DNA of 64,000 bases, from positions 2,294,001 through 2,358,000 of the forward strand of contig NZ_CP094984.1 of assembly GCF_022869865.1 (NCBI RefSeq), in the 5' to 3' direction. Positions 1-64,000 of this stretch are shown piece after piece. The notes below the pieces were generated by a model that did not search any database, had not been told where the DNA came from, and was given only the letters and a program-made list of their open reading frames with translations. Within the stretch, counting starts at the first letter, position 1, and each line of letters starts with the position of its first letter. The position numbers and the translations under genes are program-made. Source of the stretch: Arthrobacter zhangbolii (GTDB lineage: Bacteria; Actinomycetota; Actinomycetes; Actinomycetales; Micrococcaceae).

Positions 1-358
1 CCACCAGCAGCACCATAGCGGCCGCCAGCAGCGCAAACACGGCTGCGGAAAGCGCCAGCGGCCCGTCCAGCCACAGAATGAGCCGCTGGAGCATAAAGCC
101 CAGCGCGGCCGCGCCCAGCACTACCGGAGGCAGCGACGACGGACCGAACCGGCGCAGGTCATTGCGCTTTTTCAGGTATGCCACCAGGACCGGTGGAAAG
201 ACTCCCAACAGCAGGGCAGCCCCGAGCCCCCAGGGAAGCGCCTGCGCCGGCGCAAAGCTGAGGAACGGAACGGCCAGGAGCGCGGCCGACCATATCAGGG
301 CAGCCGGCGTTGCTCCGGCATGAAGCCGATGCCGGTCCCTGCCCGCTCCGCGACGCAT
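1..358 (-). CDS. Putative integral membrane protein (3' end outside window)
   Basis: The first 119 residues are present and the gene runs off the left edge. After a short Arg-rich N-terminus there are roughly four hydrophobic segments (about residues 18-36, 40-60, 78-96 and 100-119). A basic loop (YLKKRNDLRRFG) lies between the second and third. The ATG at 358 overlaps the TGA of the upstream hydrolase gene (TGATG), so the two are very probably translationally coupled. The topology recalls membrane-embedded PAP2-type phosphatases of actinobacteria, but no catalytic motif falls inside the window. That assignment is only a guess; membrane location is well supported. Confidence 0.6.
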   Translation of the reverse strand, partial: MRRGAGRDRHRLHAGATPAALIWSAALLAVPFLSFAPAQALPWGLGAALLLGVFPPVLVAYLKKRNDLRRFGPSSLPPVVLGAAALGFMLQRLILWLDGPLALSAAVFALLAAAMVLLV

Positions 359-1131
359 CAGCTGCGGACGGTGTTTACCAGCCGGCCGATTCCTTCAATG
401 TCGACCTCAAAGCGCTGTCCGTCGCTGATGATTCCGACGCCGGCAGGCGTGCCGGTGAGGATAACGTCGCCGGGCAGCAGGGTGAAGGCCTGGGAAACGT
501 AGGAGACCAGCTCCTTGACACCCCAGATCATCGAACTCGTGTTGCCGTCCTGCACCAGCTCGCCGTCCAGGTAACCGCGGACCTCGGTGTTCTCCGGGTC
601 CAGTTCGGTTTCAATCCACGGACCCAGCGGGCAGGAGGTATCAAAGCCCTTGGCGCGTGCCCACTGGTCGTCGGTCCGCTGGGCGTCGCGTGCCGTCAGA
701 TCATTGGCGCACGTGTAGCCGAAAATCACTTCGTTCACGCGTTCAACCGGGACGTCCTTGCAGATACGGCCGATGACGACGGCGAGCTCGGCTTCATAGG
801 ACACCTCATCCGAGAACGAGGGCAGCACCACGGGATCGTTGGGTCCGATGACCGAGGTGTTGGGCTTGAGGAACATCAGCGGCGCCGGAGGGACGTCGTT
901 GCCCATCTCCGCAGCGTGGTCGGCATAGTTGCGGCCGATACCCACCACCTTGCTGCGCGGAATAATCGGGGCCAGCAGACGTACGTCCTCGAGCTTGTGC
1001 CGCTCCCCCGTCAGCTGGACACCCGAAAAGAACGGGTCTCCCTTGATAACGGCAATTTCTTCGTTGCCTTCTTCTCCGCCGACCACGCCGTAGGCGGGGT
1101 CACTGTCCTGTACAAATCGAGCAATACGCAT
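358..1131 (-). CDS. Fumarylacetoacetate hydrolase family protein
   Basis: 257-residue enzyme of the FAH superfamily, which hydrolyses, isomerises or decarboxylates acylpyruvate-type diacids with a divalent metal. The core begins after IPRSKVVGIGRNYADHAAEMG. The ExE metal-binding motif is in SYEAELAVVIGR, and the following NDLTARDAQ supplies the conserved Asp. GTPAGVG near the C-terminus is also typical. I chose the ATG giving MRIARFVQD rather than the longer frame, because family members start there and TAGGCT lies seven bases before this ATG. The substrate cannot be read from sequence. It lies downstream of the rRNA terminator and is coupled to the next membrane-protein gene. Confidence 0.9.
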   Translation of the reverse strand: MRIARFVQDSDPAYGVVGGEEGNEEIAVIKGDPFFSGVQLTGERHKLEDVRLLAPIIPRSKVVGIGRNYADHAAEMGNDVPPAPLMFLKPNTSVIGPNDPVVLPSFSDEVSYEAELAVVIGRICKDVPVERVNEVIFGYTCANDLTARDAQRTDDQWARAKGFDTSCPLGPWIETELDPENTEVRGYLDGELVQDGNTSSMIWGVKELVSYVSQAFTLLPGDVILTGTPAGVGIISDGQRFEVDIEGIGRLVNTVRS

Positions 1132-1262
1132 GCTTCTAAGCCTAGTGGAGAAACTGCGCCGGCATGCAGGTACGGCCACGCACACAGGACCCCTCCAGCA
1201 GAGAAGACATTCGTGATTTTGCGCACCAGGGCCGCCGGCATCCCTGGTGTGGGGTTAAACAA

Positions 1263-1296
1263 GTGAGGCCCGTACCAACACTGGTACGGGCCTCAC
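1263..1296 (-). terminator. rRNA operon terminator
   Basis: A perfect 15-bp inverted repeat (GTGAGGCCCGTACCA and its complement) with a 4-nt loop lies just past the 3' end of 5S rRNA. On the minus strand it is followed by TTGTTTAA. It should end the rrn transcript before the hydrolase gene. Confidence 0.85.
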
Positions 1297-1309
1297 CCTT
1301 CACAATTTG

Positions 1310-1426
1310 TCCGGCGGTGACCTACTCTCCCACATCCTCCCGGATGCAGTACCATCGGCGCTGTGGGTCTTAGCTTCCGGGTTCGGAATGGGACCGGGCG
1401 TTTCCCCCACGCTATGACCGCCGTAA
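1310..1426 (-). rRNA. rrf: 5S ribosomal RNA
   Basis: On the minus strand the sequence begins GTTACGGCGGTCATAGCG and ends GTAGGTCACCGCC, with the conserved CCGAACCCGGAAGCTAAG segment in between. Length is about 117 nt, and the ends are estimated to within a few bases. It is the last gene of the 16S-23S-5S operon. Confidence 0.93.
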
Positions 1427-1564
1427 CCCTACTACCCGCACCCGCACAACCACCGGCCAAAAAACCGGGTGTGCAGAGGGGAAAACATTGGGTCACGAAC
1501 GTCCTTAGACGAAGTGATATTCAGTTTTTTTGTTCCACGGCCAACAACCAGGGTTGTTATCCGG

Positions 1565-1587
1565 GAACCACATAGTGGACGCAAGCA
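1565..1587 (-). other. 3' arm of the 23S precursor processing stem
   Basis: These 23 bases in the 23S-5S spacer are complementary to 4899-4921 in the 16S-23S spacer, with only two G-U pairs. The two arms bracket 23S rRNA, so they can close the long helix that RNase III normally cuts in pre-23S rRNA. The pairing is read from the sequence; the processing role is inferred. Confidence 0.8.
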
Positions 1588-1656
1588 GCATGATCAACAA
1601 CACCCTGTACGTTGGGAAACCGTTTGAAGTCGTGTTTCCCCAGATGTTGGTGTGGT

Positions 1657-4769
<3,113 letters not shown>

Positions 4770-4898
4770 TGACCACAAAGATCAATAATTAATTATCGCT
4801 ATCGAGAAAACCACGGTCACACCCCGCCACCGCCCCGCAAGGGGACAGCACCGGGATCTACCAGGTTTTTCTGAAATTGCACTTAATAATTTTTAAGA

Positions 4899-4921
4899 TG
4901 CTCGCGTCCACTATGTAGTTC
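4899..4921 (-). other. 5' arm of the 23S precursor processing stem
   Basis: Minus-strand RNA starting GAACUACAUAGUGGACGC pairs along 23 positions with 1565-1587 beyond the 23S 3' end (two G-U pairs, no gaps). It directly follows the GTTGTTTGAGAACT element, an arrangement also seen in front of 16S. Confidence 0.8.
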
Positions 4922-5077
4922 TCAAACAACAACCCCGTCACACCCATCCACACCCGGACACCCCCGCAAAGAGGCGAAACCCGTGATGTATCCGGCATGC
5001 GCAGGAACAAACAGAAACAAACCACAACCATGAACAACCACCCCGGCCGCAAAGCCCGGATCATTACCCACGGTCCT

Positions 5078-5105
5078 GTTGTCTCAGGACCCAACAGTGT
5101 GCCAA
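5078..5105 (-). other. 3' arm of the 16S precursor processing stem
   Basis: The minus-strand RNA starts UUGGCACACUGUUGGG and ends GAGACAAC. It can pair with the leader segment 6993-7020 over 28 positions with about two mismatches and several G-U pairs. The arms bracket 16S, as expected for the pre-16S helix cut by RNase III. Confidence 0.75.
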
Positions 5106-5311
5106 ACGGTCAACCGGCATACCCGCCCGAACCAACGCTTTCCAGGACCCCCAAGGGGAAGACCGTACTCACCGATCCGGGCATCACGCCGGCGCCTATC
5201 CATTGATATTCCACCCTTGAGCACCCACCGGAGAACAGATGTCTCCGATATGGGCATCTCCTGCAGGAGACACATCCGACGCTGTGGCCGGACATACCGT
5301 CCTGAGGTGCT

Positions 5312-6843
<1,532 letters not shown>

Positions 6844-6992
6844 ATGTTTTACAGACACAATGCCGGGGCCAAGGAAAATTGGCCGCCAGGCACTGCACTA
6901 AATTCGAAACCGGCTAAAAAAACCGTTCCATACCCACGGGGTGGGCGGACACGGTCGATTCAACCAATCAAAATAAATTGGTATCAATAAAC

Positions 6993-7020
6993 TTGGCACA
7001 CTATTGAGTTCTCAAACAAC
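6993..7020 (-). promoter_or_regulatory. rrn leader element and 5' arm of the 16S processing stem
   Basis: The transcribed leader contains GTTGTTTGAGAACTC followed by AATAGTGTGCCAA. This matches the leader element conserved upstream of 16S in high-GC Gram-positive bacteria, linked to antitermination and processing. The whole 28-nt block is complementary to 5078-5105 beyond the 16S 3' end. The first 14 bases recur in the 16S-23S spacer. Confidence 0.75.
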
Positions 7021-7086
7021 AGACGCAATCCGAAAATACTCGGGAAAACAATGTTTTCCTTTTCTTCTTCGCTGCAATGTTTTATT

Positions 7087-7115
7087 ATCTTATTCCATTC
7101 CGGCGTTATTTGCAA
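7087..7115 (-). promoter_or_regulatory. rrn promoter P2 (proximal)
   Basis: On the minus strand, TTGCAA (7115-7110) is followed by a 17-bp spacer and TAAGAT (7092-7087), giving transcription from about 7080. That is upstream of the processing stem and leader element. The same TTGCAA -35 with a 17-bp spacer occurs at 7298-7326. Confidence 0.65.
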
Positions 7116-7297
7116 TTCGCGGTTTTCCTGTCGGAATCCCGTGAAAAGCGTTTGTACCGCCGTTCCGGCCCCAGCGTGAACCGGAGTCTTTTCCGCCGGC
7201 CCGGTGAAGGGCACGGGAGTTGGACTCTGATTTTCGAAGGGGTTTGGCCGCCATGCTCGGGCGCTTTCTCAGCGTCCCTGCCGCGGCGACTTCAATT

Positions 7298-7326
7298 ACT
7301 TTACACACCCCGCCCGGTCCTTGCAA
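7298..7326 (-). promoter_or_regulatory. rrn promoter P1 (distal)
   Basis: Minus strand TTGCAA (7326-7321), a 17-bp spacer, then TAAAGT (7303-7298). It duplicates the architecture of P2 about 210 bp downstream. Tandem rrn promoters are usual in bacteria. The stretch from here to 7574 contains nothing else I can identify except three short degenerate direct repeats beside the next gene's stop. Confidence 0.6.
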
Positions 7327-7529
7327 ACCGGATCGAAGTGACCTGCCGCACGCTGTCCGCAACACTGCAAATCCGGCTGTGCGGGCCAGTGTTTCGGCCG
7401 GTGTATCCATCGTAAAACCTGCAGCTCCCCTCTACGCAAGCCGGTACCCGGTCAGCCTCGTCACATTAACCCTCGTCGCATAAACAGGCCGGCCACCGGA
7501 CGGCAAAGCGGATCATCTGGCGGCCGGGT

Positions 7530-7588
7530 CCCATCCCCTGCCGGGCGCGCGCCCATCCCCTGCCGGGCGGGTGCCTATCCGTTGCCGC
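7530..7588. repeat. Three 22-bp-spaced direct repeats
   Basis: The 18-mer CCCATCCCCTGCCGGGCG occurs at 7530 and 7552. A degenerate third copy at about 7574 overlaps the stop region of the MBL-fold gene. It may be a small local duplication of the gene's 3' end. No function is evident. Confidence 0.5.
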
Positions 7589-8372
7589 GGAGGTACGCCA
7601 GCTGTGCAGCCACCGACAGCTCGGCGGCGGCACGCACGTTGGCCGGCACATCCGCGTAGACCAGGTCTGCGATGTCCCCGGCGCCGGCGTTGGAACCGAT
7701 GTGGTCCAGGGCGGTACGAATCTGTTCCAGCCGCTCTTCCCGGTGGTCCCGGTAGGTCAGGACCAGTGAGCTCAGATCCGGTTGAACGGGCCCGTGTCCG
7801 GGAAGAACCGTGGCGGCACCGAGGTCAGCCAGCATCTCCAGTGTCTGCAGGTAGTCCCCCAGGGTCCCGTCCGGATAGTCCAGCACCGTGGTCCCCCGCC
7901 CCAGGATGGTGTCTCCGGTAAGCACGGAGCCGTTGCCGCCGTCGTCGGGAAGCCAGAAACACACCGAGTCCGAGGTGTGCCCGGGCGTCGCCAGGACCCT
8001 GATCTGGAGTCCGGCGGCCTTAATGCTTTCATCGGCGCCGAGCGGATCCGCTCCGATGCAGTACTTCGGATCAAGTGCGCGGACCGGTGCACCCGTCAGC
8101 TCCGCGAACCGCCGGCTCGCCTCGGTGTGGTCAGGGTGCCGGTGGGTAATCAACACCAGTTCCACGGTTCCGGCGCCGGCCAGGGCCTGCAGATGCTCCT
8201 CGTCCAGCGGACCCGGGTCCACCACCACCGTGCTTCCGGATCCCGGGGCAGCCAAAACGTAGCTGTTGGTGCCGTCAAGGGACATGGGCCCCGGGTTCGG
8301 GGCGAGCCGGACGCGGCTGAGCTCGCTGCTGCGGACCAGCCCGGAATCCGGAAGCTGTTCGGTGGTTGACAT
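7575..8372 (-). CDS. MBL-fold metallo-hydrolase
   Basis: 265 residues with the full metallo-beta-lactamase-fold signature: HxHxDH variant THRHPDHTEA (about residues 75-85), ATPGHTSDS, GDTILGRGT and the late GHGPV motif. The layout is like the LACTB2/glyoxalase-II-type subgroup (N-terminal PNPGPMSLDGTNSYVL). It should be a di-metal hydrolase, probably of a thioester, lactone or RNA phosphodiester; the substrate is unknown. The gene starts 6 bp after the ilvE stop and is probably cotranscribed with leuB and ilvE. It has no signal peptide, so it should be cytoplasmic. Confidence 0.88.
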   Translation of the reverse strand: MSTTEQLPDSGLVRSSELSRVRLAPNPGPMSLDGTNSYVLAAPGSGSTVVVDPGPLDEEHLQALAGAGTVELVLITHRHPDHTEASRRFAELTGAPVRALDPKYCIGADPLGADESIKAAGLQIRVLATPGHTSDSVCFWLPDDGGNGSVLTGDTILGRGTTVLDYPDGTLGDYLQTLEMLADLGAATVLPGHGPVQPDLSSLVLTYRDHREERLEQIRTALDHIGSNAGAGDIADLVYADVPANVRAAAELSVAAQLAYLRGNG

Positions 8373-8378
8373 GGGTTC

Positions 8379-9485
8379 CTAGGCCAGGCGGGTCAGCCAG
8401 CCGTGGGTATCCTCCACGGTGCCGGTCTGGATGCCGAGCAGCTGCTCGCGGATGGACATGGTGACTTCTCCCGGCTTCGCGTCCGCGGATCCGATGACCT
8501 CAGTTTCAGACTTCAGCTGGCCCACGGGAGTGATGACCGCTGCCGTGCCGCACGCGAAGACTTCGGTGATTTCACCGGAGGCAACGCCGTCGCGCCATTC
8601 ATCCAGGGTGATCTTGCGTTCCTGAACGTCCATGCCGCGGTCCCGGCCCAGCTGCAGAACGGAAGAGCGCGTGATTCCGTGCAGGATGGTGCCGGAGAGT
8701 GCGGGGGTGACCAGGCGTCCGTCCTTGAAGACGAAGAAGACATTCATGCCGCCAAGCTCTTCCACGGCGTTGTCGTTGAATTCATCCAGGAACAGCACCT
8801 GCTTGCAGCCGTTGGCTTCGCCTTCCATCTGGGCGATGAGTGAGGCAGCGTAGTTGCCGCCGCACTTTGCTTCACCGGTGCCGCCGCGGCCGGCGCGGGC
8901 GTACTTGGAGGAAAGCCAGATGGAAACCGGCTTCAGTTCCCCGCCAAAGTAGTTCCCCGCCGGCGAGGCAATCACGCGGTAGGACACCTCGCGGGCCGGA
9001 CGGACACCCAGGAACGCCTCGGTGGCGATCATGAACGGGCGCAGGTAGAGCGCGGCGCCGTCGCCGTCCGGGATCCAGTCCTGGTCCAGGGCCACCAGCC
9101 GGCGGATGGACTCCAGGAAAAGTTCCTCGGGAAGCTCGGGCAGCGCAAGCCGGCGGGCGGAGAGGTTCAGGCGTGCAGCATTGGCTTCGGGGCGGAAACT
9201 CACCACGGAACCGTCTGCGTGCCGGTATACCTTCAGGCCCTCGAAGATCTCCTGCCCGTAGTGCAGGACGCCGGCTGCCGGATCGATGGAGATGGGTCCG
9301 TAGGGCTCAATGCGGGCGTTCTGCCACTGGGCTTCTCCGCCTTCGGCCGCCTTCCAGTCAATGACGGCGGTGTGGTCGGTGAAGTAGTCGCCGAATCCGG
9401 GGTTCGCCAGGATGGTGGCCCGCTCGGAGGCGGACTTCGGGTTGGTGGAAAGCTCCTGGGTGAATTCCAGTGCGCTGACGGTCAT
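8379..9485 (-). CDS. ilvE: Branched-chain amino-acid aminotransferase
   Basis: 368-residue PLP-dependent class IV aminotransferase, full length. It catalyses the last step of Leu, Ile and Val synthesis and the first step of their breakdown. KCGGNYAAS (about residue 206) carries the lysine that binds PLP. Other class IV landmarks are EIFEGLKVYR, LYLRPFM, ELGGMNVFFV and the GTAAVITPVG segment. The GTGGAGGAATC ribosome-binding site precedes the ATG. It lies 61 bp downstream of leuB on the same strand, consistent with a leuB-ilvE transcript. Confidence 0.96.
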   Translation of the reverse strand: MTVSALEFTQELSTNPKSASERATILANPGFGDYFTDHTAVIDWKAAEGGEAQWQNARIEPYGPISIDPAAGVLHYGQEIFEGLKVYRHADGSVVSFRPEANAARLNLSARRLALPELPEELFLESIRRLVALDQDWIPDGDGAALYLRPFMIATEAFLGVRPAREVSYRVIASPAGNYFGGELKPVSIWLSSKYARAGRGGTGEAKCGGNYAASLIAQMEGEANGCKQVLFLDEFNDNAVEELGGMNVFFVFKDGRLVTPALSGTILHGITRSSVLQLGRDRGMDVQERKITLDEWRDGVASGEITEVFACGTAAVITPVGQLKSETEVIGSADAKPGEVTMSIREQLLGIQTGTVEDTHGWLTRLA

Positions 9486-9546
9486 GATTCCTCCACGGTG
9501 AACGGCAAAAACCCGTTCGACGACTACTTATTGGCTATGACTGAGC

Positions 9547-10611
9547 TTATGACACCGCGGCGGCGATGGCATCGCCCACTTCGGCGGTGGTACGGCGTTT
9601 TCCGCCCCGGTTGGCGAGATCCGCGGCGACGGCCTGCTGTATCCGCGCGGCTTCATCATCGAATCCCAGGTGCTCCAGCAGCAGGGCAGCCGAGAGGATG
9701 GCTGCGGTGGGATCAGCTTTCTGCTGCCCGGCGATGTCCGGGGCAGAGCCGTGTACGGGTTCGAACATGGACGGGTAGGTGCGGTCCATGTTGATGTTGC
9801 CGGAGGCCGCCAAACCAATGCCACCGGTGATCGCGGCAGCCAGGTCGGTGATGATGTCGCCGAAGAGGTTGTCCGTGACGATGACGTCGAACCGTGAGGG
9901 ATCACTCACCATAAAGATGGTGGCGGCGTCCACGTGCAGGTAGTCGTGGGTGACCTCGGGGAATTCCGCGGCCACCTTTTCCACGGTTCGCTTCCACAGG
10001 CGCCCGGCGTTCACCAGCACGTTGTGCTTATGCACCAGCGTCAGCTTCCGGCGCGGCCGCTGCGAGGCCCGGCGGAAGGCATCACGAACCACGCGCTCGA
10101 CGCCGTAGGCGGTGTTGAGCGAAACTTCGGTGGCGATCTCCTGCGGGGTTCCCTCACGGAGCACTCCCCCGTTGCCGGCATATGGCCCCTCGGTTCCTTC
10201 GCGAACCACGATGAAATCGACGTCTCCGGGATTGGCCAGCGGGCTGTCAACTCCCGTGTACAGCTTGGACGGGCGGAGGTTTACGTAGTGGTCCAGGCTG
10301 AAGCGCAGCTTGAGCAGCAGCTCGCGTTCAATCAGCCCCGAGGGCATGCTCGTGTCCCCGGGCGCCACACCCACGGCTCCGAAAAGAATCGCGTCATGGC
10401 CCTTGAGTGCGTCCAGTGTCTTATCCGGCAGGGTCTCCCCCGTTGCCAGCCAGTGCTCAGCCCCGAGCTCATACTCGGTCAGGTCAAACCGGGCTGGTCC
10501 GCCCGCGGTGACCTTGTTCAGCACCTTCACTGCTTCGGCCGTAACCTCCGGGCCGATTCCGTCGCCCGGGATCACGGCCAGGGAAATGACTTTGGACTGT
10601 TCTTCGCTCAT
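9547..10611 (-). CDS. leuB: 3-Isopropylmalate dehydrogenase
   Basis: 354 residues. It oxidises and decarboxylates 3-isopropylmalate with NAD+ in leucine synthesis. Family landmarks are [11 protein letters not shown] at the N-terminus, [32 protein letters not shown] with the catalytic Lys, and the metal-binding block [15 protein letters not shown] chose the ATG at 10611 (MSEEQSK) because TATGAT lies seven bases upstream (10624-10619). That predicts a leaderless mRNA starting at this ATG; the longer frame would begin upstream of that promoter element. Divergent from the histidine-kinase gene. Confidence 0.95.
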
Positions 10612-10734
10612 AACGCCCATCATAGAAAGACGGTCCGGATGCCGGACAACCCATCTCACATGCTGAACACTGCGGCGAGAATTCCACCCCTGGCATGACG
10701 CGCCGGAGGAACGAGGGGCCTAAAGTTGTTGTCC

Positions 10735-11940
10735 ATGCTCCTGCACCGACGTATCTATGCCTGGATGCAGGCAAACCCCGCCAAGGTGGACCTGTGCTCC
10801 GCCCTGGGCTTCACCCTGTTCCTCGCGGTGCCGGTCCTGCTCATCGGCCGCTGGCAGCCGGTCGAATTCCTGTTGTCGACAGCCATCTGCATGAGCATGG
10901 CCTGGCGCCGCACCAGGCCCGTACCGGCAGCGGCGGTCCAGGCCACCGCCTGCATCCTCTCCCTGTTCCTGGTCCCGGAGACGGGGTTGCCGGCTGACAT
11001 TCTTGTCCTGGGCATGGTCTACTCGCTGGCTGCCTTCGCTCCACGGTGGGCAAGCCTGGCCGGGCTGGGGCTGGCGCTGGCTGGCGGCATGGCCTTTGTG
11101 CTGGTGTATTTCATTGCGCCGGCCATGGGAGGCAGCCTTCCCGGGACTACCGGGTTCATCCCGATGCTCATATTGGTCATCGCCGTTGATGCGGTGGTCC
11201 TGGTCTTCTGGACCTTCGGGGACCTGGCCCGCACCCGGCGCCTGGCGATGCAGGCGCTCCAGGACCGCGCCCACCGCCTGGAGATTGAACGCCAGCAGGA
11301 GCGGGACCTGGCCGCCGCGGACGAACGCAGCCACATTGCCCGGGAGATGCATGACATTGTGGCGCACTCGCTCTCGGTGATCATTACGCAGGCCGACGGC
11401 GCGCGGTATGCAAGCGCCGACGATCCGGACGTCGCCCCGCGCACCCTGGGCGTGATCGCCGAAACCGGGCGGAGCTCCCTGCGCGAAATGCGCCGCCTGC
11501 TCGGCGTGCTCCGCGGCGACGAAGCAGCCTCCACCCGCCCCCTGCCCTCTCTGGCAGATGTTGATGCGTTGGTGGACTCTGTCCGGCGCGGCGGGGTGGA
11601 TGTTTCCGTGCAGGTGGACGGCGCGCCCCGCCGGCCCCTGCCGCCGGGCGCTGAGCTCAGCGCGTACAGAGTCATCCAGGAATCCCTGACCAACGTGCTG
11701 AAGCATGCCGGTCCCAGCGCCCGGGCGGCTGTTGACCTCCAGTGGTCACCGCGGGGGCTGGCCCTCACTGTCACGGACAACGGGATAGGTGCCGCTGCAG
11801 CCATCGACAGCGACGGCGCCGGACAGGGCATCAAGGGGATGGGCGAGCGGCTGGCGCTTTACGATGGAACCCTAAAGGCTGCTCCGGCGGCCGGCGGAGG
11901 ATTCCGCGTTGAAGCATTCATCCCCTACACGGAGGCCTAG
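10735..11940 (+). CDS. Membrane sensor histidine kinase (NarL-partner type)
   Basis: 401 residues. The N-terminal ~155 residues form five to six membrane segments with short loops and no large extracellular sensor. A coiled linker (RLEIERQQERDLAAADE) leads to the HisKA_3 dimerisation segment SHIAREMHDIVAHSLSVI with the phospho-acceptor His. The HATPase core has the N-box AYRVIQESLTNVLKHA and G-box TDNGIG. The ATG at 10735 is preferred over the in-frame TTGs; TAAAGT ends eight bases before it. The response regulator follows 5 bp later. The ABC exporter downstream suggests envelope or antibiotic stress sensing, but the signal is unknown. Confidence 0.9.
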   Translation: MLLHRRIYAWMQANPAKVDLCSALGFTLFLAVPVLLIGRWQPVEFLLSTAICMSMAWRRTRPVPAAAVQATACILSLFLVPETGLPADILVLGMVYSLAAFAPRWASLAGLGLALAGGMAFVLVYFIAPAMGGSLPGTTGFIPMLILVIAVDAVVLVFWTFGDLARTRRLAMQALQDRAHRLEIERQQERDLAAADERSHIAREMHDIVAHSLSVIITQADGARYASADDPDVAPRTLGVIAETGRSSLREMRRLLGVLRGDEAASTRPLPSLADVDALVDSVRRGGVDVSVQVDGAPRRPLPPGAELSAYRVIQESLTNVLKHAGPSARAAVDLQWSPRGLALTVTDNGIGAAAAIDSDGAGQGIKGMGERLALYDGTLKAAPAAGGGFRVEAFIPYTEA

Positions 11941-11945
11941 GCATA

Positions 11946-12680
11946 GTGCCGGATTCCCCCTGGACCGCAGCGTCCGAAACACCGCTCCCTTCCGCCGACC
12001 CCATCCGGGTGGTCCTGGTGGATGACCAGCAGCTGGTGCGCGGAGGTTTCCGCATGCTGATCAATTCACAGCCGGATCTCGAGGTGGTTGCCGAAGCCGG
12101 CAACGGACACGAGGCACTGGCCGCACTGGCCGCCGTACGGGCCGACGTTGTGCTGATGGACGTCCGGATGCCGGGAATGGACGGCATCGAGGCCACCTCC
12201 CGGATCCTCGACGCCGGAAACGGCGGGGAGCGTAACGAAGACGTGAAGGTGGTGGTGCTGACCACCTTCGACCTGGATGAGTACGCGCTTTCCGCCATCC
12301 AGGCCGGCGCCAGCGGCTTTCTGCTCAAGGACGCCCCGCCCGAGGAGCTGTTGGAAGCCATCCGCACCGTGCACCGCGGTGACGCGGTGATTGCGCCGTC
12401 CACCACCCGCCGCCTGCTGGACCACGTTGCCCCCATGCTGCGCACCGCCGGAACACCCGGAAGCCCGCATGCCGCCGCCGTCGAAACCCTGACGCCGCGC
12501 GAACACGAGGTTTTCACCCTGATAGCCCAGGGCCTCTCCAATCCTGAGATCGCAGCGAAGCTCTTCCTCTCGGAGGCAACGGTCAAAACCCACGTGGGCC
12601 ATATCCTGGCCAAGCTGGGCGCCCGGGACCGGGTGCAGGCCGTGGTTATTGCGTACGAGACGGGCATAGTCGCACCCTAG
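11946..12680 (+). CDS. NarL/FixJ-family response regulator
   Basis: 244 residues. Receiver domain at about 20-140: acidic pair VLVDDQQ, phospho-acceptor Asp in VVLMDVRMPGMDG, Thr in VLTTF and Lys in FLLKDAPPEELLEAI. C-terminal LuxR helix-turn-helix: LTPREHEVFTLIAQGLSNPE followed by SEATVKTHVGHILAKLGARDRVQAV. GTG start 5 bp after the kinase stop, so the pair is one transcript. It probably controls itself and the ABC genes 0.4 kb downstream; this is inferred from position only. Confidence 0.93.
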   Translation: MPDSPWTAASETPLPSADPIRVVLVDDQQLVRGGFRMLINSQPDLEVVAEAGNGHEALAALAAVRADVVLMDVRMPGMDGIEATSRILDAGNGGERNEDVKVVVLTTFDLDEYALSAIQAGASGFLLKDAPPEELLEAIRTVHRGDAVIAPSTTRRLLDHVAPMLRTAGTPGSPHAAAVETLTPREHEVFTLIAQGLSNPEIAAKLFLSEATVKTHVGHILAKLGARDRVQAVVIAYETGIVAP

Positions 12681-12684
12681 GGGC

Positions 12685-13017
12685 ATGGAACGGGGACGGC
12701 GCACGGCCACTGTCGAGGACGTCCGTCAGGTCTGCCTCTCCCTGCCCGGCGTCTCGGAACGGCTCAGCTGGAAGCAGCCCGCCTGGTTTGCCCGCACGCT
12801 GATGGCCCGGATGTGGGATGAAGACTCCCTGACGGTCAAAAGTGCGGAACGGGAGGCACTGGCGGCGCTGCACCCGGACATCTACTTCTGGACCCCGCAT
12901 CACGAGTCCTCTCCGCTGCTGGTCCTGGTGCGGCTGGCATACGTTCCGCAGGATGAGCTGGCAGAAATGCTGCACGAGTCCTACCGGCTGGCCGGCGCCC
13001 TTCCACCCACGGTATGA
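12685..13017 (+). CDS. MmcQ/YjbR-like small protein
   Basis: 110 residues with the pattern of MmcQ/YjbR proteins: VEDVRQVCLSLPGVSERLSWKQPAWF at the start, a central LTVKSAEREALAALHPDIYFWTPHH, and a helical C-terminus ending ELLAEM-like YRLAGALPP. The family has a double-wing DNA-binding-like fold without an established biochemical role. It starts 4 bp after the response-regulator stop, so it is probably translated from the same mRNA. Its link to the two-component system is only positional. Confidence 0.8.
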   Translation: MERGRRTATVEDVRQVCLSLPGVSERLSWKQPAWFARTLMARMWDEDSLTVKSAEREALAALHPDIYFWTPHHESSPLLVLVRLAYVPQDELAEMLHESYRLAGALPPTV

Positions 13018-13086
13018 GGCCGGTTCCCCGGGAACCGTCCCCCGGCTCGATGTGGCCCATGACGCCGCGGGCATAGCGTGGGAACC

Positions 13087-13857
13087 ATGACAACACTCGC
13101 ACAGCAGAATCCTGTCCCCGGCACGGGGAAAACCCGCCTGGCCGCAGCCGCGCAGAAGCTGAACAAGACGTACGGCACCGGTGAAACCCGGGTCCACGCC
13201 CTTCGGGATGTGGACGTGAGCTTTGAAACCGGCACCTTCACGGCCATTATGGGTCCGTCCGGCTCCGGAAAGTCGACCCTGATGCATTGCCTGGCCGGCC
13301 TGGATACCTCCGACTCGGGACGCATCTGGATTGGCGGCACCGAACTCACCGGACTTAACGACGCCGCACTGACCCGCCTTCGCCGGGACTCCGTGGGCTT
13401 CGTTTTCCAGTCCTTCAACCTGGTCCCCACGCTTACCGCCGAACAGAACATCACCCTCCCCGTCGCGCTGGCCAACGGCAAGGTGGACCGGGCCTGGCTG
13501 GAAAGCATCACCGAAACCCTGGGCCTCACCGGCCGGCTGAAGCACCGGCCGCATGAACTCTCCGGCGGCCAGCAGCAGCGCGTGGCCGTAGCCCGTGCCC
13601 TGCTGACCCGCCCGGACGTGCTCTTCGGAGACGAGCCCACCGGCAACCTGGATTCCAAGTCCGGAGCCGAGGTCCTTTCCCTGCTCCGCCGTTCCACCAA
13701 GGAGATGGGCCAGACCATCATCATGGTCACCCACGATCCCGTGGCCGCTTCCTACGCGGACCGGGTTGTGCTCATGAATGACGGCGCACTGGTGGGCGAA
13801 CTGGCGAATCCCACCCCGGACACCGTACTGGCCGCCCTGACCAAGCTGGGGGCGTAA
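13087..13857 (+). CDS. ABC transporter ATP-binding protein (LolD/MacB type)
   Basis: 256-residue nucleotide-binding subunit. Walker A GPSGSGKST, Q-loop FQSFNLVPTL, signature LSGGQQQRVAVARAL, Walker B VLFGDEPTGNLD and switch His in MVTHDP are intact. The EPTGNLDS wording and short length are typical of the LolD/MacB/FtsE group that pairs with FtsX-like permeases. The ATG at 13087 is chosen over the upstream in-frame GTG. The partner permease starts 3 bp after its stop. It likely powers a mechanotransmission-type exporter; the substrate is unknown. Confidence 0.93.
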   Translation: MTTLAQQNPVPGTGKTRLAAAAQKLNKTYGTGETRVHALRDVDVSFETGTFTAIMGPSGSGKSTLMHCLAGLDTSDSGRIWIGGTELTGLNDAALTRLRRDSVGFVFQSFNLVPTLTAEQNITLPVALANGKVDRAWLESITETLGLTGRLKHRPHELSGGQQQRVAVARALLTRPDVLFGDEPTGNLDSKSGAEVLSLLRRSTKEMGQTIIMVTHDPVAASYADRVVLMNDGALVGELANPTPDTVLAALTKLGA

Positions 13858-13860
13858 GGC

Positions 13861-16362
13861 ATGTTGCAGGTAGCGCTGGCGCAGGTGCGCCTGAACGCCC
13901 GCCGTTTCATAGCGGTCTCCCTGGCGGTCCTCATCGCCGTCGGCTTCCTGACGGCCACTCTGATCATTAATTCCTCCTCCAAGGCCTCGCTGACCCAGAG
14001 CGTCGGCCAGAGCTACCGCAACGCGGATCTGATCCTCAACGGCAACCTGTTCCGGTCCGATCCGCTGGTGCTGGACGAGGACACCGCCGCCATTGTCCGT
14101 GACCTCCCCGGAGTGGCGGGAAGCTACGAGGTGCAGCAGGGATACGTCAGCTTCGGCACGGGCCGGGACACGGTGTACGGCAAGCTGGACAGCATTCCCG
14201 AGTACACGGGGCTCTTCCCCGGAAAGGTCACCGACGGTTCGCTGCCGGTGTCCGACGGCGAGGTGGCCGTGGACAGCGACACCGCCGAGCGGGCGGGCCT
14301 GTCGAAGGGCTCCGTACTTAGCCTCACCGGTGGAACGGACGATTCAGCTGCCGTGGAGCTGACAGTCACCGCACTGGTAGCCCCGTCCGATGACCCGACC
14401 AGCATGGGCAATGCCCAGCTCTATGCCACCGGCGCCACCGCGGCATTATTCGCCAACGCGGAAGACGGCTTCGACACCATCCAACTGGCGCTGGCCGACG
14501 GCGCCGACGTGAACGAGGTGCGGGCCGCCGTGGAGCAGGAGCTTTCCGCCGCGGGCATGGGTGAGGTGGTTGTCCGTACCGCTGCCGAGCAGACCGATGT
14601 CCTGGTGGCCATGTACACCGGCGGAGACGATGCCCTGACCATCATCCTGCTGGCCTTCGCCGCGGTGGCGGTGCTGGTCTGCGCGTTGGTGGTTTCCAAC
14701 ACCTTCTCCGTGCTGGTGGCCCAGCGCACCCGCGAACTTGCCCTGCTGCGCTGCATCGGTGCCGAACGTTCGCAGATCCGCCGCTCCGTCATCGTGGAAG
14801 CCCTGATTGTGGGCATAGTCGCATCCGTTGCCGGTGTCCTGGCCGCCGTTGCCCTGGTGGGCGGCATCATTGCCTACCTGCAGACCATTCCCGAAAGCGG
14901 CTTCGCCACACTGGCGGTCTCCCCCGGCTCGGTAGTCGCCGGACTGGTGGTGGGTGTCCTGCTGACCGTCCTGTCCGCCCTGGTTCCGGCCCGGGCCGCC
15001 ACCGCGGTTGCCCCGCTGGCTGCCCTGCGCCCTGCCGAAGATGTTCGGGCCGGAACAAAGCGCGGGCGGGTCCGCCTGGCCATCGGCCTGGTGCTCCTGG
15101 CCGGCGGTGCCGCCCTGCTTGCTGCCGGTGCGGTCTCCTCGGACCTCCTGGTGGCGCTGCCCGGCGGCATCCTGAGCTTTGTGGGCGTGCTGATGTGCGC
15201 CACGCTGTTTGTCCCGGGTCTGGTGCGGGCCGTCGGCAGGATCGCTGCTCCGCTGGGAGTGCCCGGCAAACTAGCAGCGGTCAACGCCGTCCGGAACCCC
15301 CAGCGTACGTCGGCAACATCCTCCGCCCTGCTGATCGGCGTCACCCTGGTCACCATGATGATGACCGGGGCCGCCACGGCGCGGACCTCCCTGGACGACG
15401 TGTTGGCGGGAGAGTTCCCGGTGGATGTGAGCGTTGCCGGCCAGGACCGTCCGTTCACCGCCGCCGACGCGGACACCGCACGTGCCGTTGACGGTGTGCA
15501 GGACGCTGTCCTGGTGCCCCTGGCCGGTACCACCGACACGGAGGAATACGGCGCCTACGACGTGTACGCGCTGGATCCTGCTGAAGCGGCGAAGGTCCTG
15601 CAGGATTCCGACCTGGTCCTCACGGACAACACCATCCTGATGCCGCAGGGCATCAAGTCCGAAACGCTGACGGTAACCGGGGCGAGCTCCACCGCGGAGC
15701 TGAAGGTACTGGAATCGAACAGCAAACAGCTGCGCCCGCTCATCAGTGCCGACACGGCGGCGAAGCTGGGTGGCCCTGCACCGCTGCCCGCTTCCGCTGA
15801 CTACGTTCCGTTGCCGGAGCTCTGGCTGTCCGTGGAGGAGACCCTGAATACCTCCGCCCTGATAGACCTGCGCGCCGATCTGGCGGAACGGCTGGATGTG
15901 GAGGAGTACACGGTGAACGGTTCCGCGATTGAGCGTGCCGCGTTTGACCAGGTCATCGACGTCCTGCTGATGGTGGTCACCGGCCTGCTGGGAGTGGCCG
16001 TGGTGATTGCCCTGGTGGGTGTGGCCAACACATTGTCCCTCTCGGTATTGGAACGCACCCGCGAGTCGTCCCTGCTGCGGGCACTGGGCCTGACCCGCGG
16101 ACAGCTACGCGGCATGCTGGCACTCGAAGCCGTGCTGATCGCCGGGGTGGCTGCCCTGATGGGCACCGTGCTCGGCTCGGTTTACGGCTGGCTCGGAGCG
16201 CAGTCGGCGCTGGGCTCCTTCGCCTCGGTGGAGCCGTCGGTTCCGTGGCTGCAGCTGCTCGGTGTCCTGGCCGTGGCGCTGCTGGCCGGCCTCGCGGCGT
16301 CGGTCCTCCCGGCCCGTCGCGCCGCCCGCCTCTCGCCGGTGGCCGGACTCGCTGCCGACTGA
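13861..16362 (+). CDS. FtsX-like ABC transporter permease (MacB type)
   Basis: 833 residues. N-terminal membrane helix at about 18-38, then an extracytoplasmic MacB-PCD domain (about 45-260), a three-helix FtsX block (265-375), a further pair of helices (400-450), a second extracytoplasmic domain and a final FtsX block (about 700-830). Both blocks carry the expected LALLRCIGAERSQIRRSV and SSLLRALGLTRGQLRGM loops, so the protein is an internally duplicated permease. With the preceding ATPase it makes a complete exporter of the kind often controlled by adjacent two-component systems and involved in peptide or lipoprotein release or antibiotic resistance. Confidence 0.92.
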   Translation: MLQVALAQVRLNARRFIAVSLAVLIAVGFLTATLIINSSSKASLTQSVGQSYRNADLILNGNLFRSDPLVLDEDTAAIVRDLPGVAGSYEVQQGYVSFGTGRDTVYGKLDSIPEYTGLFPGKVTDGSLPVSDGEVAVDSDTAERAGLSKGSVLSLTGGTDDSAAVELTVTALVAPSDDPTSMGNAQLYATGATAALFANAEDGFDTIQLALADGADVNEVRAAVEQELSAAGMGEVVVRTAAEQTDVLVAMYTGGDDALTIILLAFAAVAVLVCALVVSNTFSVLVAQRTRELALLRCIGAERSQIRRSVIVEALIVGIVASVAGVLAAVALVGGIIAYLQTIPESGFATLAVSPGSVVAGLVVGVLLTVLSALVPARAATAVAPLAALRPAEDVRAGTKRGRVRLAIGLVLLAGGAALLAAGAVSSDLLVALPGGILSFVGVLMCATLFVPGLVRAVGRIAAPLGVPGKLAAVNAVRNPQRTSATSSALLIGVTLVTMMMTGAATARTSLDDVLAGEFPVDVSVAGQDRPFTAADADTARAVDGVQDAVLVPLAGTTDTEEYGAYDVYALDPAEAAKVLQDSDLVLTDNTILMPQGIKSETLTVTGASSTAELKVLESNSKQLRPLISADTAAKLGGPAPLPASADYVPLPELWLSVEETLNTSALIDLRADLAERLDVEEYTVNGSAIERAAFDQVIDVLLMVVTGLLGVAVVIALVGVANTLSLSVLERTRESSLLRALGLTRGQLRGMLALEAVLIAGVAALMGTVLGSVYGWLGAQSALGSFASVEPSVPWLQLLGVLAVALLAGLAASVLPARRAARLSPVAGLAAD

Positions 16363-16400
16363 CCGGACCCGTTGAATCAGGCCGGGACCGGTCTGCGGCT

Positions 16401-16450
16401 GATCTGCGGCCCGGCCGCGGGGCATGTGCCTCGCGGTCGGGCCGCAGATC
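16401..16450 (+). terminator. Long GC-rich hairpin after the ABC permease gene
   Basis: GATCTGCGGCCCG (16401-16413) pairs perfectly with 16438-16450. The interior continues the stem (CCGCG with CGCGG, GGC with GCC) down to a small loop, giving about 24 bp in all. There is no T tract, so it may be a Rho-assisted or processing structure rather than a simple terminator. Confidence 0.55.
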
Positions 16451-16535
16451 TGCAAGGATACTGGGAAGGACAAATTACTAAGCACGCTTATGCCGGACCG
16501 TTGGCCCGGCAGGCTGCAGGCGTAAGGAGATCAGC

Positions 16536-17060
16536 ATGACCCAGCAGGATGCCGCCCCCGGACATTTCACCCCGGGACGGGAATCACTCGCCGCGTACCT
16601 GGATGACCACCTCATTGGCGCAGAGACGGGCGTCCGCCTGTTCACCGCCGCGCAGCGCACATGGGAGGGATCACCGTACGAGGAGACCTTCGCCCGCCTG
16701 GTGGAGGAAATTTCCGATGAACGGGATGAACTTGAATCCCTGATCCATGCCCTGGGCTATGCAAGGAGCAAGGCCAAGGCTGCCGCAGCGGCCGTGGGCG
16801 CGGCAGCCGGGAAACTGGGTCCGCTGAATCCGCTGAGCACCGGCGGCGGCGCCACCGGGCAGCTGGAGCTTGAGTCCCTGCAGTCGCTGGTCCGGATGAA
16901 GGAATCCCTGTGGCGGACACTGCTGGTGCTTTCCGGCACCGACCACCGGTTCAACGCGGCGCGGCTTCAGGAACTGATCGAGATGGCCCGCGGACAGCAG
17001 GAGGCCGTGGCCGAGGTGATGGAGAAGACAGCCGTGGAGCGGTTCCTGGCTACGGACTAA
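16536..17060 (+). CDS. Conserved helical protein of unknown function
   Basis: 174 residues, no signal peptide or membrane segment. It looks almost entirely helical: residues 15-75 (YLDDHLIGAETGVRLF through EEISDERDELESLIHALGY) and 110-170 (ESLQSLVRMKESLWRTLL to VMEKTAVERFLATD) would form two antiparallel helix pairs, split by an Ala- and Gly-rich hinge. The spacing of acidic residues recalls ferritin-like four-helix bundles, but I cannot identify a full metal site. AAGGAGATCAGC is a strong ribosome-binding site. It stands alone between a hairpin upstream and a bidirectional terminator downstream. Function unknown. Confidence 0.8.
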   Translation: MTQQDAAPGHFTPGRESLAAYLDDHLIGAETGVRLFTAAQRTWEGSPYEETFARLVEEISDERDELESLIHALGYARSKAKAAAAAVGAAAGKLGPLNPLSTGGGATGQLELESLQSLVRMKESLWRTLLVLSGTDHRFNAARLQELIEMARGQQEAVAEVMEKTAVERFLATD

Positions 17061-17074
17061 GCCGGGCCCCGCTA

Positions 17075-17117
17075 ACAAAAGAACACCCCCGACGAATCGT
17101 CGGGGGTGTTCTTTTGT
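17075..17117. terminator. Bidirectional terminator
   Basis: Perfect 21-bp inverted repeat (ACAAAAGAACACCCCCGACGA and its complement) with A and T runs on both sides. It sits between the convergent helical-protein gene and metG and should stop transcription from both. Confidence 0.93.
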
Positions 17118-17123
17118 GTCCGC

Positions 17124-18683
17124 CTATTCCGCCGGCTCCTCGTACTTCGGGAAGATGGGTGTGGGCGCCGGCAGCGCAGTGCCCGGCACCAGCGGCGTGC
17201 CGATCGCGCTGAACTGCCGCGCGGCGTCGTCGTCCTGGCCAAGGACCGTCAGCAGCTTGGCCGCACTCTCCGGCATCACCGGCTGGATCAGGATGGCGAC
17301 AATCCGCAGCACCTCGAGCGTCACATACAGCACCGTGTTCATGCGTTCGACGTCGGTCTTCCGCAGCACCCACGGCGCCTGCTCGGCAAAGTACGCGTTG
17401 GTGTCCCCCAGGACCTTCCAGGTAGCTTCCAGCGCGCCGTGGAAATCCTGCACATCGTACGCTTCACGGGAGATCTGCAGGAGGTTGCCTGCAGCTTCCA
17501 GCAGGGCGGTGTCCTCCGGCGTGAAATCACCGGGCTGCGGCACCGCTGCGCCGCAGTTCTTGGCCACCATGGACAGGGAGCGCTGGGCCAGGTTGCCTAG
17601 GTTATTGGCAAGGTCGGAGTTCATCCGGCCGACGACGGCGTCGTGATTGTAGGAGCCATCGGCACCAAACGGGACCTCGCGGAGCAGGAAGAAGCGCACC
17701 GAGTCCAGGCCGTACTGGTCAGCCCAGTCCTTAGGGGCCACCACGTTGCCCAGCGACTTGGACATCTTGACGCCCTTGTTGTGCAGGAAGCCGTGGATCA
17801 TGATCCGCTTCGGCAGCTCCAGCTTGGCGGACATCAGGAACGCCGGCCAGAAAATGGCGTGGAAGCGTGAAATGTCCTTGCCGATCACGTGGACGTCGGC
17901 CGGCCAGTACTTCTTAAAGGTTTCGCTTTCGGTATCGGGGAAACCGACGCCGGTGAGGTAGTTGGTCAGCGCGTCCACCCACACGTACATCACGTGGTCC
18001 GGGTTGCCGGGCACGGGCACGCCCCAGTCGAAGGTAGTGCGGGAAATGGAGAGGTCTTCCAGTCCGCCCTTCACAAAGCTGATGACCTCGTTGAACCGCG
18101 AGCGCGGCGCGGCGAAGTCCGGCTGGGACTCATAGAGGGCCAGGAGTCGATCCTGGTACGCGGAGAGCCGGAAGAAATAGCTCTCCTCCTCGGTCCAGGT
18201 CACCTCCGTGTCGGTTTCCTTGGAGTAGCGCACGCCGTCCTCGCGGACTTCGGTCTCGTCCTCGCTGTAGTAGGCCTCGTCGCGGACGGAATACCAGCCG
18301 GAGTACTTGGAGAGGTAGATGTCCCCGTTGTCCTCCATCCGCTTCCAGATGGCCTGGGCGGCGGCATAGTGGTCGGCGTCGGTGGTACGGATGAAGCGGT
18401 CATAGGAGTTCCCCATGTCCGCTTCCATCTGCTTAAACGCGGCCGAGTTGCGGTCCGCGAGTTCCTTGGCGGTAATGCCTTCCTTGTCCGCGGACTGCTG
18501 CATCTTCAGCCCGTGCTCGTCCGTACCCGTCATAAAGAACACGTCGTAGCCGTCCAGGCGCTTGAAGCGCGCCATGGCGTCGGTGGCGATGTGCTCATAC
18601 GCATGCCCGATGTGGGGCTCGCCGTTGGGGTAGGAGATGGCTGTGGTGATGTAGAACGGAGTCTTGGAATCGGAAGAAGTCAC
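17124..18683 (-). CDS. metG: Methionine--tRNA ligase
   Basis: 519-residue class I synthetase that charges tRNA-Met. The HIGH signature ([10 protein letters not shown], about residues 22-32) and KMSKS signature (VKMSKSLGN, about 300) are present. The connective region between [18 protein letters not shown] and SYFFRLS lacks the Cys knuckles, so this is the zinc-free short form (MetG2-like) without a C-terminal tRNA-binding domain. GTG start 9 bp after the upstream membrane-protein gene, which points to cotranscription with the ABC exporter genes before it. Confidence 0.96.
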
Positions 18684-18692
18684 ATAAGAAAA

Positions 18693-19424
18693 TTACCCTG
18701 TTTCGGCAGGGCTTGTCGCTTTGGGGCCGGCAAGGCGCGCGAGGCCGAGAAGGATGACGGTGTAGAAAACGCTGATGGTGCAGGCCGTCCCGACGATGCT
18801 GCGGTATGGCAGCCAGGACTCCCCCTGCGGCAGGATGACGAACTCGGCGGCGATACACGCCGCCAGCAGCACCGCGAGGAGGACCTCCATACCCATCCTG
18901 AGCCTGCTGCCCCGGTACCGGCGGCGCAGAAGCAGGGCAACCGGCAGCAAAGGCATGAGCCACACCAGTTCGTTGAACCACACGGTCGCGATCAGCAAAC
19001 ACGCGGCCACCCCGGCTGCAGGATAAGCGGCCGTATAACCCCACCCGGCGGGTAGCCCTCCCTTCACCCCGTACAGGGCCGTGAGCAGCGCCCAGGGCAG
19101 CAGAAGGGCGGCCATGAACTCCACCGACCCCGTCGGAAGCTGAACAAGCAGCAGCAATCCGATCGGAACGGCATAAACAGCGACCCGGAGCGCCCGTGCG
19201 GGCGGGCTGGCCGGCACAAAGACCATCAACCCGGTGAGGATTGCTGCCACCCCCAGAACCAGCCCGTTCACCAGCATGCTGTCCCATTGGTCCTCCCTGC
19301 CCTGCGGGAACAACGCATTGATGAAGACGCCTGCATAAGAGGCTATTCCTACCAGCAGCCAGGCGGCTGGAATCCAGGACCGCTGCAGTGCTGTTGGTGA
19401 CGGCTCGGGCGGAGGTTGGGACAT
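18693..19424 (-). CDS. Membrane protein of unknown function
   Basis: 243 residues with seven probable membrane segments (about 18-36, 50-70, 77-93, 98-115, 122-155, 172-192, 208-232). A cytoplasmic basic loop, LLRRRYRGSRLRMG, sits before the sixth. No catalytic motif or named family was recognised. It lies 9 bp from both neighbours, between an FtsX-type permease gene and metG, so it is probably made with them. It might be an accessory of the ABC exporter, but that is inference from position. Confidence 0.75.
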   Translation of the reverse strand: MSQPPPEPSPTALQRSWIPAAWLLVGIASYAGVFINALFPQGREDQWDSMLVNGLVLGVAAILTGLMVFVPASPPARALRVAVYAVPIGLLLLVQLPTGSVEFMAALLLPWALLTALYGVKGGLPAGWGYTAAYPAAGVAACLLIATVWFNELVWLMPLLPVALLLRRRYRGSRLRMGMEVLLAVLLAACIAAEFVILPQGESWLPYRSIVGTACTISVFYTVILLGLARLAGPKATSPAETG

Positions 19425-19433
19425 TGGGACAGC

Positions 19434-20807
19434 TTAGTGCCCGTCCTCCAGCACCGAGGTCAGCACCGGAGCCGTGACGGCAAGCCCTGCCCGCACCAGC
19501 CCCACTCCCACGGCAACGGTTGCCGCGAGGATAACCATCGACGCCGGAGCGAAAAGCAGCGCGGCGCCCACCAATGGGAACAGCAGGACCGCCGACACTG
19601 TCACGGAAGCGGTGCATACGAGCAGCAGGGGCTGCATCACCGCCTTGATGCGTGCGCCCTCGATCACTCCCCTCGGCATGCCCATCCGGTCCAGGCTGCG
19701 GTAGAGCTCACCGCGGTCCAGGACCGTGGCTGCCTGGTTGATGCCAGCGGAGCAGGCGACCATCAGGAACCCCGCAACAACCGTGATCAGCACACCGGTC
19801 ATGAGGTCCTGCAGCAGGAAGTCTTCCGGTCCCTCCGACTGGCTGCCCTGCACGGCCGCCGCGGCCGAACCGGCAACCACGGCAGTGAAGCAGACCAGGG
19901 CCAGGGCACTGACCTGGCGCCACGCGGCCTTGGGGGAATCCAGCACGATCCGGGCGGCAAGCAGCGCCTCCGGCGTCTGTGCCCTCCGCAGGCGCCGGGT
20001 GGCGGAGCGGGCAACCAGCCAGGGTCCGGCCAGGTTGAGGACTGACATCCCGGCCGCAAACACGCCGAAGATCATCATGATGGCCAGCACCGCTCCGGCG
20101 CCCGGAATCGTCAGGGCCAGGCTGCCCGCAACCAGAACCGCCACGGCAATCCCGGCCCGGCTCCAGTGGACCTTTTGGGCTGCGGCCCGGGTCCGCACCC
20201 CGAGGGGTGACACCACCACTTTCCGCAGGCCGGCCGCGGAGCTGACCGCGGCCAGCAGAACCACCGCCAGCACTGTGGCGAGTCCAGCCGCCGGGTGCAG
20301 CCAATAGGCAGCGCCAAGGGCTGCGCCGCGGAAGTGGATCAGCTGGACCAGCGGAGCGAACAGCAGATACCCGGCCACCCCGGCGACGGCGCCGGCCAGT
20401 GCCTGGGCAGTGGCCTCCAGGACCGTCACCTGCCGCACCGTCCTGGCGGAGCCACCGAGCAGGCGCAGCGTTGAGAGGTGCTCGTCCCGCCGGCGGGCGG
20501 AAAGGCGCGCCGCGGAACCACCAAGGGTGATGAGGGGCAACACCAGCAGCAGCAGCGCGAAGCAGGCCAGCAGCAGATACAGATCCCCTTCAGCGTCCCC
20601 CCACTGCAGGAAGGACAAGGCGCCGGACAGGACGGTCAACAGCAAGGTGGTGACCACGGCAAACGCTGCGACAGGCAGCAGCGCCTTCTCCCATCCGGCG
20701 GTGCCGGGACGGTTCAGCAGCCAGGTGAGGCGGACGGCCACCGGAGAAGAGTCCAGAAGACGGTCAATGGCGGACAGACGTGCGGGCAGGGGCGCGGGGG
20801 CGGTCAT
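19434..20807 (-). CDS. FtsX-like ABC transporter permease
   Basis: 457 residues. It begins with an amphipathic N-terminus, followed by membrane segments near 45-70, 78-98, 132-155, 168-188, 215-250, 295-318, 330-350 and 385-440. The SARRRDEHLSTLRLLGGSARTVRQ loop and its degenerate partner YRSLDRMGMPRGVIEGARI are the FtsX-type cytoplasmic motifs. The GTG/ATG start overlaps the stop of the ATPase gene by 4 bp. Together they form a second exporter, smaller than the one at 13-16 kb and without the large extracytoplasmic domains. Substrate unknown. Confidence 0.87.
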   Translation of the reverse strand: MTAPAPLPARLSAIDRLLDSSPVAVRLTWLLNRPGTAGWEKALLPVAAFAVVTTLLLTVLSGALSFLQWGDAEGDLYLLLACFALLLLVLPLITLGGSAARLSARRRDEHLSTLRLLGGSARTVRQVTVLEATAQALAGAVAGVAGYLLFAPLVQLIHFRGAALGAAYWLHPAAGLATVLAVVLLAAVSSAAGLRKVVVSPLGVRTRAAAQKVHWSRAGIAVAVLVAGSLALTIPGAGAVLAIMMIFGVFAAGMSVLNLAGPWLVARSATRRLRRAQTPEALLAARIVLDSPKAAWRQVSALALVCFTAVVAGSAAAAVQGSQSEGPEDFLLQDLMTGVLITVVAGFLMVACSAGINQAATVLDRGELYRSLDRMGMPRGVIEGARIKAVMQPLLLVCTASVTVSAVLLFPLVGAALLFAPASMVILAATVAVGVGLVRAGLAVTAPVLTSVLEDGH

Positions 20808-21523
20808 CGGGTCCGTCCCGCACCGGCCGTGTCGGCAACAATCCGGCCGTCAGCCACGGTGATCACTCTGCCGCACCAGCGGGCCACTGACGGGTCGTGG
20901 GTGACCACCACCAGGGAGCGCCCCGTCCCCTCGACGGTGCGCAGCAGCAGCCCCATCACTTCCGCGGAGGTGTGCGAATCCAGCGCACCCGTGGGTTCGT
21001 CCGCGAACAGGACCCGCGCACCGTTGACCTGTGCCCGCGCTATGGCCACCCGCTGGGCCTGTCCGCCGGACAGCTCCCCGATGCGGCGCTGTTCCATTCC
21101 GGCCAGTCCGAGAGCGGCCAGAGCCTGCACGGCTGCCTGTTCCGCTTCCGCCCGCGGCGCCCCGTTGAGCATCAGGGCCAGCGCCACATTTTCCCCGGCC
21201 GTCAGCTCGGGGATCAGCAGGCCCTGTTGGAAAACGAAACCGAAGTCGCTTCGGCGCAGTGCTGAGCGTGCGTCGTCGTCCAGCGCCGTGACCTCCACGG
21301 GTGCACCGCTGCGGAACAGCCGGACGCTGCCGGTGTCGGGGCGGATAATGCCGGCCAGGCAGTGCAGCAGCGTGGTTTTTCCGGAACCGGAAGCGCCCAT
21401 CACGGCCACGGCCTCCCCCGGATATACGGCCAGGCTGATGCCCGCCAGTGCAGCGGTGCTTCCGTAGGTTTTGGTCAGGTTGTCGGCGGCCAGCAGAGGT
21501 CCGCCCGGCATGGATGAAGTCAT
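20804..21523 (-). CDS. ABC transporter ATP-binding protein
   Basis: 239 residues (start at the second Met, MTSSMPGG). Walker A MGASGSGKTT, Q-loop VFQQGLLIPEL, signature LSGGQAQRVAIARAQ, Walker B VLFADEPTGALD and switch His VVTHDPSV are complete. The PTGALDSHTS wording is typical of the MacB/BceA-like exporter group. It is the first gene of a run on the minus strand: ATPase, permease, membrane protein, metG. No dedicated regulator is adjacent. Downstream overlap (ATGA) couples it to the permease. Confidence 0.92.
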   Translation of the reverse strand: MTSSMPGGPLLAADNLTKTYGSTAALAGISLAVYPGEAVAVMGASGSGKTTLLHCLAGIIRPDTGSVRLFRSGAPVEVTALDDDARSALRRSDFGFVFQQGLLIPELTAGENVALALMLNGAPRAEAEQAAVQALAALGLAGMEQRRIGELSGGQAQRVAIARAQVNGARVLFADEPTGALDSHTSAEVMGLLLRTVEGTGRSLVVVTHDPSVARWCGRVITVADGRIVADTAGAGRTR

Positions 21524-21621
21524 GCCTTCCATGCTGCCGCGGCAGGGGTGCGGTGCGCGTCGGAGGCGGGCATGATCTCCCCTGCGGTACCTCCTACCCT
21601 GGGGGGAGGCTTAAACACACA

Positions 21622-21651
21622 GGACCGGTCCCGCGGTGGCGGAACCGGTCC
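21622..21651 (-). terminator. Probable serA terminator
   Basis: GGACCGGTCCCGC and its near-complement GCGGAACCGGTCC form a 13-bp stem with a 4-nt loop just past the serA stop. On the minus strand it is followed by TGTGTTTAAG. Confidence 0.65.
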
Positions 21652-21664
21652 CGGTGCGGTGCTG

Positions 21665-23260
21665 CTAGTCCTGCAGGTCCACTTCGCGGGCCACGGAGGC
21701 GCCGATTTCCTCGCGCAGCTTCTCCAGCACGTCCTGCGGCACGGAGGAATCCACGGTCAGCAGGGACAGCGCCTGGCCGCCCTCGGTGTTCCGGGCCACC
21801 TGCATGCCGGCAATGTTGATGTCCTTCTCGCCCAGCACCCGGCCCAGGGCGCCGATCACGCCGGGACGGTCCTGGTAGATGAGCACAATCAGGTGTTCGC
21901 TGATGGGGATTTCCAGGTCGTAGCCGTTCACTCCGACGAGCTTCTGGATCTGCTTCGGTCCGGTCAGCGTGCCGGAAACCTCCAGCCGGGACCCGTCGGA
22001 GAGGGCACCGCGGATGGTAAGCAGGTTCCGGTAGTCATCCACGTCGGGGGTGGTCAGCAGGCGCACCTCGATGCCGCGCTGTTCCGCCAGCACCGGTGCG
22101 TTCACGTAGGAGACCTGTTCGGAGACAATGTCGGTGAAAATGCCCTTCAGTGCCGCCAGCTCCAGTGCCTTGACGTCCAGGGCGGCAATCTCGCCGGCCA
22201 CTTCGATGTCGATGGCGGTCACGGAGTCGTGGGAGAGGGCAGTGAAGATGCGGCCCAGCTTTTCGATCAGCGGGATACCCGGGCGCACGTCTTCGGCGAT
22301 GACGCCGCCGGCAACGTTCACGGCGTCGGGGACCAGTTCCCCGGCCAGGGCCAGCCGGACGGATTTGGCAACGGACACGCCGGCCTTTTCCTGCGCTTCC
22401 GCGGTGGAGGCGCCCAGGTGCGGGGTGACCACTACGTTGTCCAGCGCGAAGAACGGCAGGTCGGTGCTGGGCTCCTTGACGAACACGTCCACGCCGGCAC
22501 CGGCAATTTTTCCTGCCTGCAGGGCTTCATAGAGCGCAGCCTCGTCCACGAGTCCGCCGCGGGCCACGTTCACCACGTAGGCGGTGTCCTTCATCTTTTC
22601 GAAGGCTTCGGCGCCGAGCATGCCCAGGGTCTCGGGGGTCTTGGGCATGTGGATGGTGATGAAGTCCGATTCCTCAAGGAGTTCGTCCAGGGTGACCAGG
22701 CGGACGTTCAGCTGCGCGGCGCGGGCGGAGGTCACGTACGGGTCATAGGCCAGGATCTCGGTACCGAAGCCCTGCAGCCGGGCCGCGACCAGGGCACCGA
22801 TGCGGCCGAGGCCGATAATGCCGATCTTCTTTTCGAACAGCTCGATGCCGCTGTACTTGGAGCGCTTCCATTCGCCGTTCTTCAGGGCAGCGCTGGCCTG
22901 CGGGATGTTCCGGGCCAGGGAAAGGATGTGCCCCACGGTGAGCTCCGCGGCGGAAATGATGTTCGACGTCGGGGCGTTGACCACCATCACGCCGGCCTGC
23001 GTGGCGGCCTTGATGTCCACGTTGTCCAGCCCCACGCCGGCGCGGGCAATGACCTTCAGGTTCTTCGCCGCCGCAATGGCTTCGGCGTCCACCTGCGTAG
23101 CCGAGCGGACGAGGATGGCATCCACGTCCGCGATCGCGGAAAGGAGCTGGGAGCGGTCCGCACCGTCCGTGGAGCGGATCTCAAAGTCGGGGCCCAGGGC
23201 CTCGACGGTAGCGGGCGAGAGTTCCTCCGCGAGGAGTACGACTGGTTTGGTGGCAGACAC
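21665..23260 (-). CDS. serA: D-3-phosphoglycerate dehydrogenase
   Basis: 531 residues, the long form. It carries out the first committed step of serine synthesis: 3-phosphoglycerate to 3-phosphohydroxypyruvate with NAD+. Catalytic Arg in NVARGGLVDE, Glu in VDVFVKEP and His in VTPHLGAST are present, with the nucleotide-binding loop GLGRIGALVAARL. After the dehydrogenase core come an intervening (ASB) domain at about 320-450 and a C-terminal ACT domain (HLIVLIYQDRPGVIGALG), which normally senses serine. It follows ilvC after a hairpin, as is common in Arthrobacter relatives. Confidence 0.96.
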   Translation of the reverse strand: MSATKPVVLLAEELSPATVEALGPDFEIRSTDGADRSQLLSAIADVDAILVRSATQVDAEAIAAAKNLKVIARAGVGLDNVDIKAATQAGVMVVNAPTSNIISAAELTVGHILSLARNIPQASAALKNGEWKRSKYSGIELFEKKIGIIGLGRIGALVAARLQGFGTEILAYDPYVTSARAAQLNVRLVTLDELLEESDFITIHMPKTPETLGMLGAEAFEKMKDTAYVVNVARGGLVDEAALYEALQAGKIAGAGVDVFVKEPSTDLPFFALDNVVVTPHLGASTAEAQEKAGVSVAKSVRLALAGELVPDAVNVAGGVIAEDVRPGIPLIEKLGRIFTALSHDSVTAIDIEVAGEIAALDVKALELAALKGIFTDIVSEQVSYVNAPVLAEQRGIEVRLLTTPDVDDYRNLLTIRGALSDGSRLEVSGTLTGPKQIQKLVGVNGYDLEIPISEHLIVLIYQDRPGVIGALGRVLGEKDINIAGMQVARNTEGGQALSLLTVDSSVPQDVLEKLREEIGASVAREVDLQD

Positions 23261-23305
23261 CGGTGACCTCTTTAGCTGTGGACGATTCAGGTGGGGTTTC
23301 GCGCA

Positions 23306-23334
23306 GGAGGCCGGACCCGAGGGGTCCGGCCTCC
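23306..23334 (-). terminator. Hairpin between ilvC and serA
   Basis: GGAGGCCGGACCC and GGGTCCGGCCTCC form a 13-bp stem with a 3-nt loop in the 153-bp gap between ilvC and serA. It may end or attenuate the ilvBNC transcript; there is no clear T run on the minus strand. Confidence 0.65.
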
Positions 23335-23413
23335 TTGCCGATTCGGCTTGCCTTTCGAGCCTATCGCCTGCTCCCGGGGGCGTGGCGAATCGGTGCGGAT
23401 ATTACGGTGGCGA

Positions 23414-24451
<1,038 letters not shown>

Positions 24452-24486
24452 CTACTGGTTTCCTGGATGAAGGTCTGGGGTGGAAC

Positions 24487-24999
24487 TCAGGCGCTGCGCA
24501 GGGCGCGGTCGCTCATGGATTTTGAGCCGCGGCCTACGGCCAGAGTTCCGGATTGGACTATTTCGCGGATGCCAAAGGGCTCAAGCACTGACAACAGCGC
24601 GTTGAGCTTCTCGGCGGTGCCTGTTGCCTCGACGATGAGCGAGTCTGTGGACACGTCCACCACTGAGGCGCGGAACAGCTCGGCTGCCTGGGTTACCTGC
24701 AGCCGGGTTGCGGCATCCGCGCGAACCTTGACCAGGATGTGGTCGCGTTGCACGGAGGAATCGGGAACAAGCTCAACAATCTTGATGACGTTGATGAGTT
24801 TGTTCAGCTGTTTGGTGACCTGCTCCAGCAAGTCACCCTCGGCGTCGACCACCACCGTGATCCGGGACATGCCCGGCACCTCGGAGGGGCCTACGGCCAA
24901 AGAATTGATGTTGAAGGCCCGGCGGGCGAACAGTGAGGCTACGCGGGTCAGTACGCCGGGAACGTCTTCTACCAGCACGGAAAGGGTGTGGCGGGCCAT
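24487..24999 (-). CDS. ilvN: Acetolactate synthase small (regulatory) subunit
   Basis: 170 residues. N-terminal ACT domain with HTLSVLVEDVPGVLTRVASLFARRAFNINSL, the site where valine normally binds to give feedback inhibition. The C-terminal half (VKVRADAATRLQVTQAAELF and IVEATGTAEKLNALLSVLEPFGI) is the ALS small-subunit C domain that activates the catalytic subunit. Starts 3 bp after the ilvB stop. Also called ilvH in other bacteria. Confidence 0.96.
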   Translation of the reverse strand: MARHTLSVLVEDVPGVLTRVASLFARRAFNINSLAVGPSEVPGMSRITVVVDAEGDLLEQVTKQLNKLINVIKIVELVPDSSVQRDHILVKVRADAATRLQVTQAAELFRASVVDVSTDSLIVEATGTAEKLNALLSVLEPFGIREIVQSGTLAVGRGSKSMSDRALRSA

Positions 25000-25002
25000 G
25001 TC

Positions 25003-26907
25003 CTAATCCTCCTCTTCCCAGGTGGGGGTCATGTTGCGGGCAATCTGGATCAGGTCATTGCTGACCCCGGTGGGGACCATCGGCCACACCATGGAATCGC
25101 GGCTGACCACGAAGTCGATGACCACGGGGCGGTCATTGATCTCCAGGGCCTTGGCGATGGTGGCATCGATGTCCTCGTCGCGTTCGCAGCGCAGGCCCAC
25201 GCAGCCATAGGCGTCGGCCAGCTTCACGAAGTCCGGAACCCGGACCGTGTCATGTCCGGTGTTGAGGTCCGTGTTGGAGTAGCGCGACTCGTAGAAGAGG
25301 GTCTGCCACTGCCGCACCATGCCCAGCGAGGAGTTGTTGATGATGGCAACCTTGATCGGGATGTTGTTGATCAGGCAGGTGGCCAGTTCCTGGTTGGTCA
25401 TCTGGAAGCAGCCGTCACCGTCAATGGCCCAGACCACGCGGTCCGGGTTGCCCACCTTGGCCCCCATGGCCGCCGGCACGGAGTAGCCCATGGTGCCCAG
25501 CCCGCCGGAATTCAGCCAGGCGCGGGGACGCTCATACTTGATGAACTGCGCGGACCACATCTGGTGCTGCCCGACGCCGGCCACGTAAACGCCTTCGGGA
25601 CCGGTCAGGGCTCCGATGCGTTCAATGACCTTCTGCGGCGCCATCAGGCCGTCTTCCGGCTCGGCGTAACCGATGGGGTACGTTTCCCGCAGCCGGTCCA
25701 GCACGGCCCACCAGGCCGAGATGTCCGGCTTCTCGGTTTCGAACTGGCTCCGCACGGCATCGGTGAGCTCGGGGATGATTTCCTTCACCGAACCGACAAT
25801 CGGCACGTCCGCGGCACGGTTCTTGGAGATTTCCGCGGGGTCGATGTCCGCGTGGATGACCTTGGCGCCGGGTGCGAAGGAGCTGAGCACGCCGGTGACC
25901 CGGTCATCGAAGCGGGCGCCGAGGGTGATCAGCAGATCGGACTGCTGCAGTGCGGTCACGGCGGAGACCGAACCGTGCATACCAGGCATGCCCACGTGCT
26001 GCGGGTGCGAGTCGGGGAACACACCGCGGGCCATCAGGGTGGTGACCACCGGGGCGCCCACCAGTTCGGCCAGTTCCAGCAGTTCGGCCGAGGCGTTGGC
26101 CTTGAGCACACCGCCGCCCACGTAGAACACCGGCCGCTGCGAGGCCGTGATCAGGCGTGCCGCTTCGCGAACCTGCTTGGAGTGTCCGCGCACCACGGTG
26201 CGGTAGCCCTGCAGGTCGATCTTGGGCGGCCAGGAGAAAACGGTTTTGGCCTGCTGGGCGTCCTTGGAGACGTCCACCAGCACCGGACCCGGCCGGCCCG
26301 AGGTCGCAATGTGGAAGGCCTCAGCCAGCACGCGCGGAATGTCCGCGGCGTCGGTGACCAGGTAGGAGTGCTTGGTGATGGGCATCGTGATGCCCACAAT
26401 GTCGGCTTCCTGGAACGCGTCCGAGCCGATAAACGCACTGGAGACCTGCCCGGTGATGGCGACCATGGGCACTGAGTCCATGTGCGCGTCGGCAATGGCG
26501 GTGACCAGGTTGGTGGCACCGGGGCCCGACGTCGCGATGCAGACACCCGCGCGGCCGGTCACCATGGCATAACCTTCGGCAGCGTGTCCGGCGCCCTGCT
26601 CATGCCGGACCAGGACGTGGCGGATCTTCTTCGAATCCATCAGGGGATCATAGGTGGGCAGGATGGCGCCGCCGGGCAGTCCGAAGACCTCGTCTACGCC
26701 AAGCTCCTCCAGGGACCGGACTAGGGCCTGGGAACCGGTCATTTCGATGGGCGGAACAATGTTGTTAGGCCCTTGGATCCGATCATCCACGGCATAGGCG
26801 GAGGACATGGAACTTGCTACGTCTTTGGTCTTGGCTGCTGCCGCGCGTGCGGCGGCGTTTGCCTTCGAGGCCATCAGCGAAGGGCTGATTGGCGATCCCT
26901 TACTCAT
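25003..26907 (-). CDS. ilvB: Acetolactate synthase large (catalytic) subunit
   Basis: 634 residues, including a 50-residue low-complexity, Ala-rich N-terminal extension before the core. It is a ThDP-, Mg- and FAD-dependent enzyme that condenses two pyruvates, or pyruvate with 2-ketobutyrate. The catalytic Glu region is [18 protein letters not shown], then [15 protein letters not shown]. The ThDP/Mg motif is [15 protein letters not shown]...[20 protein letters not shown] precedes the ATG. Expression is predicted to be governed by the upstream attenuator at 27021-27124. First gene of ilvBNC. Confidence 0.97.
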
Positions 26908-27020
26908 TGGAACTTCCTTTGCGGATACTGATCCATTGTCTGTGCGGCGGCCTGCCCGGGTTGTGCCCGGTTGGGCTTTTTTATGCTTAGCGAAGCCAAA
27001 ACTGACGAAGCCAATAAAAA

Positions 27021-27052
27021 AACCCCTCGTGCCGGTTGGCTCCGTAGGGGTT
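27021..27052 (-). terminator. ilvB: Attenuator terminator in the ilvB leader
   Basis: On the minus strand AACCCCT and AGGGGTT close a stem whose apex has a further GCC/GGC pairing, followed at once by a run of seven Ts and ATT. It lies 31 nt after the stop of the leader peptide and 113 bp before the ilvB ATG. It is therefore in the right place to end transcription prematurely when branched-chain amino acids are plentiful. The competing antiterminator pairing is not clear to me. Confidence 0.8.
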
Positions 27053-27082
27053 CGCGCGTGACGTCTTAGACAAGTCGGGCTA

Positions 27083-27124
27083 TTACGCCACGCGCTTGAT
27101 AAGGACGACGGGTACGATCTGCAT
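27083..27124 (-). CDS. ilvB leader peptide (attenuator)
   Basis: A 13-codon reading frame, [13 protein letters not shown], followed by tandem stops TAA TAG. Seven of 13 codons specify Ile, Val or Leu, the expected composition of a leader peptide that senses charged branched-chain tRNAs. It sits between a TTGACA promoter and the T-tailed hairpin upstream of ilvB. Its ATG lies seven bases after the -10 hexamer, so the mRNA probably begins at the start codon and the peptide is read without a ribosome-binding site. Similar leader peptides are known before ilvB in other actinobacteria such as corynebacteria. It is too short for ordinary gene callers. Confidence 0.82.
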
Positions 27125-27131
27125 ACCGTTC

Positions 27132-27160
27132 AGTCTTGCGGTCCCCTGCGGGGGTGTCAA
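27132..27160 (-). promoter_or_regulatory. ilvB operon promoter
   Basis: Consensus TTGACA (27160-27155), a 17-bp spacer and AAGACT (27137-27132) on the minus strand. The predicted start is at or within a base of the leader-peptide ATG (27124). The -10 matches the consensus at only three of six positions, so activation may be needed. Confidence 0.65.
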
Positions 27161-27165
27161 TCTAA

Positions 27166-27181
27166 TGAGACGCCCGTCTCA
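27166..27181. promoter_or_regulatory. 16-bp perfect dyad upstream of the ilvB promoter
   Basis: TGAGACGCCCGTCTCA: 7-bp arms with a 2-bp centre, ending 5 bp before the TTGACA hexamer (centre about -49 from the predicted start). That is an activator-like position. The binding protein is unknown. IclR-type LtbR/NdgR regulators control leu/ilv genes in other actinobacteria, but I cannot tie this sequence to them. Confidence 0.55.
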
Positions 27182-27319
27182 CTATGTGGACGTGGTGTCT
27201 GTCTTTTGGACATGCCTGTCCGGTACCCCTCCATGCCAAGCCGGCATGGTACTCCCCCCACCCGGTTCTGCCGCCCACACGAGGCGGCAGGGCTTAATAA
27301 GGCTGCAAGGCCTTAGGGG
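27182..27319. other. Intergenic DNA between the ilvB control region and the ilvD terminator
   Basis: No coding frame is supported. It contains one further dyad, CCATGCC/GGCATGG (27231-27249, 5-nt centre). Otherwise I see nothing in it. Confidence 0.5.
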
Positions 27320-27357
27320 CCCCGGTGGCCAGGCGCTCCAGCGCCTGACCACCGGGG
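27320..27357 (-). terminator. ilvD terminator hairpin
   Basis: Two 18-nt arms (CCCCGGTGG..CAGGCGCT and its complement, one mismatch each side) with a minimal loop lie directly after the ilvD stop. The stem is very stable and isolates ilvD from the ilvB control region. Confidence 0.75.
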
Positions 27358-27364
27358 AGGCCTA

Positions 27365-29071
27365 TCAGCCGCCGCAGTAAGCGCCGGTGGAGGCCGAGTT
27401 GACCATCTTGGCGTACTTGGCCAGGACACCCTTGGTGAACTTGGCCGGCAGAGGCTGCCAGCCGACCTTGCGGGCCTCGAGCTCCTCCGGCTCCACCAGC
27501 AGGTCGAAGCTGCGGGCGGCAATGTCCACGCGGATCCGGTCGCCGTCCTTCACGAAGGCGATGGGACCGCCGTCGACCGCTTCCGGGGCCACGTGGCCGA
27601 TGCACAGGCCTGTGGTGCCGCCGGAGAACCGGCCGTCGGTGAGCAGCAGGACATCCTTGCCCAGGCCGGCGCCCTTGATGGCACCGGTGATGGCGAGCAT
27701 CTCGCGCATGCCCGGGCCGCCCTTGGGGCCTTCGTAGCGGATCACGACGACGTCGCCGGCGTGGATCTGTCCGGCGTCCAGGGCATCCAGGGCGCCCTGT
27801 TCTCGTTCGAAGACGCGGGCGGTGCCCTCGAAGACGTCCGCGTCGAAGCCGGCTGACTTAACGACGGCGCCTTCGGGAGCCATGGAGCCCTTCAGCACGG
27901 TGATGCCGCCGGTCTTGTGGATGGGGTTGTCCATGGCGCGGAGCACCTTGCCGTCCGGATCCGGCGGGTTGATCGATGCGAGGTTCTCCGCGACGGTCTT
28001 GCCGGTGACGGTGAGGCAGTCGCCGTGAATCAGGCCGGCGTCGAGCAGTGCCTTCATGATCACCGGCACGCCGCCGATCTTGTCGACGTCGAACATCACG
28101 TAGCGGCCGAACGGCTTCAGGTCCCCCAGGTGCGGGATCTTGTCGCCGATGCGGTTGAAGTCGTCCAGCGTGAGGTCCACTTCAGCCTCGCGGGCGATGG
28201 CGAGCAGATGCAGGACCGCGTTTGTGGAGCCGCCGAAGGCCATGGTGACCGCGATGGCGTTTTCGAAGGCCTTCTTGGTCATGATGTCCCGGGCGGTGAT
28301 GCCCTTGCGCAGCAGGTTGACCACGGCTTCGCCGGATTTGCGGGCGAATTCGTCACGGCGGCGGTCGGCCGAGGGCGGTGCGGCGGAACCGGGCAGGGAC
28401 ATGCCCAGCGCCTCGCCGATGCAGGCCATGGTGTTCGCCGTGTACATGCCGCCGCAGGCACCTTCACCCGGGCAGATGGCCCGTTCAATGGTGTCCAGGT
28501 CCTTGAGGCTCATCTTTCCGGCGGCGCAGGCGCCGACGGCTTCGAAGGCGTCAATAAGGGTGACTTCACGCTCGGTGCCGTCTTCCATCTTGGCGAAGCC
28601 GGGCATGATGGAGCCCGCGTAGAGGAAGACGCTGGAGAGATCCAGGCGCGCTGCGGCCATCAGCATGCCGGGCAGGGACTTGTCGCAGCCGGCCAGGAGC
28701 ACCGAGCCGTCGAGACGCTCGGCCATCATCACGGTTTCCACGGAGTCGGCAATGACTTCGCGGGAGACCAGGGAGAAGTGCATGCCTTCATGGCCCATGG
28801 AGATGCCGTCCGAAACGGAGATGGTTCCGAACTGCATGGGGAACCCGCCGCCGGCATGGACGCCTTCCTTGGCGCCCTGGGCCAGCCGGTTCAGGGACAG
28901 GTTGCAGGGGGTGATTTCGTTCCAGGAACTGGCGATGCCGATCTGCGGTTTGGCGAAATCATCGTCGCCCATACCGACGGCTCGGAACATACCGCGGGCG
29001 GGTGCTGCATGAATCCCGTCCGTGACGACACGGCTGCGGGGCTTGATATCCGGTGTATTTTCCACGCTCAT
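27365..29071 (-). CDS. ilvD: Dihydroxy-acid dehydratase
   Basis: 568 residues. It dehydrates 2,3-dihydroxy-isovalerate and -methylvalerate in Val/Ile synthesis, using an Fe-S cluster. Cluster and metal motifs are [37 protein letters not shown] and the C-terminal [26 protein letters not shown] lies six bases before the ATG (29083-29078), so the mRNA is probably leaderless. The gene has its own strong terminator and is not cotranscribed with ilvBNC. Its promoter region is shared with the divergent gene at 29220. Confidence 0.97.
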
Positions 29072-29077
29072 AGCTAA

Positions 29078-29083
29078 ATCCTA
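29078..29083 (-). promoter_or_regulatory. Putative ilvD -10 element, leaderless
   Basis: TAGGAT on the minus strand, followed by six bases and the ilvD ATG. No convincing -35 at 17 bp. The 148-bp divergent gap also has TAGACT (29208-29213) six bases before the opposite ATG at 29220. Confidence 0.5.
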
Positions 29084-29219
29084 GGACTTAAGCCGGCGGC
29101 GTTCGCTCTGTGACGGGCGCGTGCTCCCCTTGTTACGGCCCGTGAACAGGAGATGAAGTTCCCGGCACCCGCCGGGGCGGGGTTCCCGGATAGGGGGAGC
29201 GTGTTCATAGACTGGGGAA

Positions 29220-29675
29220 ATGACATCGGATAGAGAATCCAGCAGTCCGGACGCCCACGCGGATACGGGAGCCAGCGATCAGCTCAAGCTCGTGCTCCGC
29301 CGCGTCTTCGAAACCCAGATTCCGAATTACGGTGACTACAACCTGGTCTGCGCCACCCCGGGGCTCGACGGCGAGACCGGGTTTTATGTGCTGGGCTACC
29401 GCTGGCGCCCGGCCGAACTGGTCTTTGCCCCGTTCGACGTCGACTCCCTCGCGGCACTTGAAGCACCCACAGCCATCAACACTACGAATCTGTCCCACAC
29501 TGATGAACTCGGCACGGATGCGTACGAGGTGGGCACCAACACCGGACGCATCTTCCGCTTCAGCGTCCTTCCGCAGGCCGCGCTCCCGGCCGAAGGCTCA
29601 TCCACCCTGCTGGAGCAGGCTGCTGACTGGACCGATTTCCGTTCCTTTGTGCAGTCCTACCTGGACCTCGCGTAG
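29220..29675 (+). CDS. Conserved hypothetical protein
   Basis: 151 residues, acidic, no membrane segment or signal peptide. A polar N-terminal tail of about 20 residues precedes a mixed alpha/beta domain (LKLVLRRVFETQIPNYGDYNLVCATP, FYVLGYRWRPAELVFAPFD, YEVGTNTGRIFRFSVLP) and a C-terminal helix. I do not recognise a family with known function. TAGACT is six bases before the ATG, suggesting a leaderless monocistronic message. It converges on the dehydrogenase gene, with a hairpin between. Confidence 0.75.
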   Translation: MTSDRESSSPDAHADTGASDQLKLVLRRVFETQIPNYGDYNLVCATPGLDGETGFYVLGYRWRPAELVFAPFDVDSLAALEAPTAINTTNLSHTDELGTDAYEVGTNTGRIFRFSVLPQAALPAEGSSTLLEQAADWTDFRSFVQSYLDLA

Positions 29676-29697
29676 CACCGCGACCACTGACCGGCTG

Positions 29698-29718
29698 CGG
29701 TCCGCTGCCCGCGGACCG
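29698..29718. terminator. Hairpin between convergent genes
   Basis: CGGTCCGC and GCGGACCG with a 5-nt loop, between the stop at 29675 and the convergent dehydrogenase stop at 29731. No T run. Confidence 0.5.
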
Positions 29719-29730
29719 GATCTTCGGAAG

Positions 29731-30687
29731 CTATTCCCACGGACCGCGCCGGACCAGGTTCATTGGTTCCCGGCCCTGAGCCAGCAAGGCGACCTGCTTA
29801 CGCAAAAAGGCCTCGATCCGCGGCTGGAAGGCTCCCGTGTTCCCGCCCCAGTGCGGGGTGATGATGGCTCCCGGCGCACTTCGGAGCGGATGGTCCGAGG
29901 GCATGGGTTCAGGATCAAAAACATCCAGGGCGGCCCGCAGCCGGCCGGAGGACACCTCCTTGGTCAGTGCTTCACTGTCCACCACCGCCCCGCGTGCCAC
30001 GTTCACTACGAGGGCGCCGTCCGGCAGTGCCGCCAGCACGCGGGCATCCACGAGGTGCCGGGTCTGGCCGTTCAGGGGCGTGATCACCACCAGGATGTCC
30101 GCGCCCGCAGCGAGGTCGATCAGTTCGTCGGTGCCGTGAACCTTCCCGTCCTCATCAGTGCGTGCGCTCCGGCCCACCCGGGTCAGTTCAACCTCGAAGG
30201 GCCGAAGGCGGGCAGCAATCTCATTCCCGATGCCGCCGACGCCCACCAGCAGTACCCGGCGGTCCGCCAGTCCGGGCCAGCGAATGGCTTCCCAGCGTCC
30301 CTCTGACTGTGCCCGGACGGCCTCGTCGATTCCCCGTTGGGACGCGAGCATCAGCGTGAGTGCCATTTCAGCCGTGGCAGCGGCGTGCACGCCTGCGGCG
30401 CTGGCAATGGCAGTGCCCGGTTCCACCAGTTCGGGCAGGCCGTCATACCCGGTGGACTGTGCCTGGAGCAGGGCAAGGTCCGGAACCCGGGACAGTGCGG
30501 CACCGTAGTTGCCCGGAAGGTAGGGAAAGACCACGGCGTCAATCTCGGAGTACTCCGCACCCTCGGGCTCACCGTCCAGATCCCAGAGCACCGCGCGGAT
30601 TCCCTCCGGCAGGGGCTGCAGGGCGGAGAGCAGTTCAGCGCTGGGAACGGTGAGGACACGTACGGGGCGGGATTCGACGTCGGCCAT
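29731..30687 (-). CDS. D-isomer-specific 2-hydroxyacid dehydrogenase
   Basis: 318 residues from the Met of MADVESRP. NAD(P)-dependent reductase of 2-keto acids. Nucleotide-binding loop VGVGGIGNEIAARL followed by SARTD; catalytic Arg in NVARGAVVD, Glu in DVFDPEPMP and His in ITPHWGG. The pyridine-nucleotide loop (RVGRSAR) has basic residues that may favour NADPH, as in glyoxylate/hydroxypyruvate reductases. Substrate not assigned. The neighbours give no pathway hint. Confidence 0.88.
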   Translation of the reverse strand: MADVESRPVRVLTVPSAELLSALQPLPEGIRAVLWDLDGEPEGAEYSEIDAVVFPYLPGNYGAALSRVPDLALLQAQSTGYDGLPELVEPGTAIASAAGVHAAATAEMALTLMLASQRGIDEAVRAQSEGRWEAIRWPGLADRRVLLVGVGGIGNEIAARLRPFEVELTRVGRSARTDEDGKVHGTDELIDLAAGADILVVITPLNGQTRHLVDARVLAALPDGALVVNVARGAVVDSEALTKEVSSGRLRAALDVFDPEPMPSDHPLRSAPGAIITPHWGGNTGAFQPRIEAFLRKQVALLAQGREPMNLVRRGPWE

Positions 30688-30788
30688 GCGTGCCAGCCTA
30701 GCCGGATGCCCTTCATCACCGGCTATGGACACGGCCGGCCACCGGCCGTAACGTCGGACTGTGCCTTCCGCCGACCGAAGGAGGCCCC

Positions 30789-31121
30789 GTGGCTCGGAAA
30801 TCGGTTCTTTTCACCGCCCTTGGACTCGGATCAGCCGCCACCGTGTGGACGGCCCGCCGGCTGCGCATGCTGCTGGCACACGGCGCGGTGCAGATGGCCG
30901 CGGGCCCCGCCCCCGGTCCGGAAGCCGAACGGACCGCACCGCAACCGACGGCGGCAAACGGAGCCCCGCCCCAGGCGACCACGGTGACCACCGGGGATCC
31001 CGCCTCGAACCTGCCGGCCCGGACCTGGGTAGTGGATAACGGCTCGGATTGGGACGGAAATCCCGGCGAACTGGTTATCCTCCCCTGCAACCGGACTGCC
31101 CGGGGCCACGAATCCAAGTGA
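30789..31121 (+). CDS. Small secreted or membrane-anchored hypothetical protein
   Basis: 110 residues from a GTG preceded by GAAGGAGG. N-terminus MARKSVLFTALGLGSAATVWTA is a plausible signal or anchor segment followed by RRLR. A Pro/Ala/Thr-rich linker (residues 37-70) and a short conserved-looking tail, ARTWVVDNGSDWDGNPGELVILPCN, follow. The spacing from the ribosome-binding site is short (4 nt), so the start is uncertain. No known family. It lies upstream of the tRNA-Lys pair. Confidence 0.55.
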   Translation: MARKSVLFTALGLGSAATVWTARRLRMLLAHGAVQMAAGPAPGPEAERTAPQPTAANGAPPQATTVTTGDPASNLPARTWVVDNGSDWDGNPGELVILPCNRTARGHESK

Positions 31122-31167
31122 AACAGCCCACAAAACGGGTCCGGATTTCATTCTTCGGCAAAACTGC

Positions 31168-31189
31168 TGGTAGTGTTTCATGTCGTTGC
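31168..31189 (+). repeat. Promoter-region repeat, copy 1 (upstream of tRNA-Lys 1)
   Basis: A 22-bp block starting TGGTAGTGTTTC is identical to 31417-31438 and lies 47 bp before tRNA-Lys copy 1. TAGTGT inside it is a plausible -10 hexamer; no clear -35. Confidence 0.7.
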
Positions 31190-31236
31190 TGATGCAGCCA
31201 CGGAGGAATATCCGCGGTTTACACGGCATCGAATGC

Positions 31237-31312
31237 GCACCTCTAGCTCAATTGGCAGAGCAATTGACTCTTAATCAATGGGTTCCGGGTTCAAGTCCCG
31301 GGGGGTGCACCA
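31237..31312 (+). tRNA. tRNA-Lys (CTT), copy 1
   Basis: Cloverleaf: acceptor GCACCTC/GGGGTGC, D arm TAGCTCAATTGGCAGAGCA, anticodon arm TTGACTCTTAATCAA with anticodon CTT, T arm CCGGGTTCAAGTCCCGG, discriminator A, then an encoded CCA at 31310-31312. Identical to the second copy 251 bp downstream over the whole mature sequence. Confidence 0.96.
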
Positions 31313-31315
31313 ACT

Positions 31316-31358
31316 GCCCCGTCCGATCAGGTTATTCGCCTGAACGGGCGGGGTTTTT
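31316..31358 (+). terminator. Terminator after tRNA-Lys copy 1
   Basis: GCCCCGTCCG pairs with CGGGCGGGG around an inner CAGG/CCTG stem, followed by six Ts. It separates the two tRNA genes into independent transcription units. Confidence 0.88.
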
Positions 31359-31416
31359 TGTGCTTCGCCACTGCTGTCCCGAGGTCTGCGGCGGTTTCGC
31401 GCTCCGGGTCGGGACG

Positions 31417-31438
31417 TGGTAGTGTTTCATGTCGTTGC
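31417..31438 (+). repeat. Promoter-region repeat, copy 2 (upstream of tRNA-Lys 2)
   Basis: Exact copy of 31168-31189, 49 bp before tRNA-Lys copy 2. The sequences between it and the tRNA differ from copy 1, which marks the block as conserved by function or by a partly eroded tandem duplication. Confidence 0.7.
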
Positions 31439-31487
31439 GGAGATCGAACCGCGCTTCACGGCGCAGCGAGTTCGTCTCTGTGAAGAT

Positions 31488-31560
31488 GCACCTCTAGCTC
31501 AATTGGCAGAGCAATTGACTCTTAATCAATGGGTTCCGGGTTCAAGTCCCGGGGGGTGCA
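31488..31560 (+). tRNA. tRNA-Lys (CTT), copy 2
   Basis: The same 73-nt cloverleaf as copy 1 with anticodon CTT. Unlike copy 1, the discriminator A is followed by CAG, so the 3' CCA must be added after transcription. It has its own upstream repeat and its own terminator. Confidence 0.96.
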
Positions 31561-31567
31561 CAGCGAG

Positions 31568-31610
31568 AAACCCCGTCCGGCCAGGCCCAGTGCCCGGCCA
31601 GGCGGGGTTT
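31568..31610. terminator. Bidirectional terminator between tRNA-Lys 2 and rtcB
   Basis: AAACCCCG and CGGGGTTT flank an inner GGCC-rich stem, followed by TTCT on the plus strand and preceded by A-rich DNA. It lies between the tRNA and the convergent rtcB stop. Confidence 0.85.
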
Positions 31611-31637
31611 TCTGTTGCCGGCGCCGGGTGCCGAACC

Positions 31638-32810
31638 CTAGTCGCCTTTTACGTTCACGATCTGCCGCAGCACGTGCCGCACCGACACCAGGTCCTTCGC
31701 ATCCGCCATCACCGTGTCGATGTCCTTGTACGCAGCCGGGATTTCGTCAATGAAGGCGGCAGTGTCACGGTATTCAATGCCGGCCATGGCCTGCCGCAGC
31801 TGGTCCCGGCTGAACGTCCTGCGCGCCCGGGTGCGCGAAAACTGCCGGCCTGCTCCGTGCGGGGCCGAGTTCAGGGACGGAGCATAGCCCTTGCCTTCCA
31901 CCACGTACGACGCCGTGCCCATGGAACCGGGGATCAGGCCGGCACGGCCGGGCGAGGCGTCAATGGCGCCCTTGCGTGAGAGCCAGACCTTCCTGCCGTA
32001 GTGTTCTTCCACTTCCGTGTAATTGTGGTGGCAGTTGATCCGCTCCCGTTCCAGCACCCGCTCCCCCGTCCACGCACCGAAGCACGCCAGGACGCGGTCC
32101 ATCATTTCCTCCCGGTTCAGGAGGGCGAATTTCTGCGCCCACATCAGTTCCGCTATGTAGCGGTCAAACTCCGGGGTGCCTTCCTCCAGGTAGGCAAGGT
32201 CCCGGTCGGGCAGCTTAATGGAGCGTCCGGTGCAGTAGGTCTGTGCAGCCTTGATGTGCCGCTGTGCGATTTTGTTTCCCACCCCGCGGGATCCCGAGTG
32301 CAGGAACAGCCAGACCGACTCTTCCTCGTCCAGGGATACCTCGATGAAGTGGTTGCCGGAGCCGAGGCTGCCAAGCTGCAGGCGCCAGTCCCGGAGATAA
32401 GCTGCAGGATCAAACCCGGCCGCGGCGGCGTCGTCGGCCAGTTCCCCTGTCCGGGTCCCGGCGGATGCGGTGAGGACCTTGTTGTTATGTCCGGCGGAAA
32501 GCGGAACGGCCCGTTCAATGGCCTCCCGCAGTTTCCGGTGGTCCAGGCCCGCTATGTCCGAAGCCCGGTGTCCGGTCCGGACCGCGATCATGCCGCAGCC
32601 GATATCGACGCCGACGGCGGCCGGAACGACAGCACCCAGTGCAGGGATAACGGATCCCACGGCCGCGCCCTTGCCCAGATGCGCGTCCGGCATGGAGGCC
32701 AGGTGCGGATAGATAAACGGCATCTGCGCGGTCAGCCTGTTCTGTGCCAGCGTTGCCTCGTCAATGACACTGGCAAAGTTCAGGTACTTTTCGCTGATTC
32801 TCTGTTCCAT
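31638..32810 (-). CDS. rtcB: RNA ligase RtcB family protein
   Basis: 390 residues. GTP- and Mn-dependent ligase that joins 2',3'-cyclic or 3'-phosphate RNA ends to 5'-OH ends, used in tRNA repair and splicing. Metal and catalytic residues are in place: VGVDIGCGM (Asp, Cys), GSGNHFIEV (His), LFLHSGSRGVGN (His), CHHNYTEVEEH (His) and the guanylated His in APHGAGRQFS. It is about 90 residues shorter than archaeal RtcB, like the short bacterial group. No archease or rtcA/rtcR gene is adjacent. GGAAGGCGG precedes the ATG. It lies head-on to the tRNA-Lys pair. Confidence 0.94.
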   Translation of the reverse strand: MEQRISEKYLNFASVIDEATLAQNRLTAQMPFIYPHLASMPDAHLGKGAAVGSVIPALGAVVPAAVGVDIGCGMIAVRTGHRASDIAGLDHRKLREAIERAVPLSAGHNNKVLTASAGTRTGELADDAAAAGFDPAAYLRDWRLQLGSLGSGNHFIEVSLDEEESVWLFLHSGSRGVGNKIAQRHIKAAQTYCTGRSIKLPDRDLAYLEEGTPEFDRYIAELMWAQKFALLNREEMMDRVLACFGAWTGERVLERERINCHHNYTEVEEHYGRKVWLSRKGAIDASPGRAGLIPGSMGTASYVVEGKGYAPSLNSAPHGAGRQFSRTRARRTFSRDQLRQAMAGIEYRDTAAFIDEIPAAYKDIDTVMADAKDLVSVRHVLRQIVNVKGD

Positions 32811-32847
32811 GAACCGCCTTCCGGATCAGGGCTACGGCTTAAAGCAA

Positions 32848-32876
32848 AGGAGGCACATCCGGCGGATGTGCCTCCT
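32848..32876 (-). terminator. Terminator after the MarR gene
   Basis: Perfect 13-bp inverted repeat (AGGAGGCACATCC and complement, 3-nt loop), followed on the minus strand by TTTGCTTTAA. It lies between the MarR gene stop and rtcB, so rtcB should have its own promoter in the remaining 37 bp or depend on readthrough. Confidence 0.85.
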
Positions 32877-32898
32877 ATAAACATAGGTGCCCGTGGAG

Positions 32899-33405
32899 TC
32901 AGCGGCTCTCGGCCGCGGCCTCGGGAATAATCTCCAGGCCGGCGCCGGGCGGGAGGGGAAGCCCGGGGACATCCACCGCAACCTGCCAGCGCGGGCTGCC
33001 CAGCTCTCTGATCACCTTGCGCAGCTGGCTCCGCAGGTCCTCGGACATAAGCTCACCGTCATCGAGCAGCGTCCGCTCAATGTTCTGGGCCTCGGTCAGT
33101 GCTTCTTTGCCCTGAGCAGTAATGGTCACCATGTGACTGCGCTTGTCCAGGTCATTGCGTACGCGCGTCACGTGGCCGTGGGCTTCAAGGCGTGCCAGGG
33201 TTTTCCCCATGGTCTGCGCCTGAACACGCACCAGCTGCGCCAGACGTGCCTGTGTCATTGGTCCCTGCGTCTCCAGAACACCCAACGCGATGACACCTGC
33301 ATGGGTCAGTCCGATGCTGACCAAACGTTCATTCCAGGCGTGCTCTACGAGGCGTGCTGCTGTAGACAGCAGGCGACCGGTGGGCCAACGCTCCATATCC
33401 GGCAT
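32899..33405 (-). CDS. MarR-family transcriptional regulator
   Basis: 168 residues. Winged helix-turn-helix core: GVIALGVLETQGPMTQARLAQLVRVQAQTMGKTLARLEAHGHVTRVRNDLDKRSHMVTITAQGKE. The basic DKRSHMV wing is typical. Terminal helices would make the dimer interface; a 25-residue Pro-rich tail follows. Divergent from bcp (150 bp apart), so it may repress itself and perhaps the peroxiredoxin gene. The ligand is unknown. A possible operator, TAACAGTCAGTTTGCTGATAA, lies near 33438-33458 but is imperfect. Confidence 0.9.
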   Translation of the reverse strand: MPDMERWPTGRLLSTAARLVEHAWNERLVSIGLTHAGVIALGVLETQGPMTQARLAQLVRVQAQTMGKTLARLEAHGHVTRVRNDLDKRSHMVTITAQGKEALTEAQNIERTLLDDGELMSEDLRSQLRKVIRELGSPRWQVAVDVPGLPLPPGAGLEIIPEAAAESR

Positions 33406-33554
33406 AAAATAAAACTCTTCCTCTCGGCTTCGGACTCGCAGTAACAGTCAGTTTGCTGATAACGCGCGGATCCACAGACTAGGATAGCCACCCTGCGTTG
33501 GAATGTCGCGTTCGGACGCACCGAACACGAAATCTAGATCTTAGGAGAGACACA

Positions 33555-34022
33555 ATGCCCCGCCTCAGCCCGGCCGAAACAGCACCGGATTTCACCCTGT
33601 CCGCCTCCGACGGAAGCACCGTCTCGCTGGCCGATATGCGCGGCAGCAACACCATTGTGTACTTCTACCCTGCCGCCGCCACTCCCGGCTGCACTACCGA
33701 GGCGTGCGATTTCCGCGACAACCTGAACAGCCTCAAGAGCGCCGGGTACACCGTCCTGGGCATCTCACCCGACCCGGTGGATAAGCTGGCGAAGTTCGCC
33801 GACTCCGAGGGGCTGAACTTCCCGCTGCTCTCCGACGAGGACCACGCCGTCGCCGAAGCGTACGGCGCCTGGGGCGAGAAAAAGAACTATGGCCGCACCT
33901 ACGAGGGTCTGATCAGGTCAACGGTGGTGGTGGATCCCGAGGGAAAGGTTTCCCTCGCCCAGTACAACGTCAAAGCCACCGGACATGTTTCCAAGCTGCG
34001 CCGTGATCTGGGGCTCGATTAA
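33555..34022 (+). CDS. bcp: Thiol peroxidase (Bcp/PrxQ-type peroxiredoxin)
   Basis: 155 residues from the ATG preceded by TTAGGAGAGACACA. It reduces H2O2 and organic peroxides with thioredoxin-type donors. APDFTLSASDG opens the thioredoxin fold. YPAAATPGCTTEACDFRD carries the peroxidatic Cys and the resolving Cys five residues later, the atypical two-Cys PrxQ arrangement. GISPDPVDKLAKFA and FPLLSDEDHAVAEAYGAWGEK are also diagnostic. The longer frame from 33498 is not supported. tRNA-Leu follows. Confidence 0.94.
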   Translation: MPRLSPAETAPDFTLSASDGSTVSLADMRGSNTIVYFYPAAATPGCTTEACDFRDNLNSLKSAGYTVLGISPDPVDKLAKFADSEGLNFPLLSDEDHAVAEAYGAWGEKKNYGRTYEGLIRSTVVVDPEGKVSLAQYNVKATGHVSKLRRDLGLD

Positions 34023-34079
34023 CCTCGGGTACACTGGAGGCTGGTTTCCCGGCCGCGCCTGCGGCAGGCCGGCGACCAC

Positions 34080-34164
34080 GCGCGAGTGGCGAAATTGGCA
34101 GACGCGCTGGATTTAGGTTCCAGTGTCTTCGGACGTGTGGGTTCAAGTCCCTCCTCGCGCACCA
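34080..34164 (+). tRNA. tRNA-Leu (TAG)
   Basis: Class II tRNA with a long variable arm. Acceptor GCGCGAG/CTCGCGC, anticodon stem CTGGA/TCCAG around the loop TTTAGGT (anticodon TAG), variable arm near TGTCTTCGGACG, T arm TGGGTTCAAGTCCCT, discriminator A and encoded CCA. It lies 57 bp after bcp. Confidence 0.96.
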
Positions 34165-34166
34165 GC

Positions 34167-34198
34167 AAAAGCCCCGGTCTTCGGACCGGGGCTTTTTT
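34167..34198 (+). terminator. tRNA-Leu terminator
   Basis: AAAAGCCCCGGTC, TTCGG-type loop, GACCGGGGCTTTTTT: a 13-bp GC-rich stem with a T run, three bases after the CCA end. Confidence 0.93.
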
Positions 34199-34319
34199 GC
34201 TGCCCTCCGCCAGCCCTGCCGCACCCGAACCGCAAAGGCGTGACCAAATCGTGACCGCGCCGGGGGTGTCGTATTTCACGTAACAGAAACACTTCGCCAT
34301 TAGGCTCTGTCCATACGTT

Positions 34320-34355
34320 TGTGTCCGAGGACACATTCGGCCGGTATGCCGGCCG
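34320..34355. promoter_or_regulatory. Two adjacent dyads upstream of the peptide-binding protein gene
   Basis: TGTGTCCGAGGACACA (34320-34335, 7-bp arms, 2-bp centre) is followed two bases later by CGGCCGG/CCGGCCG (34338-34355, 4-bp centre). The first has the form of a transcription-factor operator; the second could be an operator or an RNA hairpin. They lie 49-84 bp before the ATG at 34404. Confidence 0.5.
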
Positions 34356-34403
34356 CAGGCAACACTCGCCTTAGCGTTTACCCGCCCTAGAGGAGTACCG
34401 AAT

Positions 34404-36098
34404 ATGTTCCCAGCAGACAGAGTCCGGAAAGGCCGTTCCGCGAAGAAACGCGCGTCCGCCCTGACCGCAGGCCTGGCCCTGAGCGCTCTTGTGCTCTCCG
34501 GCTGTGCCCAAAGCAACCGTGAAGAAGGCGACGCCGGCAACTCCGGCGACGTTGACGGCACCTTCGTTTTCGCCGCGTCCTCGGACCCCAAGTCCCTGGA
34601 CCCCGCTTTCGCCTCCGACGGCGAGTCCTTCCGCGTCAGCCGCCAGATCTTCGAAGGGCTGGTGGGCGTGGAGCCCGGAACGGCCGACCCGGCACCGCTG
34701 CTGGCCAAGTCGTGGGAAAACTCCGAAGACGGCATGACCTACACCTTTGATCTTGAAGAAGGCGTCACGTTCCATGACGGCACCGACTTCAACGCCGAAG
34801 CCGTCTGCGCCAACTTCGAGCGCTGGTACAACTTCAGCGGCATCCAGCAGGCGGAAAGCCAGGCGTACTACTACGGCATGCTCTTCAAGGGCTTCTCGGA
34901 TTCCCCCGAAACGGCTACGTACAAGTCCTGCGAGGCGCCCTCGGACACCGAGGCCGTTATTACGCTGAACAAGCCGTTCGCCGGTTTCGTTGCCGCCCTG
35001 TCCCTGCCGGCATTCGCGATGCAGAGCCCTGCTGCCATGGAGGAATTCGGCGCCAATGAATCCTCCGGCACCGCTGAGGCACCTGAACTGACCGAATATG
35101 CCAAGAACCACCCCACCGGCACCGGACCCTACAAGTTCGACGCCTGGGATGTCGGCAGCCAGCTGACGCTTTCCCTGAACGAGGATTACTGGGGCGGGGA
35201 AGAAGCCCAGGTCACCGACATCATCTTCCGCGTGATCGATGATCCGCAGGCCCGCCGCCAGTCGCTGGAATCCGGCGACATTGACGGCTACGACCTGGTG
35301 GCACCGGCTGACACCGAATCCCTGGCCGCGGCCGGTTTCAAGGTTGTTCCCCGGGATCCCTTCACCATCCTTTACCTGGGCATGAACCAGCAGGTACCGG
35401 AACTGGCTGATGTAAAGGTCCGCCAGGCCATCTCCCACGCCATCGACAAGGACGCCCTGGTTTCCCAGACCCTTCCCGAAGGCACCAAGGTGGCCACGCA
35501 GTTCATCCCCGAGGTAGTCAACGGCTACAACGAGGACGTCACCACCTACGAATACGATCCCGAGAAGGCCAAGTCGCTCCTGGCCGAAGCCGGTTACCCT
35601 GACGGTTTCACCATCGACTTCAACTACCCCACCGGCGTCTCCCGTCCGTACATGCCCACCCCGGAGCAGGTATTCACCAACCTCAGCGCCCAGCTGGGCG
35701 AGGTAGGCATCAAGGTCAATCCGCTGCCGAACAAGTGGTCCCCGGACTACCTTGACCGGGTCCAGGCCGGACCCGATCACGGCCTGCACCTGCTGGGCTG
35801 GACCGGCGACTACAACGACACCGACAACTTTGTTGGCGTGTTCTTCGGCCAGGAGAAGCCCGAATTCGGCTTCAACAACCCGGAAATCTTCGCCTCACTG
35901 GAAGAAGCACGCCAGGTGTCCAAGCTCGAAGAGCAGACCCCGCTCTACGAGCAGATCAATGAAGACATCGCCCAGTTCGTGCCGGCAGTACCGCTGGCCC
36001 ACCCGGCGCCGTCGCTCGCGTTCTCTGAGCGGGTGGATTCCTACCCGGCCAGCCCCGTGAATGACGAAGTGTTCAACCAGATCAAGCTCAACAAGTAG
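34404..36098 (+). CDS. Peptide ABC transporter substrate-binding lipoprotein (copy 1)
   Basis: 564 residues, SBP family 5 (DppA/OppA type). Lipoprotein signal peptide: basic N-terminus, hydrophobic core ALTAGLALSALVL and lipobox LSGC at about residue 33. Family landmarks are PKSLDPAFASDGESFRVSRQIFEGLVG, GVTFHDGTDFNAEAVCANFERW, GTGPYKF, VRQAISHAIDKDALV and FVPAVPLAH near the end. AGAGGAG precedes the ATG. It feeds the two permeases directly downstream. A paralogue with the same SFRVSRQ signature lies at 40684. Likely ligand: a di- or oligopeptide, possibly another small solute. Confidence 0.93.
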   Translation: MFPADRVRKGRSAKKRASALTAGLALSALVLSGCAQSNREEGDAGNSGDVDGTFVFAASSDPKSLDPAFASDGESFRVSRQIFEGLVGVEPGTADPAPLLAKSWENSEDGMTYTFDLEEGVTFHDGTDFNAEAVCANFERWYNFSGIQQAESQAYYYGMLFKGFSDSPETATYKSCEAPSDTEAVITLNKPFAGFVAALSLPAFAMQSPAAMEEFGANESSGTAEAPELTEYAKNHPTGTGPYKFDAWDVGSQLTLSLNEDYWGGEEAQVTDIIFRVIDDPQARRQSLESGDIDGYDLVAPADTESLAAAGFKVVPRDPFTILYLGMNQQVPELADVKVRQAISHAIDKDALVSQTLPEGTKVATQFIPEVVNGYNEDVTTYEYDPEKAKSLLAEAGYPDGFTIDFNYPTGVSRPYMPTPEQVFTNLSAQLGEVGIKVNPLPNKWSPDYLDRVQAGPDHGLHLLGWTGDYNDTDNFVGVFFGQEKPEFGFNNPEIFASLEEARQVSKLEEQTPLYEQINEDIAQFVPAVPLAHPAPSLAFSERVDSYPASPVNDEVFNQIKLNK

Positions 36099-36105
36099 CG
36101 CAGCG

Positions 36106-36136
36106 AAGGCCGGGGACCCCAGCGGTCCCCGGCCTT
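36106..36136 (+). terminator. Attenuating hairpin between binding-protein and permease genes
   Basis: AAGGCCGGGGACC pairs with GGTCCCCGGCCTT over a 5-nt loop, followed by TATG. It probably lowers readthrough, so that more binding protein than permease is made. It also rules out an ATG start at 36138 for the permease. Confidence 0.8.
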
Positions 36137-36200
36137 TATGCGTGTTCCAGTCTTTTTCCCCACCAGATCCTCCAGCTCCCACGGCTGGGAAAGGACGCTC

Positions 36201-37205
36201 GTGCTACGAGTCATCGGCAAACGCCTGCTTATGCTGATTCCCACCCTGATAGGCCTCTCCATCCTGCTGTTCCTGTGGGTGCGCAACCTGCCCGGCGGGC
36301 CGGCCACCGCCCTGCTCGGCGATAAGGCCTCACCTGAAGCCATCGCCAACATCAATAAGGCCTACGGATTCGACCGCCCCCTGATCGAGCAGTACTTCAC
36401 TTACGTGGGGAAGCTCCTGCAGGGCGATTTCGGCACGTCCATCGTCACCGGCCGCCCCGTCCTGGAGGAATTCGCCACACGCTTCCCGGCCACCGTGGAA
36501 CTGGCGGTCGTGGCCCTGATCTTCGCGATCGGCATCGGCATTCCCCTCGGCTACCTGGCAGCCCGGCATTACGGCCGCTTCTGGGACCACGGCTCGGTGG
36601 TCCTTTCCCTGATCGGAATCACCGTTCCGGTGTTCTTCCTCGCCTTCATCCTCAAATGGGTACTGGCCATTCAGCTCGGCTGGTTCCCCACCGACGGACG
36701 CCAGGATCCGCGTATCAACGCCACCCATGTGACGGACTTTTATGTGCTCGACGGTTTACTGACCCGGGAATGGGACGCCTCCTGGGACGCCATCATGCAC
36801 CTGGTGCTTCCGGCCATTGCCCTGGGCACCATCCCACTGGCGATCATCGTACGTATTACGCGTGCTTCAGTCCTGGAAGTCCAGGGTGCCGACTACGTCC
36901 GTACCGCCCGGGCCAAGGGCCTGATGGAAAAAACCATCCGCGGCCGGTTTGTCCTGCGCAACGCCATGCTGCCGGTAACCACCACCATCGGCCTGCAGAC
37001 CGGGCTCCTGATCTCGGGGGCGGTGCTCACCGAGACAGTCTTCGCGTTCAGCGGTATAGGCCGGTTCCTGCGGGATGCCATTTTCGCCCTCGACTATCCC
37101 GTCCTGCAGGGCTTCATCGTCTTTATCGCCATAGCGTATTCACTTATCAACCTGCTGGTTGATGTGTCCTATGGCTTCATCGATCCTAGGGTGCGTGTCC
37201 AGTGA
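36201..37205 (+). CDS. Peptide ABC transporter permease (DppB type)
   Basis: 334 residues from the GTG giving VLRVIGKRLLML; the longer frame starts inside the hairpin tail. N-terminal helix LIPTLIGLSILLFLWV, then the DppB-type extracytoplasmic loop (LPGGPATALLGDKASPEAIANINKAYGFD) and five further helices. The EAA motif AIIVRITRASVLEVQGADYVRTARAKGL contacts the ATPase. The stop overlaps the next permease start (GTGA), so the pair is translationally coupled. Confidence 0.94.
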   Translation: MLRVIGKRLLMLIPTLIGLSILLFLWVRNLPGGPATALLGDKASPEAIANINKAYGFDRPLIEQYFTYVGKLLQGDFGTSIVTGRPVLEEFATRFPATVELAVVALIFAIGIGIPLGYLAARHYGRFWDHGSVVLSLIGITVPVFFLAFILKWVLAIQLGWFPTDGRQDPRINATHVTDFYVLDGLLTREWDASWDAIMHLVLPAIALGTIPLAIIVRITRASVLEVQGADYVRTARAKGLMEKTIRGRFVLRNAMLPVTTTIGLQTGLLISGAVLTETVFAFSGIGRFLRDAIFALDYPVLQGFIVFIAIAYSLINLLVDVSYGFIDPRVRVQ

Positions 37206-38146
37206 GTACTACTCTGCCTCCCGCCGCGGGCGGGTCCGTTCTTCCCGAAGGCGCACCCACCGCCAAGCCGGCCACCGGAAGCGGCATGTGGAAGGATGCC
37301 TTCCGCAGGCTGCGCCGCAACCCGGCCGCTATTGCCGGTGCCGTCATTGTTGGCCTGTTTGTCCTCGTGGCCATTCTTGCCCCGCTGCTGGCCCCGTACG
37401 GCGGCAATGACTTGCCCGGCCGGACCGAAATCACGCCTACCAGCATTCCGGGACCAGGTGATATCGACGGATATCCGCTGGGCCTGGACCGCTTCGGCGG
37501 AGACGTGCTCTCCAAGCTCATCTGGGGCGCCCGGGCATCGCTGATCATCGGCGTGGTCTCCACGGCACTCGGCCTGCTGGGCGGAATGCTCCTGGGCGTC
37601 ATTGCCGGCGGCCTGGGCGGCTGGGTGGACAGCGTCATCATGCGTTTTGTGGACATCCTGCTCTCCGTGCCGAACCTGCTGCTCGCAGTAAGCATTGCCG
37701 CGCTGATGGGCCAAAGCTCCATGGCGATCATGATCGCCATCGGCGTTTCCCAGGTGCCGATCTTCGCCCGCCTGCTGCGTTCGTCGATGATTTCCCAGCG
37801 CAGCGCGGACTACATCCTCTCCGCGCAGACCCTCGGCCTGAGCCGGCGGACCATCACCATGAGCCACCTGCTGCCCAACAGCACGGGTCCGCTGATTGTG
37901 CAGGCCACGCTGACGCTGGCAACGGCCGTCATTGACGCCGCAGCCCTGTCCTTCCTCGGCCTCGGCGGCGGACTGCCGCAGACCGCCGAGTGGGGCCGGA
38001 TGCTTACCTACGCCCAGGCTGAACTGGCCGTAGCCCCGCAGCTGGCGTTCCTGCCCGGCATTTGCATCGCCATTACCGCGCTTGGCTTCACCCTGCTGGG
38101 TGAGTCACTGCGTGAAGCTCTGGATCCAAAGACCCGGCGCAAGTAA
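37202..38146 (+). CDS. Peptide ABC transporter permease (DppC type)
   Basis: 314 residues, GTG start overlapping the previous stop. An N-terminal Pro/Ala tail precedes KDAFRRLRRNPAAIAGAVIVGLFVLVAI, the characteristic first helix of DppC proteins. PLGLDRFGGDVLSKLIWGARASLIIGVVS follows, then the EAA loop RLLRSSMISQRSADYILSAQTLGLSRRTIT and four more helices. It ends shortly before a strong bidirectional terminator. No ATPase gene follows on this strand; it lies on the opposite strand at 38.8-40.6 kb. Confidence 0.94.
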   Translation: MSTTLPPAAGGSVLPEGAPTAKPATGSGMWKDAFRRLRRNPAAIAGAVIVGLFVLVAILAPLLAPYGGNDLPGRTEITPTSIPGPGDIDGYPLGLDRFGGDVLSKLIWGARASLIIGVVSTALGLLGGMLLGVIAGGLGGWVDSVIMRFVDILLSVPNLLLAVSIAALMGQSSMAIMIAIGVSQVPIFARLLRSSMISQRSADYILSAQTLGLSRRTITMSHLLPNSTGPLIVQATLTLATAVIDAAALSFLGLGGGLPQTAEWGRMLTYAQAELAVAPQLAFLPGICIAITALGFTLLGESLREALDPKTRRK

Positions 38147-38172
38147 CAGCACGCGCCGGGCCGGTCCCGGGT

Positions 38173-38220
38173 ATTAAAAGGGAAGGTCCCCTCCGGCTGG
38201 AGGGGACCTTCCCTTTTAAT
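38173..38220. terminator. Bidirectional terminator
   Basis: Perfect 22-bp inverted repeat with a 4-nt loop. ATTAAAAGGG on one side and CCCTTTTAAT on the other give A/T runs in both directions. It separates the convergent DppC-type and TPR-protein genes. Confidence 0.95.
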
Positions 38221-38232
38221 GGGCGGTTCTTC

Positions 38233-38835
38233 TTAATGGGGCGGTTCTTCGTCGAGCGACACGAGGTACTCGGCGTTTCCCCGGATGGCCGGCACATACC
38301 GCTGCAGTTCCGGGGAATCGACATGCTCGGCCATCAGGAACAGCAGGCCGGCCAGGGCACGGTCCGCGCGGCCTGCTGCGTGCAGGGTCAGGGCCTCGAA
38401 GACCCCCAGCGACACCGAGCCGGGAAACTCCTGCCGGGCACGGGCAAAAACGGCCAGGGACTCCTCCATGCGCCCCAGGTTCCGCAGGGTGCTGCCGTAC
38501 TGAAGGCAGCACCTGCGCAATACGTCCCCCGAGAGGCCTGCCGCCAGGGCCTGTTCGTAGTACCCGGCGGCTTCCTCCTCCCGCCCGGCGGTGTCATGCG
38601 CCCCGCCGACCTCATAGAGGACCCGGGCGTTGCCCGGGTGCCGCCGCAGTACGCCCAGAAGGGCGGTGATGGTCGGCGCCATGTCCGCCCGGTCCCGGGC
38701 CGCGAACAACCCGTCCAGCTCGGCTTCCAGGGCACCGTCCAGGTCCTCCGCCGGCGCCCCGGCCGGCCGATCTGTTGGCTCCCCGGCCGGTTTCCCCGGC
38801 GCCCGGTCCCCCGCCGGACCCGACGTCGGCATCAT
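38233..38835 (-). CDS. Tetratricopeptide-repeat protein
   Basis: 200 residues. A 30-residue Pro/Gly/Ala-rich N-terminus precedes about four TPR-like helix pairs: TITALLGVLRRHPGNARVLYEVGGAHDTAGREEEAAGYYEQALAAG, VLRRCCLQYGSTLRNLGRMEESLAVFARARQEFP, and VFEALTLHAAGRADRALAGLLFLM. This resembles the small TPR proteins sometimes called TPR-repeat containing proteins next to transporter genes; a role in protein-protein contact is likely. It starts 2 bp after the ATPase stop on the same strand, so it is cotranscribed with it. Function unknown. Confidence 0.8.
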   Translation of the reverse strand: MMPTSGPAGDRAPGKPAGEPTDRPAGAPAEDLDGALEAELDGLFAARDRADMAPTITALLGVLRRHPGNARVLYEVGGAHDTAGREEEAAGYYEQALAAGLSGDVLRRCCLQYGSTLRNLGRMEESLAVFARARQEFPGSVSLGVFEALTLHAAGRADRALAGLLFLMAEHVDSPELQRYVPAIRGNAEYLVSLDEEPPH

Positions 38836-38837
38836 GA

Positions 38838-40559
38838 CTAGGAGGCCAGCTCGCCGTCGAGCTCTGCATCGCCCTGGATGTTCAGTTCATTACCGGGGAT
38901 GGAGGCCAGCAGCTTGCGGGTATACGGGTGGCGGGGGTTGGAGAAGACTTCCTCCGATGTGGCAGCCTCCACCAGTTCGCCGTCCTTCATCACGCAGACA
39001 TAGTCCGAAATCAGGCGGACCACTGCCAGGTCATGGGAGATAAAGAGGTAGCTCAGCCCGAACTCGCGCTGCAGGTCCCCGAGCAGTTGCAGGATCTGCG
39101 CCTGGACCAGCACGTCCAGCGCCGAGACCGGTTCGTCGCAGACAATCAGCTCCGGCTTCAGGGCCAGGGCACGTGCAATCGCCACACGCTGGCGCTGGCC
39201 GCCGGAAAGCTCGGCAGGATAGCGGTGCAGCATGTCATGCGGCAGTGCCACCTGGTCCATCAGCTCCAGGACGCGGCGACGGCGCTCCGCCCGGTCCCCG
39301 CGCTTGTACGTCTTCAGCGGTTCCTCCAAGATCCGCTCAATGGTGTACATGGGATCAAGGGAGGAGTACGGGTCCTGGAAGATCGGCTGCACCCGCTGCC
39401 GGAAGTCCCGAAGCTGGACCTTGTCCAGCTTCGCAACGTCCATTCCGTCAAAGGTCATGGATCCGGACGTGGGCTCGATCAGCTTGAGCAGCATGCGGGC
39501 GGTGGTGGTTTTGCCCGAACCGGACTCCCCCACAATGGCTACGGTCTTGCCGCGCGGGATATCCAGGGTGACGTTCTTTGCGGCATAGAAATCATCGGCA
39601 CGTCCGCGGATCTTGAAGACCTTGGTCAGGTCGCGGAACTCCACAATGTTGTCCACGGCTGCGGTGTCCGTTGCCTTGTCCTCCGCTTCCGCGGCGGCGG
39701 GCAGGTCTGCCGTTCCGGGAGCCCCGGCGAAGGCACCGGGCCGCAGCCGGACGGCGGCAACACTGGGGGCTGCCCGGACCAGGGACTGGGTGTAGGGATG
39801 CTGCGGGTCCTCCAGCAGCTGCCGTGCCGGACCGGTTTCCACCACTTCACCGCGGTGCATCACCACCAGCTGAGACGCACGCTCTGCGGCAAGGCCCAGG
39901 TCATGGGTAATCAAAAGGACCGAGGTCCCCAGCTCTTCGGTCATGCGGTCGATCTGGTCCAGGATGGTCCGCTGCACGGTCACGTCCAGGGCGCTGGTGG
40001 GTTCGTCGGCAATGAGCAGCCGCGGGCGGCAAGCCAGGCCAATGGCGATCAGGGCGCGCTGGCGCATACCGCCGGAAAACTCATGCGGATACTGCTTGGC
40101 ACGTTCCTTGGCGTTGGGCAGCCCGGCCGCGGTCAGGACCTCCACCACTTTCCGGTCCACGTCCTTGGACGTGGCCATCCCGTGCACCAGCAGCGTTTCG
40201 GCTACCTGGGTCCCGATCCGGGTTACCGGGTTGAGGTTGGACATGGGGTCCTGCGGTACCAGGCCGATGGAACGGCCGCGGATGGCGCGCATCTTTGCTT
40301 CCGGCAGCCCTACGAGTTCCTGCCCGTCGAAGCGGATACTGCCGGAGGCCACCTTGCCGTTGCCGGGCAGCAGGCCGATCACGGCCATGGCCGTAGTGGA
40401 TTTTCCGGATCCCGACTCGCCCACAATGGCCAGGGTCTCCCCGGCGGGAAGCGAGAATCCGGCATTCCGCACCGCGGCCACTTCGCCGTCCATGGTACGG
40501 AAATTCACCGCGAGGTTGCTCACCTCGAGCAGGGGGGAATCAGTGCTCAAATCAGTCAT
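38838..40559 (-). CDS. Peptide ABC transporter, fused double ATP-binding protein (DppD-DppF)
   Basis: 573 residues made of two complete nucleotide-binding domains. First half: VGESGSGKSTT, LVPQDPMSNLNP, FSGGMRQRALIAIGLA, LLIADEPTSALD, LITHDLGLA. Second half: VGESGSGKTTT, IFQDPYSSLDP, LSGGQRQRVAIARALA, LIVCDEPVSALD, FISHDLAVV. A Pro/Ala-rich linker near 290-315 joins them, after the OppD-type tail QLLEDPQHPYTQSL. It is the energy unit for the permeases on the other strand, judging by family. The start at MTDLS is preferred. Divergent from the second binding protein. Confidence 0.94.
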   Translation of the reverse strand: MTDLSTDSPLLEVSNLAVNFRTMDGEVAAVRNAGFSLPAGETLAIVGESGSGKSTTAMAVIGLLPGNGKVASGSIRFDGQELVGLPEAKMRAIRGRSIGLVPQDPMSNLNPVTRIGTQVAETLLVHGMATSKDVDRKVVEVLTAAGLPNAKERAKQYPHEFSGGMRQRALIAIGLACRPRLLIADEPTSALDVTVQRTILDQIDRMTEELGTSVLLITHDLGLAAERASQLVVMHRGEVVETGPARQLLEDPQHPYTQSLVRAAPSVAAVRLRPGAFAGAPGTADLPAAAEAEDKATDTAAVDNIVEFRDLTKVFKIRGRADDFYAAKNVTLDIPRGKTVAIVGESGSGKTTTARMLLKLIEPTSGSMTFDGMDVAKLDKVQLRDFRQRVQPIFQDPYSSLDPMYTIERILEEPLKTYKRGDRAERRRRVLELMDQVALPHDMLHRYPAELSGGQRQRVAIARALALKPELIVCDEPVSALDVLVQAQILQLLGDLQREFGLSYLFISHDLAVVRLISDYVCVMKDGELVEAATSEEVFSNPRHPYTRKLLASIPGNELNIQGDAELDGELAS

Positions 40560-40683
40560 TTCCCCATCCTGCCCCACTCTGGCCCCATGTGACGCGTGTC
40601 TCTGCGCTGTTTACCTGTTTTTAATCATTTAGAATGGAAAATCCACGAAACAGAGGGATGGAGCGTCCCGGAGGAGTATCACG

Positions 40684-42408
40684 GTGACACGATCCGGCGC
40701 AGCACAATCCGGCGCAGCAAACCCCGCCCCCGGCCCGGACCGTCCCGCACTTTCCCGCCGTTCCCTCATCCGCGCAGGCGCGGCCGCCGCAGCCTTGATG
40801 CTCGCCGGCTGCACAGCCGAAGCCGCCGGCGAGGACCCCACTGCGGGACCATCCGCCACCGGCGGAAGCGGCCCCACGGCCCGCTTCACCTTTGCGACGG
40901 CGGCCCGCCCGGTCACCTTGGACCCCGCTCTCGCCTCCGACACCGAATCCTTCCGGGTCAGCCGCCAGGTACTGGAAGGCCTGGTGGGCGTAGACGCCCT
41001 GACCTCCGCACCGGTGCCCCTCCTGGCCACCGGATGGACCCAGTCCGAGGACCGCAAGACCTACACCTTCGAATTGCGCCGCGACGTCATGTTCCACGAT
41101 GGTGAACCCTTCAACGCGGAAGCGGTCCGGCGGAACTTCGAACGCTGGTACCACCTGCCCGAATCGGTGCGGAGCGGCGGCTCCCTGATGTACAAGTCCG
41201 TGTTCCGGGGCTACTCGGACACGCCGGCCACCGCCGTCTACAAGAGCTGCGAGGTGGAGGACGAATACACCGTGCGGGTGGAGCTGAACACTCCGATGGA
41301 AAGTTTCATCGCTGCGCTCGCCGCGCCTCCCTTCGCCATCTCCTCCCCCAAGGCACTGGCCGAGGCCGGTGCGGATTCCCTGACCCGGGAACTCAACGGC
41401 CGCAGGGTCTCCGGGTACGGCGTCCACCCTGTGGGTACCGGGCCCTTCCGCTTTGTGGCCTGGAATGAAGACACCGTGGAACTCGCTGCCAACCCCGGGT
41501 ACTGGGGTGAAAAGGGACAGATCGGTTCGGTGGTCTTCCGCACCATTTCCAGCCCCGAGGGCCGGCTGCGTGCCCTGAAGAAGGGCGAGGTGGACGGCTA
41601 TGACCTGGTTACCGTCAACGACGTGGGCGACCTGGCCCGCAACGGGCAGCGGATCCAGCAGCGCGACCCGTATTCCGTACTGTATCTGGGCATCAACCAG
41701 AACTTCCCGGGGCTGGACAGCGTCCTGATGCGCCAGGCAGTAGCCCACGCCATCGACAAGCCCGCCGTCCTGGACGGACTGTTCCTCAACGGCACCAAAC
41801 CCGCCAATCAGTTCATGCCGGAAAAGCTGGGGCTCACCTCGGATTCGGTCACCGGCTACGGCTACGATCCGGAGAAGGCCCGGGAACTGCTGGAAGAAGC
41901 CGGCTACGACGGGCGCGAACTGCCCTTCTACTACCCCCGGCGCGTCACCCGCAGCTACCTGCCCGCACCGGAGAAGGTCTACGCCCGGCTCAGCGCACAA
42001 CTCACCGCCGCCGGATTCAACATCCGCCCGGTGCCCGTGGACTGGTCCGAGGGATACCTGGAAAAGGTGCAGGGCAAGGAGGACCGGGCATTCCACCTGC
42101 TCGGCCTCGCCGGCAGCTACGAAGGCGGAGACAACTTCCTGGGCACGCTGTTCGGCCGCTACACCGAAGAGTTCTCCTTTAATGACCCCGAGGTCTTCAC
42201 CGGCATTGAAAAGGCTGCCCGCCTGCCGGAAGGCCAGGACCAGACCGACGCCTACCATGCCGTCTCCGACCGCATTTCCCAGCGCGTGCCGGCCGTGCCG
42301 CTGGCCTTCCCGATTTCCGCTCTGGCCCTCTCGCCCCGGGTTTCCTCCTACCCCACGAGCCCGGTTCTGCACGAGGTCTTTAACCGGGTCAGCCTCACGG
42401 ACCGCTGA
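40684..42408 (+). CDS. Peptide ABC transporter substrate-binding lipoprotein (copy 2)
   Basis: 574 residues, SBP family 5, paralogue of 34404-36098. The GTG start follows GGAGGAG. N-terminus SRRSLIRAGAAAAALMLAGC combines a twin-arginine motif with a lipobox, so it may be exported folded by Tat and then lipidated; copy 1 has a Sec-type signal. It shares SFRVSRQVLEGLVG, FHDGEPFNAEAVRRNFERWY, VYKSCE and AVAHAIDKPAVLDGLF with copy 1. It has no permease of its own and is divergent from the double ATPase. Confidence 0.92.
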   Translation: MTRSGAAQSGAANPAPGPDRPALSRRSLIRAGAAAAALMLAGCTAEAAGEDPTAGPSATGGSGPTARFTFATAARPVTLDPALASDTESFRVSRQVLEGLVGVDALTSAPVPLLATGWTQSEDRKTYTFELRRDVMFHDGEPFNAEAVRRNFERWYHLPESVRSGGSLMYKSVFRGYSDTPATAVYKSCEVEDEYTVRVELNTPMESFIAALAAPPFAISSPKALAEAGADSLTRELNGRRVSGYGVHPVGTGPFRFVAWNEDTVELAANPGYWGEKGQIGSVVFRTISSPEGRLRALKKGEVDGYDLVTVNDVGDLARNGQRIQQRDPYSVLYLGINQNFPGLDSVLMRQAVAHAIDKPAVLDGLFLNGTKPANQFMPEKLGLTSDSVTGYGYDPEKARELLEEAGYDGRELPFYYPRRVTRSYLPAPEKVYARLSAQLTAAGFNIRPVPVDWSEGYLEKVQGKEDRAFHLLGLAGSYEGGDNFLGTLFGRYTEEFSFNDPEVFTGIEKAARLPEGQDQTDAYHAVSDRISQRVPAVPLAFPISALALSPRVSSYPTSPVLHEVFNRVSLTDR

Positions 42409-42411
42409 CCA

Positions 42412-42434
42412 GGCTCCGAACAGCTATCGGAGCC
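42412..42434 (+). terminator. Hairpin after binding-protein copy 2
   Basis: GGCTCCGA and TCGGAGCC with a 7-nt loop, four bases after the stop codon. No T run follows. Confidence 0.55.
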
Positions 42435-42531
42435 GACCTCCAAAAGCAGTATTCGTACTGCGATAATTTTAGGAAGGCACCCGCTCGGGGATACGCTTCT
42501 ATGGCTAGCGCCCACGCGACTGGAGAAGAAG

Positions 42532-44022
42532 TTGACTGCTAATAGCCCGGCGGAGAATTCCGCAACGAAAACTGATGTACTGCTGATCGGCGGAGGCATC
42601 ATGAGCGCTACCCTTGGGGCGTTCCTGAAGCAGCTGGCTCCGGACTGGGACATCTCCCTCTACGAGCGCCTCGATCGCGCGGGGCTGGAAAGCTCCGATC
42701 CCTGGAACAACGCGGGTACCGGCCATGCCGCCCTCTGCGAACTGAACTACAGCCCGGCCGCGGCCGACGGCTCCGTGGACCCGGCCAAGGCGGTGGGAAT
42801 CAACGAGCAGTTCCAGGTCTCCCGCCAGTTCTGGTCTCACCTGGTCTCCGAGGGCCATATTGGCAATGACTTCATCAACCCGCTGCCGCACATGAGCTTT
42901 GTCTGGGGCGATGCACATTCGGAGTACCTGCGCCGCCGGCACGAATCCCTGAGCGCCCAGCCGCTGTTCAAGACCATGGAGTTCTCCGAGGATCCGGCCA
43001 AGCTGGCCGAATGGGCTCCGCTCATCATGGAAGGCCGCGATCCCGGGCAGCGGGTGGCCGCCTCCCGCGTGGCCGGCGGAACCGACGTCGACTTCGGCAA
43101 CCTGACCCGGCAGCTGACCAACTACATGGGTGCCAACGGCGTGCACCTGAACTTCGGCCACGAGGTCGGCAACGTTACCCGCTCCTCCAACGGCGGCTGG
43201 GACGTCAAGGTCAAGGACCGGGCAACCGGAACTACCAGCACCGTGTCCGCCAAGTTCGTGTTCATCGGCGGCGGCGGCGGTGCCCTGCACCTGCTGCAGG
43301 CCTCGGGTATCCCCGAGGGCAAGGGCTTTGGCGGCTTCCCCGTCTCCGGCCAGTTCCTGCGTGCCACGGATGAATCCATCATTTCCCGGCACAATGCCAA
43401 GGTCTACGGCCAGGCTTCCGTCGGTGCCCCGCCCATGTCCGTGCCGCACCTGGATACGCGCTTCGTCAACGGCAAGCGCTCCCTGCTGTTCGGCCCGTAC
43501 GGCGGCTTCTCGCCGAAGTTCCTGAAGACCGGTTCCCTCCTGGACCTGCCGCTCTCGGTCCGCCCCTCCAACCTCGTGCCCATGCTGGCCGTGGCGAAGG
43601 ACAACATGAGCCTGGTCAAGTACCTGGTCACCGAGGTTCTGAAGACCCGCGAAGGCAAGACCGCAGCGCTGCAGGAATTCATGCCGCAGGCACAGACCGA
43701 AGGCTGGGACCTTATCACCGCCGGTCAGCGCGTCCAGGTCATCAAGAAGGACCCGAAGAAGGGCGGTGTGCTGCAGTTCGGCACCGAACTCATCACCGCC
43801 GCCGACGGCTCCATCGGAGCCCTGCTGGGCGCGTCACCGGGTGCTTCCACTGCGCCGCCCATCATGATCAATCTGCTCAAGCGGGCCTTCCCCCGGCAGT
43901 TTGACGGCTGGGAGCCGAAGATCAAGGAAATGATCCCGGGCTACGGCGTGAAGCTGAACGAAAATGAACGCCTGGCTGAAGAGATTGAAGCCGATACCAG
44001 CCGGGTTCTGGGCCTGTCCTAG
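42532..44022 (+). CDS. mqo: Malate:quinone oxidoreductase
   Basis: 496 residues. FAD-dependent membrane-associated enzyme that oxidises malate to oxaloacetate and passes electrons to quinone. FAD-binding motif [21 protein letters not shown], then family blocks [52 protein letters not shown] and [19 protein letters not shown] start with GGAGAAG six bases upstream; no in-frame ATG precedes the FAD motif. It has its own terminator, and no TCA-cycle partners are adjacent. Confidence 0.96.
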
Positions 44023-44050
44023 TCTCCGTTTAACGCGGCTTACCGTTTTA

Positions 44051-44089
44051 CGCGGCGCAGACCTGCTCCTCCGGCAGGTCTGCGCCGCG
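44051..44089 (+). terminator. mqo terminator hairpin
   Basis: A 16-bp perfect stem (CGCGGCGCAGACCTGC and complement) with a 7-nt loop, 28 bp past the mqo stop. No strong T run. Confidence 0.75.
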
Positions 44090-44154
44090 AACCAGTTATA
44101 CCGCCGGTTTCCGGCGCCGCTCCGTTGCGCACCGCCCTTCCTTAAGGCAGGATC

Positions 44155-47100
44155 ATGGATCGTTTGGCCAAGCTGTCCCTCTCGAACAGGGCCCTCATTG
44201 CCCTGATCACCGTGTTTGTAGCTGTTTTCGGGGTGATCTCCATGAGCTCCCTCAAACAGGAACTGATCCCGTCGCTGGAGTTCCCGCAGATCAGCGTCAT
44301 AACGGCACTGCCCGGCGCCTCCCCCGAGGTGGTGGACGCGCAGGTGAGCGAACCCCTCGAAGGTGCGCTGACAGCGGTGGAGGGACTCGAGTCCTCCTCG
44401 GCGACGTCGCGCTCAGGCATTTCGACCATCGCCCTCACCTTTGCCTACGGCACCGATCTGGACCGGGCCCGCGGCCAGGTGGACCGTGCCATTTCCAACG
44501 CCCGGCAGCTCCTGCCCGAGGATACGAATCCACAGTCCCTTGCCGGCAGCATCAGCGACTTCCCCATCGTTTACCTCGCCGTCTCCTCCGATGAGCCGCT
44601 GGCCGAGCTGAATGCGGACCTGCAGCGGCTGACCGTTCCCCGCCTGCAGAAGATCGAAGGCGTGCGGACGGCCGAGGTCACCGGCGGATCCACCCGCCAT
44701 GTGGCCATCCTCCCCGACCCTGCCGCGCTGGCCGCCCAGGGTGCCACGCCGTCGTCGATTGTGGATGCCCTGGAAAACAGCGGCGCCCTGCTTCCCGCGG
44801 GCACGGTGGATGAGGAAAGCCGGACGCTGTCCATCCAGGTGGGAGCACCGCTGGACAGCCTGGAGAAAATTTCCGCCCTGCCGATTGAATCCTCCTCCGA
44901 CAGCGCCACGCCGGTAACCATTGGCGACGTCGCCTCCGTGGAGATCACGGAGGACGAAGCCACCTCCATCACACGCACCAACGGACAGGCCACCCTGGCC
45001 GTCTCCATCACAAAGACCCCTGCCGGGGACACCGTGGGCATTTCACATGAGGTCACGGACCTGTTGCCTTCCCTCCAGGACGAGTTGGGCAACGGTGCGA
45101 AATTCACCGTGATCTTCGACCAGGCGCCCTTCATCGAAAAATCCATTTCGGACCTCACCACAGAGGGGCTGCTGGGACTGGGCTTCGCCGTCCTGGTCAT
45201 CCTGGTCTTCCTGCTCTCGGTCCGTTCCACCCTGGTCACCGCCGTCTCAATCCCGCTGTCCCTGCTGGTGACCTTCATCGGGCTGCTGGCCTTCGGCTAT
45301 TCCCTGAACATCCTCACCCTCGGCGCGCTTACCATCGCCATTGGCCGGGTGGTGGATGACTCGATTGTCGTCATCGAGAACATCAAGCGGCATCTGGGCT
45401 ACGGCGAGGACAAACGCACCGCCATCCTCACCGCCGTGCGCGAGGTGGCCGGTGCCGTCACCGCCTCCACCCTCACCACGGTGGCCGTGTTTGCACCCAT
45501 CGCCTTTGTGGGCGGCCTGGCCGGGGAACTGTTCCGACCCTTCGCCGTCACCACGTCCCTGGCCCTGCTGGCCTCGTTGCTGGTGTCTCTGACCATTGTT
45601 CCGGTGCTGGCGTACTGGTTCCTGAAGTCCTCTCCGCCGGTGGCGGATCCGGAGGCCTACCGGGCCGAAGCCGAGGAAAAGGAGACCCGCAGCTTCCTGC
45701 AGCGCGGCTACCTCCCCATCCTGCGCGGCACGCAGCGCCACCCCGTCTACACGGTGGTGGCCGGGCTGATCATCCTCCTCGCCACCGCCGCCATGACACC
45801 CCTGCTGCCCACCAACCTGCTCGGCGATACCGGACAGAACACGTTCAGCGTGCGGCAGGAACTGCCTGCCGGCACCTCGCTGGAACGCACGTCCGAAGCA
45901 GCCGAACAGGTCGAGGAAGCATTGTCCGGCGTGGACGGGGTCAAGGATGTCCAGGTCACCATGGGCACTTCCACATCCGGCATTGCGGCATTCACCGCCG
46001 GCGGGTCCTCGGTGGCCAACTTCACCGTAATTACCGAGGAAGGCGAGGACCAGGTGGCCCTGCGGGATGCTGTCCGGGCGGCCATTGAGGACCTTGACGA
46101 CGCCGGCGACGTCACCCTGGGCAGCACCGGCGGCGGTTTCGGTACCTCGAACACCGTGGACATCAACCTCTCCGCCGGGGATCCCGCCGAGCTGCAGCCG
46201 GCCAGCGACGCACTGGTGGAAGCCATGTCTGACCTTCCCGGCGTCGCCCAGGCCAGCAGCAACCTCTCCTCCTCGCAGCCGGTGGTCCAGGTGACCATTG
46301 ACCGCGCCAAGGCCGTGGCGGCGGGTCTGAACGAGCAGCAGATCGCCGGCCTGGTTGCCTCCACCATCAGCCCCCTGCCGGCCGGTTCGGTCCGGCTGGG
46401 CACTGATGACCTGCCCGTGCTGATCGGTGAGGGTACCCCCATCACGTCCCTGGAACAGCTCAATGCCGTCTCGGTGCCCGCAGGCGCCGGCTCGGTGCCG
46501 CTGAGCGAGCTGGCCACCGTGGAGGAGGTCTCCGTGCCGACGTCGGTCTCCTCCTCAGGCGGTGAACGCACCGCCATTGTGTCCGTCTCCCCGGACGGCG
46601 ACAACCTGGGCGCCACCATTACCGAGGTCCAGGCGCGGCTGGCCGATGTTGACCTGCCGGCCAGCGTCACCGCCGAACTCAGCGGCGCCGCCACCCAGCA
46701 GAACGAGTCCTTCACCCAGCTGGGCCTGGCCCTGCTGGCCGCCATCGCCATTGTGTACGTGATTATGGTGGCCACGTTCAAGTCCCTCCTGCAGCCGCTG
46801 ATCCTGCTGGTGTCCATTCCCTTCGCGGCCACCGGCGCGATCCTGCTGCTGCTGATCAGCGGCATCCCGCTGGGGCTGCCGTCCCTGGTGGGCATGCTGA
46901 TGCTGGTGGGCATTGTGGTGACCAACGCCATTGTGCTGATGGACCTGATCAACCAATACCGCCGTCCGCGGGGCAGTGAGCCCGGCATGAACGTGGAGGA
47001 CGCCATCTTCCGCGGGGCACGCCAGCGCCTGCGCCCCATCCTGATGACGGCGCTGGCCACCATCTTCGCCCTGACGCCCATGGCGCTCGGCGTAACCGGT

Positions 47101-47268
47101 GAAGGCGGCTTTATTTCCCGGCCGCTGGCAGTGGTGGTGATCGGCGGGCTGATCTCCTCCACGGCCCTGACCCTGATCCTGGTACCTGTGCTGTACCGGC
47201 TGCTGGAAGGATCCAGGGAAAAGCGGGCGCAGCGCAAGGAACAGGTCCCTGCTGCGGCCGACGCCTAG
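44155..47268 (+). CDS. RND efflux transporter, AcrB/HAE-1 type
   Basis: 1037 residues, full length. First helix NRALIALITVFVAVFGVI, then porter domain 1 (about 40-330), helices 2-6 with the proton-relay region LGALTIAIGRVVDDSIVVIEN, a second large extracytoplasmic domain (about 560-840) and helices 8-12 with FAATGAILLLLISGIPLGLPSLVGMLMLVGIVVTNAIVLMDLINQ. These are the AcrB-type signatures. No membrane-fusion protein or outer-membrane gene is near, as expected in a monoderm. Bacillus SwrC-like relatives export lipopeptides or toxic lipids; the substrate here is unknown. Confidence 0.93.
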   Translation: MDRLAKLSLSNRALIALITVFVAVFGVISMSSLKQELIPSLEFPQISVITALPGASPEVVDAQVSEPLEGALTAVEGLESSSATSRSGISTIALTFAYGTDLDRARGQVDRAISNARQLLPEDTNPQSLAGSISDFPIVYLAVSSDEPLAELNADLQRLTVPRLQKIEGVRTAEVTGGSTRHVAILPDPAALAAQGATPSSIVDALENSGALLPAGTVDEESRTLSIQVGAPLDSLEKISALPIESSSDSATPVTIGDVASVEITEDEATSITRTNGQATLAVSITKTPAGDTVGISHEVTDLLPSLQDELGNGAKFTVIFDQAPFIEKSISDLTTEGLLGLGFAVLVILVFLLSVRSTLVTAVSIPLSLLVTFIGLLAFGYSLNILTLGALTIAIGRVVDDSIVVIENIKRHLGYGEDKRTAILTAVREVAGAVTASTLTTVAVFAPIAFVGGLAGELFRPFAVTTSLALLASLLVSLTIVPVLAYWFLKSSPPVADPEAYRAEAEEKETRSFLQRGYLPILRGTQRHPVYTVVAGLIILLATAAMTPLLPTNLLGDTGQNTFSVRQELPAGTSLERTSEAAEQVEEALSGVDGVKDVQVTMGTSTSGIAAFTAGGSSVANFTVITEEGEDQVALRDAVRAAIEDLDDAGDVTLGSTGGGFGTSNTVDINLSAGDPAELQPASDALVEAMSDLPGVAQASSNLSSSQPVVQVTIDRAKAVAAGLNEQQIAGLVASTISPLPAGSVRLGTDDLPVLIGEGTPITSLEQLNAVSVPAGAGSVPLSELATVEEVSVPTSVSSSGGERTAIVSVSPDGDNLGATITEVQARLADVDLPASVTAELSGAATQQNESFTQLGLALLAAIAIVYVIMVATFKSLLQPLILLVSIPFAATGAILLLLISGIPLGLPSLVGMLMLVGIVVTNAIVLMDLINQYRRPRGSEPGMNVEDAIFRGARQRLRPILMTALATIFALTPMALGVTGEGGFISRPLAVVVIGGLISSTALTLILVPVLYRLLEGSREKRAQRKEQVPAAADA

Positions 47269-47331
47269 GCCCCTGCTGCGTTAGCCGGTCCCGGGAATGA
47301 ACCGGGGCCGGCAACGGTTGGAACAAAAGTC

Positions 47332-47345
47332 TATGCATATGCATA
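47332..47345. promoter_or_regulatory. Palindromic operator overlapping the monooxygenase -10
   Basis: TATGCATATGCATA is a perfect 14-bp palindrome. It abuts and overlaps TATAGT (47344-47349), a good -10 hexamer, 30 bp before the ATG at 47379. It is a likely binding site for the MarR protein encoded downstream. Confidence 0.65.
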
Positions 47346-47378
47346 TAGTTTAAGAACATTCCAACATCGGAGGCCAGC

Positions 47379-48503
47379 ATGCAGATCGGCGTCTTCAGCG
47401 TCAGCGACATCACCCGGGACCCGGTCACCGGCCGCATCCCCACCGAGGGCGAGCGAATCAAGGCCGCCGTGGCCATCGCCAAAAAGGTCGAGGACATCGG
47501 GATGGATGTCTACGCCACCGGCGAGCACCACAACCCGCCCTTCTACGCCAGCTCCCCCACCACGCTGCTGGGTTACATTGCCGCGCAGACCGAGCGGATC
47601 ATCCTCTCCACGACCACCACGCTGATCACCACCAATGACCCGGTGAAGATCGCCGAGGACTTCGCCATGCTCCAGCACGTTTCCGACGGCCGCGTGGATC
47701 TGGTCCTGGGCCGCGGCAACACCGCCCCGGTCTACCCCTGGTTCGGCAAGGACCCGCAGGACTCGGTGGAACTGACGGTGGAGAACTACAACCTGCTCCG
47801 CCAGCTCTGGGACAAGGAGACAGTGAACTGGGAAGGCAAGTTCCGCACCCCGCTGCGCAATTTCACGGCCACGCCACGCCCGCTCGACGGCGTCGCCCCC
47901 TTTGTCTGGCACGGCTCCATCCGCACGCCGCAGGTGGCGGAAATTGCCGCCTACTTCGGTGACGGATTCTTCGCCAACAACATCTTCTGGCCCAAGGAGC
48001 ACTACATGCAGCTGATCGGGCTCTACCGGGAACGGTACGAGCACTACGGCCACGGCCGTGCCGACCAGGCCATTGTGGGCCTTGGCGGACAGTTCTTTAT
48101 GCGGAAGAACTCCCAGGACGCGGTGAACGAATTCCGCCCCTACTTCGACAACGCCCCGGTCTACGGGCACGGGCCGAGCATGGAGGACTTCACCGCGCAG
48201 ACCCCGCTGACCGTGGGCAGCCCGCAGGAGGTGCTGGAGAAAACCCTGAGTTTCCAGGAGTACTTCGGCGACTACCAGCGCCAGCTCTTCCTGATCGACC
48301 ATGCCGGCCTGCCGCTTAAGACGGTGCTGGAGCAGCTGGATCTGTTCGGCGAGTATGTGCTCCCGGAACTGCGCAGGGAATTCGATTCCCGCCGCCCGAA
48401 GGACGTTCCGGACGGTCCCACGCATGCCGGCCGCGTTGCCGCACGCGACGCCGCCCGTCACGCCGGGGCCGGGGTGCCCGCAACAGCCTCCGCCGTTCAG
48501 TAG
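47379..48503 (+). CDS. LLM-class flavin-dependent monooxygenase
   Basis: 374 residues. Bacterial luciferase-like fold: YATGEHHNPPFYASSPTTLLGYIAAQTERIILSTTTTLI, then FAMLQHVSDGRVDLVLGRGNTAPVYPWFGKD with the FMN phosphate-binding region. It resembles the CE1758-like subgroup of FMN-dependent monooxygenases. The C-terminal 45 residues are Ala/Arg-rich and probably disordered. CGGAGGCCAGC is the ribosome-binding site. The MarR gene follows 9 bp later, so the pair forms an inducible unit, perhaps for a xenobiotic or aldehyde; the substrate is unknown. Confidence 0.9.
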   Translation: MQIGVFSVSDITRDPVTGRIPTEGERIKAAVAIAKKVEDIGMDVYATGEHHNPPFYASSPTTLLGYIAAQTERIILSTTTTLITTNDPVKIAEDFAMLQHVSDGRVDLVLGRGNTAPVYPWFGKDPQDSVELTVENYNLLRQLWDKETVNWEGKFRTPLRNFTATPRPLDGVAPFVWHGSIRTPQVAEIAAYFGDGFFANNIFWPKEHYMQLIGLYRERYEHYGHGRADQAIVGLGGQFFMRKNSQDAVNEFRPYFDNAPVYGHGPSMEDFTAQTPLTVGSPQEVLEKTLSFQEYFGDYQRQLFLIDHAGLPLKTVLEQLDLFGEYVLPELRREFDSRRPKDVPDGPTHAGRVAARDAARHAGAGVPATASAVQ

Positions 48504-48512
48504 GCTGGAACC

Positions 48513-48968
48513 ATGCACTCCTCGAACAACCCGACCCCCAAGCAGGCAGCCGAAGCGTGGGAATCCCTGTTCCGCGTACAGGTAGGCGTGATGCGCCGGC
48601 TGCAAAAGGACGCGGAGTTCAAGGACCTGACCATGCGGGAATACGATGTGCTGTTCAACCTGACCCGCTGCCCGTCCGGCTGGACCCGGCTGAACGAGCT
48701 CAACGAGCACCTGCTGATCAGCCAGCCCAGCCTCAGCCGGATGGTGGACCGGCTCGAAGCCCGAGGCCTGGTCAAGCGCCGGCCCGCGGAGCAGGACCAG
48801 CGCGGCGTGGAGCTGTCCCTCACCGATGAAGGCCGCGAGGTGCAGAAACGCCTGGGCAGGATCCATGTGCGCGGCATCCATGACCTGCTCACCCCGGCGC
48901 TGGACCGCGACGAGCTGGCCACACTGAAGGAACTCACGGACAAGGTGCTGGCCAGCCTCACCGATTAG
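48513..48968 (+). CDS. MarR-family transcriptional regulator
   Basis: 151 residues. Core winged helix: YDVLFNLTRCPSGWTRLNELNEHLLISQPSLSRMVDRLEARGLVKRRPAEQDQRGVELSLTDEGRE, with the DQRGV wing characteristic of MarR. Flanking helices form the dimer interface. It is cotranscribed with the monooxygenase gene, and the palindrome at 47332 is a fitting autoregulatory operator. The inducer is unknown. The divergently oriented MFS gene ends 27 bp downstream, so it is not controlled from the same promoter. Confidence 0.92.
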   Translation: MHSSNNPTPKQAAEAWESLFRVQVGVMRRLQKDAEFKDLTMREYDVLFNLTRCPSGWTRLNELNEHLLISQPSLSRMVDRLEARGLVKRRPAEQDQRGVELSLTDEGREVQKRLGRIHVRGIHDLLTPALDRDELATLKELTDKVLASLTD

Positions 48969-48995
48969 GTCCCGCCCGGGCACTGCCGGCCCGGA

Positions 48996-50465
48996 CTAGA
49001 CGGCGTTCTCCTCCGCACCCAGCGGCGGGTCGGCGAACGCCAGCCGGGGAACCAGCAGCAGCACGGCCGCGGCCACGAACGCCGTCACCGAGCACACCGT
49101 CCACACCGTCAGGTAACCCTCCAGCGGCGCGGCGGTCACTGCGGTTCCGCCGGAAAGCGCATTCGCCGCTGTGCTGGCCAGGGCGATGCCGAACACTGCC
49201 GAGGCGAAGGACCCGCCAATGGTCTTGGTGGTGTTGGTGAGCCCGGTTGCCATTCCGGTGCGGTTCAGCGGCGCGGCCGCTGCCGCAGCCGACGGAAGCG
49301 CCGCCACCAGGGCTCCGGAGCCGAGTCCGGCCACCACCATGTTGGCCAGCGCCTGCGGCAGCGAGTCATGGAAGGGCAGGAACATGGCGTATCCGACGCC
49401 GACCAGCAGTGCCGCCCCCACCAGGGTGTTGCGCGGGGTGGTGCGCCGGGCGGCCACCGGGAACAGCAGTGCACCCACCAGCAGGGCCAGCACATAGCTG
49501 CCGATGATGATGGACACCTGGGATGCTTCCAGCCCCAGCCCGTAGCCGTGCTGTGCCGGGTCGGTGCGCGCAAAGGTGGACATGGGCGCCTGCGCACCCA
49601 GCACCGAGATGCCGAACAGGCCGGCGGTCAGCTGGACCGGCCACATGGACGGGCGGCGCAGCATGGCGAAGTCCACCAGCGGATCCCTGCGGCCGAGCTC
49701 GTAGCGGACAAAGGGAATGAACGCCGCAACGCCGGCGGCCAGCACGGCCCAGGCCCACCAGGTACCGGGTCCGTTGATCCGCAGGAACGTCAGGCCGGAG
49801 GTCAGGGTCAGCAGCCCAACAGCCAGCAGCACAAATCCCGTGCGGTCCACGGTGCCGCCGTCCAGCGAGTCGGACTCCGGGACGCCGAAGTGCACTGCGA
49901 AAATACACAGGGTCACGGCCATTGCGGGGAAGGACAGCGTCAGCCAGAGCATCCCCGCGAACCGTTCCACCAGCACGCCACCCAGCAGTGCCCCGCCGAT
50001 CACCCCCAGTTCCAGCGCGCCCACCAGCAGGCCGGCGGCCTTCCGGGTCAGCACGGCCCGGTTCGGGGCGTGGCGGAGCCGGCTGAAAATCAGAGCTATT
50101 TCCATGGGCAGCCAGACCACGTAGAACCCCTGCAGGGACCAGGCCGCCAGGAACGTCCAGAAGCCGGGCGCGAAGGCCACGCCCCAGGAGGCGGCGGCCG
50201 TCAGGACCGTGGACACGAGCAGGATGCGCTTGTGCCCGTAGATATCCCCAAGCTTGGCCAGGAGGGGCACCGCGAGGGCGCTGAGCATCAGCTGGGCGGA
50301 TTCGAACCAGTTGACGTCGCCGTCGTCGATCCCCAGGTGCCTGGCGATGTCGGTGAGCATGGGGGTGTAGTAGCCCTGCAGGATGCCGCTGGTCAGTTCC
50401 ACCAGCACCAGGAATCCCACTACGGGTCCGAGCATCCGCAGCCCTGCCGCCGGCAGAGCGGTCAT
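48996..50465 (-). CDS. MFS transporter (DHA2-like, about 14 TM)
   Basis: 489 residues with roughly 14 hydrophobic segments. The motif-A loop is LAKLGDIYGHKRILL, with the conserved Asp and basic residues. LELTSGILQGYYTP-like helix 1 and the GMATGLTNTTKTIGGSFASAVFG segment in helix 11 fit drug:H+ antiporters. Its start overlaps the stop of the M20 peptidase gene (TGATG), so it is coupled to that enzyme. The pairing could suggest export or uptake of a peptide-like product, but this is inference. Substrate unknown. Confidence 0.88.
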   Translation of the reverse strand: MTALPAAGLRMLGPVVGFLVLVELTSGILQGYYTPMLTDIARHLGIDDGDVNWFESAQLMLSALAVPLLAKLGDIYGHKRILLVSTVLTAAASWGVAFAPGFWTFLAAWSLQGFYVVWLPMEIALIFSRLRHAPNRAVLTRKAAGLLVGALELGVIGGALLGGVLVERFAGMLWLTLSFPAMAVTLCIFAVHFGVPESDSLDGGTVDRTGFVLLAVGLLTLTSGLTFLRINGPGTWWAWAVLAAGVAAFIPFVRYELGRRDPLVDFAMLRRPSMWPVQLTAGLFGISVLGAQAPMSTFARTDPAQHGYGLGLEASQVSIIIGSYVLALLVGALLFPVAARRTTPRNTLVGAALLVGVGYAMFLPFHDSLPQALANMVVAGLGSGALVAALPSAAAAAAPLNRTGMATGLTNTTKTIGGSFASAVFGIALASTAANALSGGTAVTAAPLEGYLTVWTVCSVTAFVAAAVLLLVPRLAFADPPLGAEENAV

Positions 50466-51859
50466 CAGAGTGCACCCATCAGGGCGCGGTAAAACAGAAT
50501 GCCCTCGCCGAAGGTTTCAATGCCCAGCTTTTCATTGTCGGCATGGATGCTTGCCCGGTCCGCTGCACTCATCCGGAACGGGGCAAACCGGTAGACCGCA
50601 TCGCAGATGGTGGTAAAGCGGCGGGCATCGGTCCCGCCGAGCATGATGTACGGCACCGGGACGGCATCCGGGAACGTTCCGCTGATGGTCTCTTCCAGCA
50701 GCGCAAACTGGGCGTTGGTGGTGGCCGAGACCGGTGAGGGCTCATTGCCTTCCACCACATGCAGGGACACTTTGGGGTCCCGGATGACCGTGCGGAGGCG
50801 GGTAAGCGTGGATGCCACGCTCTCCCCCACAGCTACCCGGATATTCGCATTGGCGCTGGCGCGGGTGGCCAGGACGTTGGATCCCTTGCTGCCGCGCAGC
50901 TGGGTAATGGCCACGGTGGTGCGCGTCATGGCATTGGGCTCCCCGCCGAGCAGTCCGAAAACCCGGGTCAGCGGACGCCGCAGCCGGCGCACATTCCCCA
51001 ACACCAGCCGGGGAAGCAGCGGGGCGGCCGCGGAGAGCCGCTCCACCATTTCCACGGTCACCTCGGGCAGGGCTGCGGGGAAGGGGCGGCGCTCCAGGCG
51101 GAGGATCGCCCGGGCCAGGCGCGCGGTGGCTCCCATCCGGTTCGGCGTGGATGCGTGCCCGCCGGCATCTTCGGTGGCCAGTTCAACGTCGAGGATCCCC
51201 TTTTCGGCCACGCCCACCACGGCCAGCGGTGCCTGGACGAAGGGAAAGGCGCCGGAGGCGACGGCGCCGCCTTCATCCAGCACCAGCCAGGGCCGGATGC
51301 CGCGCCCGGCGAGCAGGGCTGCGGCCGCGGCGGCCGTGTCACCGGCGGTTTCCTCGTTGTTGCCGAAGGAGAAGTAGATGTCCCGTGCCGGGGTGAAGCC
51401 TTCCGCCAGCAGCTGCTCGGCGGCTTCGAGCACGGCGGCCAGGGCGCCCTTGTCATCCAGGGCCCCTCGTCCGCAGATGGAGGTGTCGGTGATGGTGCCG
51501 GCGAACGGCGGATGCTCCCAGGCTGCCGGGTCCTCCACCGGGACCACGTCATAGTGGGCCATCAGCACCGCGGGAGCGCGGGCATCACCGGTTTCCGCAC
51601 TGCCGCCCGCCCAGCGGTAGAGCAGGCCGTGCCCGTTGACCCGTTCCAGTTCCAAGGCGGCCGCGACGCGGGGAAAAAGTTCGGGCAGGGCGGCGATAAA
51701 CGCGTCGAACTGGTCTGTTTCCACCTCCTCCGGGATCCGGGAGGAGACGGTGCGGAAGGTCAGGAGCCGGGCCAGTTTCGGTGCCGCGTCCCTGCCGGTC
51801 CGGAGTGCGGAAGGCGCAGGCGCGGCGGAACCGGTCCGCGGGTCAATGGTGCTGTGCAT
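50465..51859 (-). CDS. M20-family metallopeptidase
   Basis: 464 residues, dizinc peptidase/deacylase of the M20 family with a CPS1-like layout. Zinc ligands are MAHYDVVPVED (His, Asp), GRGALDDKGALA (bridging Asp), FGNNEETAGD (catalytic and ligand Glu) and a late His in the RASIHADNE region. The dimerisation/lid domain lies at about 200-330 (GGHASTPNRMGATARLARAI). Cytoplasmic, no signal peptide. Probably a dipeptidase or N-acyl amino-acid hydrolase. It follows the NAD operon by 60 bp and is coupled to the MFS gene. Confidence 0.92.
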   Translation of the reverse strand: MHSTIDPRTGSAAPAPSALRTGRDAAPKLARLLTFRTVSSRIPEEVETDQFDAFIAALPELFPRVAAALELERVNGHGLLYRWAGGSAETGDARAPAVLMAHYDVVPVEDPAAWEHPPFAGTITDTSICGRGALDDKGALAAVLEAAEQLLAEGFTPARDIYFSFGNNEETAGDTAAAAAALLAGRGIRPWLVLDEGGAVASGAFPFVQAPLAVVGVAEKGILDVELATEDAGGHASTPNRMGATARLARAILRLERRPFPAALPEVTVEMVERLSAAAPLLPRLVLGNVRRLRRPLTRVFGLLGGEPNAMTRTTVAITQLRGSKGSNVLATRASANANIRVAVGESVASTLTRLRTVIRDPKVSLHVVEGNEPSPVSATTNAQFALLEETISGTFPDAVPVPYIMLGGTDARRFTTICDAVYRFAPFRMSAADRASIHADNEKLGIETFGEGILFYRALMGAL

Positions 51860-51919
51860 GGGCCGAGTGTAGCGGCGGTGTGGTGCAGCTCACGCCCGGG
51901 ACGCGAACCTGCAGTTACA

Positions 51920-53116
51920 TTACGACGGCGGCCTGCCGGGCACCCGGCGTCGTCCTGCCCCTGGACTGCTGTCCCTGGACTGCTGCCCCTGTACCGCTGC
52001 CACCGCGTCGATGACGGCGCGGGCTGCGTGCTCCATGTCCGCCGGCGTGGTGTGCGGGGAGAGGGTGAAGCGCACGGCCGTCTGTGCAGTTTCCCGGTCC
52101 AGTCCCATGGCGGTCAGTACGGCAGAGGGCTCATCGGAACCCGCCGCGCAGGCCGAGCCGGAGGAGCACAGCACTCCGCGGCGCTCCACCTCCAGCAGCA
52201 CGGCCTCACCTGCGGTGCCGGGAAAACAGAAGGATGCATGTCCGGGCAGCCGCTGCACGGCCGGCCCGGTCAGTAATGCGCCCGGCACACCGCCGAGCAC
52301 CTCCCGGATGAAGCGGTCGCGCAGCCCGGCGGTGCGGCGGGCCGCGTCATCCTGTTCGGCGACGGCGAGCGCCAGTGCCGCGGCAACGGCGACGGCACCG
52401 GCGACGTTTTCCGTCCCCGACCGTTTCCCGCGCTCCTGCCCGCCGCCGTGCAGCAGCGGTTCCAGCGGCAGTGCACCCCGGACATACAGCAGGCCGCAGC
52501 CGGCGGGGGCGCCAAGTTTGTGCCCGGAAATGCTCATTGCGTCCACCCCCAGGTCCCTCACCTGTACCGGCAGCCAGCCGGCCGCCTGCACCGCATCGGT
52601 GTGGAACGGGACGCCCAGGGACCGGCAGGCACCGGCGACTTCGGTCACGGGCTGAAGAGTTCCCACCTCGTTGTTGGCATACATGATGGTGCACAGCGTG
52701 GTATCCGGCGTCAGGGCCGCGGCCGCTGCCGCCGGGTCCACCCGCCCGTCGCCGTCCACGGGCAGGAGTGTCAGGCGGAATCCGTGGGACCGTTCCAGGT
52801 AGCGCAGGGATTCCAGCACGGCGGGGTGTTCCACCTGGCTGGACACAACATGGCGTCCGCGGGGTGCGGCAAGCGCCAGCCCCTTGACCGCCAGGTTGTC
52901 GGCTTCGGTTCCACCGGAGGTGAACACGATGTCGCCGGGCCTGCAGCCCAGCGCCGTGGCCGCCGTGGTTCGTGCGTAGTCCAGGGCGGCCGCCGCACCC
53001 GTACCGCGCAGGTGCCGGCTGGAGGGATTACCGAATTCCGTGGTCAGGAGCGGCTTGATCAGCTCCAGGATTTCGGTGCGCACCGGAGCGGTGGCCGCGG
53101 CATCGAGGTAAATCAC
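51920..53116 (-). CDS. Cysteine desulfurase in the NAD operon (NifS/IscS-like)
   Basis: 398 residues, class V PLP enzyme. The PLP lysine is in SISGHKLGAPAG, and the active-site Cys in GVLCSSGSACAAGS delivers the persulfide. IYLDAAATAPVR and EFGNPSSRHLRG open the fold. The last 25 residues are Arg/Pro/Ser-rich. It is the final gene of nrtR-nadA-nadB-nadC, with a GTGA overlap to nadC. It therefore probably supplies sulfur for the 4Fe-4S cluster of NadA, as NifS-type proteins encoded with nad genes do elsewhere. Confidence 0.92.
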   Translation of the reverse strand: MIYLDAAATAPVRTEILELIKPLLTTEFGNPSSRHLRGTGAAAALDYARTTAATALGCRPGDIVFTSGGTEADNLAVKGLALAAPRGRHVVSSQVEHPAVLESLRYLERSHGFRLTLLPVDGDGRVDPAAAAAALTPDTTLCTIMYANNEVGTLQPVTEVAGACRSLGVPFHTDAVQAAGWLPVQVRDLGVDAMSISGHKLGAPAGCGLLYVRGALPLEPLLHGGGQERGKRSGTENVAGAVAVAAALALAVAEQDDAARRTAGLRDRFIREVLGGVPGALLTGPAVQRLPGHASFCFPGTAGEAVLLEVERRGVLCSSGSACAAGSDEPSAVLTAMGLDRETAQTAVRFTLSPHTTPADMEHAARAVIDAVAAVQGQQSRDSSPGAGRRRVPGRPPS

Positions 53117-53985
53117 CGGGGGTCCGCCATGTCCAGTCCAAGGTCCAGTGCCCGGACACTGTGGGTGAGGGCCCCGGCGGAGATCAGGTCCACTCCGGTG
53201 GCGGCTATGGCGGCCACGGTGTCGAGCCGGACATTGCCGCTGGCTTCGGTCAGGGCCCGGCCACCGATCAGCTCCACGGCGCGGCTCAGCTGCGCAGGAG
53301 TGAAGTTATCCAGCAGGACGGTATCCGCTCCTCCGGCCAGGACTGCCTCGATCTGGTCCAGACGGTCTACCTCCACCTCAAAATGGACGGTGTGCGGGAG
53401 CTGCGCGCGGGCCCGGCGCAGCGCCCGGGAGAGCTCCTCGCCGGTGCCGAGCAGTGCCAGATGGTTGTCCTTGGCCATCACGGCGTCCGAAAGGGAGAAC
53501 CGGTGGTTGAAGCCCCCGCCGCAGCGCACGGCATGGCGTTCCAGGATGCGCAGCCCGGGGGTGGTCTTGCGGGTATCGGTAATCCGTGCCGATGTACCAC
53601 GGGTTTCCGCCACGAACGCCGCCGTCACCGTGGCGATTCCGCTCAGCCGCTGGGCCAGGTTCAGTGCCACCCGTTCGGCGGTGAGGATGGCGCGCGACGG
53701 GCCGCTGATCTTCGCCAGGACGGCACCGGCGTCGAACGCTTCACCGTCCCGGACCCGGAGCGCCACACGGGTTTCCGCCGAGGTGGCCCGGAAGGCTGCT
53801 TCAAGGACCTGGCTGCCGCAGAAGACTCCTGCCTCCCGTGCGGTCAGCTGCGCCGTTCCGTGAGCCTCCGCCGGGATCAGCGCCGTGCTGGTCAGGTCTC
53901 CCCATGGTGCGTCCTCGGCCAGGGCCGCGGTAACAATGCGTTCGACGGCGGCCGGATCCGCTGCCGGGATCTCCTGGGTGTTCAT
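53113..53985 (-). CDS. nadC: Nicotinate-nucleotide pyrophosphorylase (carboxylating)
   Basis: 290 residues. It converts quinolinate and PRPP to nicotinate mononucleotide. Landmarks are EDAPWGDLTSTALIPA, FCGSQVLEAAF, LNLAQRLSGIAT, ARITDTRKTTPGLRILERHAVRCGGGFNHRF and the late VLLDNFTPAQLSRAV. Basic residues in RDTRKTTPG and GGGFNHR bind quinolinate. The ATG overlaps the nadB stop, and the stop overlaps the next start, so translation is coupled through the operon. Confidence 0.96.
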   Translation of the reverse strand: MNTQEIPAADPAAVERIVTAALAEDAPWGDLTSTALIPAEAHGTAQLTAREAGVFCGSQVLEAAFRATSAETRVALRVRDGEAFDAGAVLAKISGPSRAILTAERVALNLAQRLSGIATVTAAFVAETRGTSARITDTRKTTPGLRILERHAVRCGGGFNHRFSLSDAVMAKDNHLALLGTGEELSRALRRARAQLPHTVHFEVEVDRLDQIEAVLAGGADTVLLDNFTPAQLSRAVELIGGRALTEASGNVRLDTVAAIAATGVDLISAGALTHSVRALDLGLDMADPR

Positions 53986-55751
53986 ACTCTTACGTCCGTT
54001 CTCTCCCGCCGCGCAGGGATATGCGGGCTGTCCGTTCGGTAATGTGCCCCGAGCGAGGTGTGCCGCTGCAGGGCAGCACCCACCAGCAGCCGGGCGCAGG
54101 TGAGCAGGTTCGCGGTTTCCCGCTCCGCCACGGAGCTTCCTGCCGGCGGCAGCCAGGACGCCAGCTGCCGGGCAGCAGCGGCCAGGCCGTCGGCGTTGCG
54201 CAGCACTCCGGCGGAGCCGGACATCAGTGCCTGCAGCCGGTCCCGGGTAACCACTGCATACCCGCCGCCCTCCGGCCCGGCGGGACCCTGCGCGGCTAAA
54301 CTCTGCAGCACTGAAGCCGGGAGAACCGGGGCCTGTGGAACTGATGCCTGTGGAACCGAAGCCTGTGGAGCTGATGCCTGTGGAACCGAAGCCTGCGGAA
54401 CTGAAGCCTGCCGGCCGACCGTTCCGGGCATCAGGGCTCCGGGCTGTGGGGGTCCGGATTGCTGGGCTCCGGTTTCGGCTTCGGCTGCGGCTTCGGGCCA
54501 GGGCACGCCGGCCCGGACTGCGGCAGCGGTACGTGCCCCGAACACCAGGGCCTCGAGCAGTGAGTTGGAGGCCAGCCGGTTGGCACCGTGCACGCCGGTA
54601 CAGGCGTTCTCCCCCACGGCGTAGAGACCGGGGACCGAGGTACGCCCGGCAAGGTCCGTACGGATTCCGCCCATCCAGTAGTGCGCCGCCGGTACCACCG
54701 GTACCGGCTCCCGTTCCCAGTCAAAGCCATGGGCTGAGGTAAGCGCGTCCAGGCCCGGGAAACGGCGGGCGAGGTATCCCGGACCGTGCCGGTGCCCGAG
54801 GCCGGTGGCGTCCAGGAAAACGCGGTGCGCTCCTGTCTCCTGCAGATGGAGCGCAATGCCGCGGGCCACCACATCCCGGCCGGAAAGCTCGGCTCCGGAT
54901 TCGGCTCCGGATTCGGCTCCGGACCCTATGTCCGAGTCCGTATCGGAGCCGGATCCTGCGACCAGGCCTGTATCGGCGCCTGCCCCCGCGAGGAACCGGA
55001 TTCCGGCAACGTCCCGAAGTACTGCACCCTCGCCGCGCACAGCCTCGGACACCAGCGGATGGCCGGGGACGTCCAGTGCCGTGGGATGGAACTGGAAAAA
55101 CTCGAGATCCGCCAGCGCTGCCCCCGCACCGGCGGCGAGCGCAACACCGTCGCCGGTGGCAGAGGCGGGATTGGTGCTCTGTGCGTAGAGCTCCCCCGCA
55201 CCACCGGTCGCCAGCACCAGGGCAGTGACGGGCAGAATGCTCAGTACGCCGTCGGGATCCTGCACCTGAAGCCCCGCAACCCGCCCGCTTGCCAGCACAA
55301 TATCCGTGGCAAAGGTGTGCTCGCGGATGCCGATTTTCGGTTCGGCACGCACCGCAGCCGTCAGCGCCACCGCAATCCCGGCGCCGGTGGCGTCTCCGTT
55401 CACGTGCAGCACGCGCCGGGCACTGTGTCCGCCCTCCAGCCCGGGTTCGGGATCAAAGTCCACCCCGAGCCGGACCAGTTCGGCAATGTGTTCGGCGGCC
55501 TCGGTGCACAGCGCAGCGACGGCTTCCGGGGTGTTGGTGCCTGCGCCGGCCTTCAGCGTGTCCTGGATGTGGAGGCGGACGGAATCCGGACCCCGGAGCA
55601 CAGCGGCAATCCCGCCCTGCGCATACGGAGTGGCACCGCTGAGCAGTTCGCCCTTGGTCACCAGAGCGACGTCCAACCCGGCGCGCGCGGCACACAGTGC
55701 GGTGTAGAGCCCGGCAACTCCGCTGCCCACAACCGTCAGGGGCAGCGTCAC
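53982..55751 (-). CDS. nadB: L-aspartate oxidase
   Basis: 589 residues. FAD-dependent oxidation of L-aspartate to iminoaspartate, the substrate of NadA. FAD loop VVGSGVAGLYTALCAARAGLDVALVTK; GGAGELYAQSTNPASATGDGVALA; HPTALDVPGH with the catalytic region; AHYWMGGIRTDLAGRTSVPGLYAVGE; and GANRLASNSLLEALVFG. About 50 residues longer than usual because of two low-complexity inserts: Ser/Gly/Asp/Glu-rich at about 262-290 and QASVP-type pentapeptide repeats at about 445-485. GTG start overlaps the nadA stop. Confidence 0.95.
   Translation of the reverse strand: MTLPLTVVGSGVAGLYTALCAARAGLDVALVTKGELLSGATPYAQGGIAAVLRGPDSVRLHIQDTLKAGAGTNTPEAVAALCTEAAEHIAELVRLGVDFDPEPGLEGGHSARRVLHVNGDATGAGIAVALTAAVRAEPKIGIREHTFATDIVLASGRVAGLQVQDPDGVLSILPVTALVLATGGAGELYAQSTNPASATGDGVALAAGAGAALADLEFFQFHPTALDVPGHPLVSEAVRGEGAVLRDVAGIRFLAGAGADTGLVAGSGSDTDSDIGSGAESGAESGAELSGRDVVARGIALHLQETGAHRVFLDATGLGHRHGPGYLARRFPGLDALTSAHGFDWEREPVPVVPAAHYWMGGIRTDLAGRTSVPGLYAVGENACTGVHGANRLASNSLLEALVFGARTAAAVRAGVPWPEAAAEAETGAQQSGPPQPGALMPGTVGRQASVPQASVPQASAPQASVPQASVPQAPVLPASVLQSLAAQGPAGPEGGGYAVVTRDRLQALMSGSAGVLRNADGLAAAARQLASWLPPAGSSVAERETANLLTCARLLVGAALQRHTSLGAHYRTDSPHIPARRERTDVRV
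54301..54410. repeat. 15-bp tandem repeat inside nadB
   Basis: Five clear 15-bp units (54331-54405, for example GCCTGTGGAACTGAT and GCCTGTGGAACCGAA) with degenerate units on both sides. Read on the minus strand they encode repeated QASVP-like pentapeptides. The period is a multiple of three, so unit gain or loss keeps the frame. Confidence 0.88.
54891..54926. repeat. 12-bp tandem repeat inside nadB
   Basis: Three 12-bp units (GGCTCCGGATTC twice, then GGCTCCGGACCC), encoding ESGA-type tetrapeptides in the first low-complexity insert of NadB. Confidence 0.8.
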
Positions 55752-57046
55752 GGGCGGACTGCCAGCATGCGCTCCAAGGCGGTGCGTGCGGGGGCGGCGA
55801 CGTCATCCGGCACGGTGATGCGGTTATGCTGCTCACCGCGGACCAGACCCTCCAGCACCCACGCCAGGTAGCCGGGATGGATCCTGTACATAGTGGAGCA
55901 GGGGCAGATCACCGGGTCCAGGCAGAAGATGGTGTGCTCCGGGTGGGCGGCGGCGAGCCGGCGGACCATGTTGATCTCCGTGCCCACGGCAAAGGTGCTT
56001 CCCGGTTCGGCGGCCTCGATCGCCTTGCGGATGTAGTCGGTGGAACCGGACTCGTCAGCGGCATCCACTACCGGCATGGGGCACTCGGGATGCACGATCA
56101 CCCGCACCCCCGGGAACTGCTGCCGTGCCGCGGTGATCTGGTCCGTGGTGAAGCGCTTGTGCACTGAGCAGAAGCCGTTCCAGAGCAGGACCCGGGAGTG
56201 CCGCAGTTGTTCTTCCGTGTTGCCGCCCAGCGGCAGGCGCGGATTCCACATGGGCATGGCCTCCAGCGGGATGCCCATGGCCTTGGCGGTATTGCGGCCC
56301 AGGTGCTGGTCCGGGAAAAACAGCACGCGCTGCCCCCGCTCGAACGCCCAGGCCAGAACAGCCGCAGCATTGGAGGAGGTGCAGACAATCCCGCCGTGCC
56401 GGCCGCAGAATGCCTTCAGGGCCGCCGAAGAGTTCATGTAGGTCACAGGAATGACGGGCGCCGCTCCGGCAGTCTCCCGGCCGCGGAAAACGGCCTCCAG
56501 CTGCTCCCAGCACTCTTCCACTGAGTCAATGTCCGCCATGTCCGCCATGGAGCAGCCCGCTGCCAGGTTGGGCAGGAGTACTGCCTGCTCCGGCCCGGAC
56601 AACAGGTCCGCGGTTTCCGCCATAAAGTGCACGCCGCAGAACACGATGGCTTCTGCCTCGGGGCGGGAAGCAGCAGCCTGGGCCAGCTGGAAGGAATCGC
56701 CCACGAAATCCGCATGGCGCACCACTTCATCCCGCTGGTAGAAGTGCCCAAGGATCACCACGCGGTCCCCCAACCCGGATTTGGCCGCCGAGATCCTGGC
56801 CTCCAGTTCCTCGTCCGAGGCCTCGAGGTATTCCGAGGGCAGCGCACCCTGGCGCGGTGTTGCTGCCGGCGCGGGATCAGCGGCAGAGGCCCCTGGTCCG
56901 TACTGCGGCAGGGCGGCGCCGTCGAACGCCCAGGGCGGCGAGGCCAGGCCGGGCCCGCAGGTCGAGGACGCGGCTGCTGCCTTGTCGCGGCTGATCAGCC
57001 GAATGGCTGTTGCCACGCTGGCGCCGGGAGTAGCTTCCATGCTCAT
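55748..57046 (-). CDS. nadA: Quinolinate synthase A
   Basis: 432 residues from the ATG giving MSMEATPG; it overlaps the nrtR stop by ATGA, and the longer frame is rejected. It condenses iminoaspartate with dihydroxyacetone phosphate on a 4Fe-4S cluster. Cluster Cys residues lie in AIVFCGVHFMAETA, VHPECPMPVVD and CLDPVICPCS. Other landmarks are VILGHFYQRDEV, DSFQLAQAA and GTEINMVRRL. The ~90-residue N-terminal extension matches the longer actinobacterial form. Overlaps nadB. Confidence 0.95.
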   Translation of the reverse strand: MSMEATPGASVATAIRLISRDKAAAASSTCGPGLASPPWAFDGAALPQYGPGASAADPAPAATPRQGALPSEYLEASDEELEARISAAKSGLGDRVVILGHFYQRDEVVRHADFVGDSFQLAQAAASRPEAEAIVFCGVHFMAETADLLSGPEQAVLLPNLAAGCSMADMADIDSVEECWEQLEAVFRGRETAGAAPVIPVTYMNSSAALKAFCGRHGGIVCTSSNAAAVLAWAFERGQRVLFFPDQHLGRNTAKAMGIPLEAMPMWNPRLPLGGNTEEQLRHSRVLLWNGFCSVHKRFTTDQITAARQQFPGVRVIVHPECPMPVVDAADESGSTDYIRKAIEAAEPGSTFAVGTEINMVRRLAAAHPEHTIFCLDPVICPCSTMYRIHPGYLAWVLEGLVRGEQHNRITVPDDVAAPARTALERMLAVRP

Positions 57047-57771
57047 TCGGTGCTCCGTTGCGGTGTTGAGGGAACAGGACCGGGCACCATGTCCGGGTCC
57101 GGGGTGTAGCGGTAGAGACGCGGCGGGCGGTGCCGGCCGCCGGCGAGGTAGTGCTCGGTCGCGGAGATCTGTGGTGTTGCCCGCAGCTGGCGGCGGAAAT
57201 TTCCAGGGTCCAGTTCGCGTCCCAGAACCGCCTCGTAGACTTCGCGCAGCTGCGCCAGGGTAAACAGCTCCCCCAGAAAGGCATAGGCCGCCTGCCCGTA
57301 CTCGGTTTTGTTCCGCAGCCGCCACAGGGCGTAGTCCACGATGGTGTTGTGGTCAAAGGCCAGCTCCCCGACGGCGTCGGCCCGGAACCAGCGCACGTTG
57401 TCGCTTTCCCTGGCAAGCGCCGCTTCGTCCGGCTGGACCAGCGCCCAGTAGACAATCGAGACCACCCGGGGCGACGGCGAGCGCTCCGGACCGCCAAAGG
57501 CGTAGAGCTGCTCCAGATAGCGCGGAGTGAGCCCGGTGGTGTCAGCCAGATTCCGGGCGGCTGCGTCCTGCAGGGATTCCCGGGCTGCCAGCGGACCGCC
57601 CGGAAGTGCCCACCGGTCCCGGTAGGGTTCCCGTATCCGCCGCACGAGCGGGAGCCAGAGCTCCGGGCGCCCTGTGTCCCCGTCCCGGCGCAGAGCGAAA
57701 ATGACGGTGGAGATGGCCAGGGACGGCGGTGCCAGTTCACGCTCGGATACGTTGGCGTAGGGGGAATACAC
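57043..57771 (-). CDS. nrtR: NUDIX-related transcriptional regulator of NAD synthesis
   Basis: 242 residues. N-terminal NUDIX-like domain (about 18-150) with WALPGGPLAARESLQDAAARNLADTTGL. The Nudix box is altered (ARNLADTTGL lacks the REXXEE catalytic core), as in NrtR, which senses ADP-ribose rather than hydrolysing it. The C-terminal winged helix at about 165-230 (FTLAQLREVYEAVLGRELDPGNFRRQLRA) binds DNA. GTG start with GGGGAGCC upstream. It heads nrtR-nadA-nadB-nadC-nifS and has a 23-bp palindrome just upstream. Confidence 0.93.
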   Translation of the reverse strand: MYSPYANVSERELAPPSLAISTVIFALRRDGDTGRPELWLPLVRRIREPYRDRWALPGGPLAARESLQDAAARNLADTTGLTPRYLEQLYAFGGPERSPSPRVVSIVYWALVQPDEAALARESDNVRWFRADAVGELAFDHNTIVDYALWRLRNKTEYGQAAYAFLGELFTLAQLREVYEAVLGRELDPGNFRRQLRATPQISATEHYLAGGRHRPPRLYRYTPDPDMVPGPVPSTPQRSTE

Positions 57772-57793
57772 GGCTCCCCTTTCCGGGGCACTA

Positions 57794-57816
57794 GTAAAAG
57801 TCAGAATGACTGTAAC
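57794..57816. promoter_or_regulatory. Probable NrtR operator
   Basis: A 23-bp imperfect palindrome with core AGTCA-GAA-TGACT and similar outer halves (GTAAAAGTCA and TGACTGTAAC), 22 bp before the nrtR start codon. It overlaps the only promoter-like sequence there, so binding should repress the NAD operon. The match to the regulator is by position. Confidence 0.75.
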
Positions 57817-57870
57817 TCATCCGGGCCGAAAAGATGGCCTTCATCACAGTGCGCCCGGTGCCGGCCGGAC

Positions 57871-58347
57871 TCAGGGATCCGAGACGGCTGCCGCGTTCAG
57901 CAGCGGCAGCATCCGGCCTTCGAAATGCGTGTTGAGCACAATCACCGAGGACGTCCGCAGCACGGTATTGGTGGCCACAATTGCGTCGATGACCCGCTGC
58001 AGGTCCGAGTTGGACCGCGCCGCCACCCTGGCCAGGAGATCACTTTCACCGGACACGGTATGCACTTCCTGGATCTCCGGAATCCGGGACAGTGCCTGCA
58101 CCACCGCATCGTGGCCGGTATCCTGGCGGATGGTCAGGGAGCAGTACGCCACCACGTCATAGCCGAGGGCTTCGGCATCAATCCGCGGACCCCAACCGGC
58201 GATCACGCCCGTCTGCTGCATCCTGTCCAGCCTCGCCTGCACAGTGGCCCGGGCCACCTCCAGCCGCCGGGATGCCTCAAGCACCGACATCCGGGGGTTG
58301 TCGGTAAAGAGTGTGACAATGCGGGCGTCCAGCGCGTCGGTTGGCAT
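57871..58347 (-). CDS. Lrp/AsnC-family transcriptional regulator
   Basis: 158 residues. N-terminal AsnC helix-turn-helix (LDARIVTLFTDNPRMSVLEASRRLEVARATVQARLDRMQQTGVI) and C-terminal RAM ligand-binding domain (AYCSLTIRQDTGHDAVVQALSRIPEIQEVHTVSGESDLLARVAARSNSDLQRVIDAI). It is divergent from the amino-acid permease gene across 204 bp, so it likely controls that gene and senses an amino acid. Not part of the NAD operon; the nrtR operator lies between. Confidence 0.93.
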   Translation of the reverse strand: MPTDALDARIVTLFTDNPRMSVLEASRRLEVARATVQARLDRMQQTGVIAGWGPRIDAEALGYDVVAYCSLTIRQDTGHDAVVQALSRIPEIQEVHTVSGESDLLARVAARSNSDLQRVIDAIVATNTVLRTSSVIVLNTHFEGRMLPLLNAAAVSDP

Positions 58348-58395
58348 GGGGTCCTTTACTTAGAGAAGTCTGCAGCCGCGAACAATGATTGTCAG

Positions 58396-58476
58396 TGTAC
58401 AAATTGTAGAGCCGACGTGGGTCACAGTCGGACATGACTGGACACAAACCGGTCCTAAGATGGAATCCGGTGTACA
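58396..58476. promoter_or_regulatory. lrp-permease divergent control region
   Basis: Two TGTACA hexamers (58396-58401, 58471-58476) bracket the AT-rich stretch, with TAAGAT (58456-58461) as a candidate -10 for the permease. Plausible Lrp-type sites; no consensus is certain. Confidence 0.35.
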
Positions 58477-58551
58477 TTCCCGCCAGCCGCCTGACGCCGG
58501 TCCAGCAGATGCACCGGCAGCCGCCCCAACGTTCTAAGGCCTTTTCCTTTT

Positions 58552-59982
58552 ATGCCCGGTTCCGCCCTCCCGTCCCGTACCGATACGCCTTCTCCGGCCG
58601 GGAAAGACTCCGGGTCACAGAAAAAGATGCAGCCGCGGCACCTGGTTCTGATGAGCCTGGGCAGCGCCATCGGCACGGGACTCTTCGTCGGCTCCGGCGC
58701 AGGCATTGCGGCAGCCGGCCCGGCCGTGCTGATCTCCTTCCTGGTTGCCGGAACGATGGTGATCCTGGTGATGCGCATGATGGGCGAAATGGCCGCTGCG
58801 GATCCCAACAGCGGCGCGTTTTCCGTTTATGCGGAAAAGGCGCTTGGCCGCACTGCCGGGACGACCGTCGGCTGGCTCTGGTGGATCCAGATAGTCATTG
58901 TCATTGCGGCCGAGGCCACGGCGGCCGCCGCCATTGTCACGTCCCTGATCCCCGGCATCGAGCAGTGGATCCTGGCCCTGGCCTTCATCGTTGTCTTCAC
59001 AGCCATCAACCTGGCAGGGGCCGCCAGCCTGGGCGAGTTTGAGTACTGGTTTGCCATCCTGAAGGTGGCAGCCATCATCATTTTCCTGGCGGTGGGAGCC
59101 GCGTTCATTGCCGGCTGGCTTCCGGGCGCTGACTCCCCCGGGGTGGACAACCTCTTCAACAACGGCGGATTTATGCCCAACGGCATTACCGGGGTGGCCG
59201 CGGGCCTGCTGCTCGTGGTGTTCGCGTTCGGGGGTACCGAAATTGTCACCATTGCTGCCGCGGACACCGAGGAACCGTCCAAATCCATTGCGGGGGCCAT
59301 CACCTCGGTGATCTGGCGGATCCTGATCTTCTACATCGGTTCTGTCCTGGTGATGGTCACGGTGCTGCCCTGGGACAACGAGGCCCTCAACACGGGCCCC
59401 TTTGTGGCCGTGCTGCATGCAGCCCAGGTGCCTGGAGCAGACACCGTGATGGCCGTGGTGATCGTGATCGCCCTGCTCTCGGCCATGAACGCGAATCTCT
59501 ACGGGGCCTCACGGATGATCTACTCGCTCGGCGACCGCGGGCGCGCACCGGCCGCCCTGGCGAGGCTGGGCCGCGGCGGGGTCCCGCGGCGCGCGGTTGT
59601 GGCCTCGGTGGCCTTCGGGTTCATTGCCGTGGTGCTGAACTACCTCTACCCGGACACCGTGCTGATGATCCTGCTGAACCTGGTGGGTTCCACCTGCCTG
59701 GTGGTGTGGGGCATCTCGATTGTTTCGCAGATAATCCTGCGCCGCCGGGCCGATGCCGCCGGAGTGGAACTGACGTTCCGGATGTGGGCGTTCCCCTGGC
59801 TCTCCTACTTTGCCCTGGCACTGCTGGCGGCGATTGTGGTGCTTGGTTTCTTCGACGCGGCCGTCCGCGTGCAGCTGGTGGCCACGGCCGGTCTGACGGC
59901 CGCGCTGGTCCTCCTGGCCTGGCTGTTCGACCGCCGCACCACCCGCCGGTCCCGGACAGCAGCGGCGGACCCGGCAGAATAG
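58552..59982 (+). CDS. Amino-acid permease (APC family)
   Basis: 476 residues, twelve predicted helices. The first contains the family signature LMSLGSAIGTGLFVGSGAGIAAAGPAVL. EMAAADPNSGAFSVYAEKALGR follows, and the EIVTIAAADTEEPSKSI loop is typical of the AAT/AnsP-type branch. A ~25-residue Ser/Pro/Lys-rich tail precedes helix 1. No clear ribosome-binding site precedes the ATG, so the start could lie at MQPRHLV instead. Divergent Lrp regulator upstream. Amino-acid uptake is likely; specificity is unknown. Confidence 0.92.
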   Translation: MPGSALPSRTDTPSPAGKDSGSQKKMQPRHLVLMSLGSAIGTGLFVGSGAGIAAAGPAVLISFLVAGTMVILVMRMMGEMAAADPNSGAFSVYAEKALGRTAGTTVGWLWWIQIVIVIAAEATAAAAIVTSLIPGIEQWILALAFIVVFTAINLAGAASLGEFEYWFAILKVAAIIIFLAVGAAFIAGWLPGADSPGVDNLFNNGGFMPNGITGVAAGLLLVVFAFGGTEIVTIAAADTEEPSKSIAGAITSVIWRILIFYIGSVLVMVTVLPWDNEALNTGPFVAVLHAAQVPGADTVMAVVIVIALLSAMNANLYGASRMIYSLGDRGRAPAALARLGRGGVPRRAVVASVAFGFIAVVLNYLYPDTVLMILLNLVGSTCLVVWGISIVSQIILRRRADAAGVELTFRMWAFPWLSYFALALLAAIVVLGFFDAAVRVQLVATAGLTAALVLLAWLFDRRTTRRSRTAAADPAE

Positions 59983-59995
59983 CCCCGGCCCGCCG

Positions 59996-60015
59996 CTGCC
60001 CGGCCATCCGGGCAG
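59996..60015. terminator. Hairpin between permease and small basic protein genes
   Basis: CTGCCCGG, CCAT loop, CCGGGCAG: an 8-bp GC stem between the convergent stops at 59982 and 60025. Confidence 0.55.
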
Positions 60016-60024
60016 CCGTCCCGG

Positions 60025-60156
60025 CTACCGGCCCTTGCGCCGCTTGGGCAGGAATTCTGCATCAACCGCGCTCTTCGCCCGCTTTTCGGCGCGCTTTTCC
60101 TTTAGTGCCTTGCCGTGCTTCTTTGAAGTGGATCCCTGCGGAGATTTACCTGACAT
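60025..60156 (-). CDS. Small basic protein, 43 residues
   Basis: Reading frame MSGKSPQGSTSKKHGKALKE, then about 23 more residues (RAEKRAKSA, EFLPKRRKGR at the end). About a third of residues are Lys or Arg and there is no hydrophobic segment. CAGGAGCC lies seven bases before the ATG, and codon choice is high-GC at third positions, so I regard it as real. I do not recognise a named family; similar Lys/Arg-rich miniproteins occur in actinobacteria. It may bind nucleic acid or ribosomes. It falls below usual gene-length cut-offs. Confidence 0.72.
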   Translation of the reverse strand: MSGKSPQGSTSKKHGKALKEKRAEKRAKSAVDAEFLPKRRKGR

Positions 60157-60337
60157 GTCCGGCTCCTGACTCAAGGGGATGGATGTCTGGAAACCATACG
60201 CGGATACCGGAGGGATTCCAGCCCTTTTCCGAAACCTGATGTCAGCACCGCCGCATACCGGCTGCGAACAGATTGCCTAGGCAAAGGCGGGAGGGAGTGG
60301 AACGTTTGTACAGAATGTGCAGCGATTCCGGGACGAA

Positions 60338-60372
60338 TTGCCCAGCGTGATGCAAGCCACTAGATTGCCCCT
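60338..60372 (+). promoter_or_regulatory. Promoter of the 2-oxoacid dehydrogenase operon (leaderless)
   Basis: TTGCCC (60338-60343), 17-bp spacer, TAGATT (60361-60366), then six bases and the ATG at 60373. The predicted transcription start coincides with the start codon. There is no ribosome-binding site. Confidence 0.75.
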
Positions 60373-61395
60373 ATGGATAACTCTATGGATCCGGCGCCCC
60401 TGGCGCCGGAGGAACTGCGCAGGCTTTACCGCCTGATCACCGCCGCACGGCAGCTGGATCTCGCCGCCGTGGCCTGGCAGCGTCAGGGGATTATTCCCGG
60501 CTATGCCCCTGCCCTGGGCCAGGAAGCCGCCCAGGTGGGCAGCGCCTTCGCCATGGACCCTAAACGCGACTTTATCTTCCCCACCTACCGGGAAATGGGT
60601 GCGGCGCTGGCCCTGGGCGTGGACATGACCGAGTACATGTCCACCCACAAGGCCAGCTGGCATGGCGGTCTCTACGATCCGGTGCGCACCGGATTTGCTC
60701 CAATCCAGGCAGTGGTCGGCGGTTCAGTGCTGCACGCGGTGGGTTGGGCCCACGGCCAGACCCTGAACGGCGGCACGGGCGGCGTGGCACTGACCTATTT
60801 CGGTGACGGCGCCAGCTCGCAGGGTGATGTCCATGAGGCCATGAACTTTGCCGGCGTACTGAAGGCCCCGGTGATTTTCTTCGTCCAGAACAACGGCTGG
60901 GCCATTTCGCTGCCCACCGAGGCACAGGTGGCGGGCGGCACGGTTGCAGCCCGCGCTGCCGGGTACGGCATGCGTGCCATCACTGTGGACGGCAATGACG
61001 CCCCCGCCGTCGTTTCCGCCACCCGCGAGGCGGCAGCCCATGCCCGCGCAGGGCATGGTCCGGTGCTGATCGAGGCCATGACTTACCGCCGCGGTCCGCA
61101 CTCCACCAGCGACGACCCCGGGCGCTACCGCAGCCTGGATGAGGAACGCCGCGACGCCGGCCCGGATCCCGTCCAGCTGCTGGCCGACCGGCTGCTGGCC
61201 GGAGGCCTGGCGGACCGGGACTTCCTGGATGCCGCCCTCGAAGAAGCAAAGGACAACGCCGAACGCATCCGCGAAGGCGTGGAGGCCCTGGGCCCGCGGC
61301 CGGGCACGGAGATGTTCGACTTTGTCTATGCCGAACCCACCGAAGCACTCAAGGCCCAGGCGCGTGCCTGGCGGGAGGAATCCGAACATGTCTGA
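60373..61395 (+). CDS. Thiamine-dependent 2-oxoacid dehydrogenase E1 alpha subunit
   Basis: 340 residues. First half of the heterotetrameric E1 that decarboxylates a 2-keto acid on ThDP. ThDP/Mg motif GDGASSQGDVHEAMNFAGVLKAPVIFFVQNN; phosphorylation-loop-type segment TYRRGPHSTSDDPGRYRS. The HSTSDDPGRYR wording is that of branched-chain 2-oxoacid dehydrogenases (BkdA) rather than pyruvate dehydrogenases, but substrate cannot be fixed by sequence; an acetoin-type enzyme is possible given the operon. Leaderless message. Its stop lies inside the next start (8-bp overlap). Confidence 0.93.
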   Translation: MDNSMDPAPLAPEELRRLYRLITAARQLDLAAVAWQRQGIIPGYAPALGQEAAQVGSAFAMDPKRDFIFPTYREMGAALALGVDMTEYMSTHKASWHGGLYDPVRTGFAPIQAVVGGSVLHAVGWAHGQTLNGGTGGVALTYFGDGASSQGDVHEAMNFAGVLKAPVIFFVQNNGWAISLPTEAQVAGGTVAARAAGYGMRAITVDGNDAPAVVSATREAAAHARAGHGPVLIEAMTYRRGPHSTSDDPGRYRSLDEERRDAGPDPVQLLADRLLAGGLADRDFLDAALEEAKDNAERIREGVEALGPRPGTEMFDFVYAEPTEALKAQARAWREESEHV

Positions 61396-62494
61396 GCAGC
61401 TTACCGAGGCAGTACCCTCCTCCGATCTGGCCGAAGCGGCCCGCAACACCGAAGACACGGCTGCCACCCGCCAGTCTGCCGCCACGCCGCCCGCGCCGTC
61501 CGGCCGCGGCCAGGTAGAGCAGCTTTCCATGCAGCAGGCCCTCAACCGTGCCCTGGCCGAAATCCTGGCCGAAGATCCCAAGGCCCTCGTCCTGGGCGAG
61601 GACGTAGGCCGGCTGGGCGGGGTTTTCCGCATCACGGACGGCCTGCAGAAGCGTTTCGGTGTCGACCGGGTCATGGACACTCCCCTGGCCGAATCCGGCA
61701 TCCTGGGTATGTCCGTGGGCCTGGCCATGGCAGGCTTCCACCCCATTCCCGAAGTGCAGTTTGACGGGTTCGCTTATCCGGCCGTCAACCAGATCATCAC
61801 GCAGCTGGCCCGGATGAACTACCGCAGCCGCGGCACCCTGCCCATGCCGGTGACCCTGCGGGTACCCAGCTTCGGCGGAATCCGCGCCCCCGAGCACCAC
61901 GGAGAATCGCTGGAAGCACTGTTCGCCCATGTTCCGGGGCTGAAGGTCGTCTCCCCCTCGAGCCCGCATGAGGCCTACCACCTGCTCAGGCATTCGGTGG
62001 CTGTTCCGGACCCGGTGATCTTCATGGAACCGAAGTCCCGCTACTGGCAGAAGGGCGAAGTGAACCTTGGCCACGCCGGCCCGGTGGAGGGCGCCAAGGT
62101 GGTCCGTCCGGGCAGGCACGTCACCCTCGTGGCGTGGGGCGCCATGGTGGCACGCTGCCTCCAGGTGGCCGAACTGGCCGCCGAAGACGGCATTGAGGTG
62201 GAGGTCCTGGACCTGCGCTGGCTGAAGCCGATCGACGCCGCCGCCCTGGCCGAATCCGTCGGCCGGACCCGGCGCGCCGTCGTCGTCCATGAGGCGCCGC
62301 TGACCTCCGGCCTGGGCGCCGAGGTGGCCGCGCTGATCACCGAGCACTGCTTCGACACCCTGCGCGCCCCGGTTGGGCGGGTCACCGGATTCGACGTACC
62401 GTATCCGTCAGGAGACCTTGAAGACGAATACATCCCGAACATCGACCGCATCCTGTTCGGGATCCAGCGAGTATTGGAGTACCGGCGTGGCTGA
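61388..62494 (+). CDS. 2-oxoacid dehydrogenase E1 beta subunit
   Basis: 368 residues from ATG 61388 (MSEQLTEAV), with a ~45-residue low-complexity extension before the transketolase-like domain. Landmarks are MQQALNRALAEILAEDPKALVLGEDVGRLGGVFRIT, DTPLAESGILGMSVGLAMAGFHPIPEVQF, PSFGGIRAPEHHGESLEALFAHVPGLKVV, VIFMEPK and the C-terminal transketolase domain DLRWLKPIDAAALAESV. It pairs with the E1 alpha subunit encoded just upstream. The start overlaps E1 alpha by 8 bp and the end overlaps the lipoyl-protein gene by 8 bp. Confidence 0.94.
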   Translation: MSEQLTEAVPSSDLAEAARNTEDTAATRQSAATPPAPSGRGQVEQLSMQQALNRALAEILAEDPKALVLGEDVGRLGGVFRITDGLQKRFGVDRVMDTPLAESGILGMSVGLAMAGFHPIPEVQFDGFAYPAVNQIITQLARMNYRSRGTLPMPVTLRVPSFGGIRAPEHHGESLEALFAHVPGLKVVSPSSPHEAYHLLRHSVAVPDPVIFMEPKSRYWQKGEVNLGHAGPVEGAKVVRPGRHVTLVAWGAMVARCLQVAELAAEDGIEVEVLDLRWLKPIDAAALAESVGRTRRAVVVHEAPLTSGLGAEVAALITEHCFDTLRAPVGRVTGFDVPYPSGDLEDEYIPNIDRILFGIQRVLEYRRG

Positions 62495-62816
62495 AATTTC
62501 CTTCCCCCTTCCCGACCTCGGCGAAGGACTGATCGAAGCCACCGTGCTGGAATGGCTCGTGGCCGAAGGCGACCAGGTGGAGCGCAACCAGCCGCTGGTG
62601 GAGGTGGAAACGACCAAATCCGCAGTGGAACTCCCCTCCCCGCAGGCCGGGAAGGTAGCCCGCATCTACGGGGAACCCGGCGACAGGATCAATGTGGGCG
62701 AGCCGCTTATTGTGTTCGAAGTGCCGGACAACACCGCCGGCATTGTCGGTACCGTTCCGCAGGAGGCCCCGGCGAAGCGCCGGGTCCGGCTGAGCGCCGT
62801 CCTGGACGAGGACTGA
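62487..62816 (+). CDS. Stand-alone lipoyl-domain protein (E2-like, no catalytic domain)
   Basis: 109 residues from GTG 62487. Residues 1-78 are a complete lipoyl domain: ISFPLPDLGEGLIEATVLEWLVAEGDQVERNQPLVEVETTKSAVELPSP, with the lipoylated Lys in VETTKSAVE. A short basic tail, KRRVRLSAVLDED, follows and then a stop. There is no peripheral-subunit-binding domain and no acyltransferase domain with HxxxDG. E2 proteins normally exceed 350 residues. I checked the downstream reading frames for a frameshifted continuation and found none. The alpha/beta hydrolase gene starts 3 bp later. Confidence 0.9.
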   Translation: MAEISFPLPDLGEGLIEATVLEWLVAEGDQVERNQPLVEVETTKSAVELPSPQAGKVARIYGEPGDRINVGEPLIVFEVPDNTAGIVGTVPQEAPAKRRVRLSAVLDED

Positions 62817-62819
62817 CCG

Positions 62820-63623
62820 GTGTCCGGCCACGGCTCCCTGGTGGAAGGCACCGATCCCCGACTGGATGTCCAGGTGTTCGCGGGCGACGACGACGGCGCG
62901 GACTCCCGCCGTCCGGTCCTGCTGCTGCATGGATTTGCCTCCGACTCGCAGTTGAACTGGCACAATTCCGGCTGGGTGAATGCCCTGCTCGCCGCCGGCA
63001 GGCAGGTCATCACGGTGGACCTGCCCGGCCACGGCGCCAGCGCCGCGCCGGCGGACCTCGACGCCTACCGTCCCAGCCGCATCCGCGCGGACCTGCTGCA
63101 GGTGGTACAGGACGCGGGTGTCCGGCCGCTGGCCAACGCCGACCCGGGGAGCGGGCTGGACGTAGTGGGCTATTCCCTGGGCTCACGGCTGGCATGGGAG
63201 TTCGGGGCCACGCAGCCCGAGCTGGTGCACCGGATGGTGCTGGGCGGGCCCGGCTGCGGTGATCCGCTGGCTGATTTCGATCTGGACGCCGCCCGGGAGG
63301 CTGCCGCAGGCGGAGCGCCGGTAGCGGATCCGCGTACCGCCGAGCTGCTCCGGATGGCGCAGCTGGTCCCGCAGAACAACCTCGCTGCGCTTTTCCGTAT
63401 GGTCGAGGCCATCAAGGAGGAGCCCTTCTCCCCCGCAGCCGCCGTGCCCGGGATGCCGCTGCTGCTGGTAGCCGGCGAGCGGGATGATCTGGCCGCCACG
63501 GCGCCCGAGCTGGCAGCGCTGAGCGGACAGGCAGACATGCTCACCCTCCCCGCCCGTACGCATGCCAATGCCGTCACGTCCCGGGCGTTTAAGACCGCCG
63601 CACTGGACTTCCTGGCGGGCTGA
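62820..63623 (+). CDS. Alpha/beta-fold hydrolase in the dehydrogenase operon
   Basis: 267 residues from GTG 62820. Oxyanion motif LLLHGFASDSQLNWHNSG; nucleophile elbow DVVGYSLGSRLAWEFG (Ser); the acid is likely near VAGERDDLAAT and the His near LPARTHANAV. Acetoin-dehydrogenase E2 proteins of the AcoC type are a lipoyl domain fused to exactly such a hydrolase fold, so this gene plus the preceding lipoyl gene may be the split equivalent. No acyltransferase motif. Confidence 0.87.
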   Translation: MSGHGSLVEGTDPRLDVQVFAGDDDGADSRRPVLLLHGFASDSQLNWHNSGWVNALLAAGRQVITVDLPGHGASAAPADLDAYRPSRIRADLLQVVQDAGVRPLANADPGSGLDVVGYSLGSRLAWEFGATQPELVHRMVLGGPGCGDPLADFDLDAAREAAAGGAPVADPRTAELLRMAQLVPQNNLAALFRMVEAIKEEPFSPAAAVPGMPLLLVAGERDDLAATAPELAALSGQADMLTLPARTHANAVTSRAFKTAALDFLAG

Positions 63624-63723
63624 GCGGGCGAAAAGTTACGAGTTGGTCACGTAGGGGGCAATCTGCACCGGGACCACGCCGCGCCACGCTACGATGGAGA
63701 GGCTAGTGGACTAGGTTGGTTTT

Positions 63724-63745
63724 AATCAGCCTACTGATTGTTTTT
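63724..63745 (+). terminator. Weak terminator-like hairpin before the kinase gene
   Basis: AATCAG, CCTA, CTGATT then GTTTTTC. A short AT-rich stem with a T run that could end the dehydrogenase operon. The remaining gap to the kinase start holds no other clear signal. Confidence 0.45.
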
Positions 63746-63801
63746 CGGCTGATTCCGGGCCCCACCGGCCTTCACCTTTTATCCCCGTAGGGAGGACACC
63801 C

Positions 63802-64000
63802 GTGGATGTACTCCTTGGGCACCGATACCGCACCACTGAACTCATAGGTTCCGGCGGTGCAGCTTCGGTGTACCGGGCCGTCGATGAGAATCTCGGCCGC
63901 GAAGTAGCCGTCAAGCTTTTCAGTGCCGGCTTCCACGAGGATGACGAGACGCGCCGCCAGCAGACCGAAATGCAGCTGCTGGCCACACTGAACCATCCCG
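63802..64000 (+). CDS. Serine/threonine protein kinase (N-terminus only)
   Basis: The first 66 residues, running off the right edge. GTG start with GGGAGGACACCC. After VDVLLGHRYRTTEL the Gly-rich loop is IGSGGAASVYRAVD; the ATP-binding Lys is in REVAVKLFSAG, and the alpha-C helix region DDETRRQQTEMQLLATLNHP supplies the conserved Glu. This is the beginning of a PknB-type Hanks kinase. Whether it has PASTA or other extracellular domains cannot be seen. Confidence 0.92.
   Translation, partial: MDVLLGHRYRTTELIGSGGAASVYRAVDENLGREVAVKLFSAGFHEDDETRRQQTEMQLLATLNHP

Follow-up and report, generated by a model that had tools for sequence, protein, structure and literature searches.

A Conserved Branched-Chain-Type 2-Oxoacid Dehydrogenase Operon in Arthrobacter Encoding a Stand-Alone Lipoyl Protein and a Linked Hydrolase

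Results

An E1 Operon with a Lipoyl Protein and a Hydrolase but No E2 Core

An operon of Arthrobacter zhangbolii encodes both E1 subunits of a branched-chain-type 2-oxoacid dehydrogenase, followed by a stand-alone lipoyl protein (LIP) and an α/β hydrolase (HYD) (Table 1). The accepted swinging-arm mechanism of 2-oxoacid dehydrogenases relies on an E2 core to which E1 and E3 are bound and which houses the site of acyl transfer. As read from its sequence, the four-gene operon, which is conserved in some soil actinobacteria, suggests that acyl groups may be released from the carrier with no conventional core enzyme involved. The DNA analyzed here (the window) spans 64,000 nt of the forward strand (GCF_022869865.1, NZ_CP094984.1, 2,294,001–2,358,000). 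A first-pass annotation of the window had described E1α, E1β, a 109-residue protein that is only a lipoyl domain, and a hydrolase gene 3 bp downstream; inspection of the open reading frames and Pfam searches confirmed this arrangement. The E1α/E1β and E1β/LIP reading frames each overlap by 8 nt. A decaying operon was considered and rejected, because all four reading frames are intact and conserved.

Table 1. Coordinates of the operon, its upstream genes, and selected features within the window
Feature	Position	Strand	Basis or remark
Lrp/AsnC-family regulator	57871..58347	-	AsnC/Lrp models; divergent from operon
Amino-acid permease, APC family	58552..59982	+	GABA/proline/aromatic permease models, below cutoff
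E1α, branched-chain 2-oxoacid dehydrogenase type, 340 aa	60373..61395	+	PF00676, TIGR03181, identity
E1β, 368 aa	61388..62494	+	Pfam, tree; clade adjoins E2-bearing Bkd E1β
LIP, stand-alone lipoyl protein, 109 aa	62487..62816	+	Pfam, alignment, AlphaFold2
LIP Lys44 codon, expected lipoylation site (ETTKSAVE)	62616..62618	+	Invariant in 31 LIP proteins
LIP tail AGIVGxVP...RRVRL, conserved	62736..62792	+	Homologous to Bkd E2 linker motif LVGYG...RRPR
HYD, α/β hydrolase, 267 aa, GTG start	62820..63623	+	Pfam, model, triad
HYD Ser119 codon, nucleophile (GYSLG)	63174..63176	+	Invariant
HYD Asp222 codon	63483..63485	+	Invariant
HYD His248 codon	63561..63563	+	Invariant

The 3.46-Mb host genome contains four E1α genes of the branched-chain type. 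The other three each lie beside a complete Bkd-type E2 of ~470–510 aa with lipoyl, subunit-binding, and catalytic domains, and the window operon is the only E1α/E1β pair in the genome without an E2. A divergent Lrp-type gene also adjoins two of the Bkd operons. A two-lipoyl SucB-type E2 is also encoded, as is a fused 2-oxoglutarate enzyme (1355-aa frame).

The E1 Subunits Are of the Bkd Type

The E1 subunits were recognized by the Pfam families E1_dh (E1α, 251 bits), Transket_pyr, and Transketolase_C (E1β, 140 and 136 bits, respectively), and both belong to the Bkd/Gram-positive PDH type. The nearest model for E1α was TIGR03181, with a score (376 bits) under its 411 cutoff. E1α shares 44% identity with BkdA of the same genome vs. 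31% with AcoA, and E1β is 52% identical to the genome's own Bkd E1β vs. 37–39% for the Aco counterpart. The E1α ThDP motif and HSTSDD loop are retained, and the catalytic motifs are present in nearly all of the E1α sequences scanned; pattern counts for E1β, which came from a mixed set with paralogues and partial hits, were set aside. In the E1β tree, operon proteins of two bacterial orders form one clade (SH-aLRT 95) that adjoins a clade of 33 E2-bearing Bkd E1β proteins (88), with AcoB outside; the operon clade parts basally from the E2-bearing Bkd proteins and has fixed differences from them. These data supported the resemblance to branched-chain dehydrogenases that the first-pass annotation had noted for E1α. 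The N terminus of the window E1β carries an extension of ~45 residues (61388–61522) that is low in complexity and variable among orthologues.

LIP Resembles a Truncated Bkd E2

LIP matched Pfam Biotin_lipoyl (70 bits) over residues 6–76, including the central lysine expected of a lipoyl domain, and the same searches found no E3-binding or 2-oxoacid_dh domain, in agreement with its earlier description as a free carrier. In the AlphaFold2 model, residues 2–79 form a lipoyl barrel and the tail is disordered after residue 84. Across 31 LIP proteins from both orders, little or no variation was seen at Lys44 and in the C-terminal tail, A-G-I-V-G-x-V-P...R-R-V-R/K-L. LIP is 49–57% identical to the lipoyl domains of the genome's own Bkd E2 proteins vs. 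28–36% to the AcoC lipoyl domain.

The tail aligns with a motif in the linker of Bkd E2 proteins (e.g., GIVGTVPQEAPAKRRVRL beside LVGYGPRTTEAKRRPRN). This motif consists of LVG[Y/T/S]G and a subsequent R[R/K]x[R]; it is positioned between the lipoyl and subunit-binding domains and was found in 24/24 examined actinobacterial Bkd E2 proteins (21 scored by pattern and 3 by eye). LIP therefore resembles a Bkd E2 shortened to its lipoyl domain and linker motif, with the cut falling before the subunit-binding domain. Since E1 is the partner common to LIP and Bkd E2, the tail motif probably serves recognition by E1, and the shared LVGYG...RRPR tail draws attention to a so far unexplored feature of Bkd E2 proteins in actinobacteria. 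Among the loci collected, the motif (as LVG[YTS]G...RRPR) is carried by the Bkd E2 at L126, L127, L128, L199, L200, and L242–L269.

The Gene Order Is Conserved across Two Orders

The E1α-E1β-LIP-HYD order was found in 65/65 examined genomes with an operon-type E1β, distributed over two orders, which bears out the link between HYD and E1-LIP drawn in the first-pass annotation. Within sampled Micrococcaceae, 46 of 149 genomes have an orthologous E1β (identity ≥73%; next matches ≤57%), with LIP and HYD directly after it in all 46. One genome from another family of the same order (locus L198, genome G286) shares the Micrococcaceae gene order; its E1β is 81% identical and nested among Micrococcaceae sequences in the tree, so the operon there was probably acquired by horizontal transfer. 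Among 395 genomes sampled across the class, operon-type E1β was present in 20 from one family of a different order, and LIP and HYD followed it in 18/18 of those examined. In that family, too, an Lrp-type gene is divergent from the operon, and a Bmp-type ABC transporter lies downstream. The class-wide census relied on E1β in place of a LIP profile; a phylum-wide search with the latter, run at E 1e-32 with 12 scored candidates per genome and not a reliable census at these settings, returned the genome's own protein and one weak match on a long frame.

A full E2 in orthologous operons had been named in the first-pass annotation as evidence that would count against it. No E2 catalytic domain was detected in any operon locus, and the same queries matched 6/6 E2-bearing control loci. 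At every locus examined at the ORF level that has a full-length LIP, a stop codon lies between LIP and HYD. The operon architecture is neither decay nor local chance. Among the best 80 HYD loci, the conserved neighborhood order is NUDIX-Lrp-permease-E1α-E1β-LIP-HYD; the permease gene lies between the Lrp regulator and E1α in most loci and is missing from some. In the literature covered, no publication described an operon that pairs E1 with a stand-alone lipoyl protein; a study in Arthrobacter globiformis concerns a different subject, the inhibition of a complete E2 (PMC9239090).

HYD Is a Complete α/β Hydrolase Outside the AcoC Clade

HYD matched Pfam Abhydrolase_1 (65 bits), and AlphaFold2 predicted a complete α/β hydrolase (pLDDT 94). 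The protein has the fold, the Ser-Asp-His triad, and the nucleophile elbow of the α/β hydrolase superfamily, and the Ser119/Asp222/His248 triad is invariant in 44 HYD homologues. The sequence is otherwise variable: across operon loci, HYD identity drops to 34–44% and LIP holds at 55–76%. At loci L166 and L170, HYD is ~35% identical and differs in the DPLADFD region, with the triad kept and LIP above 70%.

The first-pass annotation had raised the possibility that LIP and HYD are a split AcoC, and had proposed comparing the hydrolase with AcoC and other esterases. On the AcoC model NF011457, HYD scored 51 bits and LIP 55 bits, compared with a cutoff of 307 and scores of 433–528 for true AcoC. 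Its score on the MenH model was 54 bits, so AcoC has no advantage over other esterases, an outcome that the first-pass annotation had listed as counting against its interpretation. In the HYD tree, the HYD proteins form a single clade (99%) apart from AcoC, which groups with other hydrolases. Because the E1β clade lies beside Bkd and the HYD clade away from AcoC, a split AcoC fails as ancestry, as it does on the model scores and on the identities of E1 and LIP, which are nearer Bkd. What holds of the earlier interpretation is a free carrier with a linked hydrolase, and what fails is the AcoC ancestry.

When the window HYD was compared with the YbfF-type model (NF007954/PRK10673), no match was obtained at E 0.001, which places HYD outside the ABHD11/YbfF family; 16 of 44 HYD relatives match that model weakly. 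A PDB sequence search with HYD returned generic hydrolases only. Fold comparison was uninformative about the HYD substrate, as about 50 esterase, enol-lactonase, and haloperoxidase folds were tied, YbfF structures among them.

HYD Is Retained after Loss of E1

E1 is gone and HYD kept in 24 of the best 80 HYD loci, 9 of which retain LIP or LIP remnants; these loci were found via their HYD, so the count covers genomes in which HYD survives and excludes those that lost everything. The Lrp gene lies alongside E1 in 54/56 loci and is full-length in 2/24 loci without E1. On the tree, the pattern of E1 loss needs nine changes, at least five of them forced by well-supported branches. Divergence at the three codon positions was 0.117/0.092/0.395 for stand-alone HYD genes and 0.076/0.058/0.319 for HYD genes in full operons. 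The stand-alone proteins have intact triads and their genes a strong third-position bias, similar to that of HYD genes in full operons; HYD without E1 is under purifying selection. The relationship is asymmetric, in that E1-LIP without HYD was never seen (65 genomes, two orders) and HYD without E1-LIP was seen often. Retention of HYD after E1 loss suggests that it also has work outside the operon, and HYD probably serves E1-LIP and something else. The neighbors of stand-alone HYD genes showed no common theme; HYD relatives adjoin genes for peptide transporters, phosphotriesterase-like lactonases, and other catabolic enzymes.

Deletion scars are visible at L081 (4320–5969) and L083 (4850–5959), where the upstream frame in the permease region runs into a LIP remnant after loss of E1α and E1β. 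At L080 (5640–5969), an intact LIP lies beside HYD with both E1 genes gone, apparently through a recent deletion.

Discussion

Relationship to Known Systems

The operon resembles the actinobacterial Bkd complex (BkdA-BkdB-BkdC) in its E1α/E1β family, its lipoyl domain, the LVGYG...RRPR motif, and the divergent Lrp-type gene. Unlike that complex, it has no subunit-binding domain or catalytic core, a hydrolase gene occupies the E2 position, and its E1β forms a separate clade. With acetoin dehydrogenase (AcoA-AcoB-AcoC) it shares the order of E1α, E1β, lipoyl domain, and α/β hydrolase, but in the operon the lipoyl and hydrolase parts are separate proteins, and none of the three components (E1, lipoyl domain, hydrolase) belongs to an Aco family. 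LIP is comparable to the LbpA lipoate-binding proteins of the sHdr sulfur-oxidation pathway (PMC6067878), which are also free small lipoyl carriers encoded in an operon; however, LIP appears to derive from a Bkd E2 and belongs to a different pathway with other partners, and the LbpA operon has no E1. HYD, like ABHD11 of mammalian mitochondria, is an α/β serine hydrolase, with action on acyl-lipoyl groups only proposed for HYD. The two belong to different sequence families, and ABHD11 has no E1-lipoyl operon.

Proposed Mechanism and Alternatives

We propose, tentatively and at somewhat less than even confidence, that the operon encodes an E2-less branched-chain-type 2-oxoacid dehydrogenase module in which HYD unloads acyl-LIP. 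The E1 (α2β2, ThDP) would decarboxylate a 2-oxoacid and reductively acylate the lipoyl-lysine (Lys44) of LIP. HYD would then release the acyl group of LIP through its Ser-His-Asp triad, with hydrolysis to the free acid as the most likely outcome; reoxidation of the carrier would fall to a general E3. The substrate may derive from an amino acid, because a Bkd-type E1 occurs together with an Lrp regulator and an amino-acid permease. Acyl-lipoyl thioesterase chemistry has a precedent in ABHD11, a human and mammalian α/β serine hydrolase that acts as a glutaryl-lipoyl thioesterase (PMC12643935). Outside the operon, acyl-lipoyl or similar thioesters are probably cleared by HYD as well, and such a wider set of lipoyl clients would account for the way HYD outlives E1-LIP. 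A bolder reading, which we consider rather unlikely, is a CoA-independent dehydrogenase: E1 would load free LIP and HYD, as a dedicated hydrolase, would unload it as the free acid or to a non-CoA acceptor, so that oxidative decarboxylation would proceed with no E2 core. Several observations weigh against hydrolysis of acyl-LIP: it wastes the thioester energy; HYD is a fast-evolving, generic hydrolase outside the ABHD11/YbfF family, and its closest solved folds are all tied; and its relatives stand alone in unrelated neighborhoods.

The presence of three Bkd-type E2 cores in the genome also counts against hydrolysis, as these could take the acyl groups. This underlies the main rival explanation, which we regard as rather unlikely: LIP would be a lipoyl arm acting in trans, acylated by the window E1 and passing its acyl group to a resident Bkd E2 core to form acyl-CoA, with HYD in an editing or accessory role. 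The three resident cores occur with their own E1, LIP retains the linker motif of those E2 proteins and is close to their lipoyl domains, and an editing role fits the survival of HYD alone. However, LIP has no subunit-binding domain and thus no evident way for E1 to assemble on a core through it, the operon E1β splits from the E2-bearing Bkd proteins at the base, and the constant adjacency of HYD and LIP is left unexplained. Another possibility is that HYD is only cotranscribed with E1-LIP and is an esterase or lactonase for an unrelated or downstream metabolite. Its persistence without E1-LIP in 24 of the best 80 loci, the lactonase and transporter genes beside its relatives, and its much faster evolution than LIP are all consistent with such a role, but the window genes abut and E1-LIP never occurs without HYD, and we consider this explanation unlikely. 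Less probable still is that HYD acts as the C-terminal domain of AcoC does, transferring acyl groups from LIP to CoA or another acceptor as a functional rather than ancestral equivalent. AcoC is a lipoyl domain fused to an α/β hydrolase and follows E1α and E1β, and in 65 genomes the corresponding position is occupied by LIP and HYD as two proteins; against this, HYD is no nearer AcoC than MenH and sits in a different clade, and E1 and LIP are of the Bkd rather than the Aco lineage.

Should HYD prove to unload acyl-LIP, the operon would represent a lineage with an E1 and a lipoyl arm, no core, and a constant hydrolase, implying that the core is replaceable, and HYD would be the bacterial equivalent of the acyl-lipoyl thioesterase described recently. 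The four proteins are small and soluble, and the system is open to direct assay.

Elsewhere in the window, an L-aspartate oxidase-like gene (53982–55751, minus strand) contains tandem repeats at 54323–54410 and 54889–54923, which encode low-complexity inserts of the (S/A)VPQA and SGSDTDSD types.
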